In this document: piece after piece, positions 1 to 47,923 of the stretch
Position numbering within the stretch: the first letter of the stretch is position 1
How the letters are laid out: each line of letters begins with the position of its first letter
DNA from: a virus
Direction: 5' to 3' (one strand)
Virus record (IMG/VR): IMGVR_UViG_3300037147_000102
Span: 1-47,923 of that record
Length of the DNA: 47,923 bases
Program-made: the position numbers and the translations under genes
Notes under the pieces: generated by a model
Databases searched by the model: none
What the model was told of the DNA's origin: nothing
What the model saw: the letters and a program-made list of their open reading frames with translations, nothing else

Positions 1-292
<292 letters not shown>

Positions 293-322
293 TAGACAAA
301 TTGTGTCTGTGGGTGGTAAGAT
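293..322 (+). promoter_or_regulatory. Candidate promoter for the secreted barrel-like protein
   Basis: TAGACA at 293-298, 18-base spacer, TAAGAT at 317-322, with the ATG at 331. It is weaker than the other promoters in the window because the -35 is TAGACA rather than TTGACA. Confidence 0.4.
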
Positions 323-330
323 GGTTGAAT

Positions 331-879
331 ATGAAAACTATCTTGACATCTTTGGTGGTGCTGTTTCTAAGCTCGCTCGCTTTTGCTCAAACGCCTGCGG
401 CTCCGGCTAACACAGACCCGAAAAACGATTTGTTCTTTATGTTCGGTTCCGATTTCGACCGTCCCGGCCTTGTTCCACGGGCCAACTACAACGTGGGTTT
501 GGGTCACAGTTTTGACGCCCTCGGCAAATTTTTCTTAGGGAATGAAGTCACCGTTGCGTACACCTACGAAAACGGCGGACCCAATGGATTTTGGCATTCT
601 TCACCGGGCACCAGCACTTCAACTGAAAGCGCTGGCCTGATGAAAAACTTCTCTCTCGGTAAATTGAAGAAGGTGACTTTCTACGCATGGCCACAGATTG
701 GCATCACGTCCATTCTGTCACCGGGTGACGTGACCAACCGGCTTTATAGCAGCATGACGGGTGGCGGAATCATCCACCTGACAAAGCACACTTCAATTTG
801 GGTTCAGGAAAGCTACAACAAAATTGTAGACGTTCCCTGGTATACCTCAACCTCAATCGGCTACACGGTTAGCTTCTAG
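331..879 (+). CDS. Exported beta-barrel-like outer-membrane protein, 182 aa
   Basis: Start chosen at ATG 331: an in-frame TTG at 301 would put ten extra residues before a perfect signal peptide. MKTILTSLVVLFLSSLAFA-Q is a basic n-region, hydrophobic h-region and A-x-A cleavage site. The mature part alternates polar and hydrophobic residues, is rich in Gly, Ser, Thr and aromatics, and ends in ...GYTVSF, i.e. a terminal aromatic as used by BAM-inserted outer-membrane barrels. It carries its own weak promoter after the fibre operon. A phage could use such a protein to change the host surface (superinfection exclusion); that is inference. Family not recognised. Confidence 0.6.
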   Translation: MKTILTSLVVLFLSSLAFAQTPAAPANTDPKNDLFFMFGSDFDRPGLVPRANYNVGLGHSFDALGKFFLGNEVTVAYTYENGGPNGFWHSSPGTSTSTESAGLMKNFSLGKLKKVTFYAWPQIGITSILSPGDVTNRLYSSMTGGGIIHLTKHTSIWVQESYNKIVDVPWYTSTSIGYTVSF

Positions 880-933
880 GCGGGTTTGACCCGCCGAAGA
901 ATTGTCCGAAATTTGTACACAATCTTCGGACAA
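879..933 (+). other. Two adjacent hairpins downstream of the barrel gene
   Basis: GGCGGG-TTTGA-CCCGCC (879-895) overlaps the stop codon and is followed by the 9-bp inverted repeat TTGTCCGAA (902-910) / TTCGGACAA (925-933). Neither has a U-tract, so this may be a processing or stabilising structure rather than a classical terminator. The second arm ends 15 bases before the next start codon. Confidence 0.45.
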
Positions 934-947
934 GGTACCAAGGAAAA

Positions 948-1196
948 ATGCAAACGATAGACTCATCTACCCAATATTCATCTTGGCCTCCATCGACGTT
1001 TTTTGGTAATTCGGAGTCAGAGCGCTGTGCCTTGGAAGCTGCCATTCCCGATGAACTTAATACCGTCACGCCGGTAGTCATCAACAAAGCTGGGATTGTC
1101 GGCGAAGTCTCTTCGTTGGCTGAAGCGAAGCGCTTGGCCGAAGAAGCACATGCTGGATACGGATGGACGTGGGGAGTCCTGGTGGTAAAGAAATGA
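948..1196 (+). CDS. Hypothetical protein, 82 aa
   Basis: ATG preceded by AAGGAAAA as a weak ribosome site. The C-terminal half (residues ~48-82: VGEVSSLAEAKRLAEEAHAG then YGWTWGVLVVKK) looks like a small alpha-beta fold with an Ala/Glu helix. The stop overlaps the next start (AAATGATG). Not recognised. Confidence 0.55.
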   Translation: MQTIDSSTQYSSWPPSTFFGNSESERCALEAAIPDELNTVTPVVINKAGIVGEVSSLAEAKRLAEEAHAGYGWTWGVLVVKK

Positions 1197-1402
1197 TGTT
1201 ATTTTTGCGCATCCTCATGTACGTGATCTTGATTCCGACTTCGTTGGTGTATCCAATGAGATTTCTGGATCATATTTTTGAAGCGTGTGAATACAAGTTC
1301 ATTCCTTTTCGATGGCGAGAAGAGAACTTTGATCTGATCTTGCTTCCGTTCCTGTGGCTCATCCCATGGGCGGCGTTTTGGATTTGGTTCTTCGTCAAAT
1401 GA
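1193..1402 (+). CDS. Two-TM membrane protein, 69 aa
   Basis: ATG 1193 overlaps the upstream stop (TGA 1194-1196); a second ATG follows at once. Two hydrophobic segments (residues ~2-20, LFLRILMYVILIPTSLVY, and ~48-68, rich in Trp/Phe) flank a charged loop FIPFRWREENFD. Both termini are probably cytoplasmic. Small phage membrane proteins like this are often early host-modifying factors; no specific function is seen. Confidence 0.55.
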   Translation: MMLFLRILMYVILIPTSLVYPMRFLDHIFEACEYKFIPFRWREENFDLILLPFLWLIPWAAFWIWFFVK

Positions 1403-1408
1403 AGACAC

Positions 1409-1439
1409 TTGACAGATCAACCAACACGTGCTATAAATA
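1409..1439 (+). promoter_or_regulatory. Composite early/late promoter of the tmRNA
   Basis: TTGACA (1409-1414), exactly 17 bases, then TATAAA (1432-1437), a near-consensus sigma-70 promoter. The same -10 reads TATAAATA (1432-1439), identical to the T4 late promoter consensus. Transcription should start near 1444, just where the acceptor piece of the tmRNA begins. Confidence 0.8.
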
Positions 1440-1442
1440 GAG

Positions 1443-1755
1443 TCGTAAGTAGTTAGTCGAAGTGATCGATAACGCATTTCGGACGGGGCTATCGTATGCC
1501 CCCGGCTCCACCAAATATTCTCCGACTTTTAGGCATCGGAAACCATATGGGGCCGAGCGTAAGCTGGATTCGACGGGATGAGAAGTTGCGAGAGCGGGGC
1601 TTACGGTGGTCCTTACCACCTAAATCCAGAGGAACATTAAACGCTACGACTGAAAAGCCGATGAGCATGGCCGCAGCCGCCTAAACGGTTGCTCCACGGA
1701 GCTTGATCCACTCTGTTAAACAACGGATCGACAGGGGCCGGGAAACCGGCCTTTT
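1443..1755 (+). ncRNA. ssrA: Circularly permuted (two-piece) tmRNA
   Basis: The 3' acceptor half precedes the 5' half. The acceptor piece (about 1443-1513) contains ATTTCGGAC, a GGGGC/GCCCC T-stem with an 8-base loop, and ends CGGCTCC-A-CCA at 1513. The coding piece begins GGGGCCG at 1549, which pairs with CGGCTCC to give a 7-bp acceptor stem with the G3-U70 wobble used for alanylation. It continues with the hallmark CTGGATTCGACGGG. CGTAAG (1444-1449) pairs with CTTACG (1600-1605) as helix P2. GGTGG...CCACC (1605-1620) forms a hairpin before the tag frame. The tag frame from GCT 1643 reads ATTEKPMSMAAAA then TAA at 1682. A 35-base insert (1514-1548) with a TCCGA/TCGGA stem would be excised. 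Permuted tmRNAs are known from some bacterial lineages; whether this copy works in trans-translation is inferred. Confidence 0.88.
1643..1684 (+). other. tmRNA tag reading frame
   Basis: Inside the coding piece, from the likely resume codon GCT (Ala): A-T-T-E-K-P-M-S-M-A-A-A-A-stop. Host tags usually end in a hydrophobic-Ala-Ala degron such as LAA. Here the end is MAAAA, still Ala-rich and small, which may be read less well by ClpXP. Confidence 0.75.
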
Positions 1756-1757
1756 GT
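1736..1757 (+). terminator. Rho-independent terminator of the tmRNA
   Basis: GGCCGG-GAAA-CCGGCC (1736-1751) followed by TTTTGTT. A GC-rich stem with a stable GNRA tetraloop and a T-run right after the last tmRNA helix. Confidence 0.85.
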
Positions 1758-1851
1758 TCAATGACCAGCGAAGGGTCCAGATACTTCGATGATAGGGTCC
1801 TTTGGGATGCATCGAGTCTAGTTGAGGTGAATGGATGAAGAAGGTGAATGG

Positions 1852-2043
1852 ATGAAGATTCGACTGAACTTAACCACATCAGACGACAACGGGCACGTGT
1901 TTGCCAAAGATGTCGATGTTGTAATAGCAGACGATCTGGCTGCTTTGCTTGGAGCGCAAACACTAGAAAACGCTACCTGCTTGTTGCTTGATCGAATGTC
2001 GAGTGGATCAGGCATCGACGTTTTCGGAATAGCGCTGAGATAG
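1852..2043 (+). CDS. Hypothetical protein, 63 aa
   Basis: Begins MKIRLNLTTSDDNGHVF. The region around the start is a direct duplication of about 18 bp (GGTGAATGGATGAA repeated at ~1826 and ~1844), so there are two candidate ribosome sites and ATGs. Starting at 1831 instead gives 70 aa with a MDEEGEW extension. The later start is preferred because AAGGTG sits at the right distance. The protein looks like a small beta-alpha domain. Not recognised. Confidence 0.5.
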   Translation: MKIRLNLTTSDDNGHVFAKDVDVVIADDLAALLGAQTLENATCLLLDRMSSGSGIDVFGIALR

Positions 2044-2075
2044 TCCGGTCATGGTCTATAGACCGTCCTACTAAA

Positions 2076-2150
2076 GCCGGGATAGCTCAATTGGCAGAGT
2101 GCCACACTCGTAACGTGGTGATCGGGGTTCGATTCCCCGCCCCGGCTCCA
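2076..2150 (+). tRNA. tRNA-Thr (anticodon CGT)
   Basis: Cloverleaf with acceptor GCCGGGA/CCCCGGC (A7-C66 mismatch), T-arm CGGGG-TTCGATT-CCCCG, anticodon loop C-T-CGT-A-A and encoded CCA. Discriminator U73 fits threonine. It reads ACG codons. Confidence 0.85.
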
Positions 2151-2158
2151 AAATTTTC

Positions 2159-2232
2159 GCCGCCCTAGTTCAATGGTAGAATGCGTCTTTGGTAAGGATG
2201 CGACAAGGGTTCAATTCCCTTGGGCGGCTCCA
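2159..2232 (+). tRNA. tRNA-Thr (anticodon GGT)
   Basis: Acceptor GCCGCCC/GGGCGGC, T-arm AAGGG-TTCAATT-CCCTT, anticodon loop T-T-GGT-A-A, U73 and encoded CCA. The anticodon stem is held partly by G-U pairs. Eight bases after the first tRNA-Thr, so a dicistronic tRNA transcript. It reads ACC/ACU. Confidence 0.85.
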
Positions 2233-2309
2233 ATCTTCTCCACTACCACAGTTGTAGAGGGAGATACGGTGGCGTTCAACCAGAGCGCCACTAGCACTTT
2301 CACTTTCTC

Positions 2310-2318
2310 CTAAATACT
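2310..2318 (+). promoter_or_regulatory. T4-late-like box CTAAATACT
   Basis: Lies in the 175-base leader between the tRNAs and the 208-aa gene, after a GTGGCG/CGCCAC hairpin and before a CGTCCGT/ACGGACG hairpin (2361-2379). Its core matches the late box of the gp48-like gene. Confidence 0.45.
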
Positions 2319-2407
2319 CCCGCTCACATTGAGCAATAGTTGTACCCAAAGTACTCTTATCGTCCGTGGAAAACGGACGTGGATTTAAACAAACAGGAGA
2401 TAGTTGT

Positions 2408-3034
2408 ATGAAAAAAGAAAAACCACAGGCTCATTCCGAGCCGCACCAGCACCACACCACCGAAGAGTCGCATACGGTATTCGGGAGCGATGCGTATCTC
2501 GCCGAAAATAAAATTCAGGCGCTCAGAGACGAAGCGTATCGGCTGCAATCCTATTCGGTGATGACGACGGGCCACGGCTCACCCGAATCCTCACGGCTTT
2601 ATGCAGAAGCCTACAAGCTTGAATACGCAACCAAGAATCACGGCGTCAAACTCTTTTTCGTTTGCACATTCAAGAACGAAAAACAGAGAGTGATTCGTTT
2701 TTCCAGATTAGGCATGCCGACCGAATCACAGACGTTCCAGAACTCTTCACGTGAGCAGTTGAAACGCTTTCATGTTGATGGCTGGTACAGACTTCTGGTG
2801 CCTCTTGAAAATTTGGTGGAGTGTGACCATTCGGAACCGTACCAACCCGAATTCATCAAGGCTCATTGTCGAATCTGCGGAGTTGAATGCTACTTTGATA
2901 AAATCGATTTGCATGTCTGCAATACGTGTACTTCTAAAATAGAGCGGTACGCAGAGCTACTTCAGGAAATGGGGGAGTACGCACCAATCACGGACATTGG
3001 CAGTAGAACTGAATATGAGAAGTCCGCAACTTAA
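2408..3034 (+). CDS. Zinc-ribbon hypothetical protein, 208 aa
   Basis: Start ATG 2408 has a strong AGGAGA seven bases upstream; an earlier in-frame ATG at 2366 lacks one and would read through the leader hairpin. Residues ~15-25 are His/Thr-rich. The C-terminal part has a four-cysteine knuckle (HCRICGVECYF ... HVCNTCTSK), probably binding zinc. Between them is a mixed domain with EQLKRFHVDGWYRLLVPLENL. Predicted cytoplasmic. No family recognised. Confidence 0.65.
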   Translation: MKKEKPQAHSEPHQHHTTEESHTVFGSDAYLAENKIQALRDEAYRLQSYSVMTTGHGSPESSRLYAEAYKLEYATKNHGVKLFFVCTFKNEKQRVIRFSRLGMPTESQTFQNSSREQLKRFHVDGWYRLLVPLENLVECDHSEPYQPEFIKAHCRICGVECYFDKIDLHVCNTCTSKIERYAELLQEMGEYAPITDIGSRTEYEKSAT

Positions 3035-3041
3035 GAAACCT

Positions 3042-3066
3042 ACGCCCTCTCTTCGGGGAGGGCGTT
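3042..3066. terminator. Bidirectional terminator between convergent genes
   Basis: CGCCCTC / GAGGGCG stem followed by TTTTCG on the plus strand, between the stop of the zinc-ribbon gene (3034) and that of the minus-strand gene (3071). Confidence 0.75.
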
Positions 3067-3070
3067 TTCG

Positions 3071-3373
3071 TTATGCCTTCTGTGCAATAATTCTCTTTAC
3101 CAAATGATCCATACTTGCTGTCTTTGAGAAATCGAGTGCTTGACCGACGTTCATGTCAGCATATTTCGGATTGACAAAACGGAAAAAGAAATTCCATTGC
3201 GCCACTCCAGTGATCGGGTCAAACTCGTGTGGAATGCGGCTGTAACCAAGCCATCTGGGAATGTAAATTCCAGAAGTGGTCATTTCCAACGTTTCCGGTT
3301 TAGTAATGATCCCAAATTCACCCAATGCGTGTGCAAGTGAACGGGCTTGATCGTATGTTGCGATTAGAGTCAT
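3071..3373 (-). CDS. Hypothetical protein, 100 aa
   Basis: Third gene of a minus-strand group. Start ATG 3373 has GAGGAAGT upstream and a GCTAAATAA box 18 bases before it. The protein starts MTLIATYDQARSLAHALGEFG and contains an aromatic core (QWNFFFRFVNPKY). It reads as a compact alpha-beta domain. Not recognised. Confidence 0.6.
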   Translation of the reverse strand: MTLIATYDQARSLAHALGEFGIITKPETLEMTTSGIYIPRWLGYSRIPHEFDPITGVAQWNFFFRFVNPKYADMNVGQALDFSKTASMDHLVKRIIAQKA

Positions 3374-3391
3374 GGTTGTTACTTCCTCACT

Positions 3392-3399
3392 TATTTAGC
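3392..3399 (-). promoter_or_regulatory. Late-like box GCTAAATA upstream of the 100-aa gene
   Basis: Minus-strand GCTAAATAA, followed by a GAGGAAGT ribosome site and ATG 3373. Confidence 0.45.
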
Positions 3400-3401
3400 C
3401 T

Positions 3402-3848
3402 TTATCTCGGTACGTATGGGCGCATTACGGGACGAAGAGTCTTGATGATAGTGTCCTGTGCGGCATCAGGCACACCAATCTCTCTCAGAACCACATGCAA
3501 TACCTCATGCATCACTACCTCATTCTGAAGAACCTGCCGTTGAGCGAAGGGTATCGCTGGAGGATAGTCCTCTAAGGCTAAAATCTCAATCTCTGGAGAA
3601 CCGGAGGCATCGGCATGAACGTCACCCCAGGCGGTATGAGAAGCCATGTCTTTGCCATGTTTAGCGCTGATAGAAATGTAGGCTGCTTCTAGATGAAATA
3701 ATTGCTGATTGTACCACAGCACATCTTCGAGATGACTGGTTTGCTGCGCTAATGTGGGCGCAGGGGCATTTGGGGGACGGCTACAAACAAAAAGCAACAG
3801 CATTATAAGGGCACAAAGCAGTGCTACTAGGGCAATCTTGTATTTCAT
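3402..3848 (-). CDS. Lipoprotein-like protein with HExxH zinc-peptidase motif, 148 aa
   Basis: Start ATG 3848 follows AGGAG; an in-frame ATG ten codons earlier has no ribosome site and spoils the signal. The N-terminus MKYKIALVALLCALIMLLLFVC-S is a lipoprotein signal with a lipobox-like LFVC, so it should be anchored by the Cys on the periplasmic face. Residues ~118-130 contain HEVLHVVLREIG, i.e. HExxH followed by a hydrophobic helix, as in zinc metallopeptidases. The domain is short, so it may be a minimal peptidase or a degenerate one. An envelope-acting protease is an inference. Confidence 0.6.
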   Translation of the reverse strand: MKYKIALVALLCALIMLLLFVCSRPPNAPAPTLAQQTSHLEDVLWYNQQLFHLEAAYISISAKHGKDMASHTAWGDVHADASGSPEIEILALEDYPPAIPFAQRQVLQNEVVMHEVLHVVLREIGVPDAAQDTIIKTLRPVMRPYVPR

Positions 3849-3859
3849 AAAGGAACTCC

Positions 3860-4051
3860 TTAAAGCATCCGCTTGCATTTTCTACAATGTAGGCCCACTT
3901 CGTCAAAACTGGCGTCAGGGTTCTCTCGAAACACCTTATGAACCGTCGCCCGGTGGCAAAACGGGCACAGAAAATCTCGCAGAGCTTCGACGGCTATAAT
4001 TAGCTCCTCAATAAGCTCTTCGATCAAATCCTTGCCATAGCAATTGTCCAT
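3860..4051 (-). CDS. Zinc-ribbon small protein, 63 aa
   Basis: An acidic helix (LIEELIEELIIAVEALRDF) followed by CPFCHRATVHKVF and CRKCKRML, a C-x2-C...C-x2-C ribbon. A GGAGG ribosome site precedes ATG 4051 and a GCTAAATAG box lies 25 bases upstream. First gene of the minus-strand trio. Confidence 0.65.
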   Translation of the reverse strand: MDNCYGKDLIEELIEELIIAVEALRDFLCPFCHRATVHKVFRENPDASFDEVGLHCRKCKRML

Positions 4052-4076
4052 TTTTGCGAACCTCCGAACGCTTAAC

Positions 4077-4084
4077 TATTTAGC
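4077..4084 (-). promoter_or_regulatory. Late-like box GCTAAATA for the minus-strand trio
   Basis: Minus-strand GCTAAATAG, 25 bases before ATG 4051 with a Shine-Dalgarno between, i.e. a leadered late transcript. Confidence 0.5.
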
Positions 4085-4103
4085 ATGAAGTAGATGTACC
4101 TAG

Positions 4104-4132
4104 TTGACAACTATCGTGGATTGTGGTACGTT
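4104..4132 (+). promoter_or_regulatory. Early promoter with GTAGATGTACCTAG operator-like element
   Basis: TTGACA 4104-4109, 17 bases, TACGTT 4127-4132 with an extended TGG. Immediately upstream is GTAGATGTACCTAG, a degenerate copy of the palindrome at other promoters. Unlike most others it makes a leader with a Shine-Dalgarno. Confidence 0.6.
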
Positions 4133-4159
4133 AACTATGGTCGGGGAGAAAGAAGGCAA

Positions 4160-4381
4160 ATGAAAATCGAATCAACCGTTATGAAGTCGAACACGTTCAT
4201 TGGAAGTGGAGCGTCGCCAGCCGTTCTCATCGTGCAAGCCACATTTAAGACGCAACCCGTGCGGCATGGATACACCACTCGCAATGAGCAAGAAGCCGCC
4301 GAAGTCCTTTTCTTCTTACAGGAGACGTTTTGCACCGAGACATTGAAGGCGCTGGCAGAAAGGTTGAGTGTCTACAAATGA
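4160..4381 (+). CDS. Hypothetical protein, 73 aa
   Basis: ATG 4160 is preceded by GGGGAGAAAGAAGG. An upstream in-frame ATG at 4094 lies before the promoter and is excluded. Contains a Gly/Ser loop (FIGSGASPAVLIVQATF) and a C-terminal Glu-rich helix. The stop overlaps the next ATG (ATGA). Not recognised. Confidence 0.6.
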   Translation: MKIESTVMKSNTFIGSGASPAVLIVQATFKTQPVRHGYTTRNEQEAAEVLFFLQETFCTETLKALAERLSVYK

Positions 4382-4551
4382 TCTTCTTCCACGATCTTCT
4401 CCACGTGCTCTGGCTCGTTATCAAATGGTATCTGATCGTGATGGGAGCAGTCGCTACATTTGAGATGGTCGAGCGCCGAACGGGCAGGCTTCCGAACGGA
4501 CCATTATTATCGAACCTATTACAAACCAAAGTACTAGGTAATCAAAAGTAG
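4378..4551 (+). CDS. Single-TM membrane protein, 57 aa
   Basis: Translationally coupled to the previous gene (ATGA at 4378-4381). A long hydrophobic helix (FFHDLLHVLWLVIKWYLIVMGAVATF) is followed by a basic tail ERRTGRL, giving a cytoplasmic C-terminus. Unknown function. Confidence 0.55.
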   Translation: MIFFHDLLHVLWLVIKWYLIVMGAVATFEMVERRTGRLPNGPLLSNLLQTKVLGNQK

Positions 4552-4572
4552 ATACATCTACTTGACAAACTA
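4531..4572 (+). repeat. 42-bp promoter duplicate, copy 1
   Basis: GTACTAGGTAATCAAAAGTA followed by the whole operator and TTGACAAACTA is identical to 7933-7974. See the promoter entries. Confidence 0.9.
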
Positions 4573-4591
4573 GATGCCCATCTGATACACT
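4548..4591 (+). promoter_or_regulatory. Early promoter, perfect palindromic operator
   Basis: GTAGATACATCTAC (4548-4561) abuts TTGACA (4562-4567); 18 bases later TACACT (4586-4591). ATG 4600 lies eight bases past the -10, leaving no room for a ribosome site. Confidence 0.85.
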
Positions 4592-4599
4592 GGGTTCAG

Positions 4600-5088
4600 A
4601 TGACAAACACAACGAACTACTCCCGTTCAGCCGGTACGAACCGCACGATTACCGTAACCGTCGTAGATCCGACTACTGGTCCGTTTTTGAATGAATTGCG
4701 TGATTTTCAACGTCGGACGAAACACACCGAAGCCAAATTCGACGTTGCGGTAAGCCAACGTGCGCAAGAGATACATTCCAAGTATTCGACGGCGGGCGGC
4801 GCAACTCAGCGTCTTGCCCAGATTCACCAGTTGAAGCCGGTCAAGTCCGGTGTCCTGGCAAAATTGGTTGGCAGCAACTTCAACGTGTTTCGCCCGTATA
4901 ACGAATCCGTCTGGTACGAAAACGTCACCAGTTCCACTCGTTTCAATTTGGAAACAGAAGGCATGACGCAGAATGAAGTTGTGGCCTTCATGAACGAACA
5001 GAAAGCCGCAAACACGACTCTGGAAACGAAATCCCGTCTCAACTTTGGTTCCGCTTTCGATGAGCCGATTGGCCGGAGACAAAAATAG
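4600..5088 (+). CDS. Hypothetical protein, 162 aa
   Basis: First gene after a strong early promoter; no Shine-Dalgarno and probably leaderless. A Thr/Asn-rich N-terminus (TNTTNYSRSAGTNRTITVTV) is followed by a helical stretch (FLNELRDFQRRTKHTEAKFD) and a Gln/Asn-rich C-terminal part. Predicted soluble. No family recognised. Confidence 0.6.
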   Translation: MTNTTNYSRSAGTNRTITVTVVDPTTGPFLNELRDFQRRTKHTEAKFDVAVSQRAQEIHSKYSTAGGATQRLAQIHQLKPVKSGVLAKLVGSNFNVFRPYNESVWYENVTSSTRFNLETEGMTQNEVVAFMNEQKAANTTLETKSRLNFGSAFDEPIGRRQK

Positions 5089-5089
5089 T

Positions 5090-5128
5090 TACATCTACTT
5101 GACATTTCACTGGCGACTTTGATACAAT
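5090..5128 (+). promoter_or_regulatory. Early promoter of the signal-peptide/TM gene
   Basis: TTACATCTAC (degenerate operator), TTGACA 5099-5104, 18 bases, TACAAT 5123-5128; six bases later ATG 5135, so leaderless. Confidence 0.82.
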
Positions 5129-5134
5129 CAAAAT

Positions 5135-5533
5135 ATGAAAACCCAAACGACAAGCCGCTTCCTGATAGTTGCCTTTTTCTTTGGAGTTGCAATCAGTCTG
5201 CATTCGCAACCACAACCGGCCTCAGGCGTTTCAATATCCAACCTGGACTCTCCGACCGACTACACCGGCACGATTACACCAGCCGCCCCGCAAGCTCACA
5301 GACAGGCACACAGACAGGCACATGTGGCAGCTACCAAACCAGTGCCGTATGTTCCCGAAACACTCAGCTTCAGCAACGCAAATTTGGGAGCCATTTCAAC
5401 CGATCTCGCCACATTGCTTGGTTTACCCAACTCCGTGCCAAACTGGTTTCTTTACGTGGTAATCTTCTTCTTGGTGATTGTGTTGTGGAATGTGTTGCGG
5501 AATTTTCGGCAAAGATTGGCCACATCTATATGA
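5135..5533 (+). CDS. Type I membrane protein, 132 aa
   Basis: Signal peptide (MKTQTTSRFLIVAFFFGVAISLHS), a Pro/Ala/Gln-rich periplasmic segment with the short tandem repeat AHRQAHRQAH (DNA repeat near 5297-5320), and a C-terminal TM helix (NWFLYVVIFFLVIVLWNVL) with a basic tail RNFRQRL. It therefore spans the inner membrane with a short extracytoplasmic domain. It could be an exclusion or lysis-control protein; function unknown. Leaderless start at ATG 5135. Confidence 0.6.
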   Translation: MKTQTTSRFLIVAFFFGVAISLHSQPQPASGVSISNLDSPTDYTGTITPAAPQAHRQAHRQAHVAATKPVPYVPETLSFSNANLGAISTDLATLLGLPNSVPNWFLYVVIFFLVIVLWNVLRNFRQRLATSI

Positions 5534-5700
5534 GCAAGACCGAAAAAAAATTCGTGGACGCCGTTGTGATGCGTGCCGCCAATAACACGGCCACCCGTGC
5601 GGAACTTGAACGGGCCATCACTTTGATGGATGATGAAATGAAAGGCCAGAACCCGGCGCTCTTCGCCGCCATGCTGGAATCAAGAAAGGCTGGTTTCTAA
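5530..5700 (+). CDS. Hypothetical protein, 56 aa
   Basis: ATG 5530 overlaps the preceding stop (ATGA), so coupled translation. Helical, charged protein (KTEKKFVDAVVMRAANNT, RAELERAITLMDDEMKG). Reads like a small regulatory or DNA-binding helix bundle, but nothing specific is recognised. Confidence 0.6.
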   Translation: MSKTEKKFVDAVVMRAANNTATRAELERAITLMDDEMKGQNPALFAAMLESRKAGF

Positions 5701-6017
5701 TGAACGCCGTATCAAGAGTGGACCTAGCTTCTCAGGAAAGCACGAACCGGGTCAAAGCAGCGATCCAAGTGCTCCTGGACGAACTCAACAACATTAGCTC
5801 TCAGGGTCGCAAACACGTGACAGACGTTATCCTGGAAACCGTCACCCGTGAGCATCGCACGCTGCAACAGTCTTTCTGGAGTGCCCTGCTTCTCGCCCAG
5901 ATCGAGTACGCCAACGCTTCGCATGACCTTCGGAATGATGCGGCGGTCAAGCTGGCTCAAGCTGTCAAAGAGATGGCTGAGAAGAAGAACTTCGACATGG
6001 GGTTGCCGTACATCTAG
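5700..6017 (+). CDS. Hypothetical helical protein, 105 aa
   Basis: Start overlaps the preceding TAA by one base. Almost entirely helical, with VKAAIQVLLDELNNIS and LRNDAAVKLAQAVKEMAEKK; no cysteine. Third gene of the 5135-6344 operon. Not recognised. Confidence 0.6.
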   Translation: MNAVSRVDLASQESTNRVKAAIQVLLDELNNISSQGRKHVTDVILETVTREHRTLQQSFWSALLLAQIEYANASHDLRNDAAVKLAQAVKEMAEKKNFDMGLPYI

Positions 6018-6019
6018 AC

Positions 6020-6205
6020 ATGGCCCTACTCATCACGGAAGGTGAACTGCACGAATTTACAGAGGCTCTTTACGAACGGGTTCCACGGGAACTATTGAGC
6101 CAGCTTGTCGGTCTGTCGAGCGATCAGTTTGTCGTGGTCGTTTTGGACCTACTGATTCTTTTGGAAAAAGAAAATGTTGCCATCGGAAGAACAGCAACGT
6201 CGTGA
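6020..6205 (+). CDS. Hypothetical protein, 61 aa
   Basis: Two bases after the previous stop. ALLITEGELHEFTEALYERV then LLSQLVGLSSDQFVVVVLDL suggest a small helical domain with a hydrophobic C-terminal helix. It overlaps the next gene by 32 bases in another frame. Confidence 0.5.
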   Translation: MALLITEGELHEFTEALYERVPRELLSQLVGLSSDQFVVVVLDLLILLEKENVAIGRTATS

Positions 6206-6344
6206 CCGCTGGCTGGCCGAATGTGAAGGCAAGCCGTTCAAGACGATGGTCTACGTCGGCAAAGAAGTAACCGTTGCCGACGTGGAGCGCTGGTTAAGGG
6301 ATGCGCTTACGGGAGATGGAGATGCCCCGGCAAGCCAATGCTGA
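6174..6344 (+). CDS. Hypothetical protein, 56 aa
   Basis: ATG 6174 lies inside the end of the previous gene with GGAAAAAGAAA upstream. Product MLPSEEQQRRDRWLAECEGK then VYVGKEVTVADVERWLRDAL, a soluble helix-turn-helix-sized protein. Its 3' end overlaps the minus-strand membrane gene by 38 bases (convergent). Confidence 0.55.
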   Translation: MLPSEEQQRRDRWLAECEGKPFKTMVYVGKEVTVADVERWLRDALTGDGDAPASQC

Positions 6345-6483
6345 GAAATTGCAACAGGTAGCCGATACAGAGCACAACAAGGACCACCCGGAAAATTGTT
6401 TTGATCGGTTCAGCCATTGGGATGAAGCGGTCGATAAGCCAAGCGATCAGGCCGAAGATTGCGATATGAAATAGAAGATCCAT
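6307..6483 (-). CDS. Membrane protein with late-type promoter, 58 aa
   Basis: Starts MDLLFHIAIFGLIAWLIDRF; a second hydrophobic segment IFRVVLVVLCIGYLLQFL gives two TM helices. A CTAAATA box ends five bases before ATG 6483. An upstream in-frame ATG at 6501 would precede that box. It is antisense to the tail of the plus-strand operon, so early and late transcripts converge here. Confidence 0.6.
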   Translation of the reverse strand: MDLLFHIAIFGLIAWLIDRFIPMAEPIKTIFRVVLVVLCIGYLLQFLSIGLPGHLHLP

Positions 6484-6488
6484 AGAGA

Positions 6489-6495
6489 TATTTAG
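6489..6495 (-). promoter_or_regulatory. Late-like box CTAAATA for the 58-aa membrane gene
   Basis: Minus-strand CTAAATATCTCT then ATG; five bases from TAAATA to the ATG. It overlaps the left arm of the plus-strand early operator at 6493-6504. Confidence 0.55.
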
Positions 6496-6534
6496 ATACA
6501 TCTACTTGACAAGAGACACCGATTTTGATATAGT
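6493..6534 (+). promoter_or_regulatory. Early promoter of the 255-aa gene
   Basis: TAGATACATCTA palindrome, TTGACA 6506-6511, 17 bases, TATAGT 6529-6534. Here a 21-base leader with AAGGGA precedes ATG 6556, so this one is leadered. Confidence 0.82.
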
Positions 6535-6555
6535 TGTTCTTGAAAGGGACTTGAG

Positions 6556-7323
6556 ATGAGCACAAGATCAGTGATCGCCCGTGTGGATGGACAAGAAGGC
6601 GGCTTCAAAGGCGTCTACCATCATTGGGATGGTTCTCCCACGTGGCTGGGCAAAAAGCTGTGGAGCTTACTGAACGGCCAATTTAAGGGCAACCTGAATG
6701 CCATGCTTACCTACCTGATCGATCAACATAGCGCCGGGTGGAGTTCCCTGGAGTCGAGTGAGAACAAGGGCAAGCCGGAGTGCTACTGCCATCCGAAACG
6801 GCAGCGGGCTGCAACACCCCAAGCCAATTGGTACACTCACGAAAACGTTGAGACCGACATCGAATACGTTTACGCTTTCGACGAAGAACAGAGACGCCTT
6901 TACGTTCGGGTCACCCGGCACGATGCCGAAGAGATCATCGACTTGGACGGTGACGAACCCGATTGGGGCAAGATTCAATGCGGGGCCGAACTGGAACGAT
7001 GTTCGCATTACGCTTGGGTTCACTTCCCCAAGCTGAAGGGTTCTTCTCTCGGCACAGCGACGTACCTTGGACGCCGGGAGTTCAGTTTTCATGATGCCGT
7101 TGCGATCATCAAGGATGGCAAACGGTTCAAGCTGACGGGTTCCGGTTCGGGACGGAGCGGAGTATGGGTCAGCACGGCGGTAACTCGTAACGGCAGGCGT
7201 CTGGAGATTCCCACGGCGCTGTATGACAAAGAAGCCGGTTATTTGCCGTACCCTGGCGTGGCATGGGTCTTCCCGCCAACTCAGGACAACCCGAACGAAA
7301 CGATCAAGGAATATGTAGCTTAA
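6556..7323 (+). CDS. Conserved phage hypothetical (GVYHHWDG type), 255 aa
   Basis: The N-terminus STRSVIARVDGQEGGFKGVYHHWDG is typical of a protein widely found in phages and actinobacterial or proteobacterial accessory DNA whose function is unknown. A first domain (~1-75) carries this signature. A middle part has CYCHPKRQ and many acidic residues, and the end (~175-250) is a separate basic region with GSGSGRSGVWVS. No catalytic motif is obvious. Confidence 0.7.
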   Translation: MSTRSVIARVDGQEGGFKGVYHHWDGSPTWLGKKLWSLLNGQFKGNLNAMLTYLIDQHSAGWSSLESSENKGKPECYCHPKRQRAATPQANWYTHENVETDIEYVYAFDEEQRRLYVRVTRHDAEEIIDLDGDEPDWGKIQCGAELERCSHYAWVHFPKLKGSSLGTATYLGRREFSFHDAVAIIKDGKRFKLTGSGSGRSGVWVSTAVTRNGRRLEIPTALYDKEAGYLPYPGVAWVFPPTQDNPNETIKEYVA

Positions 7324-7329
7324 AAGTAA

Positions 7330-7337
7330 GATAAATA
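7330..7337 (+). promoter_or_regulatory. Late-like box GATAAATA
   Basis: GATAAATA is followed five bases later by ATG 7343. The in-frame ATG at 7337 is inside the box itself, so 7343 is the likely start. Confidence 0.5.
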
Positions 7338-7342
7338 TGGAT

Positions 7343-7921
7343 ATGCAGTCATTCAAACAATTCGTAGGAGAACCGCAAGTGTTCAATGAATACAGTTTGG
7401 CACGAGTGCATCAACACACTCAGAACCGAAACATTGGCATGATGACGGCTCATCGTGGCGAATTCACGGCGGACGAAAACCGAGAGCGCAACCGGCAGTT
7501 GGAAGACGACATCCGCAAGCATGGGTTCGGGTTCACGCATGTGAAGGGTCGCTACATCGAAAATCACGGCACGCCTCAGGCCCGCCCTGTTGACGAACAC
7601 TCGTATCTGATCCACGGGAAGGCCGGAAATGATAACGGCGAACTGAAGCACTTCTTGATGCACCACGGCGAAAAGTACGGACAAGATTCCGTCCTGCATA
7701 AGGCGCACGATGCGGAGCACGCACATTTGATCGGCACGAGAGAAGGTGGATTCCCTGGAAAGGGCGTTTCACATCAAGTCGGCAAGTGGCATCCCAATCG
7801 GGCCGGGGAGTTCCATTCGGTGATGCGGGGTCGGCATGGTGCTGGCCGCACGTTTGCGTTCGAGTCAATCCAATTCCTGGTGCCGAAGAGCTTTTCGGTG
7901 CGAGAAGAAGTCGAATTTTAA
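7343..7921 (+). CDS. DUF3293-like late protein with capsid-targeting-like N-terminus, 192 aa
   Basis: Starts MQSFKQFVGEPQ, resembling the capsid-targeting sequences of T4 internal proteins (MKTYQEF-type) that load proteins into the prohead. The rest (residues ~40-125) has the layout of DUF3293: HGFGFTHVKGRYIEN, EHSYLI, and HHGEKYGQDSVLHK, with a conserved Gly-Gln-Asp/Glu near the end. A GATAAATA late-like box sits directly in front. Inference: packaged or late-expressed protein that may enter the host with the DNA. Confidence in DUF3293 is moderate. Confidence 0.62.
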   Translation: MQSFKQFVGEPQVFNEYSLARVHQHTQNRNIGMMTAHRGEFTADENRERNRQLEDDIRKHGFGFTHVKGRYIENHGTPQARPVDEHSYLIHGKAGNDNGELKHFLMHHGEKYGQDSVLHKAHDAEHAHLIGTREGGFPGKGVSHQVGKWHPNRAGEFHSVMRGRHGAGRTFAFESIQFLVPKSFSVREEVEF

Positions 7922-7932
7922 CTGGTACGTCG

Positions 7933-7974
7933 GTACTAGGTAATCAAAAGTAGATACATCTACTTGACAAACTA
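7933..7974 (+). repeat. 42-bp promoter duplicate, copy 2
   Basis: Identical to 4531-4572, including the sequence upstream of the operator; divergence begins right after TTGACAAACTA. Confidence 0.9.
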
Positions 7975-7992
7975 TCTGCGGTTTGCTACTCT
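7950..7992 (+). promoter_or_regulatory. Early promoter, perfect palindromic operator
   Basis: GTAGATACATCTAC 7950-7963, TTGACA 7964-7969, 17 bases, TACTCT 7987-7992. The leader holds GGAG before ATG 8010. Confidence 0.83.
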
Positions 7993-8009
7993 GTAGATGG
8001 AGATACGAA

Positions 8010-8732
8010 ATGCCCATTATCAACATCGCAGTCGCCCGGACAAGAGACGAAGCAATCGTCGAGATGATCGCCCATAACGGTTCAAATCTTCGCCCTATCA
8101 CAACCCAACCCGCCAAGTACGTTGGTACCGACGACAAGGGTCATGGCATCTACGAAACCGTCGAACAAATTCTTTTCCTCTACGATTCCCATGTCGGCCT
8201 GTGCCTTGAGGACCGTGAAGAGAATGGTCATGACGACTCCGATTTTTACATGCTGGTGTGGAACCCGACCGAACAGAAGATCGACCGCATCATGTTCGCT
8301 ACCACCCGTGGATGGACGTATCCCTGCATGGGATCTTCCGCTGACGCTACGCCTGAAGTGAAGGCTGCTGCCGCCGAATACCTCCGCAACCGCTTCCTGG
8401 AGTCCCTGAAGGCCAAGAATCACAGCGACGCACGCACTCCGGCATTCGGCAAACTGGTAAAGGTCGTCAAGGGTCGCAAGGTTCCGGTTGGAACGCAAGG
8501 TGAAGTCTCCTGGACCGGCTTTGACAAGTACGCTTTTGGTGGAAAACCCAAACTCCGAATCGGTATCCGCCTGTTAGACGGCACCACGGTGTTCACTGCC
8601 GCCTCTAACGTCGAAGTCATCAACCCGGCCACGTATGAGAAGCCGGAGGCTGATCTTGAGACCACTGCCGCCAGCTATCAACCCGGTTCCTTTGTGACTT
8701 CCGTCCGGGCCGGGTATTCGTTCGTCGCATAG
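8010..8732 (+). CDS. Hypothetical protein, 240 aa
   Basis: ATG 8010 has GATGGAG upstream; an earlier in-frame ATG at 7983 lies between -35 and -10 and cannot be used. N-terminal part (PIINIAVARTRDEAIVEM) then an acidic loop (CLEDREENGHDDSDFYMLVW); C-terminal ~100 residues (KLVKVVKGRKVPVGTQGEVSW) resemble an SH3-like beta barrel with KVPVGTQG-E-V-W spacing. Soluble. Function unknown. Confidence 0.65.
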   Translation: MPIINIAVARTRDEAIVEMIAHNGSNLRPITTQPAKYVGTDDKGHGIYETVEQILFLYDSHVGLCLEDREENGHDDSDFYMLVWNPTEQKIDRIMFATTRGWTYPCMGSSADATPEVKAAAAEYLRNRFLESLKAKNHSDARTPAFGKLVKVVKGRKVPVGTQGEVSWTGFDKYAFGGKPKLRIGIRLLDGTTVFTAASNVEVINPATYEKPEADLETTAASYQPGSFVTSVRAGYSFVA

Positions 8733-8745
8733 GAGGACATCAAAA

Positions 8746-8789
8746 GTAGATACACCTACTTGACAGATGCACTAGAATCGGGGTATGAT
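8746..8789 (+). promoter_or_regulatory. Early promoter of the split 8796 gene
   Basis: GTAGATACACCTAC (one mismatch), TTGACA 8760-8765, 18 bases, TATGAT 8784-8789, six bases, ATG 8796. Confidence 0.82.
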
Positions 8790-8795
8790 TAGATC

Positions 8796-8950
8796 ATGAA
8801 CAACACACCAATGACGCTTACGCAATACATCGAATATCTCGACTTGCCCAATACAAGGTGTCCGTATACGGATACTCTGAAGAAGAGCGTCGGGGCGGTC
8901 GCTCGGAATTAGAGAACATCCTAGAAGAGTTGAAGGGATTAGAACAATGA
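8796..8950 (+). pseudogene. Probable frameshifted small gene
   Basis: The promoter-positioned ATG gives a 38-aa frame (MNNTPMTLTQYIEYLDL...) that stops at about 8912. The -1 frame from about 8850 stays open through GYSEEERRGGRSELENILEE and ends at TGA 8948-8950, exactly overlapping the next ATG (8947). The coupling suggests that the second frame is the true C-terminus and the gene has an indel, or is recoded. No obvious slippery heptamer is seen, so an indel is more likely. Confidence 0.4.
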
Positions 8951-9042
8951 ACAACGCAATCACGCTTCACATTCCCAACGAAAACAAGCTGCCTGATAAC
9001 GACCAGTGGACATTGTCGCCCAGAACAAAGGTGCCGGAATGA
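8947..9042 (+). CDS. Short peptide, 31 aa
   Basis: ATGAACAACGC at 8947 overlaps the preceding TGA; its own stop overlaps ATG 9039 (ATGA). Product MNNAITLHIPNENKLPDNDQ then WTLSPRTKVPE. It starts like a longer protein, so it may be a truncated remnant kept for translational coupling. Confidence 0.4.
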   Translation: MNNAITLHIPNENKLPDNDQWTLSPRTKVPE

Positions 9043-9287
9043 AACGAGACAGCCACATCTACATCGGTTACCTGGAAGCTCTGGTTTTGTCTTTGTTGGA
9101 AGAGCGCCAATCAGACGAACTCATTCATGGCAAAGACTTTACTGGCCAACCCGTGACGTACAGTCCCTATAACGCTAAAGCATTGATTGCCAAGTGCAAA
9201 GAGGAAGGGTTTGCAAACTCGTGTCCGTTCTGGCACTACCTGGACCCAGCAAGCCACCACTGCTTTTTATGTGATAGTACTAAGTAA
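9039..9287 (+). CDS. Hypothetical Cys-containing protein, 82 aa
   Basis: Coupled to the upstream frame. Helical N-terminus (SHIYIGYLEALVLSLLEERQ) and a Cys/His cluster near the end (NSCPFWHYLDPASHHCFLCD) that could bind zinc. Not recognised. Confidence 0.55.
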   Translation: MKRDSHIYIGYLEALVLSLLEERQSDELIHGKDFTGQPVTYSPYNAKALIAKCKEEGFANSCPFWHYLDPASHHCFLCDSTK

Positions 9288-9305
9288 GGTTGAAAATTAG
9301 AAAAT

Positions 9306-9348
9306 TAGATTCCATCTACTTGACATTCAATCTGAAATCAGATAAACT
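9306..9348 (+). promoter_or_regulatory. Early promoter of the J-domain/macro-domain operon
   Basis: TAGATTCCATCTA (operator with a three-base centre), TTGACA 9320-9325, 17 bases, TAAACT 9343-9348, six bases, ATG 9355. Confidence 0.82.
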
Positions 9349-9354
9349 TAGATC

Positions 9355-9684
9355 ATGGCAAGAACAGCAAGTCTCAAACCGAAACGTGGTTTCCTAGACG
9401 GGTACAAGACTTACGATACGTCGAATGGGTTTGGTGATCCCGGCCAGTGGCGGCGAGAGTTTAATGATCGCATCGGCCTTGATGCCGCCCGTGAAGCGGT
9501 AGGTTCCAAGTCTCCCCGGTCGATTCTGGGCGTGAGTTTGTCCGCCCTATGGGAAGAAATCAGAGCCGCCTATCGCAAGCTGATGTTCAAATATCACCCC
9601 GATCAAAATCCTGGCATCGATACCACGATGTTCCGTAAGGTTCAGGGTGCCTACGAAATTTTGGAAGCAGAGTTTAAACGATGA
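9355..9684 (+). CDS. J-domain protein, 109 aa
   Basis: The C-terminal half is a J domain: SILGVSLSALWEEIRAAYRK ... FKYHPDQNPG ... VQGAYEILE, with the invariant HPD between helices II and III. The first ~50 residues (GFLDGYKTYDTSNGFGDPGQ) are unrelated. J domains stimulate DnaK/Hsp70 ATPase; phage copies can redirect the host chaperone. Its stop overlaps the macro-domain gene by four bases, so the two are made together. Leaderless start. Confidence 0.85.
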   Translation: MARTASLKPKRGFLDGYKTYDTSNGFGDPGQWRREFNDRIGLDAAREAVGSKSPRSILGVSLSALWEEIRAAYRKLMFKYHPDQNPGIDTTMFRKVQGAYEILEAEFKR

Positions 9685-10292
9685 CACAAAAAGTTTTCAA
9701 GACATCCACTGGCAAAGAGAAAGTCATTGACCTTCAGTTCGGGGATATCGCCAAGATTCCAGCCGAAGCAATAATTACGGCGATCAATCCGGGCGGCGAT
9801 TGGTACGGTGGAATTGATAGTGTGATTTATGGCCACTGCGGCAAACAATTTCACGACCAAGCCGAAGCCGCTATGCCGCTTCAAGACAAACAAGTTGTTG
9901 TCGCCAAAAAGAAGACGTCACATGACGCCAAGTTCACCGATGTCATCTTCGTGGTGGATGCTCTTAAAGTCTTCTTGAATCAAATCATCCAAGCGGCCCT
10001 CAGTGGCGCTAACACTTACGGCTACAAGCATGTGAGCCTTCCGGCGATCCGAACCGGCGTCATGCTAGGTGTGGTCGAGCCGAATGCAGAACAGGCCGTC
10101 ATCCAATTGCTTCGTGGCATCGATCAGCATTTCGTGGATTTCCCGGATAGCACGGTCGAACACATCACGTTCGTCATCTGGGAGCCAACGATTCTGCTGG
10201 TATCGGAGACCTTCAGTAATGAAAACAACCCCACACCCCAAAGTATCGGCGGGCGGCTTAAACAGAAGTTGCTGAACGGAGTCACTAATTGA
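9681..10292 (+). CDS. Macro-domain protein, 203 aa
   Basis: Contains the macro-domain core: LQFGDIAKIPAEAIITAINP then GGDWYGGIDSVIYGHCG, i.e. GDI, the Asn-containing strand and the GG-I/V-D loop that contacts ADP-ribose, then LPAIRTGV corresponding to the second binding loop. Macro domains bind or hydrolyse ADP-ribose derivatives; a phage copy could reverse ADP-ribosylation or sequester NAD-derived defence signals (inference). Residues ~175-203 are a tail. ATGA overlap with the J-domain gene. Confidence 0.75.
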   Translation: MTQKVFKTSTGKEKVIDLQFGDIAKIPAEAIITAINPGGDWYGGIDSVIYGHCGKQFHDQAEAAMPLQDKQVVVAKKKTSHDAKFTDVIFVVDALKVFLNQIIQAALSGANTYGYKHVSLPAIRTGVMLGVVEPNAEQAVIQLLRGIDQHFVDFPDSTVEHITFVIWEPTILLVSETFSNENNPTPQSIGGRLKQKLLNGVTN

Positions 10293-10537
10293 ATAGTCAT
10301 CAAAGGACGCTGATTGCGCTCATACTTTCTCAAGTAGCGATTCTCCTGTTAGGGGCTTTTCCTCCACCGAACGCTTACGCTTGGATAAAATGGGCCTTTG
10401 CGGTGATTCCCGGAATCGTGATTGTGCTTTGCATTTGGCTCGTGATTGCTGATGTTCGCCGGGTTGTGGCGAAGCACGCAGTACTCGGTGTTATTGCACA
10501 GGTTAATGAGAGACGCAAGAACGGAGTCACTAAGTAG
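10289..10537 (+). CDS. Two-TM membrane protein, 82 aa
   Basis: Begins at TTG 10289, overlapping the preceding TGA (TTGA). Hydrophobic segments TLIALILSQVAILLLGAF and WAFAVIPGIVIVLCIWLVIA, then a basic tail. Unknown function. The unusual start codon is supported by the overlap. Confidence 0.5.
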   Translation: MNSHQRTLIALILSQVAILLLGAFPPPNAYAWIKWAFAVIPGIVIVLCIWLVIADVRRVVAKHAVLGVIAQVNERRKNGVTK

Positions 10538-10541
10538 ACTT

Positions 10542-10739
10542 ATGAAGGAAAAATACATCGCAGTCATCCTACCCAGCAATATGAAGGTGCGACGTACCGA
10601 AGGCGGCGAAGATTATATTGTGGATCTTCACACATCCCGACTCAACCATGTCGCCACCCAAGGCTACAAGCTGATTTCGGTCGATGACGCCATCGCCTAT
10701 TTTGAATACGTGGGCGGGGAAGTGGAAGAATCCATCTAA
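10542..10739 (+). CDS. Hypothetical protein, 65 aa
   Basis: ATG 10542 with no clear ribosome site, in the 9355-11266 operon. KEKYIAVILPSNMKVRRTEG ... LNHVATQGYKLISVDDAIAY suggests a compact beta-alpha-beta domain. The stop overlaps the next ATG. Confidence 0.55.
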   Translation: MKEKYIAVILPSNMKVRRTEGGEDYIVDLHTSRLNHVATQGYKLISVDDAIAYFEYVGGEVEESI

Positions 10740-11035
10740 TGAAAATCGTCTACGGAATTTCTTATCCGATCTGTGGAGGCAAAGACCCAACAGTCACCAA
10801 TTTCCCGCTGCGTAATGACACTCTGCCCGAATTTTTTGACAACAAAGATGATGCCATCAAAGTTGCAAAAGGAATTGGGTGGTCTGGTGCCGATGGCACG
10901 GTCATCCCGGTTCGGGTCCATTCTTCAGTAGAGGAATACGAGACACACACCGAACAGGAGAGGCTGAAAAAGGCCGAGAACAAACTGACGACAGATGAAT
11001 TGGAACTGCTCCGAAAGAAATATTGCGGAAAATAA
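10739..11035 (+). CDS. Hypothetical protein, 98 aa
   Basis: One-base overlap with the upstream TAA. N-terminal MKIVYGISYPICGGKDPTVT, a middle alpha-beta part and a charged C-terminal helix (EQERLKKAENKLTTDELELL). Not recognised. Confidence 0.58.
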   Translation: MKIVYGISYPICGGKDPTVTNFPLRNDTLPEFFDNKDDAIKVAKGIGWSGADGTVIPVRVHSSVEEYETHTEQERLKKAENKLTTDELELLRKKYCGK

Positions 11036-11038
11036 ACT

Positions 11039-11266
11039 ATGCCTAGAATCTACACCAGCACCAGCGATCCCTTAGACTTTTGCCTGCGCTGCTACCCGAA
11101 GCCAGAGGAAGCCGCCCGCAAACGCTACGGCGATCTTGGTGATGGTCCTGACGGGCGAGGGAACTGTTTTGGCTACGACGCTGAGCACCCGGAGTACGAA
11201 GACACCGAAACTCATTGCAATCGTTGTAACAAGAAACTGAGGGAAGTGGATAACTACGTTCCCTAA
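11039..11266 (+). CDS. Cys-rich zinc-binding-like protein, 75 aa
   Basis: CLRCYPKPEEAARKRYGDLG at the N-terminus and THCNRCNKKL near the C-terminus form two C-x2-C knuckles. Three bases after the previous stop. Function unknown. Confidence 0.6.
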   Translation: MPRIYTSTSDPLDFCLRCYPKPEEAARKRYGDLGDGPDGRGNCFGYDAEHPEYEDTETHCNRCNKKLREVDNYVP

Positions 11267-11298
11267 TTGGTAACGCATCAGATTGACATGATAGCATT

Positions 11299-11535
11299 AT
11301 GCAAGAGAATCAAGTAAAACTTGGTATCAAGGTTCGCACCACCGAAGCCGTGAATGATCCTGATGCGACTATTGCGATGTCCATTGCTGAGAAACATCTT
11401 CGATCCCGGCAAGCTGGCGTTACTGGCACCATCAAGGGCTACGTTTCTGGCCACGGCGGGGATGTCTTGTGGGTGCAGCATGACAATGGTGTCATGTCTG
11501 CATACTGCTATGACGAATTTGAACAGGTGGAATAA
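11299..11535 (+). CDS. Hypothetical protein, 78 aa
   Basis: A basic/acidic alpha-beta protein; residues ~38-72 (QAGVTGTIKGYVSGHGGDVLW ... VMSAYCYDEFEQ) look like a small SH3/KOW-type barrel with a T-G-x-I pattern. No Shine-Dalgarno and no clear promoter at the right spacing. It shares one base with the next ATG. Confidence 0.55.
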   Translation: MQENQVKLGIKVRTTEAVNDPDATIAMSIAEKHLRSRQAGVTGTIKGYVSGHGGDVLWVQHDNGVMSAYCYDEFEQVE

Positions 11536-11714
11536 TGGATTTTGCTCAACAAATGCAAGATCACGTGGCAACTTGCACAGAATGCACGGACGAACAGTTA
11601 TGTCCAATTGCCAATAAAATCATAAACGATATGTTCGGGCCTGTTGTCGAGTCTGTTGTCGAGTTCAACATTTCAAAGTCGCCTTGGTTTGACGATTTCG
11701 ACACAAAGGAATAA
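11535..11714 (+). CDS. Hypothetical acidic protein, 59 aa
   Basis: ATG 11535 overlaps the TAA of the previous gene. CTECTDEQLCPIANK gives a Cys cluster; the C-terminus (PWFDDFDTKE) is acidic. Two bases separate it from the next gene. Confidence 0.55.
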   Translation: MDFAQQMQDHVATCTECTDEQLCPIANKIINDMFGPVVESVVEFNISKSPWFDDFDTKE

Positions 11715-11716
11715 AA

Positions 11717-12532
11717 ATGGGTAGAGAAATTCGACGGGTACCGGCTGGCTGGGAGCATCCACAGAGCAAACAACCTTATGGTTGGGACTATAATCCCATG
11801 TACAATGAGTCTTATCGTGAACACCTGGAGGATTGGTGGAAGAATTATCAGATGTTCGAGCTTGGGACCTATCCTCAAGACGATCTCTACACCGAAAAAC
11901 GAAAAAAAATGTATAGGACCCGGTTTGAACCGGGTGCCCATGACCTTGTTCCAGCCAAAGTGATCGCCTACAAGCGGGCCTTGGAAGCATGGTTTGAAGG
12001 ATTCCTGACATCAGATCGTGAAGGCGAATTCTGGAACCGAATAGGCACACCCCCGCAACCAGAAGAATTCGGTTTGGACGACAATAGTGCTGAAGCAGAC
12101 GGCTTTGAATATTGGAATTGGAGCGCAGCGCCCGATTCAAATCCACAATACTATCGTCCCTATTGGAAACCGGAAGAGATGACGCACTACCAGATTTACC
12201 AAACCGTCTCGGAAGGCACGCCGACAAGTCCGGTGTTCACTACGCTGGCCGAAATGGAAATGTGGCTGGTATCTGAAGGATATTCTCCAGCCGCCGCCAA
12301 AGGTTTCATCCAAGACGAGTACTGCTTTAGTGCCATGTTCACGGTCAACCCAGCCGGAGAGCGCACTTCGCCGATCATGATGAACATCGCATCCTGTGAC
12401 AAAACTGGCTTGGCTCAAGAAGAAGAGCCAGAAGAATTTACAATCCATGCCGATTATGACTGGGACGACGCCGCACACAACATGGAAGATCGATGGAAAG
12501 CAATTGACGAAGGGAACCCTGGTGAAGTGTAG
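11717..12532 (+). CDS. Hypothetical phage protein (MGREIRRVP type), 271 aa
   Basis: Starts MGREIRRVPAGWEHPQSKQP, a recurrent N-terminal signature of uncharacterised phage proteins with a WDYNPMYNESY box. Trp/Tyr-rich and acidic throughout. Residues ~180-225 (VFTTLAEMEMWLVSEGYSPA ... FIQDEYCFSAMF) form the best-ordered part. No catalytic motif seen. Confidence 0.65.
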   Translation: MGREIRRVPAGWEHPQSKQPYGWDYNPMYNESYREHLEDWWKNYQMFELGTYPQDDLYTEKRKKMYRTRFEPGAHDLVPAKVIAYKRALEAWFEGFLTSDREGEFWNRIGTPPQPEEFGLDDNSAEADGFEYWNWSAAPDSNPQYYRPYWKPEEMTHYQIYQTVSEGTPTSPVFTTLAEMEMWLVSEGYSPAAAKGFIQDEYCFSAMFTVNPAGERTSPIMMNIASCDKTGLAQEEEPEEFTIHADYDWDDAAHNMEDRWKAIDEGNPGEV

Positions 12533-12716
12533 CAACTGCAAACAGGAATGCACCGTCTCCCTTGGTGGAAAGTTCTGGGAATGCGTTTATTGCAACTTCA
12601 GCGTCTTGATCCAAGGAAGCGATCACCCATGCCCCGGTTGTGGGCGTGACTGCTTTGTGAGTGGCCGGTTCTTCGACTGTCCCTACTGCAACTACAGCAT
12701 CATGATAGGATATTAG
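12522..12716 (+). CDS. Double zinc-ribbon protein, 64 aa
   Basis: GTG 12522 overlaps the end of the previous gene and has GAAGGGAA upstream. Two tandem ribbons: CSNCKQEC ... CVYCNF and CPGCGRDC ... CPYCNY, internally homologous. Small rubredoxin-like knuckles of this kind often bind nucleic acid or protein partners. No partner is inferred. Confidence 0.62.
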   Translation: MKCSNCKQECTVSLGGKFWECVYCNFSVLIQGSDHPCPGCGRDCFVSGRFFDCPYCNYSIMIGY

Positions 12717-12767
12717 ATACATCTACATTTTACCAACAGTTGACAAAATACATATCCATGATTAAAT
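12714..12767 (+). promoter_or_regulatory. Early promoter upstream of the gp33/gp59 cluster
   Basis: TAGATACATCTA 12714-12725, then 14 bases to TTGACA 12740-12745, 16 bases, TTAAAT 12762-12767. The operator is displaced upstream compared with the others. Confidence 0.6.
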
Positions 12768-12778
12768 GAATATGGCTT

Positions 12779-12786
12779 CTAAATAT
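12779..12786 (+). promoter_or_regulatory. Late-like box CTAAATAT before the gp33-like gene
   Basis: TTCTAAATATTAG, 25 bases before ATG 12811, with GTGGAGTGAAG between. Confidence 0.45.
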
Positions 12787-12810
12787 TAGTGGAGTGAAGC
12801 CATTAATTAA

Positions 12811-13107
12811 ATGGGTGTATCAAAGTCCTTCCCGCAAGATCAGCTTCACATTGAAAACTGCACCAAGTTTTGTAGTGAAGTCGAAGCGCTAGTTCAAATT
12901 AGCAACAAACAAACCGACGAAGCCAACGCTAACGGCAGTAGACGACCACGGATGACCTTTATCCAGGCCGTGTTGTCCGTGGCCGAGCGCCAAGGCATTG
13001 AAGAAGCGATGGCAGCTTCTTGCCTCTCCCCTGACATCAAAGAGAAAATCCGAATTGAAGCTGAAAACCTCAACATGATCGAACGAAGCGCTTCACTTCC
13101 TTTTTGA
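12811..13107 (+). CDS. gp33-like late transcription co-activator, 98 aa
   Basis: The C-terminal half, RMTFIQAVLSVAERQGIEEA then LSPDIKEKIRIEAENLNMIE, has the arrangement of the T4 gp33 family (a helical 'Y/F-x-E/Q-A ... E-x-x-I ... L-s-x-x-I-k-E-K-I-x-x-E-A-x-x-x-N-x-L' pattern); the N-terminus is variable as usual. In T4, gp33 bridges the sliding clamp and RNA polymerase to activate late promoters. The position upstream of gp59 and gp32 matches T4 order, and late-like TAAATA boxes abound in the window. T4 gp33 is 112 aa. Confidence 0.7.
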   Translation: MGVSKSFPQDQLHIENCTKFCSEVEALVQISNKQTDEANANGSRRPRMTFIQAVLSVAERQGIEEAMAASCLSPDIKEKIRIEAENLNMIERSASLPF

Positions 13108-13108
13108 A

Positions 13109-13312
13109 ATGAAGTTTAAGTTAAAACCAGCTAAAAATGATGGACTGTCCATCGTCCAAAATGTCGAGATTGAGTTGCCGGTAACGCTCTTCCGGGATGT
13201 TCGATGTCTTGTCCTAAAGAAGGATGGGCCAGTCTGTGCCACCAAAGAACTTAAAATCGCCATTGTTGATGAATTCAAAAGATGGCTGGACGAATACGAA
13301 CGGACTTTGTGA
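13109..13312 (+). CDS. Hypothetical protein, 67 aa
   Basis: Directly after the gp33-like gene. Starts MKFKLKPAKNDGLSIVQNVE; beta-rich N-terminus and a C-terminal helix (AIVDEFKRWLDEYERTL). The position between gp33 and gp59 suggests a replication/transcription accessory factor, but there is no recognisable domain. Confidence 0.58.
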   Translation: MKFKLKPAKNDGLSIVQNVEIELPVTLFRDVRCLVLKKDGPVCATKELKIAIVDEFKRWLDEYERTL

Positions 13313-13355
13313 TCGCCGATCCACTTTACGGGATGCATTACCTCTACATCAAGAA

Positions 13356-13991
13356 ATGAACTCACTCGAAACCTATCGCTTATTCCTGGGAATCAATAAC
13401 CATTTCTTCAAGCCCAGCTACGATTACTTCAAATATGGACCGGTTCCAGTCAAACCCGAAACCTTTGAGGACAAGCCGCACGCAGAGAAGTTTCGCTACG
13501 AACGGCTGTCCCAGAAATTTTCAGAGAAGGAAGACCTTGAAAATTTCATGGTGTCCAACGCCATTGATTGTAAAAAGAAAATGTGGGTTGGCGATCTCTT
13601 TGGTGGCGAAGCTGACCGCAAGTACACCGAGTGGCGTGGCCGCACAAATCCTGCACAGGCGCAATACAATGCAGTCAGTCAGATCAAACGACTGGTGGAG
13701 CAACAGGACGGCTTCAACAAGCTGTTCGTCACACCCGGATCGGGACAACACCCGGAGATCCTGAAAGCGCATCTACGGGGCGATCTCACTATTGAGACCT
13801 TCGTGCTCTTGGACATGTGCGTCAATTTCTTCCCCCGGCTGGACAAGGATCTCGGCGAAGACCGCACTTGGTTCGTGCTCAAAAACAAATCCGTCAAGTA
13901 CCGTCCCTTCCTCAATAGGCTAAATATCCCTACTACTAAACTGTGTCAGAATATTCTGAACGCAGTCCAAGAACTAGGGGTATCTGGCTAA
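13356..13991 (+). CDS. gp59-like loader of DNA helicase, 211 aa
   Basis: Matches the T4 gp59 pattern: SLETYRLFLGINNHFFKPSY, YDYFKYG, then the RYERLSQKFSEKEDLENFMV helix, SNA...KKKMWVGDLFG, YTEWRGR, and LTIETFVLLDMCVNFFPRLD in the C-terminal domain, ending with YRPFLNRL. gp59 (217 aa in T4) binds gp32-coated DNA at forks and loads the gp41 helicase. Start at ATG 13356, after AAGAA. It lies upstream of gp32 as in T4. Confidence 0.88.
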   Translation: MNSLETYRLFLGINNHFFKPSYDYFKYGPVPVKPETFEDKPHAEKFRYERLSQKFSEKEDLENFMVSNAIDCKKKMWVGDLFGGEADRKYTEWRGRTNPAQAQYNAVSQIKRLVEQQDGFNKLFVTPGSGQHPEILKAHLRGDLTIETFVLLDMCVNFFPRLDKDLGEDRTWFVLKNKSVKYRPFLNRLNIPTTKLCQNILNAVQELGVSG

Positions 13992-14230
13992 TGGCAAATC
14001 CAACACAGCAAGACTACACTATGGACGTTCTTCTTCGTAAATGGTGCCGCACCACTGAAGAAAACGACATTCTTTATGAAGAAATCGAAGACATGAGGAA
14101 TGCTTTGAGAGCACTTTTTCAGGAAAATGCAGATTTAAGATTTATGCTGAAAGCAGCCGGAATTGAAGCACCACCATCTATGTTTGTGTCGGTGAATGAC
14201 GACTCCAATCTTGAAGAAACTGAAGTATAA
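13991..14230 (+). CDS. Hypothetical coiled-coil protein, 79 aa
   Basis: ATG 13991 overlaps the preceding TAA. A helical heptad region (RKWCRTTEENDILYEEIEDM ... LRALFQENADLRFMLKAAGI) suggests a coiled coil; the tail is acidic. It sits between gp59 and gp32. Could be a small replisome partner; unknown. Confidence 0.6.
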   Translation: MANPTQQDYTMDVLLRKWCRTTEENDILYEEIEDMRNALRALFQENADLRFMLKAAGIEAPPSMFVSVNDDSNLEETEV

Positions 14231-14241
14231 ACTAACGATAT

Positions 14242-14275
14242 TTGACAAATCTTAAATTCATGAGATGATAAATAA
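14242..14275 (+). promoter_or_regulatory. Promoter region of the gp32-like gene
   Basis: TTGACA 14242-14247, 16 bases, GATGAT 14264-14269; the same stretch reads TGATAAATAAG, a late-like box. The leader (about 85 bases) carries TAGGAG before ATG 14360, leaving room for gp32-style translational control. Confidence 0.55.
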
Positions 14276-14359
14276 GTTCAGATATTATGAATCCCAAAAG
14301 CTGATAAAGCAGAAAGGACGTGGATAAAAGAACACACTTAGGAGATTTCGTATACTACG

Positions 14360-15298
14360 ATGATTAAGAAAGAATCCCGCACCGAGCGTTTACAAGCGCT
14401 TCGCAACAAAATGAGGGAAGATTCTTCCCCCAAAAGCAATCAAAAACAAGACGACACCAGATTTTGGAAGGCCGAACGAGACGTTGCAGGCCAAGGGTCT
14501 GCCATTCTTCGCTTCTTGCCCGCAAAGGCAGGGGAAGCGTTTCCATATGTCCAACGTTGGAGTCATGGATTTCAAGGCCCAACTAACAAATGGTTCATCG
14601 ATCTTTGCCCCACCAGCATCGGCGAGAATTGCCCGGTCTGCAAGGCCAACACTATCCTGTGGAACAGCGGTAGTGACACCAACAAGAAGCTGGCTTCCTC
14701 ACGCAAGCGCAAGCTCAGCTACATTTCCAACATTGTTGTTGTAAATGATCCCAAACACACCGAGAACAATGGTAAGGTTTGCCTGTACCAGTATGGAAAG
14801 AAAATTTTCGACATGGTAAAGGAAATGGTTGACCCGGAATTTGCGGACAGCCACGAACCGATTGATGTTTTTGACGCTGAAGAAGGTTCAAACTTCAAGC
14901 TCAGAATCACCAAGAAAGACGGTTTCCCGAACTATGACAAGTCAGAATTCGATACAACCACTTCAGCCATTGGTGACGAAGATCAGATCGCTGAATTTCT
15001 CGGCCAATGTTATTCGCTGAACGAACTGGTTGACCCGTCCCACTTCAAGTCTTTTGCAGACTTGAAAAAGCGGTTCGACATGGTTACCGGTGAATCATCG
15101 GGTGATGAAACAAGTGACAAGCCGGAATTAACGGCTTCGACTGAAGAAGCACCTGTCAGCAAACCGACGCCGACCACCACAAAAGCGAATGTTGCCAAAG
15201 CCAAGGCGGAAGCAGAAGGACATGCTGTAGCCGTGCCGCTCTCCGACGACTCTGACGATTTCTTTGCGAATCTTGCAAAGCAGTCGAGCACAGCCTAA
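14360..15298 (+). CDS. gp32-like single-stranded DNA-binding protein, 312 aa
   Basis: A basic N-terminal segment (MIKKESRTERLQALRNKMRE; LAST-type cooperativity region) is followed by an OB-type core with the gp32 zinc module (WSHGFQ...DLCPTSIGENCPVCKAN, one His and three Cys) and aromatic residues for ssDNA stacking. The Lys/Ala-rich linker leads to an acidic tail (LSDDSDDFFANLAK) like the protein-interaction A-domain. T4 gp32 is 301 aa. It coats ssDNA in replication, recombination and repair. Strong terminator downstream. Confidence 0.93.
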   Translation: MIKKESRTERLQALRNKMREDSSPKSNQKQDDTRFWKAERDVAGQGSAILRFLPAKAGEAFPYVQRWSHGFQGPTNKWFIDLCPTSIGENCPVCKANTILWNSGSDTNKKLASSRKRKLSYISNIVVVNDPKHTENNGKVCLYQYGKKIFDMVKEMVDPEFADSHEPIDVFDAEEGSNFKLRITKKDGFPNYDKSEFDTTTSAIGDEDQIAEFLGQCYSLNELVDPSHFKSFADLKKRFDMVTGESSGDETSDKPELTASTEEAPVSKPTPTTTKANVAKAKAEAEGHAVAVPLSDDSDDFFANLAKQSSTA

Positions 15299-15320
15299 CA
15301 ACTCCCGATACCACAAAAAA

Positions 15321-15355
15321 GAGACCCAGTGAAAACTGGGTCTCTTTGTTATTTT
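15321..15355 (+). terminator. Terminator after the gp32-like gene
   Basis: GAGACCCAGT-GAAA-ACTGGGTCTC, a perfect 10-bp stem with a GAAA loop, followed by TTTGTTATTTT. Confidence 0.92.
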
Positions 15356-15379
15356 GCCCGATATTTTTACAGGAAGGAA

Positions 15380-15751
15380 ATGAACATAGAACAAATTGCA
15401 AAAGTTGCACATGAAACGAACAGAGCGTTTTGCGAAACGCTTGGTGACACATCACAATCCAAATGGGAAGAAGCTCCTGAGTGGCAAAAGCAGTCTGCAA
15501 TCAAGGGCGTAGAATTTCATTTGGAAAACCACACAAAAGGCGTGAAGCCGTCTCCCTCCGCAAGTCACGATAGTTGGCTGGCAGAGAAACAGGCGACGGG
15601 TTGGAAATTCGGGCCGGTCAAGGATGCCGACAAGAAAGAGCATCCCTGTTTCGTTCCCTACGAACAGTTGCCGGTCGATCAACGCCTGAAGGACTATTTG
15701 TTCGGTTCAATCGTTGCATCGTTTTACCGAGCCTACACCCAAGAAAGCTAA
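15380..15751 (+). CDS. RyR-domain protein, 123 aa
   Basis: IEQIAKVAHETNRAFCETLG...PEWQKQSAIKGVEFHLENH...SHDSWLAEKQATGWKFGPVK...KKEHPCFVPYEQLP...KDYLF is the full RyR (ryanodine-receptor repeat) motif, common in phages and bacteria. AGGAAGG precedes ATG 15380; an in-frame ATG at 15329 lies in the terminator stem. Its biochemical role in phages is unknown; RyR domains may bind nucleotide ligands. Confidence 0.82.
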   Translation: MNIEQIAKVAHETNRAFCETLGDTSQSKWEEAPEWQKQSAIKGVEFHLENHTKGVKPSPSASHDSWLAEKQATGWKFGPVKDADKKEHPCFVPYEQLPVDQRLKDYLFGSIVASFYRAYTQES

Positions 15752-15761
15752 CTCAATAGGT

Positions 15762-15801
15762 ACATCTTCCTATTGACTAAAGACTGAATGGATGAGATGA
15801 T
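15762..15801 (+). promoter_or_regulatory. Early promoter of the DUF5658-like gene
   Basis: AGGTACATCTTCCT (degenerate operator), TTGACT 15773-15778, 17 bases, GATGAT 15796-15801, six bases, ATG 15808. Confidence 0.7.
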
Positions 15802-15807
15802 GAATGC

Positions 15808-16095
15808 ATGGTTGGATACGTAGTTAACCCCATGTTGGTTTTTGTTTTCTTACAAATCGCCGACATCATCTCCACCCTGGTTTTTCTCTCTCTTGGTGTT
15901 CAAGAAGCCAATCCCCTCATTCGAGCGTTATTTCATTGGACAAATCCCCTGGCCGCTCTGGTGATCGTAAAAATCGCCGGAGTTGGCATTGGCGTCCTCT
16001 GGTACCTCCAGGGGTACAAGATGCGGCCCGTGAATATCGTGTTCTCTCTGTTGATCGTTTGGAATCTTATCGCTATCGCTCTTTCGCCCCGCTAA
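15808..16095 (+). CDS. DUF5658-like membrane protein, 95 aa
   Basis: Three hydrophobic helices. The sequence FLQIADIISTLVFLSLGVQE then ANPLIRALF is the DUF5658 signature (D-x-x-[ST]-T ... G-x-x-E-x-N-P). Inner-membrane protein of unknown function found in bacteria, archaea and phages. Leaderless start after a TTGACT promoter. Confidence 0.75.
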   Translation: MVGYVVNPMLVFVFLQIADIISTLVFLSLGVQEANPLIRALFHWTNPLAALVIVKIAGVGIGVLWYLQGYKMRPVNIVFSLLIVWNLIAIALSPR

Positions 16096-16098
16096 ACG

Positions 16099-16106
16099 CT
16101 AAATAG
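16099..16106 (+). promoter_or_regulatory. Late-like box CTAAATAG
   Basis: CGCTAAATAGGTAC then ATG 16111; five bases between TAAATA and the start codon. Confidence 0.55.
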
Positions 16107-16110
16107 GTAC

Positions 16111-16341
16111 ATGAGCGAGAATGTCACCGTATACCAAGTAAGAGCCGTCAACGTCCGAAACCATCAACGAATCGTCCACGCCTACACAACTGAAGCTGAA
16201 GCTAAGACTGCGATGGCAATGATGAAGAAGTCCCAAGGCCGGTATCCAGTGCGCTACATCAGCGTGCCTGTTGTGAACAACCCGAGTGCCCATTGGGGCA
16301 TTAATTTCCCCGTTGAACCAACACCTAAGAAAAAGAAGTAG
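16111..16341 (+). CDS. Hypothetical protein, 76 aa
   Basis: VTVYQVRAVNVRNHQRIVHA then TTEAEAKTAMAMMKKSQGRY gives a beta-beta-helix unit; the tail is basic (PTPKKKK). A late-like box is directly upstream and there is no Shine-Dalgarno. Not recognised. Confidence 0.58.
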   Translation: MSENVTVYQVRAVNVRNHQRIVHAYTTEAEAKTAMAMMKKSQGRYPVRYISVPVVNNPSAHWGINFPVEPTPKKKK

Positions 16342-16380
16342 ATACAAGTACTTGACATCCGACTTCAAGGATGATACCAT
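16338..16380 (+). promoter_or_regulatory. Early promoter of the 225-aa gene
   Basis: GTAGATACAAGTAC (16338-16351, variant operator), TTGACA 16352-16357, 17 bases, TACCAT 16375-16380, six bases, ATG 16387. Confidence 0.8.
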
Positions 16381-16386
16381 TTGTAT

Positions 16387-17064
16387 ATGCGGTGTACCAA
16401 TCAAATCGCCAAGGCAACCTTCGGCAAAAAGGGTGGCAAAACTAAACTTATCCGTCGCCGCCCGGAGTGGAAAGACTCACCCGATGTCCGAACGAACACA
16501 TTCGGAAAACATATCCCGACTACAAGGGACGGCAATACTACAAGGAACGGCAATTTACTGAAGACCAACTACACGCTTGTTCCTGATGACGCTGGCGTGA
16601 TCTGGTCCCAATGCCCTGGCACTCTCAAAATCAACATCGAAGCTTATGATGAAGCCGAGTGGGGCGGTTCCCACGCCAAATTGAAAGTGACGTTCGAGTG
16701 CTCCCATTGTGGGCCGAACGAACTCTGGACGCCAGCTACGCTTCCATCCGACTTTGATTTAGTTGCATGGGTGAACACATTGATGAACCAAGTGGAGACG
16801 GTTCCTTTCAAAGACGTACAGCAAATTGACCGGGAAAAAAGTGCAGTCCAAAAAGCACTCATCCAAAAGCTCCGTGCCGAAGGCATGGCCGATGGAGGTG
16901 TCATTGTCGCAGCGACAGGTGCGCTGTCAATGACTGCTGAAGAACAATTGATAATGACGGCTAACCGCATCATCTACGATTTCATCCAAAAACGTCACAA
17001 CAAGAACGATCCGAATTGGACTCACGTGAACATGGAGAATGCTAAAGAGGCCGGGTTACTGTGA
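16387..17064 (+). CDS. Hypothetical protein, 225 aa
   Basis: ATG 16387 is exactly six bases after the -10; a TTG two codons earlier is also in frame. The basic N-terminal ~60 residues include a tandem repeat (TRDGNTTRNGN; DNA 18-bp repeat at 16520-16555). A middle beta part contains CSHCGPNELW, and the C-terminal ~110 residues are helical (QIDREKSAVQKALIQKLRAE). Function unknown. Confidence 0.6.
   Translation: MRCTNQIAKATFGKKGGKTKLIRRRPEWKDSPDVRTNTFGKHIPTTRDGNTTRNGNLLKTNYTLVPDDAGVIWSQCPGTLKINIEAYDEAEWGGSHAKLKVTFECSHCGPNELWTPATLPSDFDLVAWVNTLMNQVETVPFKDVQQIDREKSAVQKALIQKLRAEGMADGGVIVAATGALSMTAEEQLIMTANRIIYDFIQKRHNKNDPNWTHVNMENAKEAGLL
16520..16555 (+). repeat. 18-bp tandem repeat inside a gene
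   Basis: CTACAAGGGACGGCAATA followed at once by CTACAAGGAACGGCAATT; in frame, duplicating a Thr-Arg-x-Gly-Asn unit. Confidence 0.85.
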
Positions 17065-17429
17065 TCTATTACGGACTCAAGCAACAACCTATAAAGGTAG
17101 GAAGTTCCATCAAAACTGCCTATCGAGATTTGAGTTTTACGTTAAACGATCCGGGCACGTGGAATACGGATCAATTATTGAACCTCTTATGGCGCAAAGC
17201 GGGCGGCATCATTGAAAGTGTGACACTCCGCTCCACCTATCACGATCCGACAACACGGCAAATTACACACCTGTACAGGATCATTATCAATGTGGTTCAT
17301 GCCAATTCAAATGCAGGGTTTGGATTTCTCGACACAAACGTGAATCAGTTGATGGCTGAGATCGAAGACGAAATAGACAACACCTTGAATGTGACACTTA
17401 GGTCACGACACACATATTATGCAAGCTGA
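17061..17429 (+). CDS. Free-standing FDX-ACB (PheRS anticodon-binding-like) domain, 122 aa
   Basis: GTG 17061 overlaps the preceding TGA (GTGA). The protein matches the ferredoxin-fold anticodon-binding domain at the C-terminus of the phenylalanyl-tRNA synthetase beta chain: AYRDLSFTLND, WRKAGGIIESVTLRSTYHDP, TRQITHLYRIIINV and a final helix ending LNVTLRSR, equivalent to Y-R-D-[IV]-S-F, G-[DG]-[LI]-[VI]-E-x-V, S-H-x-Y-R-[IL] and V-x-L-R. The domain is complete but has no catalytic synthetase part. Role unknown; a tRNA- or ligand-binding function is inferred. Confidence 0.72.
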   Translation: MIYYGLKQQPIKVGSSIKTAYRDLSFTLNDPGTWNTDQLLNLLWRKAGGIIESVTLRSTYHDPTTRQITHLYRIIINVVHANSNAGFGFLDTNVNQLMAEIEDEIDNTLNVTLRSRHTYYAS

Positions 17430-17655
17430 AATTTACTCTTACTGCGAGACCGTGACGGCAAGTGGCGCAACCCCATGGCACATCCGCAAGCTAACGAGTG
17501 TCGGAAGGAAGTTAGGAGGCGGTGCAGATACGCCAGCGTTGTGTGGACGCAAGGTTGCATGGGATCTCGAAGTCCCGGTGCTCACAAGCTCGAAAACCTT
17601 CCGTGACACAGCATGCAAGAAATGCGTCGAAGCTTTCGGTGAAAGGACTAGGTAA
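17419..17655 (+). CDS. Hypothetical Cys-pair protein, 78 aa
   Basis: ATG 17419 lies 11 bases inside the previous gene. ALCGRKVAWDLEV and CKKCVEAFGERTR provide a possible zinc site near the C-terminus; this C-terminal layout (C-G-x-x-V-x-W-D ... C-x-x-C) is common in small phage proteins. The 3' end overlaps the minus-strand endolysin-like gene by eight bases. Confidence 0.55.
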   Translation: MQAEIYSYCETVTASGATPWHIRKLTSVGRKLGGGADTPALCGRKVAWDLEVPVLTSSKTFRDTACKKCVEAFGERTR

Positions 17656-18334
17656 GAGTTCCGGCCCGCTCTGAGACCAATTCTGCTACAGCGTCTTTGT
17701 GTTCGTTCACAACTCGATTTCTAACGGACGCACGAATCGCCGGAGTCTGATTTTTGTATTCTCGCCCTGTATCAATGCGCTTCAACTTTTGAGCATAAAT
17801 GGCGTCGATCAAAACACCATCGTCTAAAGTCGAAATCGTCTTCAGGACATTCAAAGTGCAGAGCGTGTCAAAGACCAAGCCGCAACAACCGGCACCAGAA
17901 GACTTTACAACACCGGGTCCTGCCATCACCGCCAGCGAATAGATCACGTCGGCCAACGTCTTGCTCCGGGGTGGGGTGGCGAGATTGATGTTAGCCAGTG
18001 CCAACCGCTTGATGGTCACGCCGTACATGCGATCCACAATGAAATCGTGCTGGGCGTCTGTGAATTGTTGGGTGTTCGTTTTGGCTTGATTTTCCCAAGC
18101 CGCTTTGAAATTGTCAGTGCCCCTTATCGCCGCCGAGTTGCCGCCAGCGGTCTGTAAGGTCTTCCAGATGCTCTGGTAGTTCCCTTGCAAGAAGGTCATG
18201 AAGGTATTAAAGGTTCCACCTTTGGTTTCGATTTGGTTGATGCCATAGCTCCAGCCGCCGCCCGAGTCATAGCCAATCGCCCCTGGATTGCCATCGGATT
18301 CATACTTTGCTGATAGTCTGCCAATTTCCCACAT
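17648..18334 (-). CDS. Endolysin-like peptidoglycan hydrolase, 228 aa
   Basis: N-terminus GRLSAKYESDGNPGAIGYDS then GGGWSYGINQIETKGGTFNT is a lysozyme-like/transglycosylase signature with Glu in YESDG as the likely catalytic acid and G-G-W-S-Y-G-x-x-Q-I as the substrate strand. The remaining ~180 residues are helical. No signal peptide, so release would need a holin, or it may be a virion lysozyme. AGAGGATG precedes ATG 18334. First gene downstream of the divergent promoter at 18368; convergent with 17655. Confidence 0.72.
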   Translation of the reverse strand: MWEIGRLSAKYESDGNPGAIGYDSGGGWSYGINQIETKGGTFNTFMTFLQGNYQSIWKTLQTAGGNSAAIRGTDNFKAAWENQAKTNTQQFTDAQHDFIVDRMYGVTIKRLALANINLATPPRSKTLADVIYSLAVMAGPGVVKSSGAGCCGLVFDTLCTLNVLKTISTLDDGVLIDAIYAQKLKRIDTGREYKNQTPAIRASVRNRVVNEHKDAVAELVSERAGTLT

Positions 18335-18367
18335 GATAATTTACATCCTCTTGGGTATATAGTTCAG

Positions 18368-18396
18368 TTGACAGACACCAAAATTTTAGCTATAAT
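18368..18396 (+). promoter_or_regulatory. Consensus early promoter (TTGACA-17-TATAAT)
   Basis: TTGACA 18368-18373 and TATAAT 18391-18396, both perfect, with a 17-base spacer; six bases, then ATG 18403. There is no palindromic operator at this one, which suggests strong unregulated expression. Confidence 0.92.
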
Positions 18397-18402
18397 GTTG
18401 AC

Positions 18403-18684
18403 ATGGCTGGAATTGTAGATCCCGACACTTACGTCAACTGGAACCGCACAGATGAACCGGGAGAACATCCCCGTTGGGAATCAAAGTGTGGCGTCATCAT
18501 CCAAACCAGGAGTGGAGAGATGATGGAGTATTGGGGCTTTCATTTCACAGATGACCCGAAACAAGAAATTTCCATACCATCTGGCACAGGCGGAACCTAC
18601 TACAACAGTTTCACAGTCGCAAAAACTAAAATCGAGAAGAGGTACTTCGCCCTGCACCCGGAACAACTGACACCGGCATACTGA
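18403..18684 (+). CDS. Hypothetical protein, 93 aa
   Basis: Leaderless from the strongest promoter in the window. DPDTYVNWNRTDEPGEHPRW and a beta-rich middle (GVIIQTRSGEMMEYWGFHFT) suggest an all-beta domain. Soluble. Not recognised; its expression level would suggest an important early role. Confidence 0.65.
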   Translation: MAGIVDPDTYVNWNRTDEPGEHPRWESKCGVIIQTRSGEMMEYWGFHFTDDPKQEISIPSGTGGTYYNSFTVAKTKIEKRYFALHPEQLTPAY

Positions 18685-18686
18685 CT

Positions 18687-18950
18687 ATGAGGCACGATTC
18701 TAATGAACCAACTAGAAATGGTGATCTCAATAAACTAGCCTGCCGCTGCTGCGATTCCCACTACACAGCAACAAATTTTAATGACCCCAATGAACCAACT
18801 AGAAATGGCGATCTCAATAAACTAGATGAGCAATGCATTCCAGCTTCATCTCATAATTCAGAAGTGGATCTCAGCAAAACACAGATGATTCTTTTAGAGA
18901 AATGTACATTGGGACAGTCAGCTTCTTTGCGGCTGATCGATTTTGATTAG
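18687..18950 (+). CDS. Hypothetical protein with internal duplication, 87 aa
   Basis: Two copies of NEPTRNGDLNKL separated by a Cys-rich linker (ACRCCDSHYTATNF). The underlying DNA is a 37-bp direct repeat (18702-18738 and 18789-18825, one mismatch). The C-terminus (LSKTQMILLEKCTLGQSASL) is helical. Convergent with, and four bases from, the tape-measure gene. Confidence 0.55.
   Translation: MRHDSNEPTRNGDLNKLACRCCDSHYTATNFNDPNEPTRNGDLNKLDEQCIPASSHNSEVDLSKTQMILLEKCTLGQSASLRLIDFD
18702..18825 (+). repeat. 37-bp direct repeat, period 87 bp
   Basis: AATGAACCAACTAGAAATGG plus 17 further bases recur at 18789 with a single T/C change; the period (87 = 29 codons) keeps frame. Confidence 0.9.
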
Positions 18951-21900
18951 GTCGGGCTGTACATCGCATCCATGTTGCGTTGATACGTTGACTCTGTATT
19001 CTTAGCGCTCAACTCTGCCACCGAAGTGCTATGGTTGTTCGTGACTGAACTCTGCGGAGCGAACACGTTTCCACCGGCCTTCGGTGGTTCCAATGCTGCC
19101 ATCTTCATCATGGTTGCGTTAACGGTCGATTGCTGCGCAAGCTGTGGACCACTGGTAGGTGAAGGTGGCTGCATCGTTGGACCCCCCGTATTCATGGCGA
19201 CTGTTGTGGGTTTGGGTGTGGACAATTTTTCTGGCACATTGGTTTCTGGTGCATAATTGGTGGCGGTATATTGGTTTACTTGGTTCAAGAGTTTGCCTAA
19301 GTATCCTTCATCACCGGGCTTGATTGGACGGCCTGCCACCACACTGGTCATGACCGCATCAATGTCCTTTTGTGAGCCTGATTGCAAATCCACACCCATC
19401 TTCTGGGCCATTATTTTTCTGCCTCTATCAAGATAGTCTGCGGCAATTTGTGCGGCTACATTTGGATCATTCGCCAAATCTGGATCTTTAACTAAACGGT
19501 CGTCTCCAAAAATTGATTTGGATGCGTCGCTATATTGTTGTTTTCCAGTAAGCTGAATGAATCCCCGACCACGATATTTCCAAGCATCTCCCTTACTGGT
19601 GTTGCCCATTCCACGGCCAATTTTATTGCCGCCGCCATACATGACTTCAGCAAATTTCTGAGGATCTTTTTTCAATTCATTCAATTCTTCGTCGGACATA
19701 TTGGTTCTTGCTTTTCCGAAAATTGTCTTTATTTTATTATTATCAGTATGTGAATAATCTATATGTTCACTTTGAGAAACGAAACGAGATTCTTTGTTGA
19801 TGTTGCCCATTGATGCAGCAATTTCTTTTTCGTTGAATCCTTTCTTTTTTAATGCAGCGATGATGAGTGCGACGTTTTTGTTTTTATTGTTCTTCGTCGG
19901 TGCATTCGGTGTAGCGGGTTTTGTATTGGTGGGTACCCGTTGTGGTGCCGGTGTCGTTGCCGGTTTGTTTTTGGGATCATATTGGTCGTATGATTTTGTT
20001 AGTGCTCCATTGCCAGTGACGGTATCGTACAATTTTCCGCCTAACCAGTCACCCCCTATAGCTCCAGCCGCCCCACCAACAAACTCGCCGCCCATACCCA
20101 CAGTGGCAAGCCCACCCAAGATGCCACCGCCAATCATTCCGATTTGCGATCCAATAGCTTTTGTTATGGCCTTTCCTGTGGAATCTCCCGATGCCTTGTT
20201 GATTGCATAATCAGCTAATGCACCAATAACAGGTATCCATTTTGTTAATGACTTCGCTCCAACCTTTACTGCGCCTTTGGCTACAGCTTCCCCACCTTCT
20301 TCGACGGTTTTGGTGGCGGCTTTGCCCAATCCAAATTTTCCTAACAATTTGCCGATAAGACCACCGGCACCTTTTTCAGTGACTTTCTCTGCTCCAGTTT
20401 CCGCAGCTTTTTCACCCGTTTTAAATAACTTTCCGATACCAGGAAGTTTACTGACACCCGGAATCTTTCCGAGAAGCTTTCCTAGTTTTCCAACACCAGG
20501 GATTTTGCTTAGCAGCGAAAGCCCACCGCCCCATTCAAGGCCATCCATCGCAAAGTCTTTGATAGTATTGAGCCAGCCGCCGCCTTTCTTATCCTTACCA
20601 CCCTTACCACCACTCCCACCCAAAATACCTTCACCAGCCAGCCCAGCGCCTACGCCGAGTTCGCCACCCGACCCCTTTGTCTCACGACGTTTGGCTTCAG
20701 AATCGAGTTCACCTTGTTCGATTTGTTTCAGCAAATACTTGTTCATCGTGCGCAACTCTTCTAATTGTTGTTCGCCCAATTTTTCAAGCTTGGTGTCATC
20801 GCCGTGTAAAACACGAATGTCTGTGTCTTCCCACTGCTTTCCAAGTTCACTTAATAGATGTTCTGGGTCATGTGCTTTAGACTGATGTTGCTCTTGTTCT
20901 TCGGCGTCGATTCGTTCCGGTGATTCTTTGGAAGAAGTTTCTAAGCTGTCACCAAACATTTTGTGTGGTTTGGGACGGCTAGAATAATTGGCTACAGGAT
21001 CAGGTCCAAAGATGTCCTTGTCCATGAAGAAATCAAATCCAGGATCACCCGGTTTTAAAGGATTATTCTTGTGTTTGTCGGATTGTTCCTGGGTACGTTG
21101 CTCCTGTTGAAGCTGCATGTCACGCATCCAAGCCATTTTCTCAGCGTCGGCCCGTTCTTTCTTGGGTTTTTTCAGATTCTCTTGCCAAGAATCATCGACC
21201 TTGAATTTGTGCCCACCATAGACAACATAGTCCTTGCCTTCAATGCCATCAGAATTTTGTGATGCGGATGTTCCCGCTGGTGGCATGTTGAACACTCTGG
21301 TGGGTTCGGGACCGGGAGTTTGTGGCTGAGCGGCAGTACCCCCGTTACGCACATTTCGATCTTTCTGAATTCTTTGATCCAAAGGAGTATAATGCGGTGG
21401 AATCCACAGACTGGACATCTGTTCATGTTGTTCTGGTGTGATAGAATTTTGCGCACGAAGATTCTTCAGTAGATTAAAACGCTGATCGGGGTCCTCAGTT
21501 GACTTAATAAATTTATTCAAAGTCTCGTTGTCTAGTTTGAGATCCTTATTTTCGACTTCAGGTTCCATCTTACGTGGAAGATTTTTTTGGAGTGTCTGAG
21601 AAACACGAAGATTCTTGTTTTTTGCTTCTTGCTTCGTTTCCTGGTGTCCTTTAATCTTGTCTAGGATGTATTTGGTAGCCAAGCCAGCGAGAGGTGAATG
21701 GGCCGTCAATCCAGCGACAATGCTAGTGATGTTAATTGCATTCTCACTGAAAGCTTGCTGAATCTTCCCAAAGGTGCTCTTTCGCATTTGGGTTTCTTCC
21801 ATCAATACTTTTTGTAATTGAATGGCATGCTTGGTAAGAAGGGCTTGTTCATCCCCACGGGTGTCAAGCTCAATGTTCTTGCGAAGACTGTCTACTTGAT

Positions 21901-22435
21901 CTTTGAGTTTTTGTAGTTCTTTGAAGTCGGCTTTCTGAACGCTATCAACAATGTCGTCAATCTCACCAGCGTGAGAAAGACCCTTACTGGTAAAGACCTT
22001 TCCACGTAGCTCTTTATCACGGCTCTGTTTATCGTTCTTACGCTTGCTGGCGAAGACCCGATCCATCTGGCGGTCAACCCGATCCGAAAGCTTTCGGAGT
22101 TTTTCAAATTCGTCCTGTTGCTTCTTGATTTCTTGTTCGGGACTCGTGGCCTTAGCGCTAGAGGAACTCGGACGGCGATAGGATTTGGGTGTGCTTGGCT
22201 TTCCCATATCTCGTTGTTGATGACCTTTCCAACTGTCAGAATCATCATCGCTTTTGGCATCTTTAAGAGTATCTTCAAGATCATCCATGCCTTGATCGAA
22301 GGCTTCTTCAATGCCCTTCTTGAGCTTGGCCGTGATGTCTTTAATGAGACCATCTTTTTCGACAAGCGCCAGCTTTGAAACATCAATCTGATTCAAGTCT
22401 ACGCCGTTGCTGGTGGTCTTATTATCTAATGGCAT
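18947..22435 (-). CDS. Tape-measure-like protein with GH19 muralytic domain, 1162 aa
   Basis: Long charged helical N-terminal half (residues ~1-560; many Lys/Glu/Gln), then a Gly-rich hydrophobic amphipathic stretch (~640-800: IPGVGKLGKLLGKIPGVSKL, IGMIGGGILGGLATVGMGGE) typical of tape-measure membrane segments. Next is a GH19 chitinase-like/lysozyme domain (~860-1010): ASMGNINKESRF with the catalytic Glu, and WKYRGRGFIQLTGKQQY, the GH19 signature. A Pro/Thr/Asn-rich tail ends it. Located right after the tail tube and gp26-like chaperone genes, where the tape measure normally lies, five bases after the 53-aa frame. It should set tail length and open the cell wall at infection. T4's counterpart gp29 lacks GH19. 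Confidence 0.82.
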   Translation of the reverse strand: MPLDNKTTSNGVDLNQIDVSKLALVEKDGLIKDITAKLKKGIEEAFDQGMDDLEDTLKDAKSDDDSDSWKGHQQRDMGKPSTPKSYRRPSSSSAKATSPEQEIKKQQDEFEKLRKLSDRVDRQMDRVFASKRKNDKQSRDKELRGKVFTSKGLSHAGEIDDIVDSVQKADFKELQKLKDQVDSLRKNIELDTRGDEQALLTKHAIQLQKVLMEETQMRKSTFGKIQQAFSENAINITSIVAGLTAHSPLAGLATKYILDKIKGHQETKQEAKNKNLRVSQTLQKNLPRKMEPEVENKDLKLDNETLNKFIKSTEDPDQRFNLLKNLRAQNSITPEQHEQMSSLWIPPHYTPLDQRIQKDRNVRNGGTAAQPQTPGPEPTRVFNMPPAGTSASQNSDGIEGKDYVVYGGHKFKVDDSWQENLKKPKKERADAEKMAWMRDMQLQQEQRTQEQSDKHKNNPLKPGDPGFDFFMDKDIFGPDPVANYSSRPKPHKMFGDSLETSSKESPERIDAEEQEQHQSKAHDPEHLLSELGKQWEDTDIRVLHGDDTKLEKLGEQQLEELRTMNKYLLKQIEQGELDSEAKRRETKGSGGELGVGAGLAGEGILGGSGGKGGKDKKGGGWLNTIKDFAMDGLEWGGGLSLLSKIPGVGKLGKLLGKIPGVSKLPGIGKLFKTGEKAAETGAEKVTEKGAGGLIGKLLGKFGLGKAATKTVEEGGEAVAKGAVKVGAKSLTKWIPVIGALADYAINKASGDSTGKAITKAIGSQIGMIGGGILGGLATVGMGGEFVGGAAGAIGGDWLGGKLYDTVTGNGALTKSYDQYDPKNKPATTPAPQRVPTNTKPATPNAPTKNNKNKNVALIIAALKKKGFNEKEIAASMGNINKESRFVSQSEHIDYSHTDNNKIKTIFGKARTNMSDEELNELKKDPQKFAEVMYGGGNKIGRGMGNTSKGDAWKYRGRGFIQLTGKQQYSDASKSIFGDDRLVKDPDLANDPNVAAQIAADYLDRGRKIMAQKMGVDLQSGSQKDIDAVMTSVVAGRPIKPGDEGYLGKLLNQVNQYTATNYAPETNVPEKLSTPKPTTVAMNTGGPTMQPPSPTSGPQLAQQSTVNATMMKMAALEPPKAGGNVFAPQSSVTNNHSTSVAELSAKNTESTYQRNMDAMYSPT

Positions 22436-22440
22436 TCAGT

Positions 22441-22602
22441 TTAACTGGCGGCTTTCTTTTGTTGCTCCAGCCGATCATTTTCCTCTTGGACGTACTGCGT
22501 TATAATCTTCAGATAGGCATCACGTTCCCAAGGGATCATTCCTTCTATCTCAGCCAACGAATATTTATGATGAAAAGTTAGAGTGAAATTCGTCATAAAC
22601 AT
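22441..22602 (-). CDS. Frameshift partner of the gp26-like chaperone, 53 aa
   Basis: Small frame between the gp26-like and tape-measure genes: starts MFMTNFTLTFHHKYSLAEIE, then GMIPWERDAYLKIITQYVQE and a Gln/Lys-rich tail. The IPWERDAY motif followed by a helix is a recurrent feature of small frames at this place in T4-type genomes. It has no ribosome site of its own. The frame is open upstream to the slippery site T TTT TTC (22641-22635), so a -1 shift produces a 338-aa fusion with the gp26-like protein. It can thus be a separate peptide, a fusion extension, or both. Confidence 0.72.
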   Translation of the reverse strand: MFMTNFTLTFHHKYSLAEIEGMIPWERDAYLKIITQYVQEENDRLEQQKKAAS

Positions 22603-22628
22603 ATTCGGGAGTGAATTATGACTGAGAG

Positions 22629-23456
22629 CTACCCGAAAAAATCCGTTAATCCTTCTAAGTGTATTGTTTGTTGAAAGTTACACTTGTCACATTGAAATGG
22701 AAGGTCATGCACCAACTTGGGCATTGTTTCAAAGAATTCCTGGATTTTGGCAAACTGTTGTTGAGTCAGCTTTTCAATCCATTCTGTGATTTCCTTGAGT
22801 AGGAAATTAGAGTAGACATTTTCGCCGTCGAAAACAGATTCAACGCACATGGCAACCGTTTTGATCGTATTTTCGATGTCGGTGCCCAGAGTCGTCTCTT
22901 TGTTTTTTTGACTCTCATTGAGCATCCGAGTCACGTCAATGCCCGGATACTTCATGGTAAGACCCATTGCATCTGTAAGGAAGATGGTCTTCGTGTGAGC
23001 CGGATTGATTTGAACTTTCACATCCCGGAGATCAAGACGAATTTTGACAATGTTATCGCATGACCCGATCACTGGTTGACCTTCATCTAATGCCTCAACT
23101 TGCTTTTTGAATCGCACAGAAGACATCCGGCGTTTAATTTCATCAGACGACAGTTCGGTTTCGTTATGGCACTTATAAGCAAGCTCAACGAATTCATTGA
23201 CCGAGTTGGCACGCAATTGAATAAACAGATAGTCAAGATCAAAATTGGCCAGAGAAGAAACTTTGACGGGAGAGATGGCGCAAGATGAAACAATTTGGGA
23301 AACGGCTTCATGCATGGAATGGTCATCACCCGCCAGTGCGATGAGCAATAATTTCTCTTCCTTCACAAGGAAGGGACGCATCTTTATAGATTTTTCGGTA
23401 GAGGGGACGACAACATCAAAGATCGGGACGATTTTTTCAAGGTTTGGAAGAGGCAT
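22629..23456 (-). CDS. gp26-like baseplate hub/tail chaperone, 275 aa
   Basis: Matches the T4_baseplate (gp26) family: KIVPIFDVVVPSTEKSIKMR, PFLVKEEKLLLIALAGDD, IVSSC, LANFDLDYLFIQLRANSVNE, then the L/I-rich regions of the family, ending with a CDKCNFQQ Cys pair and LTDFFG. T4 gp26 is 208 aa and helps assemble the hub. The location between tail tube and tape measure is that of lambda gpG-type chaperones. The last codons GAT TTT TTC GGG TAG contain a -1 slippery heptamer. Confidence 0.85.
   Translation of the reverse strand: MPLPNLEKIVPIFDVVVPSTEKSIKMRPFLVKEEKLLLIALAGDDHSMHEAVSQIVSSCAISPVKVSSLANFDLDYLFIQLRANSVNEFVELAYKCHNETELSSDEIKRRMSSVRFKKQVEALDEGQPVIGSCDNIVKIRLDLRDVKVQINPAHTKTIFLTDAMGLTMKYPGIDVTRMLNESQKNKETTLGTDIENTIKTVAMCVESVFDGENVYSNFLLKEITEWIEKLTQQQFAKIQEFFETMPKLVHDLPFQCDKCNFQQTIHLEGLTDFFG
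22635..22641 (-). promoter_or_regulatory. Slippery heptamer T TTT TTC for -1 frameshifting
   Basis: On the minus strand the zero frame reads GAT TTT TTC GGG TAG; tRNAs on TTT and TTC can re-pair on TTT TTT one base back. The -1 frame then runs CGG GTA GCT CTC AGT... without a stop into the 53-aa frame. The site is two codons before the stop of the gp26-like gene. Confidence 0.75.
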
Positions 23457-23499
23457 ATTTTAATGACGATTTACGTCACCCATATGTATAGATCGGATT

Positions 23500-24240
23500 T
23501 TAGGCAGCACCATCAGGTCCGAAATTTACTCCGGCTTTTTGTGTGACAGTTTGATTGAACACCTGTGTATTCATCACGGGAGTACCCGATGCTGCCGAAG
23601 TTGACCGAATAGTTCTTGCAAACTGATAATTGAACGTCACTTCCATTGACATGACGGTGTTGGTTTCTTCATAGGAGAGAGAAATTGGCGAGACTGAAAT
23701 GGGATAGGCTCCCCATAACGTGATTTCATATTGCACCGTGTCTAGCACATCGTATTGGTCTATGAAAATGTTACAGGCGTATTCCGTTCTGTAATTGAAA
23801 TTGTTTGAGATCGGGTCCATCACCATGTTCATCCATGCGTCAAAGAAGAACTTTTCCTTCATGTCCGCCCCACAGAAGAACGTCATGGTGATATCCGACC
23901 ATTCTGGCATGTGAGGAAACTTAAATCCAGGCCCGTAGATTCTTTGTACATCGGTTTGAAACTGGTAACCCGGAAGCTGTGTCTTCTCACAGAAAGCGGA
24001 GAGACGGATGATATCCATGTTTCCAGTACTCATGGAATTAGGCACGCTGAAGAGTTCCATACCCATCCAATCCGTTCCGTCTGTGTCGGGAAATTCAGAC
24101 CAAGCTTTAATTGCATCAGAAATGGTAGTAGAAGCACTTGTCAATGTCGTAGTAGGAATGAAAACCTGAAAACGATTTGGACGTGCAAATCCACTCGCTG
24201 TGTTGATTGTAGAAAGAAGATTAGACAAGGATGCTGGCAT
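23500..24240 (-). CDS. gp19-like tail tube protein, 246 aa
   Basis: Shows the T4 tail-tube architecture: N-terminal FARPNRFQVFIP, then IRLSAFCEKTQLPGYQFQTD, MTFFCGADMKEKFFFDAWMN, and ITLWGAYPISVSPISLSYEE followed by the final strand MEVTFNYQFART. Such proteins stack as hexamers to form the inner tail tube. Longer than T4 gp19 (163 aa) by an insert at ~35-75, so a tube-initiator (gp54) role is possible but less likely. A CTAAATATT box ends five bases before the ATG. Confidence 0.85.
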   Translation of the reverse strand: MPASLSNLLSTINTASGFARPNRFQVFIPTTTLTSASTTISDAIKAWSEFPDTDGTDWMGMELFSVPNSMSTGNMDIIRLSAFCEKTQLPGYQFQTDVQRIYGPGFKFPHMPEWSDITMTFFCGADMKEKFFFDAWMNMVMDPISNNFNYRTEYACNIFIDQYDVLDTVQYEITLWGAYPISVSPISLSYEETNTVMSMEVTFNYQFARTIRSTSAASGTPVMNTQVFNQTVTQKAGVNFGPDGAA

Positions 24241-24245
24241 TCAAA

Positions 24246-24252
24246 TATTTAG
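24246..24252 (-). promoter_or_regulatory. Late-like box CTAAATA of the tail tube gene
   Basis: Minus-strand ACTAAATATTTGA then ATG 24240; TAAATA ends five bases before the start codon. It is inside the end of the upstream 474-aa gene. Confidence 0.65.
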
Positions 24253-25673
24253 TCCTCTTTCTTCGGAGGCTTCGGGGGGTTCCTACGGAATGTTTGTTTT
24301 TGTCTTTTCTTGATTTTTGCAAGTGAGCGCTTCCATACAGTCTCTTTGGTTTCTTTCTGAAACTGTTCGACCGGCAAGAAAACTGCCGTTTCCCAGTCCA
24401 CCGGCTTAATTTCAAGCAAATCACTCTTCACGTAGCTGACAAGATAGCGTTTGAAACAGGGCTTGGCTTCAGGGAACGTAGAGAAGCCACGAAGCAACCC
24501 GTAACTCAAGCGCAGCCGTTCAATTTTGTCGAGACGTGGATTGTCGGCAAGGGTCAGCAACGCATCAAACAATTTGATACGCAACGGAATCGGCAAATAG
24601 TGAAGGTTTAGTCCATACCAACCGTCTTCGGCCATGTCCACACAGACGATCAACGGAAATTTGTCCCAATAAGGCAACGCTTCTTTGCCTTTGGCTTCGT
24701 AAAAGTAGAGAAACATCTTGCCAATGAAGGCTTCATGCACGGTCGTTCCTTGTGTAAGCAATTTGCGCCGGGATGGAAGGTTCGTGGCTGTGTTGACCGA
24801 ATCCTTGAGCCAATTCCGAGCATGAACAGTCAAGGATTTGAGTCCATAACGGTACATTTTGGCTCGAATCCTCTCAAAGAAGTTTGGATCTTTCTTGTCC
24901 TTCGGAGGAACCGGGTCCCCTGGCTTAACAGGCGGTGGTGGGTTAGGACCAGCCGTTCTGGGTGGGGGTGGTGTAGGTCTTCCCGGCTCCGCAGGACGCT
25001 GTACAGGCTCTTGCTGGGCTATTGATGGCACATCTAGCGGCTCTGCACGGGTCGGGTACGGTTTGAGCGTGACAGGTTTGCCTGTAAAGTGGGATTGGAC
25101 CACATCCTGAATGTCTTGGTCACGAAAAGGCTTTGCTTTATCAACAGCTTGCAAGTATTTTTGAAAAACGGCGGTCACATCCCGGTCGTCAATGGGACCT
25201 TTCTTGGCTAATTCCGTCCGAATGATGTCTTTGATCTCTTCGGGAGCCACCGCTTCGACCGGACGACTCCCTTCAAAATAGTCTCGAACGGCATTTTTGA
25301 TTTGGAAAGGGGTGGACGTGTACGGGTTGAGTGTTTTGACGATCTCTTTAATGTCCTTTTCCGTCGCCTTCTTATTGAGTTGCTTGGTGTAAGTTCGGAC
25401 AGAGGAAATCAAGTCTTCAGTAGCGGTGTGATCGGTGACCTTCTTCGCCGCCTCTGCAATCACCTTGTCATTGACGATAGGTTTATCCGATAGCTCCTGG
25501 AGAACACCCAATACGTCTTGTTCGTTGATTTTTTTGTCTAAGGAGATGTGTCGTAACGCTTCTTCAACAACAGAACGAATGTTCGGAATTTGGGCAGCAT
25601 CACGACGGATAGACTTAATGTACTTCTCCGATATTTGTTGGATCACCCGTTCACTGATGGTAATTTTAGCCAT
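24249..25673 (-). CDS. Virion protein, gp2-like C-terminal domain candidate, 474 aa
   Basis: The N-terminal ~190 residues are helical repeats each with a conserved 'I..I...L' pattern; a Pro-rich linker (~225-265, PPPPRTAGPNPPPPVKPGDP) follows. The C-terminal domain (~285-450) contains GKMFLYFYEAKGKEALPYWD then PLIVCVDMAEDGWYGLNLHY, a motif I associate with T4-type virion proteins often annotated as gp2 DNA-end protector. The gene follows gp4 directly, as gp2 and gp4 are neighbours in T4. Assignment to gp2 is tentative. Confidence 0.5.
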   Translation of the reverse strand: MAKITISERVIQQISEKYIKSIRRDAAQIPNIRSVVEEALRHISLDKKINEQDVLGVLQELSDKPIVNDKVIAEAAKKVTDHTATEDLISSVRTYTKQLNKKATEKDIKEIVKTLNPYTSTPFQIKNAVRDYFEGSRPVEAVAPEEIKDIIRTELAKKGPIDDRDVTAVFQKYLQAVDKAKPFRDQDIQDVVQSHFTGKPVTLKPYPTRAEPLDVPSIAQQEPVQRPAEPGRPTPPPPRTAGPNPPPPVKPGDPVPPKDKKDPNFFERIRAKMYRYGLKSLTVHARNWLKDSVNTATNLPSRRKLLTQGTTVHEAFIGKMFLYFYEAKGKEALPYWDKFPLIVCVDMAEDGWYGLNLHYLPIPLRIKLFDALLTLADNPRLDKIERLRLSYGLLRGFSTFPEAKPCFKRYLVSYVKSDLLEIKPVDWETAVFLPVEQFQKETKETVWKRSLAKIKKRQKQTFRRNPPKPPKKED

Positions 25674-26178
25674 TGTATCTCAATATTTCATTCGTGATGA
25701 TCTTAAATTCCCAACCTTTCTGTTCGCAAAACTTTTGAGCCGTTTGCCACTTGGATGAATTGATGGCATATGTCATCGCCTCCCGAATGAAACGGGCGGT
25801 TTTCTTTCCGGTCTTTGGGAGTTTGGGTGGACGGGTGGCGCTCTTTTCTTTTACTTCAAACAGGAACGTCTTGACACCCTGAGCGGTTTGACTAGTCACT
25901 TTGAAATCGACAAAGTAGCGATGAACTCGATTATCCTTGGGCGACTGATAGGGAATCTGAATCTCTTCCGATGACCATGTTAGAACGGATGGAGTTTCGT
26001 CCAGGTATTTCATCATACGAAGCTCCATGCCGGAGCGGAACGAAATGTTGTTCACATTCCCTTCGTATTTTTTGGGGTTTCCTGGGAAAAACGTTCCCTG
26101 ATACGGTTCTTTGCCGTTCTTGTTTTTGCGCCATTTCGACGGAGTGATGATCTGGCCATTTGGGTTTTGGATCTGCAC
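25666..26178 (-). CDS. gp4-like head completion nuclease, 170 aa
   Basis: YQGTFFPGNPKKYEGNVNNI then FRSGMELRMMKYLDETPSVL, TWSSEEIQIPY, HRYFVDFKV and TFLFEVKEKS match T4 gp4, a PD-(D/E)XK-type protein (E in MELR, D in VDF, E-x-K in FEVKE) required to finish heads so tails can join. Start at GTG 26178 is preferred: GTAAATA ends five bases before it and T4 gp4 is 150 aa; a longer frame exists upstream. The stop overlaps the next gene by eight bases. Confidence 0.8.
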   Translation of the reverse strand: MQIQNPNGQIITPSKWRKNKNGKEPYQGTFFPGNPKKYEGNVNNISFRSGMELRMMKYLDETPSVLTWSSEEIQIPYQSPKDNRVHRYFVDFKVTSQTAQGVKTFLFEVKEKSATRPPKLPKTGKKTARFIREAMTYAINSSKWQTAQKFCEQKGWEFKIITNEILRYNG

Positions 26179-26183
26179 GCATG

Positions 26184-26190
26184 TATTTAC
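26184..26190 (-). promoter_or_regulatory. Late-like box GTAAATA of the gp4-like gene
   Basis: Minus-strand TTGTAAATACATGC then GTG 26178. It is back to back with the plus-strand box at 26210, giving divergent late promoters for gp4 and gp48. Confidence 0.5.
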
Positions 26191-26209
26191 AAGCGCTTCC
26201 AGACTCACA

Positions 26210-26217
26210 CTAAATAC
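26210..26217 (+). promoter_or_regulatory. Late-like box CTAAATAC of the gp48-like gene
   Basis: CACTAAATACTGGAG then ATG 26223; six bases from TAAATA to the start codon, with TGGAG inside the gap. Confidence 0.65.
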
Positions 26218-26222
26218 TGGAG

Positions 26223-27251
26223 ATGCCCACTTTCCCACAAAGCACCGATAGCCCGAACAGCACAAGTCAACAGAATTCACCGCTGGGCGCTCTTGAGACA
26301 GACGGATATAGGTACTCAAATTTCATCTATCCGACGAACTTAGGAACTGAAGGCGCTGGAAACGATCACTACATGGTGTTTCACATCAATGAAACGGCCA
26401 CAACGCAATTCACAACTGCTGGATCGGTCACCCAAAATCAGCAGAATACCACCCCTGCAATTAACAACAGAAATCGTGGGCTGGTCGTGAACGCCAACGG
26501 TCAGTTGGTGAACGCCCCTGGCTCACCGGGAGGGGCCGCAGCGAATGCGACTGCAACGCCGGGTCATCTTGCACAGAACACACAACCGATCAACCGTGTA
26601 GCCACAACCATTGTGCTCTACATGCCACCGCAAATTGAAAGCAACTATCAAGCTGAATGGGAATCCAAGGAAATAGGCACTGCGGATGAATTAACGAACA
26701 TGGCGTTTGGACACGGATCGTTGGTAAATCTCTTCAAATCATTTGGTGTATCGGGCGCACAGAACTTGGGTATAGCGGGCAACGAATTAACCGGCATGTC
26801 GATATCAGACGCATTAAGTTTAGCAACCCGAGCAGCAATCAACCCACATAAAGAAGTAATTTTCAATGGAATTGGATTTCGTTCGTTCACCTTCAAATAC
26901 AGATTCACGCCGACAAGTGAAGACGAAGCCACAAACGTAGACAACATCATTCGAGCTTTCAAATTTTATGCGGCACCTGAAATAAAAGAAGGACTGGCAG
27001 GACGAGTTTGGATTTATCCTGGTGAATTCGACATTCAGTATTACGCCAACGGAAAAGAAAACTTGTTCTTGAACAAGATCAGCACATGCGCACTGACTGC
27101 CATTTCCGTTAACTACACGGGCACCGGTCATTGGGCAGCGTACCGGCCACACTCGAAGATTCAAGGAAGCCCTAGCGTCTGCACTGAGCTTTTGTTGACT
27201 TTCATGGAACTCGAAATCATGACCAAAAAACGCATCATGGATGGGTATTGA
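26223..27251 (+). CDS. gp48-like baseplate tail-tube cap, 342 aa
   Basis: RYSNFIYPTNLGTEGAGNDH, then VATTIVLYMPPQIESNYQAE, an inner NPHKEVIFNGIGFRSFTFKY region with FTPTSEDEATNVDNIIRAFK, and a C-terminal LLLTFMELEIMTKKRIMDGY: all fit T4 gp48, which caps the hub and starts tube polymerisation (364 aa in T4). An Asn/Gln-rich loop (~60-95) is inserted. Late-like promoter in front; divergent from gp4. Confidence 0.85.
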   Translation: MPTFPQSTDSPNSTSQQNSPLGALETDGYRYSNFIYPTNLGTEGAGNDHYMVFHINETATTQFTTAGSVTQNQQNTTPAINNRNRGLVVNANGQLVNAPGSPGGAAANATATPGHLAQNTQPINRVATTIVLYMPPQIESNYQAEWESKEIGTADELTNMAFGHGSLVNLFKSFGVSGAQNLGIAGNELTGMSISDALSLATRAAINPHKEVIFNGIGFRSFTFKYRFTPTSEDEATNVDNIIRAFKFYAAPEIKEGLAGRVWIYPGEFDIQYYANGKENLFLNKISTCALTAISVNYTGTGHWAAYRPHSKIQGSPSVCTELLLTFMELEIMTKKRIMDGY

Positions 27252-27299
27252 TAACTCCTTTGTTTTCAATAGTTTAAGTCATAATGTATACATACTTTT

Positions 27300-28088
27300 A
27301 TGACCAAACAATTTCATTTTTACAAAATAACCAATACAATAAACGGAAAATCTTATGTGGGGTACACCGGGCAATATCACGCTACTGCCCGATGGAAACA
27401 ACATTTGGCCGCAGCAAAACGGGGAGAATCACAAGTTCTCTATGACGCCATAAGAAAACACGACGCCAAAAATTTTATTTTTGATGTTTTGAGTACGTTG
27501 GAATTAACACCAGAACAAGCAATCCAAAAAGAAACGGCTTACATTTACGAGCACAAAACGCTTGTTGGAGAAAATGGGTACAATATTAAAGCCGTGGATG
27601 GAGTGTATTCCGAATCCGTTAAGCAAAGTAAATCAGAACGAATGAAGGCTTATTACGCCAGTGGTGGCACACACCCTATGAAAGGGAAGGTGCATTCAAC
27701 AGAAGCAATTCAAAAAATGAGTACAAGTCATCTTCAAATGAGTGAAGACACAAAAGAAAAAATTGGTGAAGCGTCCAAGAAGATGTGGCAAGATCCGGCC
27801 AGTCGTCAAAAAATACTGACTCATGTTCAAAATCCGTCTCCTACGACACGTCAGAAAATGTCCAAAGCCAAACGAGGGAAGCCCTCTTGGAATAAAGGCA
27901 AGCCCAATACCTGGACTGCACTTCATCGTAGCCGTATCTATGTTGTGACTACACCGGATGGAAAAGAAATTACAGTCACTAATTTAAGAGCTTTCGCTGT
28001 GAAAAATGGATTGAGTCAAGGCACTCTTCACATGACGGCCACCGGCGCACGGGCCGCACACAAAGGGTATCGTGCTCGCTTTCTTTAA
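27300..28088 (+). CDS. GIY-YIG homing endonuclease, 262 aa
   Basis: N-terminal GIY-YIG nuclease: FHFYKITNTINGKSYVGYTG (residues ~5-24), with the Arg of TARWKQHL and the Glu of KETAYIYEHK as catalytic residues. The middle ~100-200 has NUMOD3-like GGTHPMKGKVHS and SEDTKEKIGEASKKMW repeats; the C-terminus (EITVTNLRAFAVKNGLSQGT) is a NUMOD1-type DNA-binding helix-turn-helix. Inserted after the gp48-like gene as free-standing Seg-type enzymes are in T4. AT-rich compared with its neighbours. Confidence 0.9.
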   Translation: MTKQFHFYKITNTINGKSYVGYTGQYHATARWKQHLAAAKRGESQVLYDAIRKHDAKNFIFDVLSTLELTPEQAIQKETAYIYEHKTLVGENGYNIKAVDGVYSESVKQSKSERMKAYYASGGTHPMKGKVHSTEAIQKMSTSHLQMSEDTKEKIGEASKKMWQDPASRQKILTHVQNPSPTTRQKMSKAKRGKPSWNKGKPNTWTALHRSRIYVVTTPDGKEITVTNLRAFAVKNGLSQGTLHMTATGARAAHKGYRARFL

Positions 28089-28103
28089 GGTGTACATATC
28101 CAC

Positions 28104-28463
28104 ATGAATTGGTTTTTAATGATATTGTTTTTATGGTCTGGCCACCAAGTTGAAAAGGAATGGAAGACTGTATGTCAATCAACGATAGTCTATAGTTTTG
28201 ATATGGCAGGCGATCACAAATACCATAAATTTGATTATGGTTATGCAGAATGCATGGCTGCTCTTCCTGACTGTTTTTCACCTTCAAGGCCGGGTCATTG
28301 GGCAATTGCTACCGGGCCTCCCCAAATGCGTTATGGTCAAGTTTGTTCCTATGACAAATTACCCAAATTCCAATTGGGATTTTACGAAACATATCCAAAA
28401 GTCAAAGTGTCGGAATGTCAGCGCATTGGATTAGGTGATGACGCAAAATTAGTGTGTGAATAA
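28104..28463 (+). CDS. Exported Cys-containing hypothetical, 119 aa
   Basis: Short hydrophobic start (MNWFLMILFLWSGHQ) may act as a signal. Five cysteines follow, two pairs placed for disulphides (VCQST, ECMAALPDCF, QVCSYD, SECQRI). Tyr/Asp-rich. It follows the homing endonuclease by 15 bases. Convergent with the next minus-strand gene. Function unknown. Confidence 0.5.
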   Translation: MNWFLMILFLWSGHQVEKEWKTVCQSTIVYSFDMAGDHKYHKFDYGYAECMAALPDCFSPSRPGHWAIATGPPQMRYGQVCSYDKLPKFQLGFYETYPKVKVSECQRIGLGDDAKLVCE

Positions 28464-28646
28464 TCACGAGTTCGTATCGTATCTCGCTCTGAGGTAAATT
28501 GTCTCGTATGTTTTGAGACATTCTGGCAATTCTCCACCATTACCTACGGCGGCGTCTTTCAAGACGCTTTCCATACACTGATAATCTTTACAAAATTCAA
28601 ATCGCTTGATGATTGCAGCAATCTCAGCTTCAGTATAGGTATTCAT
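28464..28646 (-). CDS. Hypothetical protein, 60 aa
   Basis: ATG 28646 overlaps the stop of the upstream 100-aa gene. NTYTEAEIAAIIKRFEFCKD then CMESVLKDAAVGNGGELPEC is a small helical protein with three cysteines. Unknown. Confidence 0.55.
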   Translation of the reverse strand: MNTYTEAEIAAIIKRFEFCKDYQCMESVLKDAAVGNGGELPECLKTYETIYLRARYDTNS

Positions 28647-28647
28647 G

Positions 28648-28950
28648 TCACGGCTCCCAGCGTTCGTTGATGAATGTGATCGTCTCTGCTGGGGCCGTCG
28701 TGTACAGCCAAATGAACTGGACAGATTCTTGTCCACGTACCTGCATTCGTAAGCCGCCGCTCATTTCGATGAATTTCAAATGCGGTGCTGCGCCACGAAG
28801 GGGAGTAATCGGTTTGATGAGGCCCAATGAAATCTTGGTGACGTGTGGACATTCCTTTGCCACCTTGATGGCATTGACGGCTTCTTTAATGGTCGTATGA
28901 TGGTTGCGATTCGTCTTCGCACCTTTCAACAACCCTTTTCGGCGTCCCAT
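28648..28950 (-). CDS. Hypothetical protein, 100 aa
   Basis: Basic N-terminus (GRRKGLLKGAKTNRNHHTTI) followed by EAVNAIKVAKECPHVTKISL and a beta-rich core. The 'H-x-T-I ... V-x-x-I-x-x-G' arrangement slightly resembles DUF2103, but I would not name it. Leaderless start six bases after TAAGAT. Confidence 0.58.
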   Translation of the reverse strand: MGRRKGLLKGAKTNRNHHTTIKEAVNAIKVAKECPHVTKISLGLIKPITPLRGAAPHLKFIEMSGGLRMQVRGQESVQFIWLYTTAPAETITFINERWEP

Positions 28951-28956
28951 GCAGAA

Positions 28957-28985
28957 ATCTTACACTATCTTGAGGTAGATGTCAA
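28957..28985 (-). promoter_or_regulatory. Early promoter (minus) for 28950 and 28646 genes
   Basis: TTGACA (28985-28980), 17 bases, TAAGAT (28962-28957), six bases, ATG 28950. A 9-bp inverted repeat CTATCTTGA/TCAAGATAG straddles the -35 and the early spacer, a different operator from the AGATACATCT type. Confidence 0.8.
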
Positions 28986-28997
28986 GATAGATACAGT

Positions 28998-29294
28998 ATG
29001 AAGATAACAGATAAGGACGCCCTGGAACGAGTTCGAGTAATCCTCCAGGACTGTTCTCCAACGGCCCGTACTGCGATTCAGGATCTTGTTCAAAAGCTCG
29101 TTGGTGGGACAAAGCGACCCACGCCGCCACCACCCCGCAACATGAATCCAGCCGATTTGAAAGTGGTCGATTCTCCGGCCACGGTTCAACGGCAGGCACC
29201 CAAGATTTACGATCCGAACAAAGAGTATGACGCTAACATTCCTATCGATGGGGAAGAAGCGGAAGGCGATTGGCTGGATAATTGGCTGAAGTAG
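28998..29294 (+). CDS. Hypothetical protein, 98 aa
   Basis: KITDKDALERVRVILQDCSP, a Pro-rich stretch (RPTPPPPRNMNPADL) and an acidic end (DGEEAEGDWLDNWLK). It looks partly disordered. Divergent from the 28950 gene across a shared 47-bp region. Two bases separate it from the 3' end of a minus-strand tRNA-Cys. Confidence 0.55.
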   Translation: MKITDKDALERVRVILQDCSPTARTAIQDLVQKLVGGTKRPTPPPPRNMNPADLKVVDSPATVQRQAPKIYDPNKEYDANIPIDGEEAEGDWLDNWLK

Positions 29295-29295
29295 T

Positions 29296-29373
29296 TGGAG
29301 CACCCGGTCAGAATCGAACTGACTAGTCATCGGCTTTGCAGGCCGTGGCCTCAACCATTTTGGCTTCAGGTGC
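29296..29373 (-). tRNA. tRNA-Cys (anticodon GCA), copy 1
   Basis: Acceptor GCACCTG/CGGGTGC, T-arm GTCAG-TTCGATT-CTGAC, anticodon loop C-T-GCA-A-A, discriminator U73 and encoded CCA. U73 is the cysteine identity base. One mismatch at the base of the anticodon stem. Confidence 0.8.
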
Positions 29374-29455
29374 TATTATTACTGAAAGGAAGTTGAGCAC
29401 ACGGGCGTGTGCTCTCTGGGGAATCGGGTTAGCGACAACAAGTCATTGCAGATAC
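29374..29455 (-). other. tRNA-Cys leader with strong hairpin
   Basis: Between the promoter and the tRNA. Contains GAGCACAC-GGGC-GTGTGCTC (29393-29412), a perfect 8-bp stem, perhaps guiding 5' processing. No reading frame seen. Confidence 0.4.
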
Positions 29456-29484
29456 AGGTTATCATCTCTTTGATGAGATGTCAA
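29456..29484 (-). promoter_or_regulatory. Promoter (minus) of tRNA-Cys copy 1
   Basis: TTGACA (29484-29479), 17 bases, TAACCT (29461-29456). The spacer holds ATCTCATCAAAGAGATGAT, an inverted repeat (CATCTC/GAGATG). Confidence 0.6.
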
Positions 29485-29486
29485 GT

Positions 29487-29684
29487 TTATTTAGGTCGGC
29501 CCACTGTAGAATCAAAATCTACTAGCTCCTGTACTAGTTCCGCAATCGCAATACTCCTGCTTAGCCCGTATCCGTAATGACTCGATTCCTCGTATCCATC
29601 AAGCCATGCTACCCAGTCGAATTGAACGCTCGGAACTGGTGGGCGAATGTTATCCGTTTTGATCTCAATTCCATTCCAGGTCAT
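29487..29684 (-). CDS. Hypothetical protein, 65 aa
   Basis: ATG 29684 overlaps the preceding stop (ATGA). TWNGIEIKTDNIRPPVPSVQ then FDWVAWLDGYEESSHYGYGL and a C-terminal helix (IAIAELVQELVDF). The layout (short strand, W-x-x-Y, helix) recalls small phage proteins of the HicB-like beta-alpha type, but this is not certain. Confidence 0.52.
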   Translation of the reverse strand: MTWNGIEIKTDNIRPPVPSVQFDWVAWLDGYEESSHYGYGLSRSIAIAELVQELVDFDSTVGRPK

Positions 29685-30043
29685 TGCCGCACCACTCCGT
29701 TGCCCGAAACAAATTCAGCAACCGCACGAGCCTTATAACTGGCATTGCCCGCAACGTACTGAGCGGTCAAGCTGGCTACCGTGCCAACCTGACGGCCCGC
29801 TTTGCCGTAGGCGACGGACTTGTAGACAACCAGGGTGTTCTTGTCGATCAGGAACAGGCCGGAGCGCTGACCGTTCGACAGGATGGAATTCAACAAGTGG
29901 AACTTACGGCGGGTTTCGGTAATCTCAAACCCAGAATACGACGTGAAATTGGCGTGGCTGTTGTTTTCGTTCATCGCAGCAAGCAGTGCAGTAATTTCTG
30001 GGTTGATCCCACAAAGATGTAATCGCATTTCGTTGTTGTTCAT
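29681..30043 (-). CDS. Hypothetical protein, 120 aa
   Basis: Leaderless (ATG 30043 six bases after TAGGAT). NEMRLHLCGINPEITALLAA, Asn/Ser-rich middle (NENNSHANFTSYSGFEITET), then a beta-hairpin and basic end. No recognised domain. Confidence 0.58.
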   Translation of the reverse strand: MNNNEMRLHLCGINPEITALLAAMNENNSHANFTSYSGFEITETRRKFHLLNSILSNGQRSGLFLIDKNTLVVYKSVAYGKAGRQVGTVASLTAQYVAGNASYKARAVAEFVSGNGVVRQ

Positions 30044-30049
30044 AACTAC

Positions 30050-30079
30050 ATCCTATCATTAGGTACATCTACTTGTCAA
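30050..30079 (-). promoter_or_regulatory. Early promoter (minus) of the 120-aa gene
   Basis: TTGACA (30079-30074), 18 bases containing AGTAGATGTACCTA, TAGGAT (30055-30050), six bases, ATG 30043. Confidence 0.8.
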
Positions 30080-30092
30080 TAGTACTTTAGTG

Positions 30093-30335
30093 CTACTCCA
30101 ATTCAAACAGTCTGCGCCTGAGTTGATCGATAACCACTTCGACTTCGGTCAAGGCCCCGTAAGTCGATATATGCCCCGATGCGGATATCCTGGAGTAAGT
30201 ATCAGGATGACATGGAACGGCTTGCTCCATCTGAGATAGCTGTCCGGTCAACCGGGCGGCATCCGTAAGCATTGACCGAATCTGCTTAATCAGCGGTACA
30301 TTCTCAGGACTAACTTTCAATCTTCTTGCGCTCAT
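30093..30335 (-). CDS. Hypothetical protein, 80 aa
   Basis: ATG 30335 has AGGAGA upstream, unlike its neighbours, so it is a second gene of the 30819 transcript. Helical: SARRLKVSPENVPLIKQIRS, then ALTEVEVVIDQLRRRLFELE. Not recognised. Confidence 0.57.
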   Translation of the reverse strand: MSARRLKVSPENVPLIKQIRSMLTDAARLTGQLSQMEQAVPCHPDTYSRISASGHISTYGALTEVEVVIDQLRRRLFELE

Positions 30336-30363
30336 GGTGTCTCCTAGTGATCGAATTCAACGT

Positions 30364-30819
30364 TTACTGTTGGATCATCGCTCTTAATTCTTCATCGGTC
30401 GGGGCCGGTATGCGTATCAGGTACTTCGGCATGTTCTCAGCCGGGAGGAAAACGTGTGCCGTCGCCGGTTTGCCACAGAAGGCACCAGCCTCAACTAAGG
30501 CGAAACCCTCAGGCAGGAACTTTAGGGTGATATTGCCGCCGCCATCAATCGTGACGTGTTGGTTTTCGGTATTGGCCATACCCTTGTTTCTGACTTCATA
30601 AAAGGGATGGGTTCGGGTCGGCAGGGCGAGACGTTCACCAGTCTCCATATTGACCACAGCGAACTCGGAGCGGCTTCCACCGTCCCAATAGCTATTGATG
30701 TTGACGCCGTAGGTGGAGCTAAACACCGACAAGAACGCTTTTTTCTTTCTGTAATCGGGGAAGGCAAACTTGACGATGCGGGCTATGTCAGGGGCTTGTT
30801 TGAGGGTTAACGTTTCCAT
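30364..30819 (-). CDS. Hypothetical protein, 151 aa
   Basis: Leaderless. TLTKQAPDIARIVKFAF-type helix (METLTLKQAPDIARIVKFAF), then DYRKKKAFLSVFSSTYGVNI, a beta-rich core and PAENMPKYLIRIPAPTDEEL at the end. The layout fits a small phage effector; no family. Confidence 0.6.
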   Translation of the reverse strand: METLTLKQAPDIARIVKFAFPDYRKKKAFLSVFSSTYGVNINSYWDGGSRSEFAVVNMETGERLALPTRTHPFYEVRNKGMANTENQHVTIDGGGNITLKFLPEGFALVEAGAFCGKPATAHVFLPAENMPKYLIRIPAPTDEELRAMIQQ

Positions 30820-30825
30820 GACTAA

Positions 30826-30854
30826 ATCCTATCAAAATCTGAGATAGTTGTCAA
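30826..30854 (-). promoter_or_regulatory. Early promoter (minus) of the 151-aa gene
   Basis: TTGACA (30854-30849), 17 bases, TAGGAT (30831-30826), six bases, ATG 30819. Upstream GTAGTTTTATCTAC is a stretched operator. Confidence 0.8.
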
Positions 30855-30864
30855 GTAGATAAAA

Positions 30865-31089
30865 CTACCTAGATGAGGCTAAGTCATCTGAGTGTTGAAC
30901 CGCTTCCCGGAGCGCAAGACGCTCAGCGGCTTCGATGGTGGACCCGACGACACGATGGCCGTAGCCGTTGCGGTGATCGGAATTTGAAAATCGAACGTCG
31001 AAATCCCAGCGGCAAGAGAAGCCAGCTTTCACAGGGCGGGGTTCGGAAATGCGAATCTCACTGCGGAATATGACAGTTGCGTTGTTCAT
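30865..31089 (-). CDS. Hypothetical protein, 74 aa
   Basis: Leaderless. MNNATVIFRSEIRISEPRPV, beta-rich with an amphipathic C-terminal helix (TIEAAERLALREAVQHSDDL). Promoter shared divergently with the 31165 gene. Unknown. Confidence 0.57.
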   Translation of the reverse strand: MNNATVIFRSEIRISEPRPVKAGFSCRWDFDVRFSNSDHRNGYGHRVVGSTIEAAERLALREAVQHSDDLASSR

Positions 31090-31095
31090 AACTAC

Positions 31096-31124
31096 ATCCT
31101 ATCAAATTCGAGAATCTTTGTCAA
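31096..31124 (-). promoter_or_regulatory. Divergent early promoter, minus side
   Basis: TTGACA (31124-31119), 17 bases, TAGGAT (31101-31096), six bases, ATG 31089. Its -35 is one arm of TTTGTCAAGTACTTGACAAA (31117-31136). Confidence 0.85.
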
Positions 31125-31128
31125 GTAC

Positions 31129-31158
31129 TTGACAAACTATCTGTATCTATGTTAGGAT
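31129..31158 (+). promoter_or_regulatory. Divergent early promoter, plus side
   Basis: TTGACA 31129-31134, 18 bases, TAGGAT 31153-31158, six bases, ATG 31165. The two -35 boxes are only four bases apart inside a perfect 20-bp palindrome. Confidence 0.85.
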
Positions 31159-31164
31159 TCGGGT

Positions 31165-31347
31165 ATGGACATCCAAATTGAAGATCACGGTTCAATCATC
31201 CTGTTTCGCCCGTTGACGGTCGAAGCAACCACATGGCTGCAAGAGAACACTGATGGGCAATGGTTTGGCGGTGCGCTTGCCGTCGAACCTCGTTATGCCG
31301 GAGCGCTTGAAGATGGAGCGTTATCGGACGGGCTGACCGTCCACTAG
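31165..31347 (+). CDS. Conserved small hypothetical, 60 aa
   Basis: IILFRPLTVEATTWLQENTD then GQWFGGALAVEPRYAGALED and GLTV is a widespread bacterial and phage small-protein signature (R-P-L-T ... W-F-G-x-x-L-x-V-E-x-R-Y). Function unknown. Leaderless, monocistronic, between two minus-strand units. Confidence 0.7.
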   Translation: MDIQIEDHGSIILFRPLTVEATTWLQENTDGQWFGGALAVEPRYAGALEDGALSDGLTVH

Positions 31348-31352
31348 GATTT

Positions 31353-31427
31353 TGGAGCCGGGTGGAGGAATCGAACCTCCGATTAAAGGATTTGCAATCC
31401 TCTACCTTTCCACTTGGCGAACCCGGC
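31353..31427 (-). tRNA. tRNA-Cys (anticodon GCA), copy 2
   Basis: Acceptor GCCGGGT/ACCCGGC, T-arm GGAGG-TTCGATT-CCTCC, anticodon loop T-T-GCA-A-A, U73 and encoded CCA. A different sequence from copy 1, so not a recent duplication. Confidence 0.88.
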
Positions 31428-31703
31428 TTATTGACAGTTGTCAAGGCCGTAGAAAATCGACCGGGGCATCTCTTCTTCTTGCAGGGCTGACGCAGCTTTC
31501 AGCAACTCTTCCAGGACGATCTTAGCCGTCGCCTGTGCCTTTCCAATGGCTATTTTATCACCAACCAGAGGAAGGGCCGAACGATACGCTTGATTGTATG
31601 CTTCCAACAGAATTTTGGTCTGCGCTTCGTTGAGCTTTTCTTGTCCAGGGAGCGGTTTGAAATCTAAGCTCTCGACGAATCCCCACTTGGTGAGTTGTGA
31701 CAT
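31428..31703 (-). CDS. Hypothetical protein, 91 aa
   Basis: SQLTKWGFVESLDFKPLPGQ then a long helix (LNEAQTKILLEAYNQAYRSA ... AQATAKIVLEELLKAASAL). The stop touches the tRNA-Cys copy 2. A CCTAAATAGG box ends seven bases before the ATG. Unknown. Confidence 0.58.
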   Translation of the reverse strand: MSQLTKWGFVESLDFKPLPGQEKLNEAQTKILLEAYNQAYRSALPLVGDKIAIGKAQATAKIVLEELLKAASALQEEEMPRSIFYGLDNCQ

Positions 31704-31710
31704 ACAAGCC

Positions 31711-31717
31711 TATTTAG
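31711..31717 (-). promoter_or_regulatory. Late-like box CTAAATA of the 91-aa gene
   Basis: Within the palindrome GCCTAAATAGGC, seven bases before ATG 31703; it overlaps the 3' end of the HAD gene. Confidence 0.5.
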
Positions 31718-32253
31718 GCTTGACACTCACGTTTCACGATATTCAGCATGCGTTTGTACGACGGTTCCGGCGCTTTGGCGATGGCTTGCAAATCCATCAT
31801 AGTTTGCACCGGATTCTCAAACAAGATGCCGATTCCGCCCGCTTCCTGCCATCGTTCGATGTTGATGCGATGGTCATCCACCAGAATGTTGCCGGGGCCA
31901 ACGTACTTCACCTTGTCACGTTTGCGGTTCACGATGGTGACATTGACCGGGGCGATGAACGGAACTTCTCGTGTACACCAGTCTTGTTTTTGCTTAGGAG
32001 ACTGCACAATACGCCGTGTCGCCGCCGAGAGTATGCCCACGGTGTAAGGGGCATACATGGCATATGCTACCATCGTTCTAGCACCAGGAATCCAAGGAAG
32101 ATTGAGGAAGAAATCTGGGTGGGGGTTTAGAAGACTCCATTTGTGGTCCTTCTCTTCGTCGGTCAGAATGGCGTCACGCCCACAGGTCACGCCAGTTAGT
32201 GTTCGGTAGGCGGCATCAAAGTCAACTAAAACGCCATCTAGATCAAAATACAT
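31714..32253 (-). CDS. HAD-superfamily phosphatase (5' nucleotidase-like), 179 aa
   Basis: Starts MYFDLDGVLVDFDAAYRTLT, the HAD motif I (DxDGV-L) with the nucleophile Asp and general acid. Later GILSAAT is motif II and NRKRDKVKYVGPGNILVDDH then NIERWQEAGGIGILF contain motifs III/IV with Lys and the Asp pair. Matches 5'(3')-deoxyribonucleotidase-like HADs often carried by phages for nucleotide salvage. An in-frame ATG upstream (32340) adds a hydrophobic stretch and is not preferred. Confidence 0.78.
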   Translation of the reverse strand: MYFDLDGVLVDFDAAYRTLTGVTCGRDAILTDEEKDHKWSLLNPHPDFFLNLPWIPGARTMVAYAMYAPYTVGILSAATRRIVQSPKQKQDWCTREVPFIAPVNVTIVNRKRDKVKYVGPGNILVDDHRINIERWQEAGGIGILFENPVQTMMDLQAIAKAPEPSYKRMLNIVKRECQA

Positions 32254-32329
32254 CTTTGCCAGTTGAATAAACAAAATTAGTATCCACCCTTGATTTGCAT
32301 CTGCATCTATTATACCATCATCTATAGTT

Positions 32330-32608
32330 ATGGAAAGCAAAAATCAGCGACCCGAAACCGGCCCGATGGAGTTCCCCGGCGATTGGCCCGGTATTTTCAT
32401 TAGGGGCGACAATGCGTTCATGTTCACCATGGCAATTGATGTGGTGCTCAATGACATGGATGCCATGATCGATGAACGTGGAGAACGATCCACACGTCGT
32501 TTTGACATCATCCAAATGAACATTCTAAGGGGTTTAGGCAAACTCCTGGCCGGATGTGACACTCGCACCAATCCGACCACCCAGAAGGTCCAACTAATCG
32601 AAGAATGA
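32330..32608 (+). CDS. Hypothetical protein, 92 aa
   Basis: MESKNQRPETGPMEFPGDWP, then FMFTMAIDVVLNDMDAMIDE and an Arg-rich helix (RGERSTRRFDIIQMNILRGL). It begins two bases after a TATAGT, so the promoter register is unclear. Helical, soluble. Not recognised. Confidence 0.55.
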   Translation: MESKNQRPETGPMEFPGDWPGIFIRGDNAFMFTMAIDVVLNDMDAMIDERGERSTRRFDIIQMNILRGLGKLLAGCDTRTNPTTQKVQLIEE

Positions 32609-32615
32609 CACCTAC

Positions 32616-32644
32616 TTGACAAAACATCCATCTATATGTTAACG
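32616..32644 (+). promoter_or_regulatory. Early promoter of the sigma-region-4 gene
   Basis: CACCTAC, TTGACA 32616-32621, 17 bases, TTAACG 32639-32644. The -10 is poor. CCATCTATA lies in the spacer. Confidence 0.55.
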
Positions 32645-32649
32645 TTTAG

Positions 32650-33060
32650 GTGATGACAAATAGTGTAAAGACCATTTTAAGCAAACTTAGAACTTTCGAC
32701 GACGGCAGGATGGCCGACGTGATTGAACTTCGGTTCGGGATAAGGGATGGCAGCGAACATACGTTAGAAGAAATCGGAGATTTTCTTGGTGGTCTCACAC
32801 GAGAGCGCATCCGACAGATTGAAGGGCGGGCGCTCCAAATTCTTCGCCGGTTTGCTGTGGAACTGGACGACGAAACTGTGATGGAAACTCTTGATGAAAT
32901 GCGTCAGGCTGCTCACAAAACTTCTAAGTCCAATCGTAATGCAAATCGATTAGCCCCACCAGAACTCATTCCCACCACCACCGAACTCGCCGAACTCCGG
33001 GAGCAAGTCAATAACGGAATGTCCCGGCTACAATCTTTAGGTATTAGGATAACAGCATAG
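32650..33060 (+). CDS. Sigma-70 region-4-only protein, 136 aa
   Basis: Residues ~18-66 are a clear sigma-70 region 4: [48 protein letters not shown]. This is the helix-turn-helix that reads the -35 TTGACA and binds the beta flap. There is no region 2, so it cannot melt a -10 by itself; the rest is a helical linker and tail. Starts GTG 32650 or ATG 32653. It could act as a co-sigma, a decoy, or an appropriator of host polymerase. Confidence 0.82.
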
Positions 33061-33089
33061 TTGACATTTCCATCTTCTATGCGATGATG
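33061..33089 (+). promoter_or_regulatory. Promoter of the SprT-like gene
   Basis: TTGACA 33061-33066, 17 bases, ATGATG 33084-33089, six bases, ATG 33096. The -35 begins directly after the sigma gene's stop. Confidence 0.55.
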
Positions 33090-33095
33090 GAACAG

Positions 33096-33827
33096 ATGTC
33101 CCCAATACCAACAGAAGAGATAGCCACAAAAGAAATAGTAGTGGCCGCTGAAGAAACAGTAGCCAACATAATCTGGCCCACCAGAGAACAATGGCTCGTA
33201 GCAGCCGTTGACGAATTCCGACGACACTACACCGCCAATAAACTAGAAATCCCCACCGTCCTGGTTTCCTGTGGCTGGCCGTCGCATGGTGGCTTGAGCA
33301 AGAATCGGGTTCGTGGCGAGTGCTGGAATGCCGCTTGTGCTGCTGATGGATCTCGCCACATTTTCATTTCACCCTTTGAGGGAGATCCACTCGAAGTACT
33401 GGGCGTACTTACCCATGAGTTGGTACATTCAGCATTGCAAGATGACGCAAAACATGGTAAAAAGTTTAAGGAAGCAATGATATTACTGGGTTTGGAAGGC
33501 CGACCGAAAACAGCAATGCCGGGTCCACAACTTCGTCTCATCATTGAGGGGGTATTCGCAAAGTTAGGTGATTACCCACACTCTGCACTCACACCGAAAG
33601 AGAAAAAAGACCGCAAAAATAAGAAGAAAACCTTCAAGATGTTTTGTTCCAAGATGCGGGCCTGTGAAAAAGGTTGTCTCATTTTGGATCAAGTGAAGGA
33701 ATCTGACTATACTGTTACCGCTGGTACCAAATCTCTCAAATTGGGAATGCCGAATTGCCCATGTGGAAACGAAATGGAAATGGAACCAGAAGATTATGAA
33801 TTGTACAAGCTCGCAGTCTCTGATTGA
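33096..33827 (+). CDS. SprT-like zinc metallopeptidase, 243 aa
   Basis: Middle domain has VLTHELVHSALQDDAKHGKK: HExxH with a third His (AKHG) as in SprT/Spartan families. The C-terminal CSKMRACEKGC and NCPCGNEM are the zinc ribbon typical of SprT proteins. SprT-like peptidases act on DNA-protein crosslinks or phage targets. The start could also be ATG 33084 (four more residues), which lies inside the -10. Between ~40-90 is the N-terminal helix of the domain. Confidence 0.78.
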   Translation: MSPIPTEEIATKEIVVAAEETVANIIWPTREQWLVAAVDEFRRHYTANKLEIPTVLVSCGWPSHGGLSKNRVRGECWNAACAADGSRHIFISPFEGDPLEVLGVLTHELVHSALQDDAKHGKKFKEAMILLGLEGRPKTAMPGPQLRLIIEGVFAKLGDYPHSALTPKEKKDRKNKKKTFKMFCSKMRACEKGCLILDQVKESDYTVTAGTKSLKLGMPNCPCGNEMEMEPEDYELYKLAVSD

Positions 33828-33849
33828 TCTTGTTAAGCTGAAAGAGACG

Positions 33850-34194
33850 ATGTGTCGCATCACCACCAACGAATCTGGCACTATGCTGGAGACGGCGGTT
33901 CAATCGTTGTTGAACGAAGAGTTCTACTCAATTTTTGAATGTATTGAACAAGAGGATGAGAATGCTCTTTTCGTTATTGAAGATTTGATAATGCTGGCGG
34001 CGATCCGAACATCAACTTTGGTCAATCAAGAACAATTTTCGACAGCCATCGGAAACGTATTCCTACTCTTCTACTGTGAGAGCCTTCGGCGCAAAGGGGT
34101 TATCACTTACCCCGAACAACGCAATTGTTTTGAATCGAATAATAATTATTGTCGTTTGGAAACGCTACCCCTACTCCCTTCTTCCATTCAATGA
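33850..34194 (+). CDS. Hypothetical protein, 114 aa
   Basis: ATG 33850 is preceded by AAAGAGACG; a longer upstream frame overlaps the SprT gene. Helical and acidic in the first half (CIEQEDENALFVIEDLIMLA), with a basic/aromatic end. The stop is coupled to the HNH gene (ATGA at 34191). Not recognised. Confidence 0.55.
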   Translation: MCRITTNESGTMLETAVQSLLNEEFYSIFECIEQEDENALFVIEDLIMLAAIRTSTLVNQEQFSTAIGNVFLLFYCESLRRKGVITYPEQRNCFESNNNYCRLETLPLLPSSIQ

Positions 34195-34535
34195 GCGTCG
34201 GTGCCTGCGTCTTTTGTGAAAGAGACGGAGTGAACCTCACGGATCATCATTTGATCCCAGTTACCCGCCACAAAAACAAGAAGACCAAGAAAGAAGTTCC
34301 ACGGGAAGAGCGTCACAAAACCGTAGACGCTTGCCGCTCCTGCCACAACCAAATCCACATCATCTGGACCGAAAAAGAATTGGAACGAGAGTGGAACACG
34401 GTCGAAAAAATCAAGTCGCACCCGGACATGCAGAAGTTCGTCCAGTGGATACAAAACAAGTCATTCGACAAAGCTCAAACGAAGTGTTCTCGAACATGCA
34501 AAAGTTCGTTCAAGCAAAGTGCCCTTGACAATTAG
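34191..34535 (+). CDS. HNH endonuclease, 114 aa
   Basis: VGACVFCERDGVNLTDHHLI then PVTRHKNKKTKK and VDACRSCHNQIHIIWTEKEL give the HNH core (D-H-H, N/S-C-x-x-C-H-N, H) with two C-x2-C zinc pairs. ATGA overlap with the preceding gene. The small size suggests an early DNA-modifying enzyme rather than a mobile element, but a homing role cannot be excluded. Confidence 0.8.
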   Translation: MSVGACVFCERDGVNLTDHHLIPVTRHKNKKTKKEVPREERHKTVDACRSCHNQIHIIWTEKELEREWNTVEKIKSHPDMQKFVQWIQNKSFDKAQTKCSRTCKSSFKQSALDN

Positions 34536-34554
34536 ATGTATCTTGTGATAGCAT
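34525..34554 (+). promoter_or_regulatory. Early promoter of the 152-aa gene
   Basis: TTGACA 34525-34530 (overlapping the HNH stop), 18 bases with the operator AGATGTATCT inside, TAGCAT 34549-34554, ten bases, ATG 34565. Confidence 0.72.
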
Positions 34555-34564
34555 TCTAATTACG

Positions 34565-35023
34565 ATGAAGACCTATTCACTTGATCTCAATGAGATTCAG
34601 GCCGACACGATTGTATTGGCACTGGATCTATTTGCACGGGTTGGCACCGGCCAATACGTTGAACTTCTGAACCACCCAACCGTCCGCCGTCTTTCGCTAC
34701 AAGGTGATAAGGAAGATCCTCTTCGCTCAATCGAAGACTTGCGTAGCATGCTGGAGACGATCAAAACGGAACTTGACGGAAGGCTCCCTCCTCAGGGCTA
34801 TCACTCCATTCGGAGTGAAAACATTGAAGATGTGAACCGGGTTGCTTACGATCTGTTCCAGGTTATTCGCCACCGCCGCTCCTGGGATGCGCCGACCACT
34901 GACGCCAAGAAAGCTATCGCAACCGGAGACAGACCGTTTGGTGTGAACTTCGATGAGCCGTACAAAACGAGCGAACAACCGCTGGCTAGGATCGAGCCGA
35001 ATGAAATTCGACCAGAGGGCTAA
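34565..35023 (+). CDS. Hypothetical protein, 152 aa
   Basis: KTYSLDLNEIQADTIVLALD, a helical first half and GYHSIRSENIEDVNRVAYDL, ending in a basic/acidic tail. It heads an operon of five coupled small genes (34565-35906). No family. Confidence 0.6.
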   Translation: MKTYSLDLNEIQADTIVLALDLFARVGTGQYVELLNHPTVRRLSLQGDKEDPLRSIEDLRSMLETIKTELDGRLPPQGYHSIRSENIEDVNRVAYDLFQVIRHRRSWDAPTTDAKKAIATGDRPFGVNFDEPYKTSEQPLARIEPNEIRPEG

Positions 35024-35242
35024 ATGTGGATCGGCAAAACAAAATTTGAAAAACAACATGCCAAGGCGCTAGTTGAAAAGATGCGCCAACGGCTTGGCAA
35101 AGAATTTGGTGTGACTGTTCAGGGTTCCTGCATCACACTTCGATGGAGCGAAAAGAAAGATGGGCCGCTCATTCAAATTAGCATGGTCATCTATGACGTT
35201 GATGATGGTATTTGGACAGAGGACAAGGACAACAACAAATGA
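35024..35242 (+). CDS. Hypothetical protein, 72 aa
   Basis: Starts directly after the previous TAA. WIGKTKFEKQHAKALVEKMR and a beta-rich C-terminal part (SCITLRWSEKKDGPLIQISM) resemble a small alpha-beta protein. The stop overlaps the next ATG. Confidence 0.57.
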   Translation: MWIGKTKFEKQHAKALVEKMRQRLGKEFGVTVQGSCITLRWSEKKDGPLIQISMVIYDVDDGIWTEDKDNNK

Positions 35243-35514
35243 CGCTTCAAGAACGCAGAGAACGAATCAAAGCCATCGAAATTGAACTTCGGACACTTCG
35301 TAATGATTGTCCGCATGAGATCGCTATTCCGCCCGATTATTGGGAGAAACTGAAGAAAGATCAGTGGCACACTGCCGCTGCCGAGTGTATCGGGTGTGGA
35401 TATCGTTTTGGTTGGTTTTGTCCAAATTCGTCGGATCACATTTGTAATTTTGAAGAGGATGATGTGTGCAAGGACAATTGCGTCAATTGCGGCATGCCGG
35501 AGGAACGAAAATGA
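35239..35514 (+). CDS. Zinc-binding hypothetical, 91 aa
   Basis: Coiled N-terminus (LQERRERIKAIEIELRTLRN) then CIGCGYRFGWFCPN and CKDNCVNCGM, several C-x2-C pairs. ATGA overlaps at both ends. The layout suggests a zinc ribbon attached to a helical arm. Confidence 0.6.
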   Translation: MTLQERRERIKAIEIELRTLRNDCPHEIAIPPDYWEKLKKDQWHTAAAECIGCGYRFGWFCPNSSDHICNFEEDDVCKDNCVNCGMPEERK

Positions 35515-35675
35515 AGATCGCTCTAATCACCAATTTTCATAGCTGTTTCTACAATCTGATCGGAGAAGTGGTTGAGTCCGACCGGCAAAGCGTTCGGATT
35601 CTGTTCGAGCCGAATCCTTTATTGAAAGAGAATCGACCGATGCGTTTTTCGTATTGGGAAGTCGAGTGCTGCTAA
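35511..35675 (+). CDS. Hypothetical protein, 54 aa
   Basis: ATG 35511 overlaps the previous TGA. KIALITNFHSCFYNLIGEVV, beta-rich, ends YWEVECC. It may be a small SH3-like fold. Unknown. Confidence 0.55.
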   Translation: MKIALITNFHSCFYNLIGEVVESDRQSVRILFEPNPLLKENRPMRFSYWEVECC

Positions 35676-35678
35676 ACT

Positions 35679-35906
35679 ATGAATCCTTGGGAAAAACAGT
35701 TGGTGTTGAACGACGGGCGCACGCTCTATGAGCATGCCAAGACGCCACTGCCGTTAGAACTTAACGAAAAGGGTAAGCTGGTGAAGAGTGCGCTGGATTG
35801 TTCCAGGCTGAACATCGGGGAACCCGCTCCACCGCCGATACGAGTGAGTGCCGAAGAGTTTGAAGCTACAATGAGAAAGATTAGGGAAAACAGAAAAGGC
35901 GGCTGA
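35679..35906 (+). CDS. Hypothetical protein, 75 aa
   Basis: NPWEKQLVLNDGRTLYEHAK then a Pro-rich stretch and a charged C-terminal helix (EEFEATMRKIRENRKGG). Its stop is part of the terminator stem at 35898. Confidence 0.56.
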   Translation: MNPWEKQLVLNDGRTLYEHAKTPLPLELNEKGKLVKSALDCSRLNIGEPAPPPIRVSAEEFEATMRKIRENRKGG

Positions 35907-35920
35907 AGCCGCCCTTCCTA
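35898..35920 (+). terminator. Terminator-like hairpin at the end of the operon
   Basis: GGCGGC-TGAA-GCCGCC followed by CTTCCT. The stop codon TGA forms the loop. The U-tract is weak. Confidence 0.6.
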
Positions 35921-36298
35921 ACTTTCAAACTAATCATTTTAATATATTATTTTTGTGGCAACCACATTACCGTTATCCCTTCAAACCATTGCTGTAAGAA
36001 GACTGTTCCAATCCTATAGTCCCTTTTAGAACTCTAGTCCCTGTTGGAACAGGAATTACGCACATCGATCACGGCTACCGTAATTCTTATGCAATTTGCC
36101 GGTTCCTGTTGTAAGCATTGCTGACCCGGTACCACGACACTTTTGATTTAGTCGCCGTCACCTTTACCAGCGAAGACAACCTCTTCAAAAGCTAGTCCTC
36201 AAACGTATCAACAACGTGAACGTTTCTGATAACCGTGATCCCCGAAACGGCCAACCATGAGATCACAGTGAAAGCTATCTCTCACATATAGTTATACC
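35921..36298. other. 380-bp region without a proper gene
   Basis: No start-to-stop frame of convincing quality on either strand. The minus strand has short protein-like pieces in different frames, the last ending GITVMWLPQK before TAA (35947-35949), with similar GITV/RITV pieces further up. That suggests a decayed gene. The plus strand has repeated TAGTCC words (three copies) and ATTACCG/CGGTAAT words, which might instead mark a structured RNA. Neither is proven. Confidence 0.35.
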
Positions 36299-36340
36299 AT
36301 GATAAATTTGATCTGTCTACATAGACATGAGGGAAATCTT

Positions 36341-36532
36341 ATGAAGAAAGTTACGCTTTTTTTTGACAAGGACAGTCATATCATCAATGGTAATAACAGG
36401 GTGTTCGAGAACGTCACTGAACTGACGCCGCACAATGCCTATGGGTTTTTGGAAATCGTTTTTGATGGTGTGAGACAGGAATTCAACTTAGCTCACGTTC
36501 TTTGGTTCCAGGTTGAAGGTGAAGGCTCCTAA
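36341..36532 (+). CDS. Hypothetical protein, 63 aa
   Basis: ATG 36341 follows GAGGGAAATCTT. KKVTLFFDKDSHIINGNNRV then FENVTELTPHNAYGFLEIVF reads as a beta-sandwich-like small protein. The final 45 bases overlap the minus-strand gene at 36488 (convergent). Confidence 0.55.
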   Translation: MKKVTLFFDKDSHIINGNNRVFENVTELTPHNAYGFLEIVFDGVRQEFNLAHVLWFQVEGEGS

Positions 36533-36703
36533 GTCTGCATCAGAAAATTTATTCAATAGTCCCCGGTAGATTTGTATTTTGGTGCGGCTCTCCGGGGATT
36601 GTTGTATGTGCATGCGGGCGCATGTGTCGGCGTTTTCTAGTTCTCTGCCGAGAGCTTCGTCAAGGAAGAGCCAGATATCAAACAACTTGGTTGTTGGAGT
36701 CAC
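36488..36703 (-). CDS. Hypothetical protein with late-like promoter, 71 aa
   Basis: GTG 36703 lies six bases after a TAAATA box. TPTTKLFDIWLFLDEALGRE, a helical middle and KFSDADLGAFTFNLEP. It overlaps the plus-strand gene at its 3' end. Not recognised. Confidence 0.5.
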   Translation of the reverse strand: MTPTTKLFDIWLFLDEALGRELENADTCARMHIQQSPESRTKIQIYRGLLNKFSDADLGAFTFNLEPKNVS

Positions 36704-36709
36704 GTCTAT

Positions 36710-36716
36710 TATTTAG
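36710..36716 (-). promoter_or_regulatory. Late-like box CTAAATA of the 71-aa gene
   Basis: Minus-strand ACCTAAATAATAGAC then GTG 36703. It is five bases from the plus-strand -35 at 36721, so early and late promoters diverge from the same site. Confidence 0.5.
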
Positions 36717-36720
36717 GTAC

Positions 36721-36750
36721 TTGACAGAAGATACATCTTCTTGCTATGCT
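36721..36750 (+). promoter_or_regulatory. Early promoter with operator in the spacer
   Basis: TTGACA 36721-36726, GAAGATACATCTTC 36727-36740 filling most of the 18-base spacer, TATGCT 36745-36750, nine bases, ATG 36760. Confidence 0.83.
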
Positions 36751-36759
36751 GGCAACATC

Positions 36760-37368
36760 ATGAACTTCTTCAAACGATGCTTTGGAAGAAAAAAGAAAGA
36801 AGAACCTCAATACCCGACCTTCCATGACGACCTTCCAATCGATCAAAGACTTGAGGGCATTCCACCTCGGCCCTTTCATCTGCGGGGATTGCCGTCTCCA
36901 TTTGGTTTACCCCGTCCTCCACTTGGTGCACGTCGGCCCATTCATTTAGTACCTTCTCCTTCTGGTATGGGCAAGACGGCCACGGCAGCACTTGTTGACA
37001 ATGACGTATCGCTTTTGAACACTGTCGTTGCTGATGTCCTTGCTGCCGAAGTTATCAGCGAAATTATACAACCCGATTCTCAAGTGGACGCCGAGCAACC
37101 CGGTTTCCAAGGGTTTGGTGGTGGTGATTCTGGCGGCGCTGGAGCTTCAGATAATTGGCAACAACCCGCCGCAACTCCCGCAGCGCCAGCAACCCAGGAT
37201 GATCCACAACCGTATGCGTCAGAACCCGATTCGGTTCAAGACAGCGGTGCAGCGCCAGCAACCCAGGATGATCCACAACCGTATGCGTCAGAACCTGATT
37301 CGGTTCAAGACAGCGGTGCACCTGATACTTACGATGCGCCGGATACATCCAACTACGACAATAGCTGA
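36760..37368 (+). CDS. Repeat-containing protein with cationic N-terminus, 202 aa
   Basis: MNFFKRCFGRKKKEEPQYPT looks like a membrane-binding amphipathic basic helix. A Pro/Arg-rich part (~35-70) and a helical part (~75-105) follow. The C-terminal third contains a 23-residue unit (ATQDDPQPYASEPDSVQDSG core) exactly duplicated, due to a 69-bp tandem DNA repeat at 37180-37317. The tail is acidic and disordered. Function unknown. Confidence 0.62.
   Translation: MNFFKRCFGRKKKEEPQYPTFHDDLPIDQRLEGIPPRPFHLRGLPSPFGLPRPPLGARRPIHLVPSPSGMGKTATAALVDNDVSLLNTVVADVLAAEVISEIIQPDSQVDAEQPGFQGFGGGDSGGAGASDNWQQPAATPAAPATQDDPQPYASEPDSVQDSGAAPATQDDPQPYASEPDSVQDSGAPDTYDAPDTSNYDNS
37180..37317 (+). repeat. 69-bp tandem repeat (two copies)
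   Basis: 37180-37248 and 37249-37317 differ by one base (CCC/CCT). In frame; adds 23 residues per copy. Confidence 0.92.
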
Positions 37369-37604
37369 GCCGACGTAATCATTTGACCGTTAGTGATAAC
37401 CTGATCGCCTTCTTCCAAAGGCTGGTAGTTTCCACAGCGAGTCTTGACAACGACCTTGTAGTCGCTGCTTATCATGTTGCGGGTGAGAATTGAATCTTCA
37501 CCTTTCTCACGTTTGATGTCGTCAAGCGTGTAGGTTGTGGCCTCAGGATAATATCGGCCAGAGAACTTTACAACTCCGTACTTATAGATACGACAGTGGT
37601 GTAT
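37353..37604 (-). pseudogene. 5'-truncated minus-strand gene
   Basis: A clearly coding frame ending TAG at 37353-37355: ...IYKYGVVKFSGRYYPEATTY, TLDDIKREKGEDSILTRNMI, then SSDYKVVVKTRCGNYQPLEE and GDQVITNGQMI. No ATG/GTG/TTG lies at the 5' side before the frame meets the plus-strand gene near 37604. The coding signal on the minus strand stops just where a plus-strand one begins, so this looks like a recombination junction that removed the start. It overlaps the end of the plus-strand gene by 16 bases. Confidence 0.5.
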
Positions 37605-37699
37605 TGAAGAAGCTAGTTGCCGAAGCCGTTGCCGAAGCAGTGCATAAGAAAATCACCGACAAACTGAAACTTGACATAAAAGCGGAACTGCATGTCTAA
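37604..37699 (+). CDS. C-terminal fragment or short protein, 31 aa
   Basis: From TTG 37604: KKLVAEAVAEAVHKKITDKL then KLDIKAELHV; the stop overlaps ATG 37692 of the next gene, a sign of coupling. The frame is also open upstream of TTG, so it may be the 3' end of a gene whose start was lost at the same junction as the minus-strand fragment. Confidence 0.42.
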   Translation: MKKLVAEAVAEAVHKKITDKLKLDIKAELHV

Positions 37700-38096
37700 A
37701 CGAATTCAAATTTTCATTTCACAACCGGCGATTTTCTCACGGTTTCGTCACAAACAAGTGAAGGAAGCTGAATTTGAAGCAAGACTCTATTTTGCGGCGT
37801 CACATTTTAATGAAGCGGTTTCATATTTCAGCGGAAGGGGCAGAAGTGCTGCCGAAGCAATCGGAACGCTTGTATGCCGGTTCCCGGAGCAATTCAACGC
37901 TAAAATTGAAATCGTGATGAATCCTGATGCCTTGAATCAGAATGAAATAGTGTTCGTGGGTGAGATACCCGACGAGGGACGATGTTGTTTCTGCAAACAA
38001 CCGTGGGGGAAACCACATCTAGCCAACTGTGTTCAGCATGGCGGACATGGGTGTGGTGAGGATTGTCGAATGCCACCTGGACGGATACAAGTTTAA
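37692..38096 (+). CDS. Cys/His-rich hypothetical, 134 aa
   Basis: SKRIQIFISQPAIFSRFRHK, then helical VKEAEFEARLYFAASHFNEA. The C-terminal ~40 residues have CCFCKQPWGKPHLANCVQHG then HGCGEDCRM, a dense Cys/His cluster likely to bind zinc. Coupled to the upstream fragment. Convergent with the CTS-bearing gene. Confidence 0.6.
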   Translation: MSKRIQIFISQPAIFSRFRHKQVKEAEFEARLYFAASHFNEAVSYFSGRGRSAAEAIGTLVCRFPEQFNAKIEIVMNPDALNQNEIVFVGEIPDEGRCCFCKQPWGKPHLANCVQHGGHGCGEDCRMPPGRIQV

Positions 38097-38636
38097 CTAG
38101 TCTGTCGGACGCTTGCCGGTAAGACGGAAGATGATCTGGCGAGCTTCTTCCTTGTTCGGACCACCCATAATACCTACCGCTGCATCATGCATACGCAGAG
38201 TGTCACGAGCAATTCTCAATTGATGTTTCTCCGGTACGCTAAGTTCCCGTTTGCGAGTTACCAAGGCTTCTTTCATTTCGCCTTCTTTCACACTAGACTT
38301 TCCGTAGTGGGTGTTCAGGTGATTCACAATTTCTGTGTCGCCTGTGCGACCGGACTTCCAAATCGGCTTCGCAGCGCCGTTCTTTACTTCGGTGCCAGAG
38401 TGGTGATGGAAGGACAGGTTGCCCATGCCGGTGCGGGCAAGAGAAGCTGTGTCGCCGTTCGGGTGCTTGTAGACGTGTCGCCCGTTCTCAGCGTGAGAAT
38501 AGTTGAAACCATGCCGCTCCAAAGCGGAATCCACCTGATGATTCACCGGCTTGCGGGGACCTTTGGTCTCTTCGGAAACGAGGGTTTTGATGGTCTTCAC
38601 CAATGATGCTTCTAGTTCTTGGGCGAATGTTTTCAT
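38097..38636 (-). CDS. Late protein with capsid-targeting-like N-terminus, 179 aa
   Basis: Starts MKTFAQELEASLVKTIKTLV, close to the MKTF/Y-x-E-F capsid-targeting sequences of T4 internal proteins. The next part, SALERHGFNYSHAENGRHVY then KHPNGDTASL, has a HicA-like double-stranded RNA-binding pattern, and the C-terminal half is helical and basic (RMHDAAVGIMGGPNKEEARQ). A GATAAATACC box precedes ATG 38636. A longer frame upstream would cross the promoter. Probably packaged or late; target unknown. Confidence 0.6.
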   Translation of the reverse strand: MKTFAQELEASLVKTIKTLVSEETKGPRKPVNHQVDSALERHGFNYSHAENGRHVYKHPNGDTASLARTGMGNLSFHHHSGTEVKNGAAKPIWKSGRTGDTEIVNHLNTHYGKSSVKEGEMKEALVTRKRELSVPEKHQLRIARDTLRMHDAAVGIMGGPNKEEARQIIFRLTGKRPTD

Positions 38637-38644
38637 AGTGTTGG

Positions 38645-38652
38645 TATTTATC
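38645..38652 (-). promoter_or_regulatory. Late-like box GATAAATA of the CTS-bearing gene
   Basis: Minus-strand GATGATAAATACC, eight bases from TAAATA to ATG 38636. Divergent from the early promoter at 38664. Confidence 0.6.
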
Positions 38653-38663
38653 ATCTCTGGCCC

Positions 38664-38693
38664 TTGACAACAGATGTATCTATTTGCTATGAT
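38664..38693 (+). promoter_or_regulatory. Early promoter with operator in the spacer
   Basis: TTGACA 38664-38669, 18 bases containing AGATGTATCT, TATGAT 38688-38693, six bases, ATG 38700. Confidence 0.85.
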
Positions 38694-38699
38694 TCCATC

Positions 38700-39221
38700 A
38701 TGAGCGACCGAACGAAGCAACTCCGGCAAAGAGCCAACACCGCTCGGTTCAATTTTACTAGCACATCCGCAGATCGGCGGTCGGTGCGATTAGCTGCCAT
38801 TCGAGATGCGGAGCGCAATGTCAATCTCTTTTTCGACGCTCTTGACCGGAAAGAGCTTTCCGGTCTGCGGGCCGTAGCTGAAGCCGCCGAAGCCGATCTG
38901 ATGGCAGAATTGGAACGAATTGCCCAAGAGGGAACCGACGCACCCTGGCCGCTGGGCACGAAGATGTTCAAGGGAGTTCAGAGTCATCGTCATGGACCGA
39001 TCACGACTGTCTATGGCATCGTCGAAGCGATCACCCGAACTTCAATCCACCCGAAGACGGGTCCGTTCAAAGCACAGGTCGGCCAATTCGTTGTACGATA
39101 CCTCAATGCTGACGATTCCGTGGCCAAGCGGTATGATACCAGCTTCCGGGATTGGAAGCCAATCGACAGCACCGTGGAACGCAACGAGAAATTTTTCGCT
39201 CCAAAGGTAATCCTTGTATGA
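38700..39221 (+). CDS. Hypothetical protein, 173 aa
   Basis: A basic helical start (SDRTKQLRQRANTARFNFTS), then a long Ala/Glu helix (LRAVAEAAEADLMAELERIA). The C-terminal ~85 residues form a beta-rich domain with LGTKMFKGVQSHRHGPITTV. The stop overlaps the next ATG. Leaderless. Confidence 0.6.
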   Translation: MSDRTKQLRQRANTARFNFTSTSADRRSVRLAAIRDAERNVNLFFDALDRKELSGLRAVAEAAEADLMAELERIAQEGTDAPWPLGTKMFKGVQSHRHGPITTVYGIVEAITRTSIHPKTGPFKAQVGQFVVRYLNADDSVAKRYDTSFRDWKPIDSTVERNEKFFAPKVILV

Positions 39222-39703
39222 AAACCGTCCAGAAGAAAGTCATTTTCGACAGCAAAACCGGCTCAGAATTGATCTGCGCCCGAATCTATCAGAGCGAAAC
39301 TTTGCTCGGCGAAAAGGGCATGCCGCTCATTGCGAACACGTCAACGGAACTGGAACACTGGCTCTTCTTGCACGAGCAACGCCGGATCGTTGCCGAAAAC
39401 CAACAGACATTCCGATCAAGCATCATCGTTGACGAAGAGAAGGGTTACGCCGCTCCACCGTCCACAACTCATCCCGTGGTGCAAGACATCATGGCGCTCG
39501 ACGGCGTTCAGTATTGCGTAGCGGTCGGCTATCAATTGGTCGTCATCAAGGGCGGCAGGTTTGGCTGGGACCAAATTGAACCCGACATCCTTCTGATCCT
39601 GCAAGCGACCCAATCTTCAACACCTGACGATCTGGAAAGCTTGACGTTCGAGTCCGAAGAAGACTTCGCAAAGCGGCACCCGGCACCACCCGAAGAAAAG
39701 TAG
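39218..39703 (+). CDS. Hypothetical protein, 161 aa
   Basis: ATG 39218 overlaps the previous TGA. KTVQKKVIFDSKTGSELICA, helical ELEHWLFLHEQRRIVAENQQ and a C-terminal beta-alpha part (VQYCVAVGYQLVVIKGGRFG). An acidic tail. Not recognised. Confidence 0.6.
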   Translation: MKTVQKKVIFDSKTGSELICARIYQSETLLGEKGMPLIANTSTELEHWLFLHEQRRIVAENQQTFRSSIIVDEEKGYAAPPSTTHPVVQDIMALDGVQYCVAVGYQLVVIKGGRFGWDQIEPDILLILQATQSSTPDDLESLTFESEEDFAKRHPAPPEEK

Positions 39704-39744
39704 ATACACATCTACTTGACAAATCGTCTGTGGTTTGGTAAGCT
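39700..39744 (+). promoter_or_regulatory. Early promoter with extended operator
   Basis: GTAGATACACATCTAC 39700-39715 (four-base centre), TTGACA 39716-39721, 17 bases, TAAGCT 39739-39744, six bases, ATG 39751. Confidence 0.83.
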
Positions 39745-39750
39745 TTAGAT

Positions 39751-39918
39751 ATGAGCAATGTCAAGGTTGGAAGCAAAGTTGTTTTTAACGGCGGCGAAGA
39801 AACACGCACCGTGACCCATGTTGCGGAATTCATCACCTTCGATGACAAAAGCTGGATCGACTGGAACACCTGGAAAGACAGCATCGCCGACCGCACCATC
39901 GTTGTCCTCCCCGAATAA
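39751..39918 (+). CDS. Hypothetical protein, 55 aa
   Basis: Leaderless. SNVKVGSKVVFNGGEETRTV then THVAEFITFDDKSWIDWNTW: a small all-beta protein with an SH3/KOW-like G-x-x-V-x-x-N-G pattern. Four bases separate it from the next start. Unknown. Confidence 0.6.
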   Translation: MSNVKVGSKVVFNGGEETRTVTHVAEFITFDDKSWIDWNTWKDSIADRTIVVLPE

Positions 39919-39922
39919 AATT

Positions 39923-40330
39923 GTGCCCGTTCAGATCCCCGTCAAGAAGCTCCAATCGATTTGTGACCCGTTCGCTAATCCACCTTGGGGATGTCCCCAC
40001 TTCGGGCGCAAAGCAGTGGCAGGGGCCATCAAACGTCAACGTTTCAACGCACGTCCCTTTTCTGACGGGCATTGGAATTTTCTATTCTCTTCCTCCTACC
40101 ACACCGAACGTATCGCCTATCTTGCTCATCACGGCTGGGACGACCCAATCCAAATGGACGTTGGCGTGCCTTCTCTTCACTGCTATGTGGACTGGCCTGT
40201 CATGGACGGCAATCATCGGCTTGCTGCCGCCATCTACCGCAAAGACGCAACGATCCTGGCTTGCGTGGGCGGCGACATCGATTATGCGCTTGAGCTTTTT
40301 GGTGTAGATGTTTCTGAACCTACCTATTGA
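39923..40330 (+). CDS. ParB/Srx-fold-like protein, 135 aa
   Basis: GTG 39923 chosen because the frame upstream overlaps the 55-aa gene. PVQIPVKKLQSICDPFANPP then ... YVDWPVMDGNHRLAAAIYRK: D-G-N-H-R-L-A-A-A matches the phosphate-binding box of ParB/sulfiredoxin-fold proteins (some of which are nucleases or ATPases). Remaining catalytic residues are uncertain. Confidence 0.6.
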   Translation: MPVQIPVKKLQSICDPFANPPWGCPHFGRKAVAGAIKRQRFNARPFSDGHWNFLFSSSYHTERIAYLAHHGWDDPIQMDVGVPSLHCYVDWPVMDGNHRLAAAIYRKDATILACVGGDIDYALELFGVDVSEPTY

Positions 40331-40356
40331 CAAGATACATCTATTTTTGGTAAAGT
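40327..40356 (+). promoter_or_regulatory. Early promoter with operator in the spacer
   Basis: TTGACA 40327-40332 (overlapping the previous stop), AGATACATCT in the 18-base spacer, TAAAGT 40351-40356, six bases, ATG 40363. Confidence 0.85.
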
Positions 40357-40362
40357 AGATAC

Positions 40363-40731
40363 ATGAACAGCATTGGTGAAGCTCTCCGACGCAGAAAGAT
40401 GGACCCGAAAAGCGCTGCACTCTTTACAAAGCACTTCTCTCATGTCAATATCAAACTCGAAGAGCAAGAATTTTTTGCGGCTGGCGTCATTTTACCCGAA
40501 CGCATCGTGGTTCAGCCGATCTGGAAGGACGTTGACCGCCCCATCGTCGGTGGATGGTCTTGTGGAATGGATACCAAGCTGGCTGGACGACTGCAACAGG
40601 CTATAGAATCGGGTGCTTTGTTCTGCAAGCTGGAATTCAAAACAGACTCCAGCAACCAAACCTACATCAGTGCCACCGATTTGATTTTGGGTCGCACGAT
40701 GAACGCCGATCTCAAGAAACTGGGATACTGA
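40363..40731 (+). CDS. Hypothetical protein, 122 aa
   Basis: Leaderless. NSIGEALRRRKMDPKSAALF resembles a short HTH-like helix pair; the rest is beta-rich (EFFAAGVILPERIVVQPIWK). It heads the 40363-43699 operon. Not recognised. Confidence 0.58.
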   Translation: MNSIGEALRRRKMDPKSAALFTKHFSHVNIKLEEQEFFAAGVILPERIVVQPIWKDVDRPIVGGWSCGMDTKLAGRLQQAIESGALFCKLEFKTDSSNQTYISATDLILGRTMNADLKKLGY

Positions 40732-40732
40732 A

Positions 40733-40846
40733 ATGAAAAGACTCATCAAAATCGCTGCATTGCGTTCTTACGACTGGATTCTGGATACCGCTCGGGAGAT
40801 TCAATATCAATCCCGGAAGCTGCGCTATCGGATTGGACTGGACTAA
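40733..40846 (+). CDS. Small basic peptide, 37 aa
   Basis: MKRLIKIAALRSYDWILDTA then REIQYQSRKLRYRIGLD, a positively charged amphipathic helix. It begins one base after the previous stop and its stop overlaps the next ATG (TAATG), so it belongs to the operon. Confidence 0.5.
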   Translation: MKRLIKIAALRSYDWILDTAREIQYQSRKLRYRIGLD

Positions 40847-41145
40847 TGTTGATCGGAATTAGTGTTTCAAGCTGCATTCACTCAATAGCGTTGGGGTGTA
40901 TTTCATCACACAACGTCAGCAAGATCATCGGTGCCACGAGCGCCCGGACCCCAGAAGAGTGGGAAGACGTGATCGAGCGCTACAAAAAGCTCTATTGGTC
41001 CAAATGCGCCGACAAAGCCGAAGCCATCATTCGTGAATTCCTGGCCGCTGGCAAGATCGAGCAACCCATGCTCACCACCGGCTTGGCTCCGCTTCGCAAT
41101 AAAGGAATTTGGGTCGTCTCCGAATCCGAAATCACTTGGGGCTGA
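40846..41145 (+). CDS. Hypothetical protein, 99 aa
   Basis: LIGISVSSCIHSIALGCISS (slightly hydrophobic) then a helical domain with EEWEDVIERYKKLYWSKCAD and a C-terminal LNKG-type turn. Soluble. Not recognised. Confidence 0.57.
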   Translation: MLIGISVSSCIHSIALGCISSHNVSKIIGATSARTPEEWEDVIERYKKLYWSKCADKAEAIIREFLAAGKIEQPMLTTGLAPLRNKGIWVVSESEITWG

Positions 41146-41147
41146 AA

Positions 41148-41369
41148 ATGGATTGGGACGAAAACTTACGACAATTCGGTCTAGGCTATAGCCCACGCCC
41201 ACGCCCCCGAAGAAATGGATTGGTTGTGCGACTTGTGAGAAAACTTGTGTTTCTTTTCTTTTTGACAGGCTGCTTTTGGGCGATGTCAATTGACGCATTG
41301 CCGGTGCTGATCTTATGCCTGTTGGGGATGTTGGCCCAATTTTTTCAAGCTTGGGAAACCGCATTATGA
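41148..41369 (+). CDS. Membrane protein, 73 aa
   Basis: An N-terminal polar part with PRPRPRRNG, then two hydrophobic segments (LVFLFFLTGCFWAMSI, ALPVLILCLLGMLAQFF). Positive-inside residues suggest both termini in the cytoplasm. The stop overlaps the next ATG. Confidence 0.57.
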   Translation: MDWDENLRQFGLGYSPRPRPRRNGLVVRLVRKLVFLFFLTGCFWAMSIDALPVLILCLLGMLAQFFQAWETAL

Positions 41370-41641
41370 GTGAGAAGAAAATAAGAGAAAAAATTTACGA
41401 CCACCAGGGCAATTCGTTTTTTGGAACCAACGATCAAGTCCGCCTATACAAGGCCGGGTGGCGTCTCACAGAGCGTCGGAAAATGGGCTGCGTCTGGAAG
41501 GTCCGTTGGATGGACATGTGGGGTAACATCTGGAATCAGGGCACCGCCCTTGAAATTTTGAAAAGTCGTAAACTTCAGACAAAAGTCCATAACTTACAAA
41601 CACAAAAACAAGATTGGATTGGATCACATGACCTTCAATGA
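41366..41641 (+). CDS. Hypothetical protein, 91 aa
   Basis: ATG 41366 coupled to the membrane gene. SEKKIREKIYDHQGNSFFGT, then Trp-rich KAGWRLTERRKMGCVWKVRW; its end overlaps the start of the 437-aa gene. Basic, perhaps nucleic-acid binding. Confidence 0.57.
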   Translation: MSEKKIREKIYDHQGNSFFGTNDQVRLYKAGWRLTERRKMGCVWKVRWMDMWGNIWNQGTALEILKSRKLQTKVHNLQTQKQDWIGSHDLQ

Positions 41642-42941
41642 CGTTTTGAAATACGACCTTGCTGTGTTCCCCATCATCTTCCCGAACCGAGCGACAGTGC
41701 TCAACCAACTGTTCGTGGTCAATGGCAACGGCATGAACTGGAACGAAAAGGGCGGCGCACTTGAATCCGGGTTGGGTGAAGGCCCACAAAAAAATGAATT
41801 AGTCGCCATTGAGCGTTTCGTTGGGGCCGGGTTGCACAAGGCACCTGTTAAGGATGGCGGGTACATTCCCACCGAAATCTTGAAGCATCTGAATTCGATG
41901 CAAATTCCTGCCGACATTGAAGACCGACTTTCACAAACCGATTTCACTGGCTGGTACCCGATGTCTCCGGGGTTCAACAATCTCGAAAAACTTCCAGACA
42001 ACATTCCTGCCGATTGGTTGAATGCTGCATTTGAATGCGCCTCACTCATCGTACACACACCGTTGGATGTGAATCTGGAAAAGGAAGTGCAACATACAAT
42101 CCATCATTTCCTTGACGTGCCGATCTTCAATGACAAGGGCAAAGTGATCGGTCGTGAGAGGAACTCTCCTGAAGTGGCCGAACAGAAAGCACGAAAAAGC
42201 GTCATTGAAACTCGGATGCGTATTTACAATATCGCCACCGAATCGCTGGAACGAATGACGGCGCAATTCCCCAATCACAAGTTTGAACAGAACCCGATCC
42301 CTACGTATGATAAGGATCGTCCCTTTGAGAACACGGGAGTCATCAACGTCATTCCGTGGCCGGTAAACGGCGATACAGCGCCTTTCGATCTCATTTTTGA
42401 ACCGTTTGAAAAAGCAATTCGGTTCGCCTACAACATGCGTCGCAAAAACGAAGCCAAAGACATTCCTTACGACGGGCTTCCCTTGGGGCATGACGAACGG
42501 GTTTGTTCCTTCGGGCCTGAAGAACGATTCACCGTGTATCAGATGAAATACGACAAAGAGGATCAGGGCCGAGACGCCCTGGAAGTTATCTTGTCCTGTA
42601 TGGCGCAAATCTGTCTCGAACAAGGCCGTCGTATTGTTCAGAAAGAATTGAAGGAACGGCTCAACGATTACTTTCGTCATCTCAAAATTGAGGCCGACCT
42701 AAAGATTTGGCGGACTGAGCAAGAGGAAAAAGCAAAGACCGATCCGAAGGTAGCGGCGCATCTGCGCATTTTGGATCGCATTGAAGCCGGAATCAAACCC
42801 GCCCACGACATCAACGATCCATTGGAAGTGGAAGTCGCCACCGAAATGGAAATCCATCAGAAAGAAGTGATGTGGCAATTAATGTTAGAATTGGGGATAG
42901 AGACCGCTGCCTCCGAAGTGGGGGTGGGTCAAACATCATGA
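41628..42941 (+). CDS. Hypothetical protein, 437 aa
   Basis: The largest early protein of this region. TFNDVLKYDLAVFPIIFPNR at the start, HHFLDVPIFNDKGKVIGRER in the middle, EPFEKAIRFAYNMRRKNEAK, then a helical C-terminal domain (ILSCMAQICLEQGRRIVQKE, LNDYFRHLKIEADLKIW). No catalytic signature recognised. Cytoplasmic. Its size and central place in the operon make it a good target for a structure search. Confidence 0.62.
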   Translation: MTFNDVLKYDLAVFPIIFPNRATVLNQLFVVNGNGMNWNEKGGALESGLGEGPQKNELVAIERFVGAGLHKAPVKDGGYIPTEILKHLNSMQIPADIEDRLSQTDFTGWYPMSPGFNNLEKLPDNIPADWLNAAFECASLIVHTPLDVNLEKEVQHTIHHFLDVPIFNDKGKVIGRERNSPEVAEQKARKSVIETRMRIYNIATESLERMTAQFPNHKFEQNPIPTYDKDRPFENTGVINVIPWPVNGDTAPFDLIFEPFEKAIRFAYNMRRKNEAKDIPYDGLPLGHDERVCSFGPEERFTVYQMKYDKEDQGRDALEVILSCMAQICLEQGRRIVQKELKERLNDYFRHLKIEADLKIWRTEQEEKAKTDPKVAAHLRILDRIEAGIKPAHDINDPLEVEVATEMEIHQKEVMWQLMLELGIETAASEVGVGQTS

Positions 42942-43405
42942 ATGATCCCTGCGGCGTTCCTGAAATCGACAGACGATACGTCAAAAATTATACTCCGATG
43001 CCGGATGTAGAAAAGTGTCCCGTTCTGGCAATGGAAGAACTCATCATCTTCGGTGAATTGGTGACGGTCGCACCCATCAGCCGGTGTCCCTTAACAAAAA
43101 CCCGCATCAAAATGACCTACAACCAGGGCGCACGTAAGCTAGGTGGCAGCAAGAAGAACCCAGATGGCTGGTGGAAGACGGCTCTAGCACCCTTCCAGAG
43201 GGTTTACAGCGTCGGCAAGACGCCCATAGGGGCAATCAAGGCCCTTGGCAAGGAAGTTGGCTGGCGGAAGTGCTACGGCTTTAAGAAGCAGGAATGCAGC
43301 GAAGAAGGCGGTTGGAGTTATCGTTTCCTGAGTGGCGACGGAACCGGCATGAAAGCTGGTGGTCGTTACGTGCCGGGTGGAGTGATAGTGGATTGGTGGA
43401 TATGA
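42938..43405 (+). CDS. Hypothetical protein, 155 aa
   Basis: ATGA overlap with the 437-aa gene. NDPCGVPEIDRRYVKNYTPM, a beta part, then a basic Gly/Lys-rich second half (ARKLGGSKKNPDGWWKTALA, VGWRKCYGFKKQECSEEGGW). Five cysteines. Unknown. Confidence 0.58.
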   Translation: MNDPCGVPEIDRRYVKNYTPMPDVEKCPVLAMEELIIFGELVTVAPISRCPLTKTRIKMTYNQGARKLGGSKKNPDGWWKTALAPFQRVYSVGKTPIGAIKALGKEVGWRKCYGFKKQECSEEGGWSYRFLSGDGTGMKAGGRYVPGGVIVDWWI

Positions 43406-43415
43406 TGGTGGTAAA

Positions 43416-43598
43416 ATGCACGGAATTAGACTAATAGAAGAACTGTTGAAGATTCGCTACAATCCTCAATACTTCTTTGTTCGTTGCAAGGATATGGGAT
43501 TATCCACTAACGTAATGGATGGTCTCTACGAAACCAAGCGCCTTACATCGGGAATAATAACCGTTGGAAAATACGGGACGATTTGGCATACGTTATGA
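43416..43598 (+). CDS. Hypothetical protein, 60 aa
   Basis: GGTGG ten bases upstream. HGIRLIEELLKIRYNPQYFF then VRCKDMGLSTNVMDGLYETK; a helix followed by a beta hairpin. The stop overlaps the next ATG. Confidence 0.55.
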   Translation: MHGIRLIEELLKIRYNPQYFFVRCKDMGLSTNVMDGLYETKRLTSGIITVGKYGTIWHTL

Positions 43599-43699
43599 GA
43601 CGCCTTTTGAAAATCATCGGTAGCTACGTTATCTATGTCTTGTTTGTGATAATCATAACTTGCTTGGTATTGGGGTTCGTCGCCTTTCTTCTTCATTAG
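43595..43699 (+). CDS. Single-TM small protein, 34 aa
   Basis: MRRLLKIIGSYVIYVLFVII then ITCLVLGFVAFLLH: a basic start and one long TM helix. ATGA overlap with the preceding gene. Its last bases overlap the stop of the convergent fibre-like gene. Confidence 0.55.
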   Translation: MRRLLKIIGSYVIYVLFVIIITCLVLGFVAFLLH

Positions 43700-44127
43700 G
43701 CAACGTTAGTGACACCCGCTCCCAACGGGTAAAGTGTAGTTCCATCAAACGAAATGAATTCCTGAATAGCGAAGGTTGATGGCGTTGCCGTGCTTGCGCC
43801 GGTAGTGACCACCATCGCTCCGTGGAATGCTGCGTTCCAGGTGACGTTGTAGTTGCCCGTGGTGCCTTGCTCAATCACAAACACGTACCGACCGCTGGTT
43901 GCGATGCCAGAGACATTGATCGTCAAGGCTGCGTTCATTTGGACCACGACAATATTTCCGAGAGCCAAATTTACGGTGACGGTCGCTCCGCTGGGTACGA
44001 CAGTTTGTACCGTGTCCGTAGTTCCGGTGATGGTGTGGCTGGCATTCCAATTCGACGGACGAACCTGAGTTGCGTCGGCTCCATCGGCTTTAGCAGAAAC
44101 GAATGTGTGAGTTATGTTGAGTGCCAT
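43696..44127 (-). CDS. Tail fibre / virion-surface-like protein, 143 aa
   Basis: The N-terminus ALNITHTFVSAKADGADATQ then VRPSNWNASHTI is a frequent start of phage tail or fibre proteins (F-V-S-x-K-A-D-G-x-D ... R-P-S-N-W-N). The rest is Thr/Val/Ala-rich all-beta (GATVTVNLALGNIVVVQMNA). A GCTAAATACT late-like box precedes it. Role in the virion is inferred. Confidence 0.72.
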   Translation of the reverse strand: MALNITHTFVSAKADGADATQVRPSNWNASHTITGTTDTVQTVVPSGATVTVNLALGNIVVVQMNAALTINVSGIATSGRYVFVIEQGTTGNYNVTWNAAFHGAMVVTTGASTATPSTFAIQEFISFDGTTLYPLGAGVTNVA

Positions 44128-44135
44128 GTGATTAG

Positions 44136-44143
44136 TATTTAGC
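44136..44143 (-). promoter_or_regulatory. Late-like box GCTAAATA of the fibre-like gene
   Basis: Minus-strand GCTAAATACTAATCAC then ATG 44127; eight bases from TAAATA. Confidence 0.6.
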
Positions 44144-44630
44144 TTCTGTAATCAATGATCTCGATTCCTTTTCCACCCATCCCATTACAGTCATGACAAA
44201 GAGGTTGGATGTTAGTGATCCAATTTGAGCCGCCCTTAGTTAAGGGTATTACATGATCCTGTTCCAAAACTCTGTCCAGTTCAGATTCGTGTCGCTTGCA
44301 TCGGAGACAGATGTTTCCAAATTGTTCTTTGAGCGCCAGCCATTCTTCAGTTGTATGATTACCTTCGGCTCCCCGACGTTTGGATCTAGTCTTTTGCTGA
44401 TTTACCGATAACTTTATTTTTCCTTTTGGTGATTGCCAATATGCTTTATGATAGGCTTTACATTCGGGTGTTTGATTGCGGACTTTTTCACTAGCTTTGT
44501 ATTCTTTGCACACACAATGGCCGGAAATCTGTCGTTCAGTCTTACCACACAGTTTACATGGTCTGCCGTGATATCGCCGCCCGCCATTTTCTTTGGCTTC
44601 CTTTCTTGATTGGTAAATTATTTCAGACAA
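44139..44630 (-). CDS. HNH endonuclease, 163 aa
   Basis: Zinc knuckles CKLCGKTERQISGHCVCKEY near the start and CLRCKRHESELDRVLEQDHV then IPLTKGGSNWITNIQPLCHD-CN at the end: a full HNH motif (E-x-D-H, N, H-D-C-N) with C-x2-C pairs. Upstream of the fibre-like gene. Likely a free-standing homing nuclease; a TAAATA box overlaps its stop. Confidence 0.88.
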   Translation of the reverse strand: MSEIIYQSRKEAKENGGRRYHGRPCKLCGKTERQISGHCVCKEYKASEKVRNQTPECKAYHKAYWQSPKGKIKLSVNQQKTRSKRRGAEGNHTTEEWLALKEQFGNICLRCKRHESELDRVLEQDHVIPLTKGGSNWITNIQPLCHDCNGMGGKGIEIIDYRS

Positions 44631-44661
44631 ATAGTGCAGTGCCGCACTAATATGTAGCTCC

Positions 44662-44669
44662 GATAAATA
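44662..44669 (+). promoter_or_regulatory. Late-like box GATAAATA of the RelA-like gene
   Basis: CCGATAAATACGC, then TAGGAGTACC and ATG 44684; leadered, with a Shine-Dalgarno. Confidence 0.6.
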
Positions 44670-44683
44670 CGCTTAGGAGTACC

Positions 44684-45208
44684 ATGCAACCACAGCCTTG
44701 GCCGAATTCGGGTCCGATTCAACAAATCTATCAAGCGGCATATCAACAGGCTCTCTTGCATCGCCCGAAATTCATCAAGTTGCTGGCAAAAGTCGTCGAA
44801 TCGGATGATTTTGAGTTGAAACCCGATATCAAACGGTTCGCTTCATTTGAAAACAAGGTCAAGCGTGGAAAAGAACCCAATGCCATCCATGACATGCTCC
44901 GGGCGGCGATCCTCACCAATGACCCGGACGAAAATGACGACGTAGCTCATCGGATCGATCAATTTTGCAATGTGATCGAACAGGAATTTAAAACCCATAA
45001 CGAATCGGGTTACCGTGGTGCATACCATTTCAAAATTTTGGTCGGCGACATGATTTGCGAAATTCAGACGATGTCAAAAAATTTATGGGCGTTTAAGGAA
45101 GCCGCCCATCCCTGTTATGATCGACAAAAACATGGCACCGAAGATGTCTCTATGTTGGGATTTACAAAATGGCTTTACGATACGGCGCAAAAGTCAGAGC
45201 GGCGATAA
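44684..45208 (+). CDS. RelA/SpoT-like nucleotidyltransferase-domain protein, 174 aa
   Basis: The middle resembles the (p)ppGpp synthetase domain: KRFASFENKVKRGKEPNAIH then DMLRAAIL (D-x-x-R), HNESGYRGAYHFKI (the G-Y-R-x-x-H box) and MICEIQTMSKNLWAFKEAAH followed by CYD (E-I-Q ... H-x-x-Y). The domain is complete but has no regulatory parts, as in small alarmone synthetases and their toxin relatives. AGGAG precedes ATG 44684. Whether it makes (p)ppGpp, modifies tRNA or is a toxin cannot be told from sequence. Confidence 0.65.
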   Translation: MQPQPWPNSGPIQQIYQAAYQQALLHRPKFIKLLAKVVESDDFELKPDIKRFASFENKVKRGKEPNAIHDMLRAAILTNDPDENDDVAHRIDQFCNVIEQEFKTHNESGYRGAYHFKILVGDMICEIQTMSKNLWAFKEAAHPCYDRQKHGTEDVSMLGFTKWLYDTAQKSERR

Positions 45209-46026
45209 TATCTGACTATTTCTTCACAAATTTTAACAAATTCTTCTTGAGCAAAATTCATTTTCATTGCCTGTAGGTCTTTGTGAATCCATTGAACATT
45301 TCCAACAACATATCCACGGGTGGAATCAATTCTATCTAATGAAGCAGTTTGATTGGGCCATGATTCGATAATCAATGTTCGTCCGCTGAGAACACATCGT
45401 CTATCTTGAAGCAAGAATAAATTCCAAGCATATTCAATATCAATACTTACTTCCAAGGAACGACGTTTAGCATTCGCTTGTACTTGCGCCCAATAAGAAC
45501 CACTAAGCTCGCCACATCCCTTCCAGACCGGGCTAGATGAACCACGAGATCTATCATATGAGCATTGTGGGCATCCGAATCCATCCATGTGATGACCGGC
45601 CTTTTGTCTAAAAAATCCGTGGACAGCACAACCAATGATAACCTTATATTTGGTTCCTCGATAGTCTACTCTAGAGTAATCGTATAGTTCACCATGAATC
45701 CGTTTGGCATTGTTTATGAATTCTTGAATAGACAAGCGCTTAATTGCAGTTCTACGCTTTACTCCGCATGGTGGACACCCTCGACCAAGAATAGTTCGAT
45801 TAGAAATTTTGGCCTTCCATTCATGCCCGCACGTATTACAAATCCACCACGCAAACGCATTACTCCCGGCAGTTAACAAGTCAACAGATTTTTGATTTTT
45901 GGTTGGATGCCATTGTGCAGCGAGCGCAGGATGTGTCTTCGACAAAATACGATCTGATGCAAATGGTGTATGTTGATTTGGCATCTCTTTAATAACCCAT
46001 AATATGTATGCAAAGGATTCTTTCAA
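45175..46026 (-). CDS. Zinc-ribbon/HNH homing endonuclease-like protein, 283 aa
   Basis: N-terminal zinc ribbon (ALAAQWHPTKNQKSVDLLTA, WWICNTCGHEWKAKI, GCPPCG), a DUF723-like unit (FINNAKRIHGELYDYSRVDY, GCAVHGFFRQKAGHHMDGFG, CPQC) and a C-terminal HNH-like nuclease (RRCVLSGRTL...TASLDRIDSTRGYVVGNVQW). The modular DNA-binding plus nuclease layout is typical of mobile nucleases. Start may also be ATG 45984. It overlaps the RelA-like gene by 34 bases at the 3' end. Confidence 0.82.
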   Translation of the reverse strand: MKESFAYILWVIKEMPNQHTPFASDRILSKTHPALAAQWHPTKNQKSVDLLTAGSNAFAWWICNTCGHEWKAKISNRTILGRGCPPCGVKRRTAIKRLSIQEFINNAKRIHGELYDYSRVDYRGTKYKVIIGCAVHGFFRQKAGHHMDGFGCPQCSYDRSRGSSSPVWKGCGELSGSYWAQVQANAKRRSLEVSIDIEYAWNLFLLQDRRCVLSGRTLIIESWPNQTASLDRIDSTRGYVVGNVQWIHKDLQAMKMNFAQEEFVKICEEIVRYYRRSDFCAVS

Positions 46027-46042
46027 AGAAATTGCTCAATCG

Positions 46043-46050
46043 CTAAATAG
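46043..46050 (+). promoter_or_regulatory. Late-like box CTAAATAG of the metallopeptidase gene
   Basis: CGCTAAATAGGTCAT then GTG 46056, six bases from TAAATA to the start codon. Confidence 0.6.
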
Positions 46051-46055
46051 GTCAT

Positions 46056-46640
46056 GTGCTCACATTTGTCCAATTTCTTCTTGAATATCCGGTCTCGGAC
46101 CTTCGCTTTTTCAAGGGTCTCCCTGATGTTGCTCCTCCTGCCGATGTTGAAAAAGTAGCCGCTCAATACCACTTCAGTGGCATTATTCACTGGAAGATTA
46201 TTCAAAACAGAGCATTCAATCGAAGTCGTGAATTAGACGATGACATAGTAGCTATGGTGCCCGGAGACATTGAAGAAAATTGGTATCACGAGCTAGGACA
46301 CGTCATTTACGACCATTCCGACAAGAGCAAGATCATTCCGGTTCTTGACGACATCAAAGATCACTATGACGTTGCGCCCAGCGATCTACCCAAATCTCTG
46401 TTGGGCCTCAAATGCATTGAGATCGGCGGCTACAAATACAGCTACTCACACTCCGGCAAAGATTTTGAGTATGATGAACTCTTCGCCATTTCATTTGCGT
46501 TCTACGAAGGTGATAAGGAAAAGTTTGACGATCCGCCCATCGACAAAAACTTCTCTGAACTATTGAAAAATCTTCAGGACGGCCCACTCTTCAAAGACGA
46601 TCCTTATACAGATCATGATTCTGATGGTCCGGTGGCGTAA
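46056..46640 (+). CDS. CTS-bearing zinc metallopeptidase-like protein, 194 aa
   Basis: GTG start. The N-terminus (M)LTFVQFLLEYPVSDLRFFK resembles T4 capsid-targeting sequences. The core has NWYHELGHVIYDHSDKSKII (HExxH plus a following His/Asp), then EYDELFAISFAFYEGDKEKF, where the Glu could be the third zinc ligand. It thus looks like a small zinc peptidase loaded into the head and injected. Late-like box in front. Acidic C-terminal tail. Function is inference; the motif is direct. Confidence 0.65.
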   Translation: MLTFVQFLLEYPVSDLRFFKGLPDVAPPADVEKVAAQYHFSGIIHWKIIQNRAFNRSRELDDDIVAMVPGDIEENWYHELGHVIYDHSDKSKIIPVLDDIKDHYDVAPSDLPKSLLGLKCIEIGGYKYSYSHSGKDFEYDELFAISFAFYEGDKEKFDDPPIDKNFSELLKNLQDGPLFKDDPYTDHDSDGPVA

Positions 46641-46684
46641 GTTTTCCACAGCGTTACCACTACAAAACAAACCAAAAATAAATG

Positions 46685-46713
46685 TTGACAAGTGGAGTGA
46701 GAAGGCGTATCTT
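46685..46713 (+). promoter_or_regulatory. Early promoter of the 83-aa gene
   Basis: TTGACA 46685-46690, 17 bases, TATCTT 46708-46713, six bases, ATG 46720. No operator palindrome. Confidence 0.8.
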
Positions 46714-46719
46714 GGAATC

Positions 46720-46971
46720 ATGCAAGGACAAACTGTTCAAGAACATCTGACTCAAGCGAGAACGACTCTCCAGTGCATGGAGAACGTTCAACGCACAATC
46801 CAAAACGAATCGAAGACAAACGAAACGAAGACAAATTCTCCGTCGTGGACTCAAACGATCAACGGCCTGAAAGAATACGTCCAATACGTCGAAAACACGA
46901 GCAACGAATATATCGTTGCCAAAGCCCTACAAACCGCTCCGCACACTCAGACGGCCACGGCCAACCGCTAA
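46720..46971 (+). CDS. Hypothetical protein, 83 aa
   Basis: Promoter position fixes the start at ATG 46720 (longer frames upstream cross the promoter). QGQTVQEHLTQARTTLQCME, Asn/Thr/Glu-rich (TIQNESKTNETKTNSPSWTQ) and helical (INGLKEYVQYVENTSNEYIV). Terminator downstream. Unknown. Confidence 0.62.
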   Translation: MQGQTVQEHLTQARTTLQCMENVQRTIQNESKTNETKTNSPSWTQTINGLKEYVQYVENTSNEYIVAKALQTAPHTQTATANR

Positions 46972-46995
46972 GAAAATCCCACCAGATTTACTTGG

Positions 46996-47030
46996 AAAGG
47001 GCGGGGATGGACTCTCGCCCTTTTTGTGTT
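46996..47030 (+). terminator. Rho-independent terminator
   Basis: AAAGGGCG ... CGCCCTTT (46996-47023) followed by TTGTG; an 8-bp stem with a 12-base loop. Confidence 0.8.
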
Positions 47031-47060
47031 TCCTAAGCAATTCGTACTAAGTACCAATTT

Positions 47061-47102
47061 TAGATACATCTACTTGACATATTCATGCGATCCTGTTAGC
47101 AT
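47061..47102 (+). promoter_or_regulatory. Early promoter of the 84-aa gene
   Basis: TAGATACATCTAC, TTGACA 47074-47079, 17 bases, TAGCAT 47097-47102, six bases, ATG 47109. Confidence 0.85.
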
Positions 47103-47108
47103 GGATAC

Positions 47109-47363
47109 ATGGCAAGAAGCGAAACTCCCCACACACTAATTTACACCGTTCGCACCCAATTGAGCCTGCCTTTGATCCGTGGCATGGTGTTTGAGACTCG
47201 GTACCAAAACTATCGAAACAGCGACGAAGCGCTTGAGCGCAAAGACCGGCTTGTCCGGGAGTACGAAAGCAACGTCGCCGAGCACCTGTACTATGCCGCC
47301 GTCATTCGTGATTCAGACGGCTACTCGATTTCATCTTCGACCCATTCCCCACGAGCAAAATAA
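47109..47363 (+). CDS. Hypothetical protein, 84 aa
   Basis: Leaderless. ARSETPHTLIYTVRTQLSLP, then helical NSDEALERKDRLVREYESNV and a beta end (YYAAVIRDSDGYSISSST). The stop is adjacent to the next ATG. Not recognised. Confidence 0.6.
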   Translation: MARSETPHTLIYTVRTQLSLPLIRGMVFETRYQNYRNSDEALERKDRLVREYESNVAEHLYYAAVIRDSDGYSISSSTHSPRAK

Positions 47364-47701
47364 TGAAATTCTTGCCAAACGGACTGCCGAGAACGATATG
47401 CGAACGCCGCCGTGAGACTCCTGGCCGATGTCTCTCCACCACCAAATGGGGCAAGCGCATTGACGCCTTGGGATACACCCTGTTCGGCGGCAGCATCGAT
47501 TCATTCGGACGGGCGTGGAGGTATCGGACGTTTCCTCAGGGATCGGGGACGTTTCCTCAGGGATCGGGGACGATCAACCAATTTCATTCGCTAGATGATC
47601 TCGTTGCATGGGTACAAAACGTTGAAAAGATTCGCCGCATGATGGCAGAAGTGGTGGAAATGAAAGAGCCATTTGGTACTTTCGTACCTCTTGACAAGTA
47701 G
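47363..47701 (+). CDS. Hypothetical protein with tandem repeat, 112 aa
   Basis: Basic N-terminus (KFLPNGLPRTICERRRETPG), then the TFPQGSG unit twice (21-bp DNA repeat near 47528-47569), and a helical C-terminal part (LDDLVAWVQNVEKIRRMMAE). It overlaps the next promoter's -35 at its end. Unknown. Confidence 0.57.
   Translation: MKFLPNGLPRTICERRRETPGRCLSTTKWGKRIDALGYTLFGGSIDSFGRAWRYRTFPQGSGTFPQGSGTINQFHSLDDLVAWVQNVEKIRRMMAEVVEMKEPFGTFVPLDK
47528..47569 (+). repeat. 21-bp tandem repeat (two copies)
   Basis: ACGTTTCCTCAGGGATCGGG-G twice in a row, giving TFPQGSG TFPQGSG. Confidence 0.85.
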
Positions 47702-47719
47702 ATACATCTACTGTAAACT
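47691..47719 (+). promoter_or_regulatory. Early promoter with operator in the spacer
   Basis: TTGACA 47691-47696, GTAGATACATCTAC 47698-47711 within the 17-base spacer, TAAACT 47714-47719, six bases, ATG 47726. Confidence 0.85.
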
Positions 47720-47725
47720 TGAATC

Positions 47726-47785
47726 ATGACCTGGTGCTTGCATCAGCGGGTGGGGCTTCTCTCATTCAACGAGAGCAAGGGTTAG
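47726..47785 (+). CDS. Short leaderless peptide, 19 aa
   Basis: MTWCLHQRVGLLSFNESKG, stop TAG 47783-47785. Its ATG sits exactly at the predicted transcription start. A different frame (from GTG 47734) stays open through ASLIQREQGLEDRQDALRSA into the membrane gene at 47818, so the annotation is ambiguous. Confidence 0.35.
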   Translation: MTWCLHQRVGLLSFNESKG

Positions 47786-47817
47786 AGGATCGTCAAGATG
47801 CATTGCGGAGCGCCGGT

Positions 47818-47923
47818 ATGAACATTCGCACTAGCATCATCAATCTAGCAGAACGGCTTCCAAAAACCAAGATGGGGATTGTCGCTTTCTTTATTGGTCT
47901 CTCATCATTTGGTTTAATAGTGG
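47818..47923 (+). CDS. Membrane protein, N-terminal part (partial)
   Basis: ATG 47818: MNIRTSIINLAERLPKTKMG then IVAFFIGLSSFGLIV, an amphipathic start and a TM helix running off the window end. The frame is open upstream to GTG 47734, so the true start may be earlier. Family unknown. Confidence 0.5.
   Translation, partial: MNIRTSIINLAERLPKTKMGIVAFFIGLSSFGLIV

Follow-up and report, generated by a model that had tools for sequence, protein, structure and literature searches.

Here, we propose that the tmRNA gene of a T4-like phage fragment is intact and very probably working, a two-piece molecule that would use the SmpB of its host and that belongs to a class of phage tmRNAs with an alternative elbow. 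The class is recognised by an 8-nt T-loop, UAUCGUA(U/G/A) (hereafter UAUCGUAD), which normally comes with a 3-nt linker on the D side; in the window (by which we mean the whole stretch of DNA analysed, an entire IMG/VR virus record of 47,923 bases) the linker is 10 nt long and capable of forming a GNRA-capped mini-hairpin. The T-loop and the D-linker hairpin are the novel parts of the window gene and were absent from its first-pass annotation. The two-piece state on a phage genome is, taken alone, not new, given that two-piece tmRNA genes in phages are already described in PMC9004378. There, Buchholz et al. 2022 report 133 unique phage tmRNA structures from ARAGORN, 53 of them two-piece, and Nawrocki and colleagues, using ARAGORN and BLASTN, arrive at 79 unique phage tmRNAs (PMC11915505).

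The permuted tmRNA gene of the window

Judging from its gene content, the source record is a fragment of a T4-like phage, with T4-like genes for the tail tube, baseplate hub, tail tube cap, DNA end protector, head closure, single-strand binding protein and helicase loader. The Rfam model of permuted tmRNA (RF04321, tmRNA_permuted) matches positions 1452-1684 of the plus strand over its full length (model positions 1-213) with 59.6 bits, against a cut-off of 47 and with an E value of 3.7e-9 for the window. The first-pass annotation had described a phage-encoded circularly permuted tmRNA and had named the Rfam covariance models as a way of checking it; the RF04321 match and the gene anatomy bear this out, whereas the beta-type model RF01850 stays under its cut-off of 84 (39.2 bits over 1395-1760), a model with which a fellow class member, L151, scores 105.1. 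ARAGORN reports four tRNAs and no tmRNA in the window. The sequence thus supports the identity of the gene as a permuted tmRNA. BLAST of the window tmRNA against plasmids gave no match, and a search for relatives of the locus through the baseplate hub protein found none.

Gene anatomy, stems and tag frame can, like the covariance-model match, be demonstrated in the sequence itself. The acceptor piece (1444..1513, plus strand, as are all features of the gene; 5' end uncertain), delimited from the sequence, the RF04321 alignment and folding, contains GGAC (1481-1484), a T-stem (GGGGC/GCCCC, 1485-1489/1498-1502) and the acceptor 3' strand CGGCTCC (1503-1509), followed by ACCA (1510-1513). The T-arm as a whole reads GGGGC-TATCGTAT-GCCCC (1485-1502), and its 8-nt loop, UAUCGUAU (1490..1497), stands in place of UUCRANN and is without the UUCRA motif, a seven-base UUCRANN loop being common but not demanded by RF04321. 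The coding piece (1549..1734; 3' end approximate), drawn on the same basis, opens with the acceptor 5' strand GGGGCCG (1549-1555), which pairs with 1503-1509 at 7/7 positions, G3-U70 included. It runs on through the D-side linker AGCGTAAGCT (1556..1565, between the acceptor strand and the D core), the D-loop core GGATTCGAC (1566-1574, from the sequence and the RF04321 alignment) and a hairpin (1605-1620) to the tag frame ATTEKPMSMAAAA with its stop TAA (1643..1684), the resume codon GCT at 1643 being placed from the RF04321 alignment; CTGGATTCGACGGG begins at 1564. The coordinates first given for the acceptor half (1503-1513) and for the start of the coding half (1549) are correct, as are the 7-bp acceptor stem with G3-U70 between the two halves and the complete tag frame. 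The stretch 1514..1548, which separates the CCA end from the acceptor 5' strand, is an intervening sequence predicted to be removed, by analogy with known two-piece tmRNAs.

The window gene shares with the RF04321 permuted tmRNA its gene order, an acceptor stem with G3-U70, the D-loop core GGNUUCGAC (present at 1566-1574) and a tag frame. It differs from RF04321 and RF01850 in having UAUCGUAU and not UUCGAUU, the RF04321 consensus T-loop, in its 10-nt hairpin linker and in its RF01850 score below cut-off.

An inner P2 helix between CATTTC (1475-1480) and GGGATG (1575-1580) is plausible from the sequence, the RF04321 alignment and folding. The outer P2 helix is ambiguous in folding. Pairing of CGTAAG (1444-1449) with CTTACG (1600-1605), by which P2 was first thought to re-form across the two pieces, is possible but not unique, as near-equal alternatives exist: when inner P2 and the tRNA-like domain are both held fixed, that helix gives -51.2 kcal/mol, against -51.4 for the unforced optimum (almost the same helix) and -50.8 for the Rfam register GUUAG/CUUAC, all three within 0.6 kcal/mol. 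CTTACG is also able to pair with a second CGTAAGC, in the linker (1558-1564), for -55.0 kcal/mol with inner P2 unforced.

By eye, a promoter-like site (1409..1437, plus strand) precedes the gene, with TTGACA at 1409-1414, 17 nt and TATAAA at 1432-1437; a promoter scan requiring T at the last -10 position listed no site at 1409..1437. From the -10-like box at 1432-1437 the transcript would start at about 1445, so part of the P2 strand 1444-1449 might be outside it. The octamer TATAAATA (1432-1439) matches a T4 late-type box as well and has a single copy in the window; we rejected it as strong evidence of a T4 late promoter, since 35 of 100 shuffles contain one. Downstream, a terminator-like hairpin with a T-run (1735..1757, plus strand) folds at -14.3 kcal/mol, with a z of -3.0 for 1735-1760; the hairpin at 1735-1757 is absent from the list given by a terminator scan of the window.

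A class of phage tmRNAs with a UAUCGUAD T-loop

Scanning IMG/VR with GGACN5TATCGTATN8CTCCAC returned 46 contigs. With the last three loop bases free and CCA required, 53 contigs were returned, 44 of them already known, and the 9 added contigs comprised 7 new T-arms (last base G or A) and 2 without T-arm pairing; with the first three loop bases free, 44 contigs were returned, all within the 46 and all with TAT (44/44). Besides the window, 53 IMG/VR contigs share the loop UAUCGUA(U/G/A). The class set therefore consists of 57 T-arms, from the IMG/VR contigs, the window and three crAss-type records (L002-L004); in a fourth crAss record, cr113_1, the T-arm and D-domain are both present.

All 57 T-arms have 5/5 Watson-Crick pairs in the T-stem, spread over 11 stem sequences, and the D-domain could be located for 54 of them, the other 3 sitting close to contig ends. 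Every one of these 54 has an acceptor stem with 7/7 pairs (7 different sequences) and G3-U70; 31 are one-piece, as in RF00023, and 23, the window among them, are two-piece. The loop is fixed at 7/8 bases across diverged phages, the eighth being U, G or A, and the window has the class loop on a perfect 5-bp stem. A chance T-loop motif was considered and rejected: the stems covary, the D partner is found in 54/57, and a D-domain arose by chance in 0/1840 trials with shuffled flanks of the 46 loci.

Among named phages, BLAST of the 33-nt T-arms returned only the crAss records and weak matches, with an Alcaligenes match having an ordinary T-loop, and BLAST of four class tmRNAs returned crAss again, a match in Stenotrophomonas phage Marzo with an ordinary T-loop, and other weak matches, including H42. 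In the crAss-like Buchavirus records NC_055890, NC_055892 and NC_055896, the T-arm GGACGGGGCTATCGTATGCCCC equals that of the window over 22 nt. Their two-piece tmRNAs, unannotated in those records, differ from that of the window in having a 3-nt linker, a TTTGAC D-loop and a long intervening sequence. The lineage marker gp23 (PF07068) was found in 2 of 50 class records. Literature searches for unusual tmRNA T-loops and for the loop letters, with most subscription journals and preprints outside their coverage, gave nothing on a UAUCGUAD class; within that coverage, no earlier account seems to exist of the elbow class, of the way its loop goes with the linker, of its being passed over by ARAGORN or of the hairpin linker of the window.

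The D-side linker

Of the 54 located class members, 53 have a linker of exactly 3 nt, the window with its 10 nt being the sole exception, and the T-loop search patterns imposed no linker length. No second 10-nt linker was present in the first scan (111 contigs; linkers up to about 22 nt allowed). In the 210 two-piece records parsed, the linker that goes with a 7-nt T-loop is 3 to 6 nt long, in most cases 4 or 5; with a UAUCGUAD loop it is always 3 nt, the window excepted. Seven-nt loops thus also occur with 3-nt linkers, which are not confined to the class. A paired test of loop type against linker had 4 supported pairs only. Across the class the 3-nt linker is constant save in the window, an outlier that shares the class loop and in which a hairpin replaces the linker. 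In folding, AGCGTAAGCT can form three Watson-Crick pairs capped by a GUAA tetraloop, of the GNRA type; the chance of such a hairpin-capable 10-mer is 0.0005 at the base composition of the window, and 23 occur on its plus strand.

Detection by ARAGORN and Rfam

ARAGORN called 0/50 class tmRNAs (49 loci and the window) and 27/32 other two-piece phage tmRNAs, the 32 having been hand-picked from the 111 contigs of the first scan. Melnitz and 52 others likewise have a two-piece tmRNA on a phage genome (PMC9004378); this published set was found via ARAGORN, whereas no class member is called by it. Rfam tmRNA cut-offs are reached in 42 of the 50 class records (26 standard, 16 permuted), and the eight below them are five contigs with the gene cut or partly matched and three crAss records. 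Phage tmRNA counts based on ARAGORN are hence too low and biased, and surveys that rely on it overlook the class.

Several tmRNA backbones

The sequences suggest that class members are spread over several tmRNA backbones. When the rest of the two-piece molecules was compared (24 class, 192 other), several class bodies matched tmRNAs that have ordinary T-loops at least as well as they matched fellow members. The body of L144 has 79.9% identity to L239 over 154 nt, its best class match being 76.4% over 106, and other such pairs are L119 with L091 and L142 with L230. The body of the window tmRNA had no match among the fetched two-piece tmRNAs at E 1e-3.

A quick tree took in 149 distinct bodies with a minimum length of 150 nt, of which 14 belong to the class, with about 170 nt per row; it omits shorter and identical rows, crAss rows among them, and does not fix the place of the window. 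Loop type has to change 9 times on this tree; when the labels are shuffled (50 times) the figure is 11 to 14. A constraint that places 13 class members, without the window, in one clade comes at a cost of 100 log units, so that the tree rejects a single clade for the two-piece members (AU p 0.0047). Repeated switching and exchange of T-arms by recombination are both compatible with this pattern.

How the window tmRNA might work

A single precursor would be transcribed and then cut by host tRNA-processing enzymes, yielding an acceptor piece with its 3' end at 1513 and a coding piece that begins at 1549; the two would reunite through the acceptor stem and P2. Charged by the host alanyl-tRNA synthetase through G3-U70, the molecule would reach stalled ribosomes via host SmpB and EF-Tu, and ATTEKPMSMAAAA would be appended to the unfinished protein. 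This course of transcription, processing, charging and tagging we infer from the features of the gene. An SmpB gene was sought in the 50 class records and found in 0/50, many records being fragments; a phage-encoded SmpB as co-evolved partner is thus unsupported, and host SmpB probably serves.

What might the altered elbow change? Few features of tRNA-like RNAs are as conserved as the contact between T-loop and D-loop, which is reportedly required for SmpB-tmRNA binding. GGAC and GGATTCGAC, the parts expected to contact SmpB, are kept in the window; in E. coli numbering we take G19 to be the G of GAC and A334 to be the A of GGAC, both kept. The contacts of E. coli SmpB include A15, U17, A334 and G19 (PMC8363625). 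As these expected parts are kept, it is most likely the T-loop/D-loop contact that the change rebuilds, with the SmpB contact left untouched. That a nearly invariant substitute loop turns up in different phage tmRNAs suggests a further elbow solution.

Among 32 distinct class genes, 30 yielded a tag and two, L118 and L123, did not; the pattern used demanded Ala-Ala in front of the stop, itself preceded by Ala or a hydrophobic residue, and so favours such ends. Leu, Val, Met or Ile precedes Ala-Ala in 28, and the ends are AAA in the window (MAAAA) and in L134 (ELAAA); the crAss relatives have similar but different tags. The earlier idea that the MAAAA end could redirect proteolysis finds little support: the last two Ala are kept, L134 also ends in AAA, and in E. 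coli changing the antepenultimate Leu increases the ClpXP KM only modestly, according to PMC7652416. The end is only mildly unusual and was rejected as the novel part of the gene.

Alternative explanations

Could the window gene be a dead or decaying copy, its odd T-loop and long linker being damage? Since the 10-nt linker is unique to the window among located members, this copy may be decayed or mis-assembled, and its RF04321 score is the lowest among the 16 above cut-off. We nevertheless consider decay improbable, given a loop that is constant in 7/8 bases across diverged phages and an acceptor stem, T-stem, D core and tag that are all intact in the window. We give equally little credence to a decoy, in which a tmRNA with an altered elbow, such as the class has, would bind SmpB or ribosomes without finishing trans-translation and so block host ribosome rescue. 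There is a precedent in PMC4131195 and PMC11915505, where a minimal tRNA-like domain like that of phage DS6A acts as an inhibitor of tmRNA, possibly because it titrates SmpB; a pure decoy would, however, have no need of the Ala-Ala tag ends seen in 30 distinct members or of the G3-U70 present in all 54.

The T-loop class, known here from viral records, might also be a bacterial feature inherited from particular hosts and not a phage invention, which we regard as unlikely, though less so than decay or a decoy. Some members have TTTGAC D-loops, a type known from Bacteroidota. Against such an origin, the RF04321 consensus T-loop is UUCGAUU, the class is carried by several backbones, hardly expected from one host lineage, and T-arms of the ordinary kind number 117 at the same loci, where UAUCGUAD occurs in no arm outside tmRNA.

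Of the class as a whole, we tentatively suggest, at somewhat less than even chances, that UAUCGUAD with its short linker is a phage-selected elbow, switched as a unit on unrelated one- and two-piece backbones, that keeps SmpB binding and gives up the canonical T-loop for freedom from TrmA/TruB or from loop-targeting elements (group I introns, integrases, nucleases); the window, with its GNRA mini-hairpin, would be a third state. The minimal substrate of TrmA, and also of TruB, is described in PMC7912444 as a 5-bp stem with a seven-membered loop, so an 8-nt loop may escape both. All group I introns found in tmRNA sit in the T-loop, according to PMC11915505, which makes escape from invaders another possible reason for the altered loop.

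Other observations

Inside the intervening sequence of the two-piece tmRNA gene in crAss-like Buchavirus genomes lies an ORF that the records annotate as an endonuclease (L002:1978-2559 in NC_055890; L270:1478-2059 in NC_055896; L003, about 1870-2400, in MT835588). Its last codons are antisense to the T-arm, and a Pfam search of this ORF found no domain; NC_055892 (L004) has a shorter intervening sequence, which retains about 150 nt of the same stretch. The one-piece class members L120, L121, L139, L150, L163 and similar ones have long open acidic stretches before the stop (e.g. AEYIFNNADEFLGGIEEESYALAA) that exceed the usual tag length. A second odd T-loop, GGCGGUA/GGCAGUA, occurs in the two-piece phage tmRNAs L015, L016, L026, L048 and others, with tags such as ASLQNTNANDNFAPSGFALAA, and ARAGORN missed 3/3 of those tested (L015, L016, L026). 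The two-piece phage tmRNAs of L010, L067 and L093 have the T-loop AUCGUUC with a 6-nt linker, and ARAGORN finds L010, the sole one tested.

Elsewhere in the window, two tRNA-Thr genes (CGT, GGT) with ordinary T-loops lie just downstream of the tmRNA (2076-2150 and 2159-2232), and ARAGORN reports two tRNA-Cys (GCA) genes on the minus strand, at 31353-31427 and 29296-29373, only the first of which meets the Rfam tRNA cut-off. Short repeats (ggcgatacagg, ggttcaacagg) at the start of the record (1-120) resemble a repetitive, collagen-like gene end. Protein matches include a macro domain protein (9681-10292, plus strand; PF01661, 22.9 bits, barely above cut-off), a deoxynucleotidase-like protein (31714-32340, minus strand; PF06941, NT5C) and a weak RelA/SpoT-like match (44684-45208, plus strand; 20.2 bits, under the cut-off of 27). 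Genes for a GIY-YIG/NUMOD3 endonuclease (27300-28088, plus strand) and an HNH endonuclease (44139-44630, minus strand) are likely mobile.

Follow-up and report, generated by a model that had tools for sequence, protein, structure and literature searches.

A conserved slippery heptamer and an open -1 frame suggest a two-form tail assembly chaperone in a T4-like phage

The tail assembly chaperones of T4-like phages were reportedly identified by Vladimirov, Gautam and Davidson (Virology 2022, PMID 34826709), in a paper whose title stresses a mechanism other than frameshifting in these phages, which counts against the reading put forward here. According to papers that cite this work, a short gene and a long fusion gene occur together in some T4-like phages (PMC10885494), and poly-T slippery sequences occur in the TAC-N genes of T4-like phages (PMC12846349). 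We read the short and long genes of these citations as probably being gp26 and gp51, a reading supported by the profile and phrog_150 matches of the T4 proteins given below. In T4, both proteins are classed as chaperones of hub assembly; gp51 is described as essential, with its function unknown, and is reported to be needed for assembly yet absent from the virion (PMC3004832). The G/GT frameshifting of phage lambda has been called a conserved feature of long-tailed phages "except T4" (PMC5009743). A conserved poly-T sequence has also been found, together with an open -1 frame, toward the end of TAC-N in many genomes of the Vandenendeviridae and Andersonviridae, the group of phage Adele (PMC12846349); the stretch of DNA analyzed here resembles that description, although the motif there is GTTTTT and the phages belong to another group.

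The stretch in question, hereafter the window, is the 47,923-nucleotide IMG/VR record IMGVR_UViG_3300037147_000102. In it, a short and a putative long chaperone form and a poly-T site can be recognized, as in the T4-like phages of Vladimirov et al. 2022 as cited. The features of the locus are as follows:

23500..24240, minus strand: tail tube protein gene, upstream of the gp26-like gene (phrog_45 tail tube, E 7.2e-36; PF23849, E 4.5e-06)
23456..22629, minus strand: gp26-like gene, short form (TAC-N), 275 aa (PF12322, phrog_150, predicted fold)
22650..22656, minus strand: Shine-Dalgarno-like AGAAGGA, candidate stimulator, 8 nt upstream of the heptamer (anti-SD duplex -4.8 kcal/mol)
22641..22635, minus strand: slippery heptamer T_TTT_TTC, one sense codon before TAG (sequence and conservation in relatives)
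22635..22441, minus strand: -1 frame extension from the last base of the heptamer, 64 codons plus stop (translation; conservation of the peptide in relatives, starting at its first codon)
22629..22631, minus strand: zero-frame stop TAG, end of the short form (sequence)
22590..22625, minus strand: candidate downstream hairpin, core GTCATA/TATGAC, starting about 9–12 nt after the heptamer (fold)
22602..22441, minus strand: gp51-like 53-aa frame within the extension, hub assembly catalyst domain (phrog_634, phrog_150)
18947..22435, minus strand: 1162-aa gene, downstream (phrog_181 endolysin, E 1.2e-24; phrog_1047 tail associated lysin, E 1.1e-8)

The gp26-like ORF was assigned to the gp26 family by its profile match to PF12322 (T4_baseplate, E 2.5e-54), and it also matched phrog_150 (baseplate hub, E 5.3e-58). 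NCBIfam gave no match to gp26 or gp51, and a PDB sequence search found nothing. On the minus strand, the 3' end of the ORF reads ACG GAT TTT TTC GGG TAG, which places T_TTT_TTC in the correct X_XXY_YYZ phase. Following a slip, the -1 reading would continue as CGG GTA GCT CTC and so on, and would remain open over 64 codons, including the 53-aa ORF, up to a stop, with the peptide RVALSHNSLPNMFMTNFTLTFHHKYSLAEIEGMIPWERDAYLKIITQYVQEENDRLEQQKKAAS. The long form (TAC-NC) would thus have 338 aa, made up of 274 zero-frame codons and 64 in the -1 frame. The 53-aa frame matched phrog_634 (baseplate hub assembly catalyst, equivalent to gp51) with E 3.8e-18; it also had a weak match to the C-terminus of phrog_150 (E 0.0025). 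Five bases lie between its end and the 1162-aa gene, whose ATG is at 22435. An earlier note on this DNA had described a perfect heptamer at the end of the gene, a -1 frame leading into the 53-aa frame with a 338-aa product, and the five-base gap, all of which were confirmed from the sequence and its translation.

With 17 occurrences in the window against 21 expected, the string TTTTTTC is not rare, and the count of heptamers is not evidence in itself. An in-phase X_XXY_YYZ of any kind within the last 10 codons was present in 10 of the 242 window ORFs of at least 60 aa. The gp26-like ORF had the longest open -1 frame among those 10, with 64 codons, followed by 41 and 14. The locus lies between a clear tail tube gene upstream and a gene that matches tail lysin and endolysin families downstream; the latter may be a tape measure or a tail lysin, the tape-measure role being suggested only by its position. 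Beyond this large tail gene, at 17648-18334, there is a match to a VgrG3-like C-terminal domain, as in type VI secretion spikes (PF21277, E 1.4e-24).

We consider it very likely, with a probability of about 0.92, that a T4-like phage makes its tail assembly chaperone in two forms from this locus, through programmed -1 frameshifting; the sequence features, their conservation and the homology are observed, and from them the frameshifting, its rate and the protein roles are inferred. Most ribosomes would end at the TAG and yield the 275-aa gp26-like short form, while a fraction would slip by -1 on T_TTT_TTC, where the Phe-tRNAs in the P- and A-sites would re-pair from TTT-TTC to TTT-TTT. The slipped ribosomes would read on through the gp51 domain to give the 338-aa long form, probably aided by the upstream anti-SD-like stretch and the downstream hairpin. 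By analogy with lambda G/GT, the short form may coat the tape measure and the extension of the long form may recruit tube subunits or the hub.

A gp26 relative is encoded in 863 phage records. When viral contigs were searched with the window gp26 as a single protein, no relatives could be confirmed, and a broad alignment contained no conserved block fit for searching, but alignment queries did find relatives. Loci from IMG/VR and GenBank were selected for their resemblance to gp26 or the gp51 extension, irrespective of the heptamer, and conservation was counted over 173 distinct loci, which are related by descent and hence not independent trials. An in-phase T_TTT_TTN was present 0–3 codons before the stop in 164 of the 173, and exactly one codon before it in 153. 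This indicates that the signal in the window is real. The last heptamer base is C in 135 of the 164, T in 25, G in 3 and A in 1. Phe-Phe is preceded by S, N, D, A or G, in each case encoded by a codon with T at its third position, and the first Phe is encoded by TTT without exception. The -1 frame was open in all 173 loci, with a median of 63 codons versus 7 for the +1 frame. Among reference phages, T_TTT_TTC is found in S-RIM44, S-PM2, P-HM1, S-CAM7, BUCT608 and KVP40, and T_TTT_TTG in phiM9 and P10VF; in all of these, one sense codon separates the heptamer from the stop, and the -1 frame continues uninterrupted into the gp51 domain. The window's extension was matched best by the -1 frame peptide of Synechococcus phage S-WAM1 (53% identity). 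In that phage, the gp51 domain (L097, 2508-2692) is not annotated as a gene.

Nine of the 173 loci, all of Ackermannviridae type, lacked the heptamer (L009 near 3666, L010 near 3786, L011 near 3579 and L182-L196 near 2301), while a gp51-like peptide can still be read without a stop in their -1 frame. These loci have G_ATT_TTC, A_CTT_TTC or G_CTT_TTT in place of the heptamer; a T_TTY tetramer remains, on which a single tRNA may slip, though more weakly. The -1 peptide of PhiSH19 (L010) matched phrog_634 (E 0.0028), and the gp51-like frame of this phage is unannotated. Conservation of the heptamer, its phase and the open frame, which the earlier note had proposed as a check, thus holds in close and distant relatives; of the observations that it had named as speaking against a frameshift, stops in the -1 frame do not occur among the 173 loci and loss of the heptamer is confined to these nine loci.

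Elements that might stimulate the slip were found on both sides of the heptamer. Over the 164 loci, the mean anti-SD binding of the 21 nt before the site was -6.5 kcal/mol, compared to -4.9 kcal/mol for synonymous recodings, whereas the difference in an interior control was +0.16. Consistent with this, the Glu of an EG motif is coded by GAG in 89 of 124 cases versus about 34 expected. On the downstream side, RNAalifold found no common consensus hairpin over 150 ungapped sequences, because the stem register differs between clades, as illustrated by GTATGGCTCA/TGAGTCATAC versus GTATGGCGCA/TGCGTCATAC in two related groups (pair tables for these two registers serve as illustration only). Structure was therefore tested sequence by sequence against synonymous recoding. 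The 48 nt past the slip site form a more stable structure than do synonymous variants encoding the -1 peptide (mean z -1.98, with 55% at p<=0.05), compared to a mean z of -0.03 and 7.5% at p<=0.05 for a control stretch 24 codons further on. A dinucleotide-shuffle test was less clean (mean z -1.66 versus -0.74 in the control). The downstream stem reaches 14 bp in S-PM2. In the window, the hairpin gave p 0.04 against synonymous recoding; it is weaker than in most cyanophage relatives, and together with the Shine-Dalgarno-like element weaker than in most relatives overall. The stimulators thus exceed chance expectation for the family, but only modestly in the window itself.

T4 offers a comparison in which homologous short and long forms are present but are encoded by two genes on opposite strands, genes 26 and 51, without a heptamer, as opposed to the single locus with a heptamer in the window. 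A profile of the fused product matched T4 gp51 along its length and across the junction (E 3e-8, hmm 23-282 of 297), as it did phiAS4 gp51 (E 1.1e-17), whereas T4 gp26 was matched over the short part only (E 1.1e-21). Independently, the PHROGs grouping assigns both T4 proteins to phrog_150, in which gp51 reaches the end and gp26 stops at the junction. By these profile and phrog_150 spans, T4 has one gene for each form, gp26 being the short form and gp51 an in-frame fusion. T4 gp26 retains Phe-Phe, coded within GAG TTC TTT, but has no heptamer. The pair is thus retained for the protein, and the heptamer only where the long form depends on it. The -1 frame of T4 gp26 is also open, for 135 codons, because it probably reads into the overlapping gene 25. 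An open -1 frame by itself is thus weak evidence.

A different explanation would be that gp51 is a separate small gene, with its own start or coupled to the gp26 stop, and that the heptamer is incidental. Public records usually give gp51 as a separate CDS, and in several phages an ATG overlaps the gp26 stop; in KVP40, phiM9 and BUCT608 the junction is TAATG or TGATG, and independent initiation of gp51 could supplement or replace frameshifting there. However, the first ATG in the -1 frame is scattered over the loci, from codon 1 to codon 33 past the slip site, and 65 loci lack one within the first 18 codons although the peptide is conserved over this part (RIALFHNTLEGYYKTNFA and similar), with the position dependence expected of codons (entropy 0.89, 0.78 and 1.45 at positions 1, 2 and 3). 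A protein started at an ATG would miss this early peptide, which argues against a separate start. Nor would an incidental heptamer be expected to persist, with unvarying synonymous choices, in 164 of the 173 loci, and in T4 and phiAS4 the gp51 domain is made only as part of a fusion. A ribosome site belonging to the 53-aa frame alone, which the earlier note had regarded as contrary to its proposal, was not evident in the window: the gp51 ATG lacks a Shine-Dalgarno sequence (anti-SD duplex +0.1 kcal/mol), although this is weak evidence because the gp26-like and downstream genes also lack one. We therefore consider a separate gp51 gene improbable.

Even less probable is slippage of RNA polymerase on the T6 run, in which an added base would give an edited mRNA from which the fusion is translated. 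Six or seven T are indeed present in every heptamer case, but six-base runs are short for polymerase slippage. Furthermore, the run is always in the X_XXY_YYZ phase that slippage by tandem tRNAs needs (the phase being limited also by the Phe-Phe constraint on the protein), and the flanking anti-SD-like stretch and hairpin are stimulators of the ribosomal kind. Conservation, phase and the open frame instead support the originally proposed mechanism, a ribosomal -1 frameshift that would fuse the gp26-like chaperone to the downstream frame.

The predicted model of gp26 (pLDDT 94.2) has Phe-Phe at the end of its C-terminal helix, which the extension would continue. The N-terminal ≈88–90 residues of the model could be superimposed on the HK97 tail assembly chaperone, gp13 (2ob9), with Z 7.8 over 85 residues. 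Other fold matches were 3fgx (Z 8.2) and YqbN (3klu, Z 6.8), compared to 3.0 or less for unrelated entries; a plain Foldseek search against the PDB was not significant, with 2ob9 ranked second at E 1.0. These comparisons support a shared fold between the predicted N-terminal domain of gp26 and the HK97 chaperone, a likeness at the level of the fold and of that domain only. The proposal that gp26 and gp51 belong with classical tail assembly chaperones is thereby backed, as it is by the in-frame fusion of both parts in T4 gp51. Lambda G/GT and the window have the same order of tail tube, chaperone, -1 extension and next tail gene. The heptamer differs, however (T_TTT_TTC in the window), the extension is shorter (64 aa), and the window chaperone is larger than that of lambda, with domains beyond the HK97-like N-terminal one.

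As far as the citations show, this unification is already in print, and the suggestion that frameshifting was undescribed for T4-type gp26 does not stand, since the chaperones and poly-T sites have been reported (PMC10885494, PMC12846349). To this, the present analysis adds how widely the signal is conserved, its fixed distance from the stop, the stimulators and the codon control provided by T4. Frameshifting is well known in other tailed phages, and the window offers no new mechanism but a further strong example, in which the signal is richly conserved. In hundreds of cyanophage and other T4-like genomes, gp26 and gp51 are annotated separately, or gp51 is missed, as in S-WAM1 and PhiSH19; they are probably one frameshifted gene. 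Frameshifting with a three-part signal, consisting of the anti-SD-like stretch, T_TTT_TTN one codon before the stop and the hairpin, may be the ancestral means of making the long chaperone in T4-like phages, including cyanophages, KVP40 and rhizobial phages; the two-gene layout of T4 would then be derived, the long form having become its own gene and the heptamer having decayed. We regard the odds on this scenario as even; its stimulators may be undescribed. The T4-like phages would then provide a natural comparison of two ways to set the ratio of short to long chaperone.

Several other features were observed in the window. A GIY-YIG and NUMOD3 protein, likely a homing endonuclease, is encoded at 27300-28088, adjoining a gp48-like tail tube cap gene. 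The protein encoded at 7337-7921 matches the S-adenosylmethionine lyase family (PF23780, E 7.7e-13), an enzyme type with which phages counter host defences, and a Macro domain protein (PF01661, E 8.8e-05) is encoded at 9681-10292. The small ORF at 18687-18950 contains the segment NEPTRNGDLNKL twice, and related wording (TRDGNTTRNGNLLK) recurs in a 227-aa ORF at 16381-17064. Two tRNA-Cys genes, both with anticodon GCA, lie about 2 kb apart on the minus strand (29296-29373 and 31353-31427), and two tRNA-Thr genes are located at 2076-2232.
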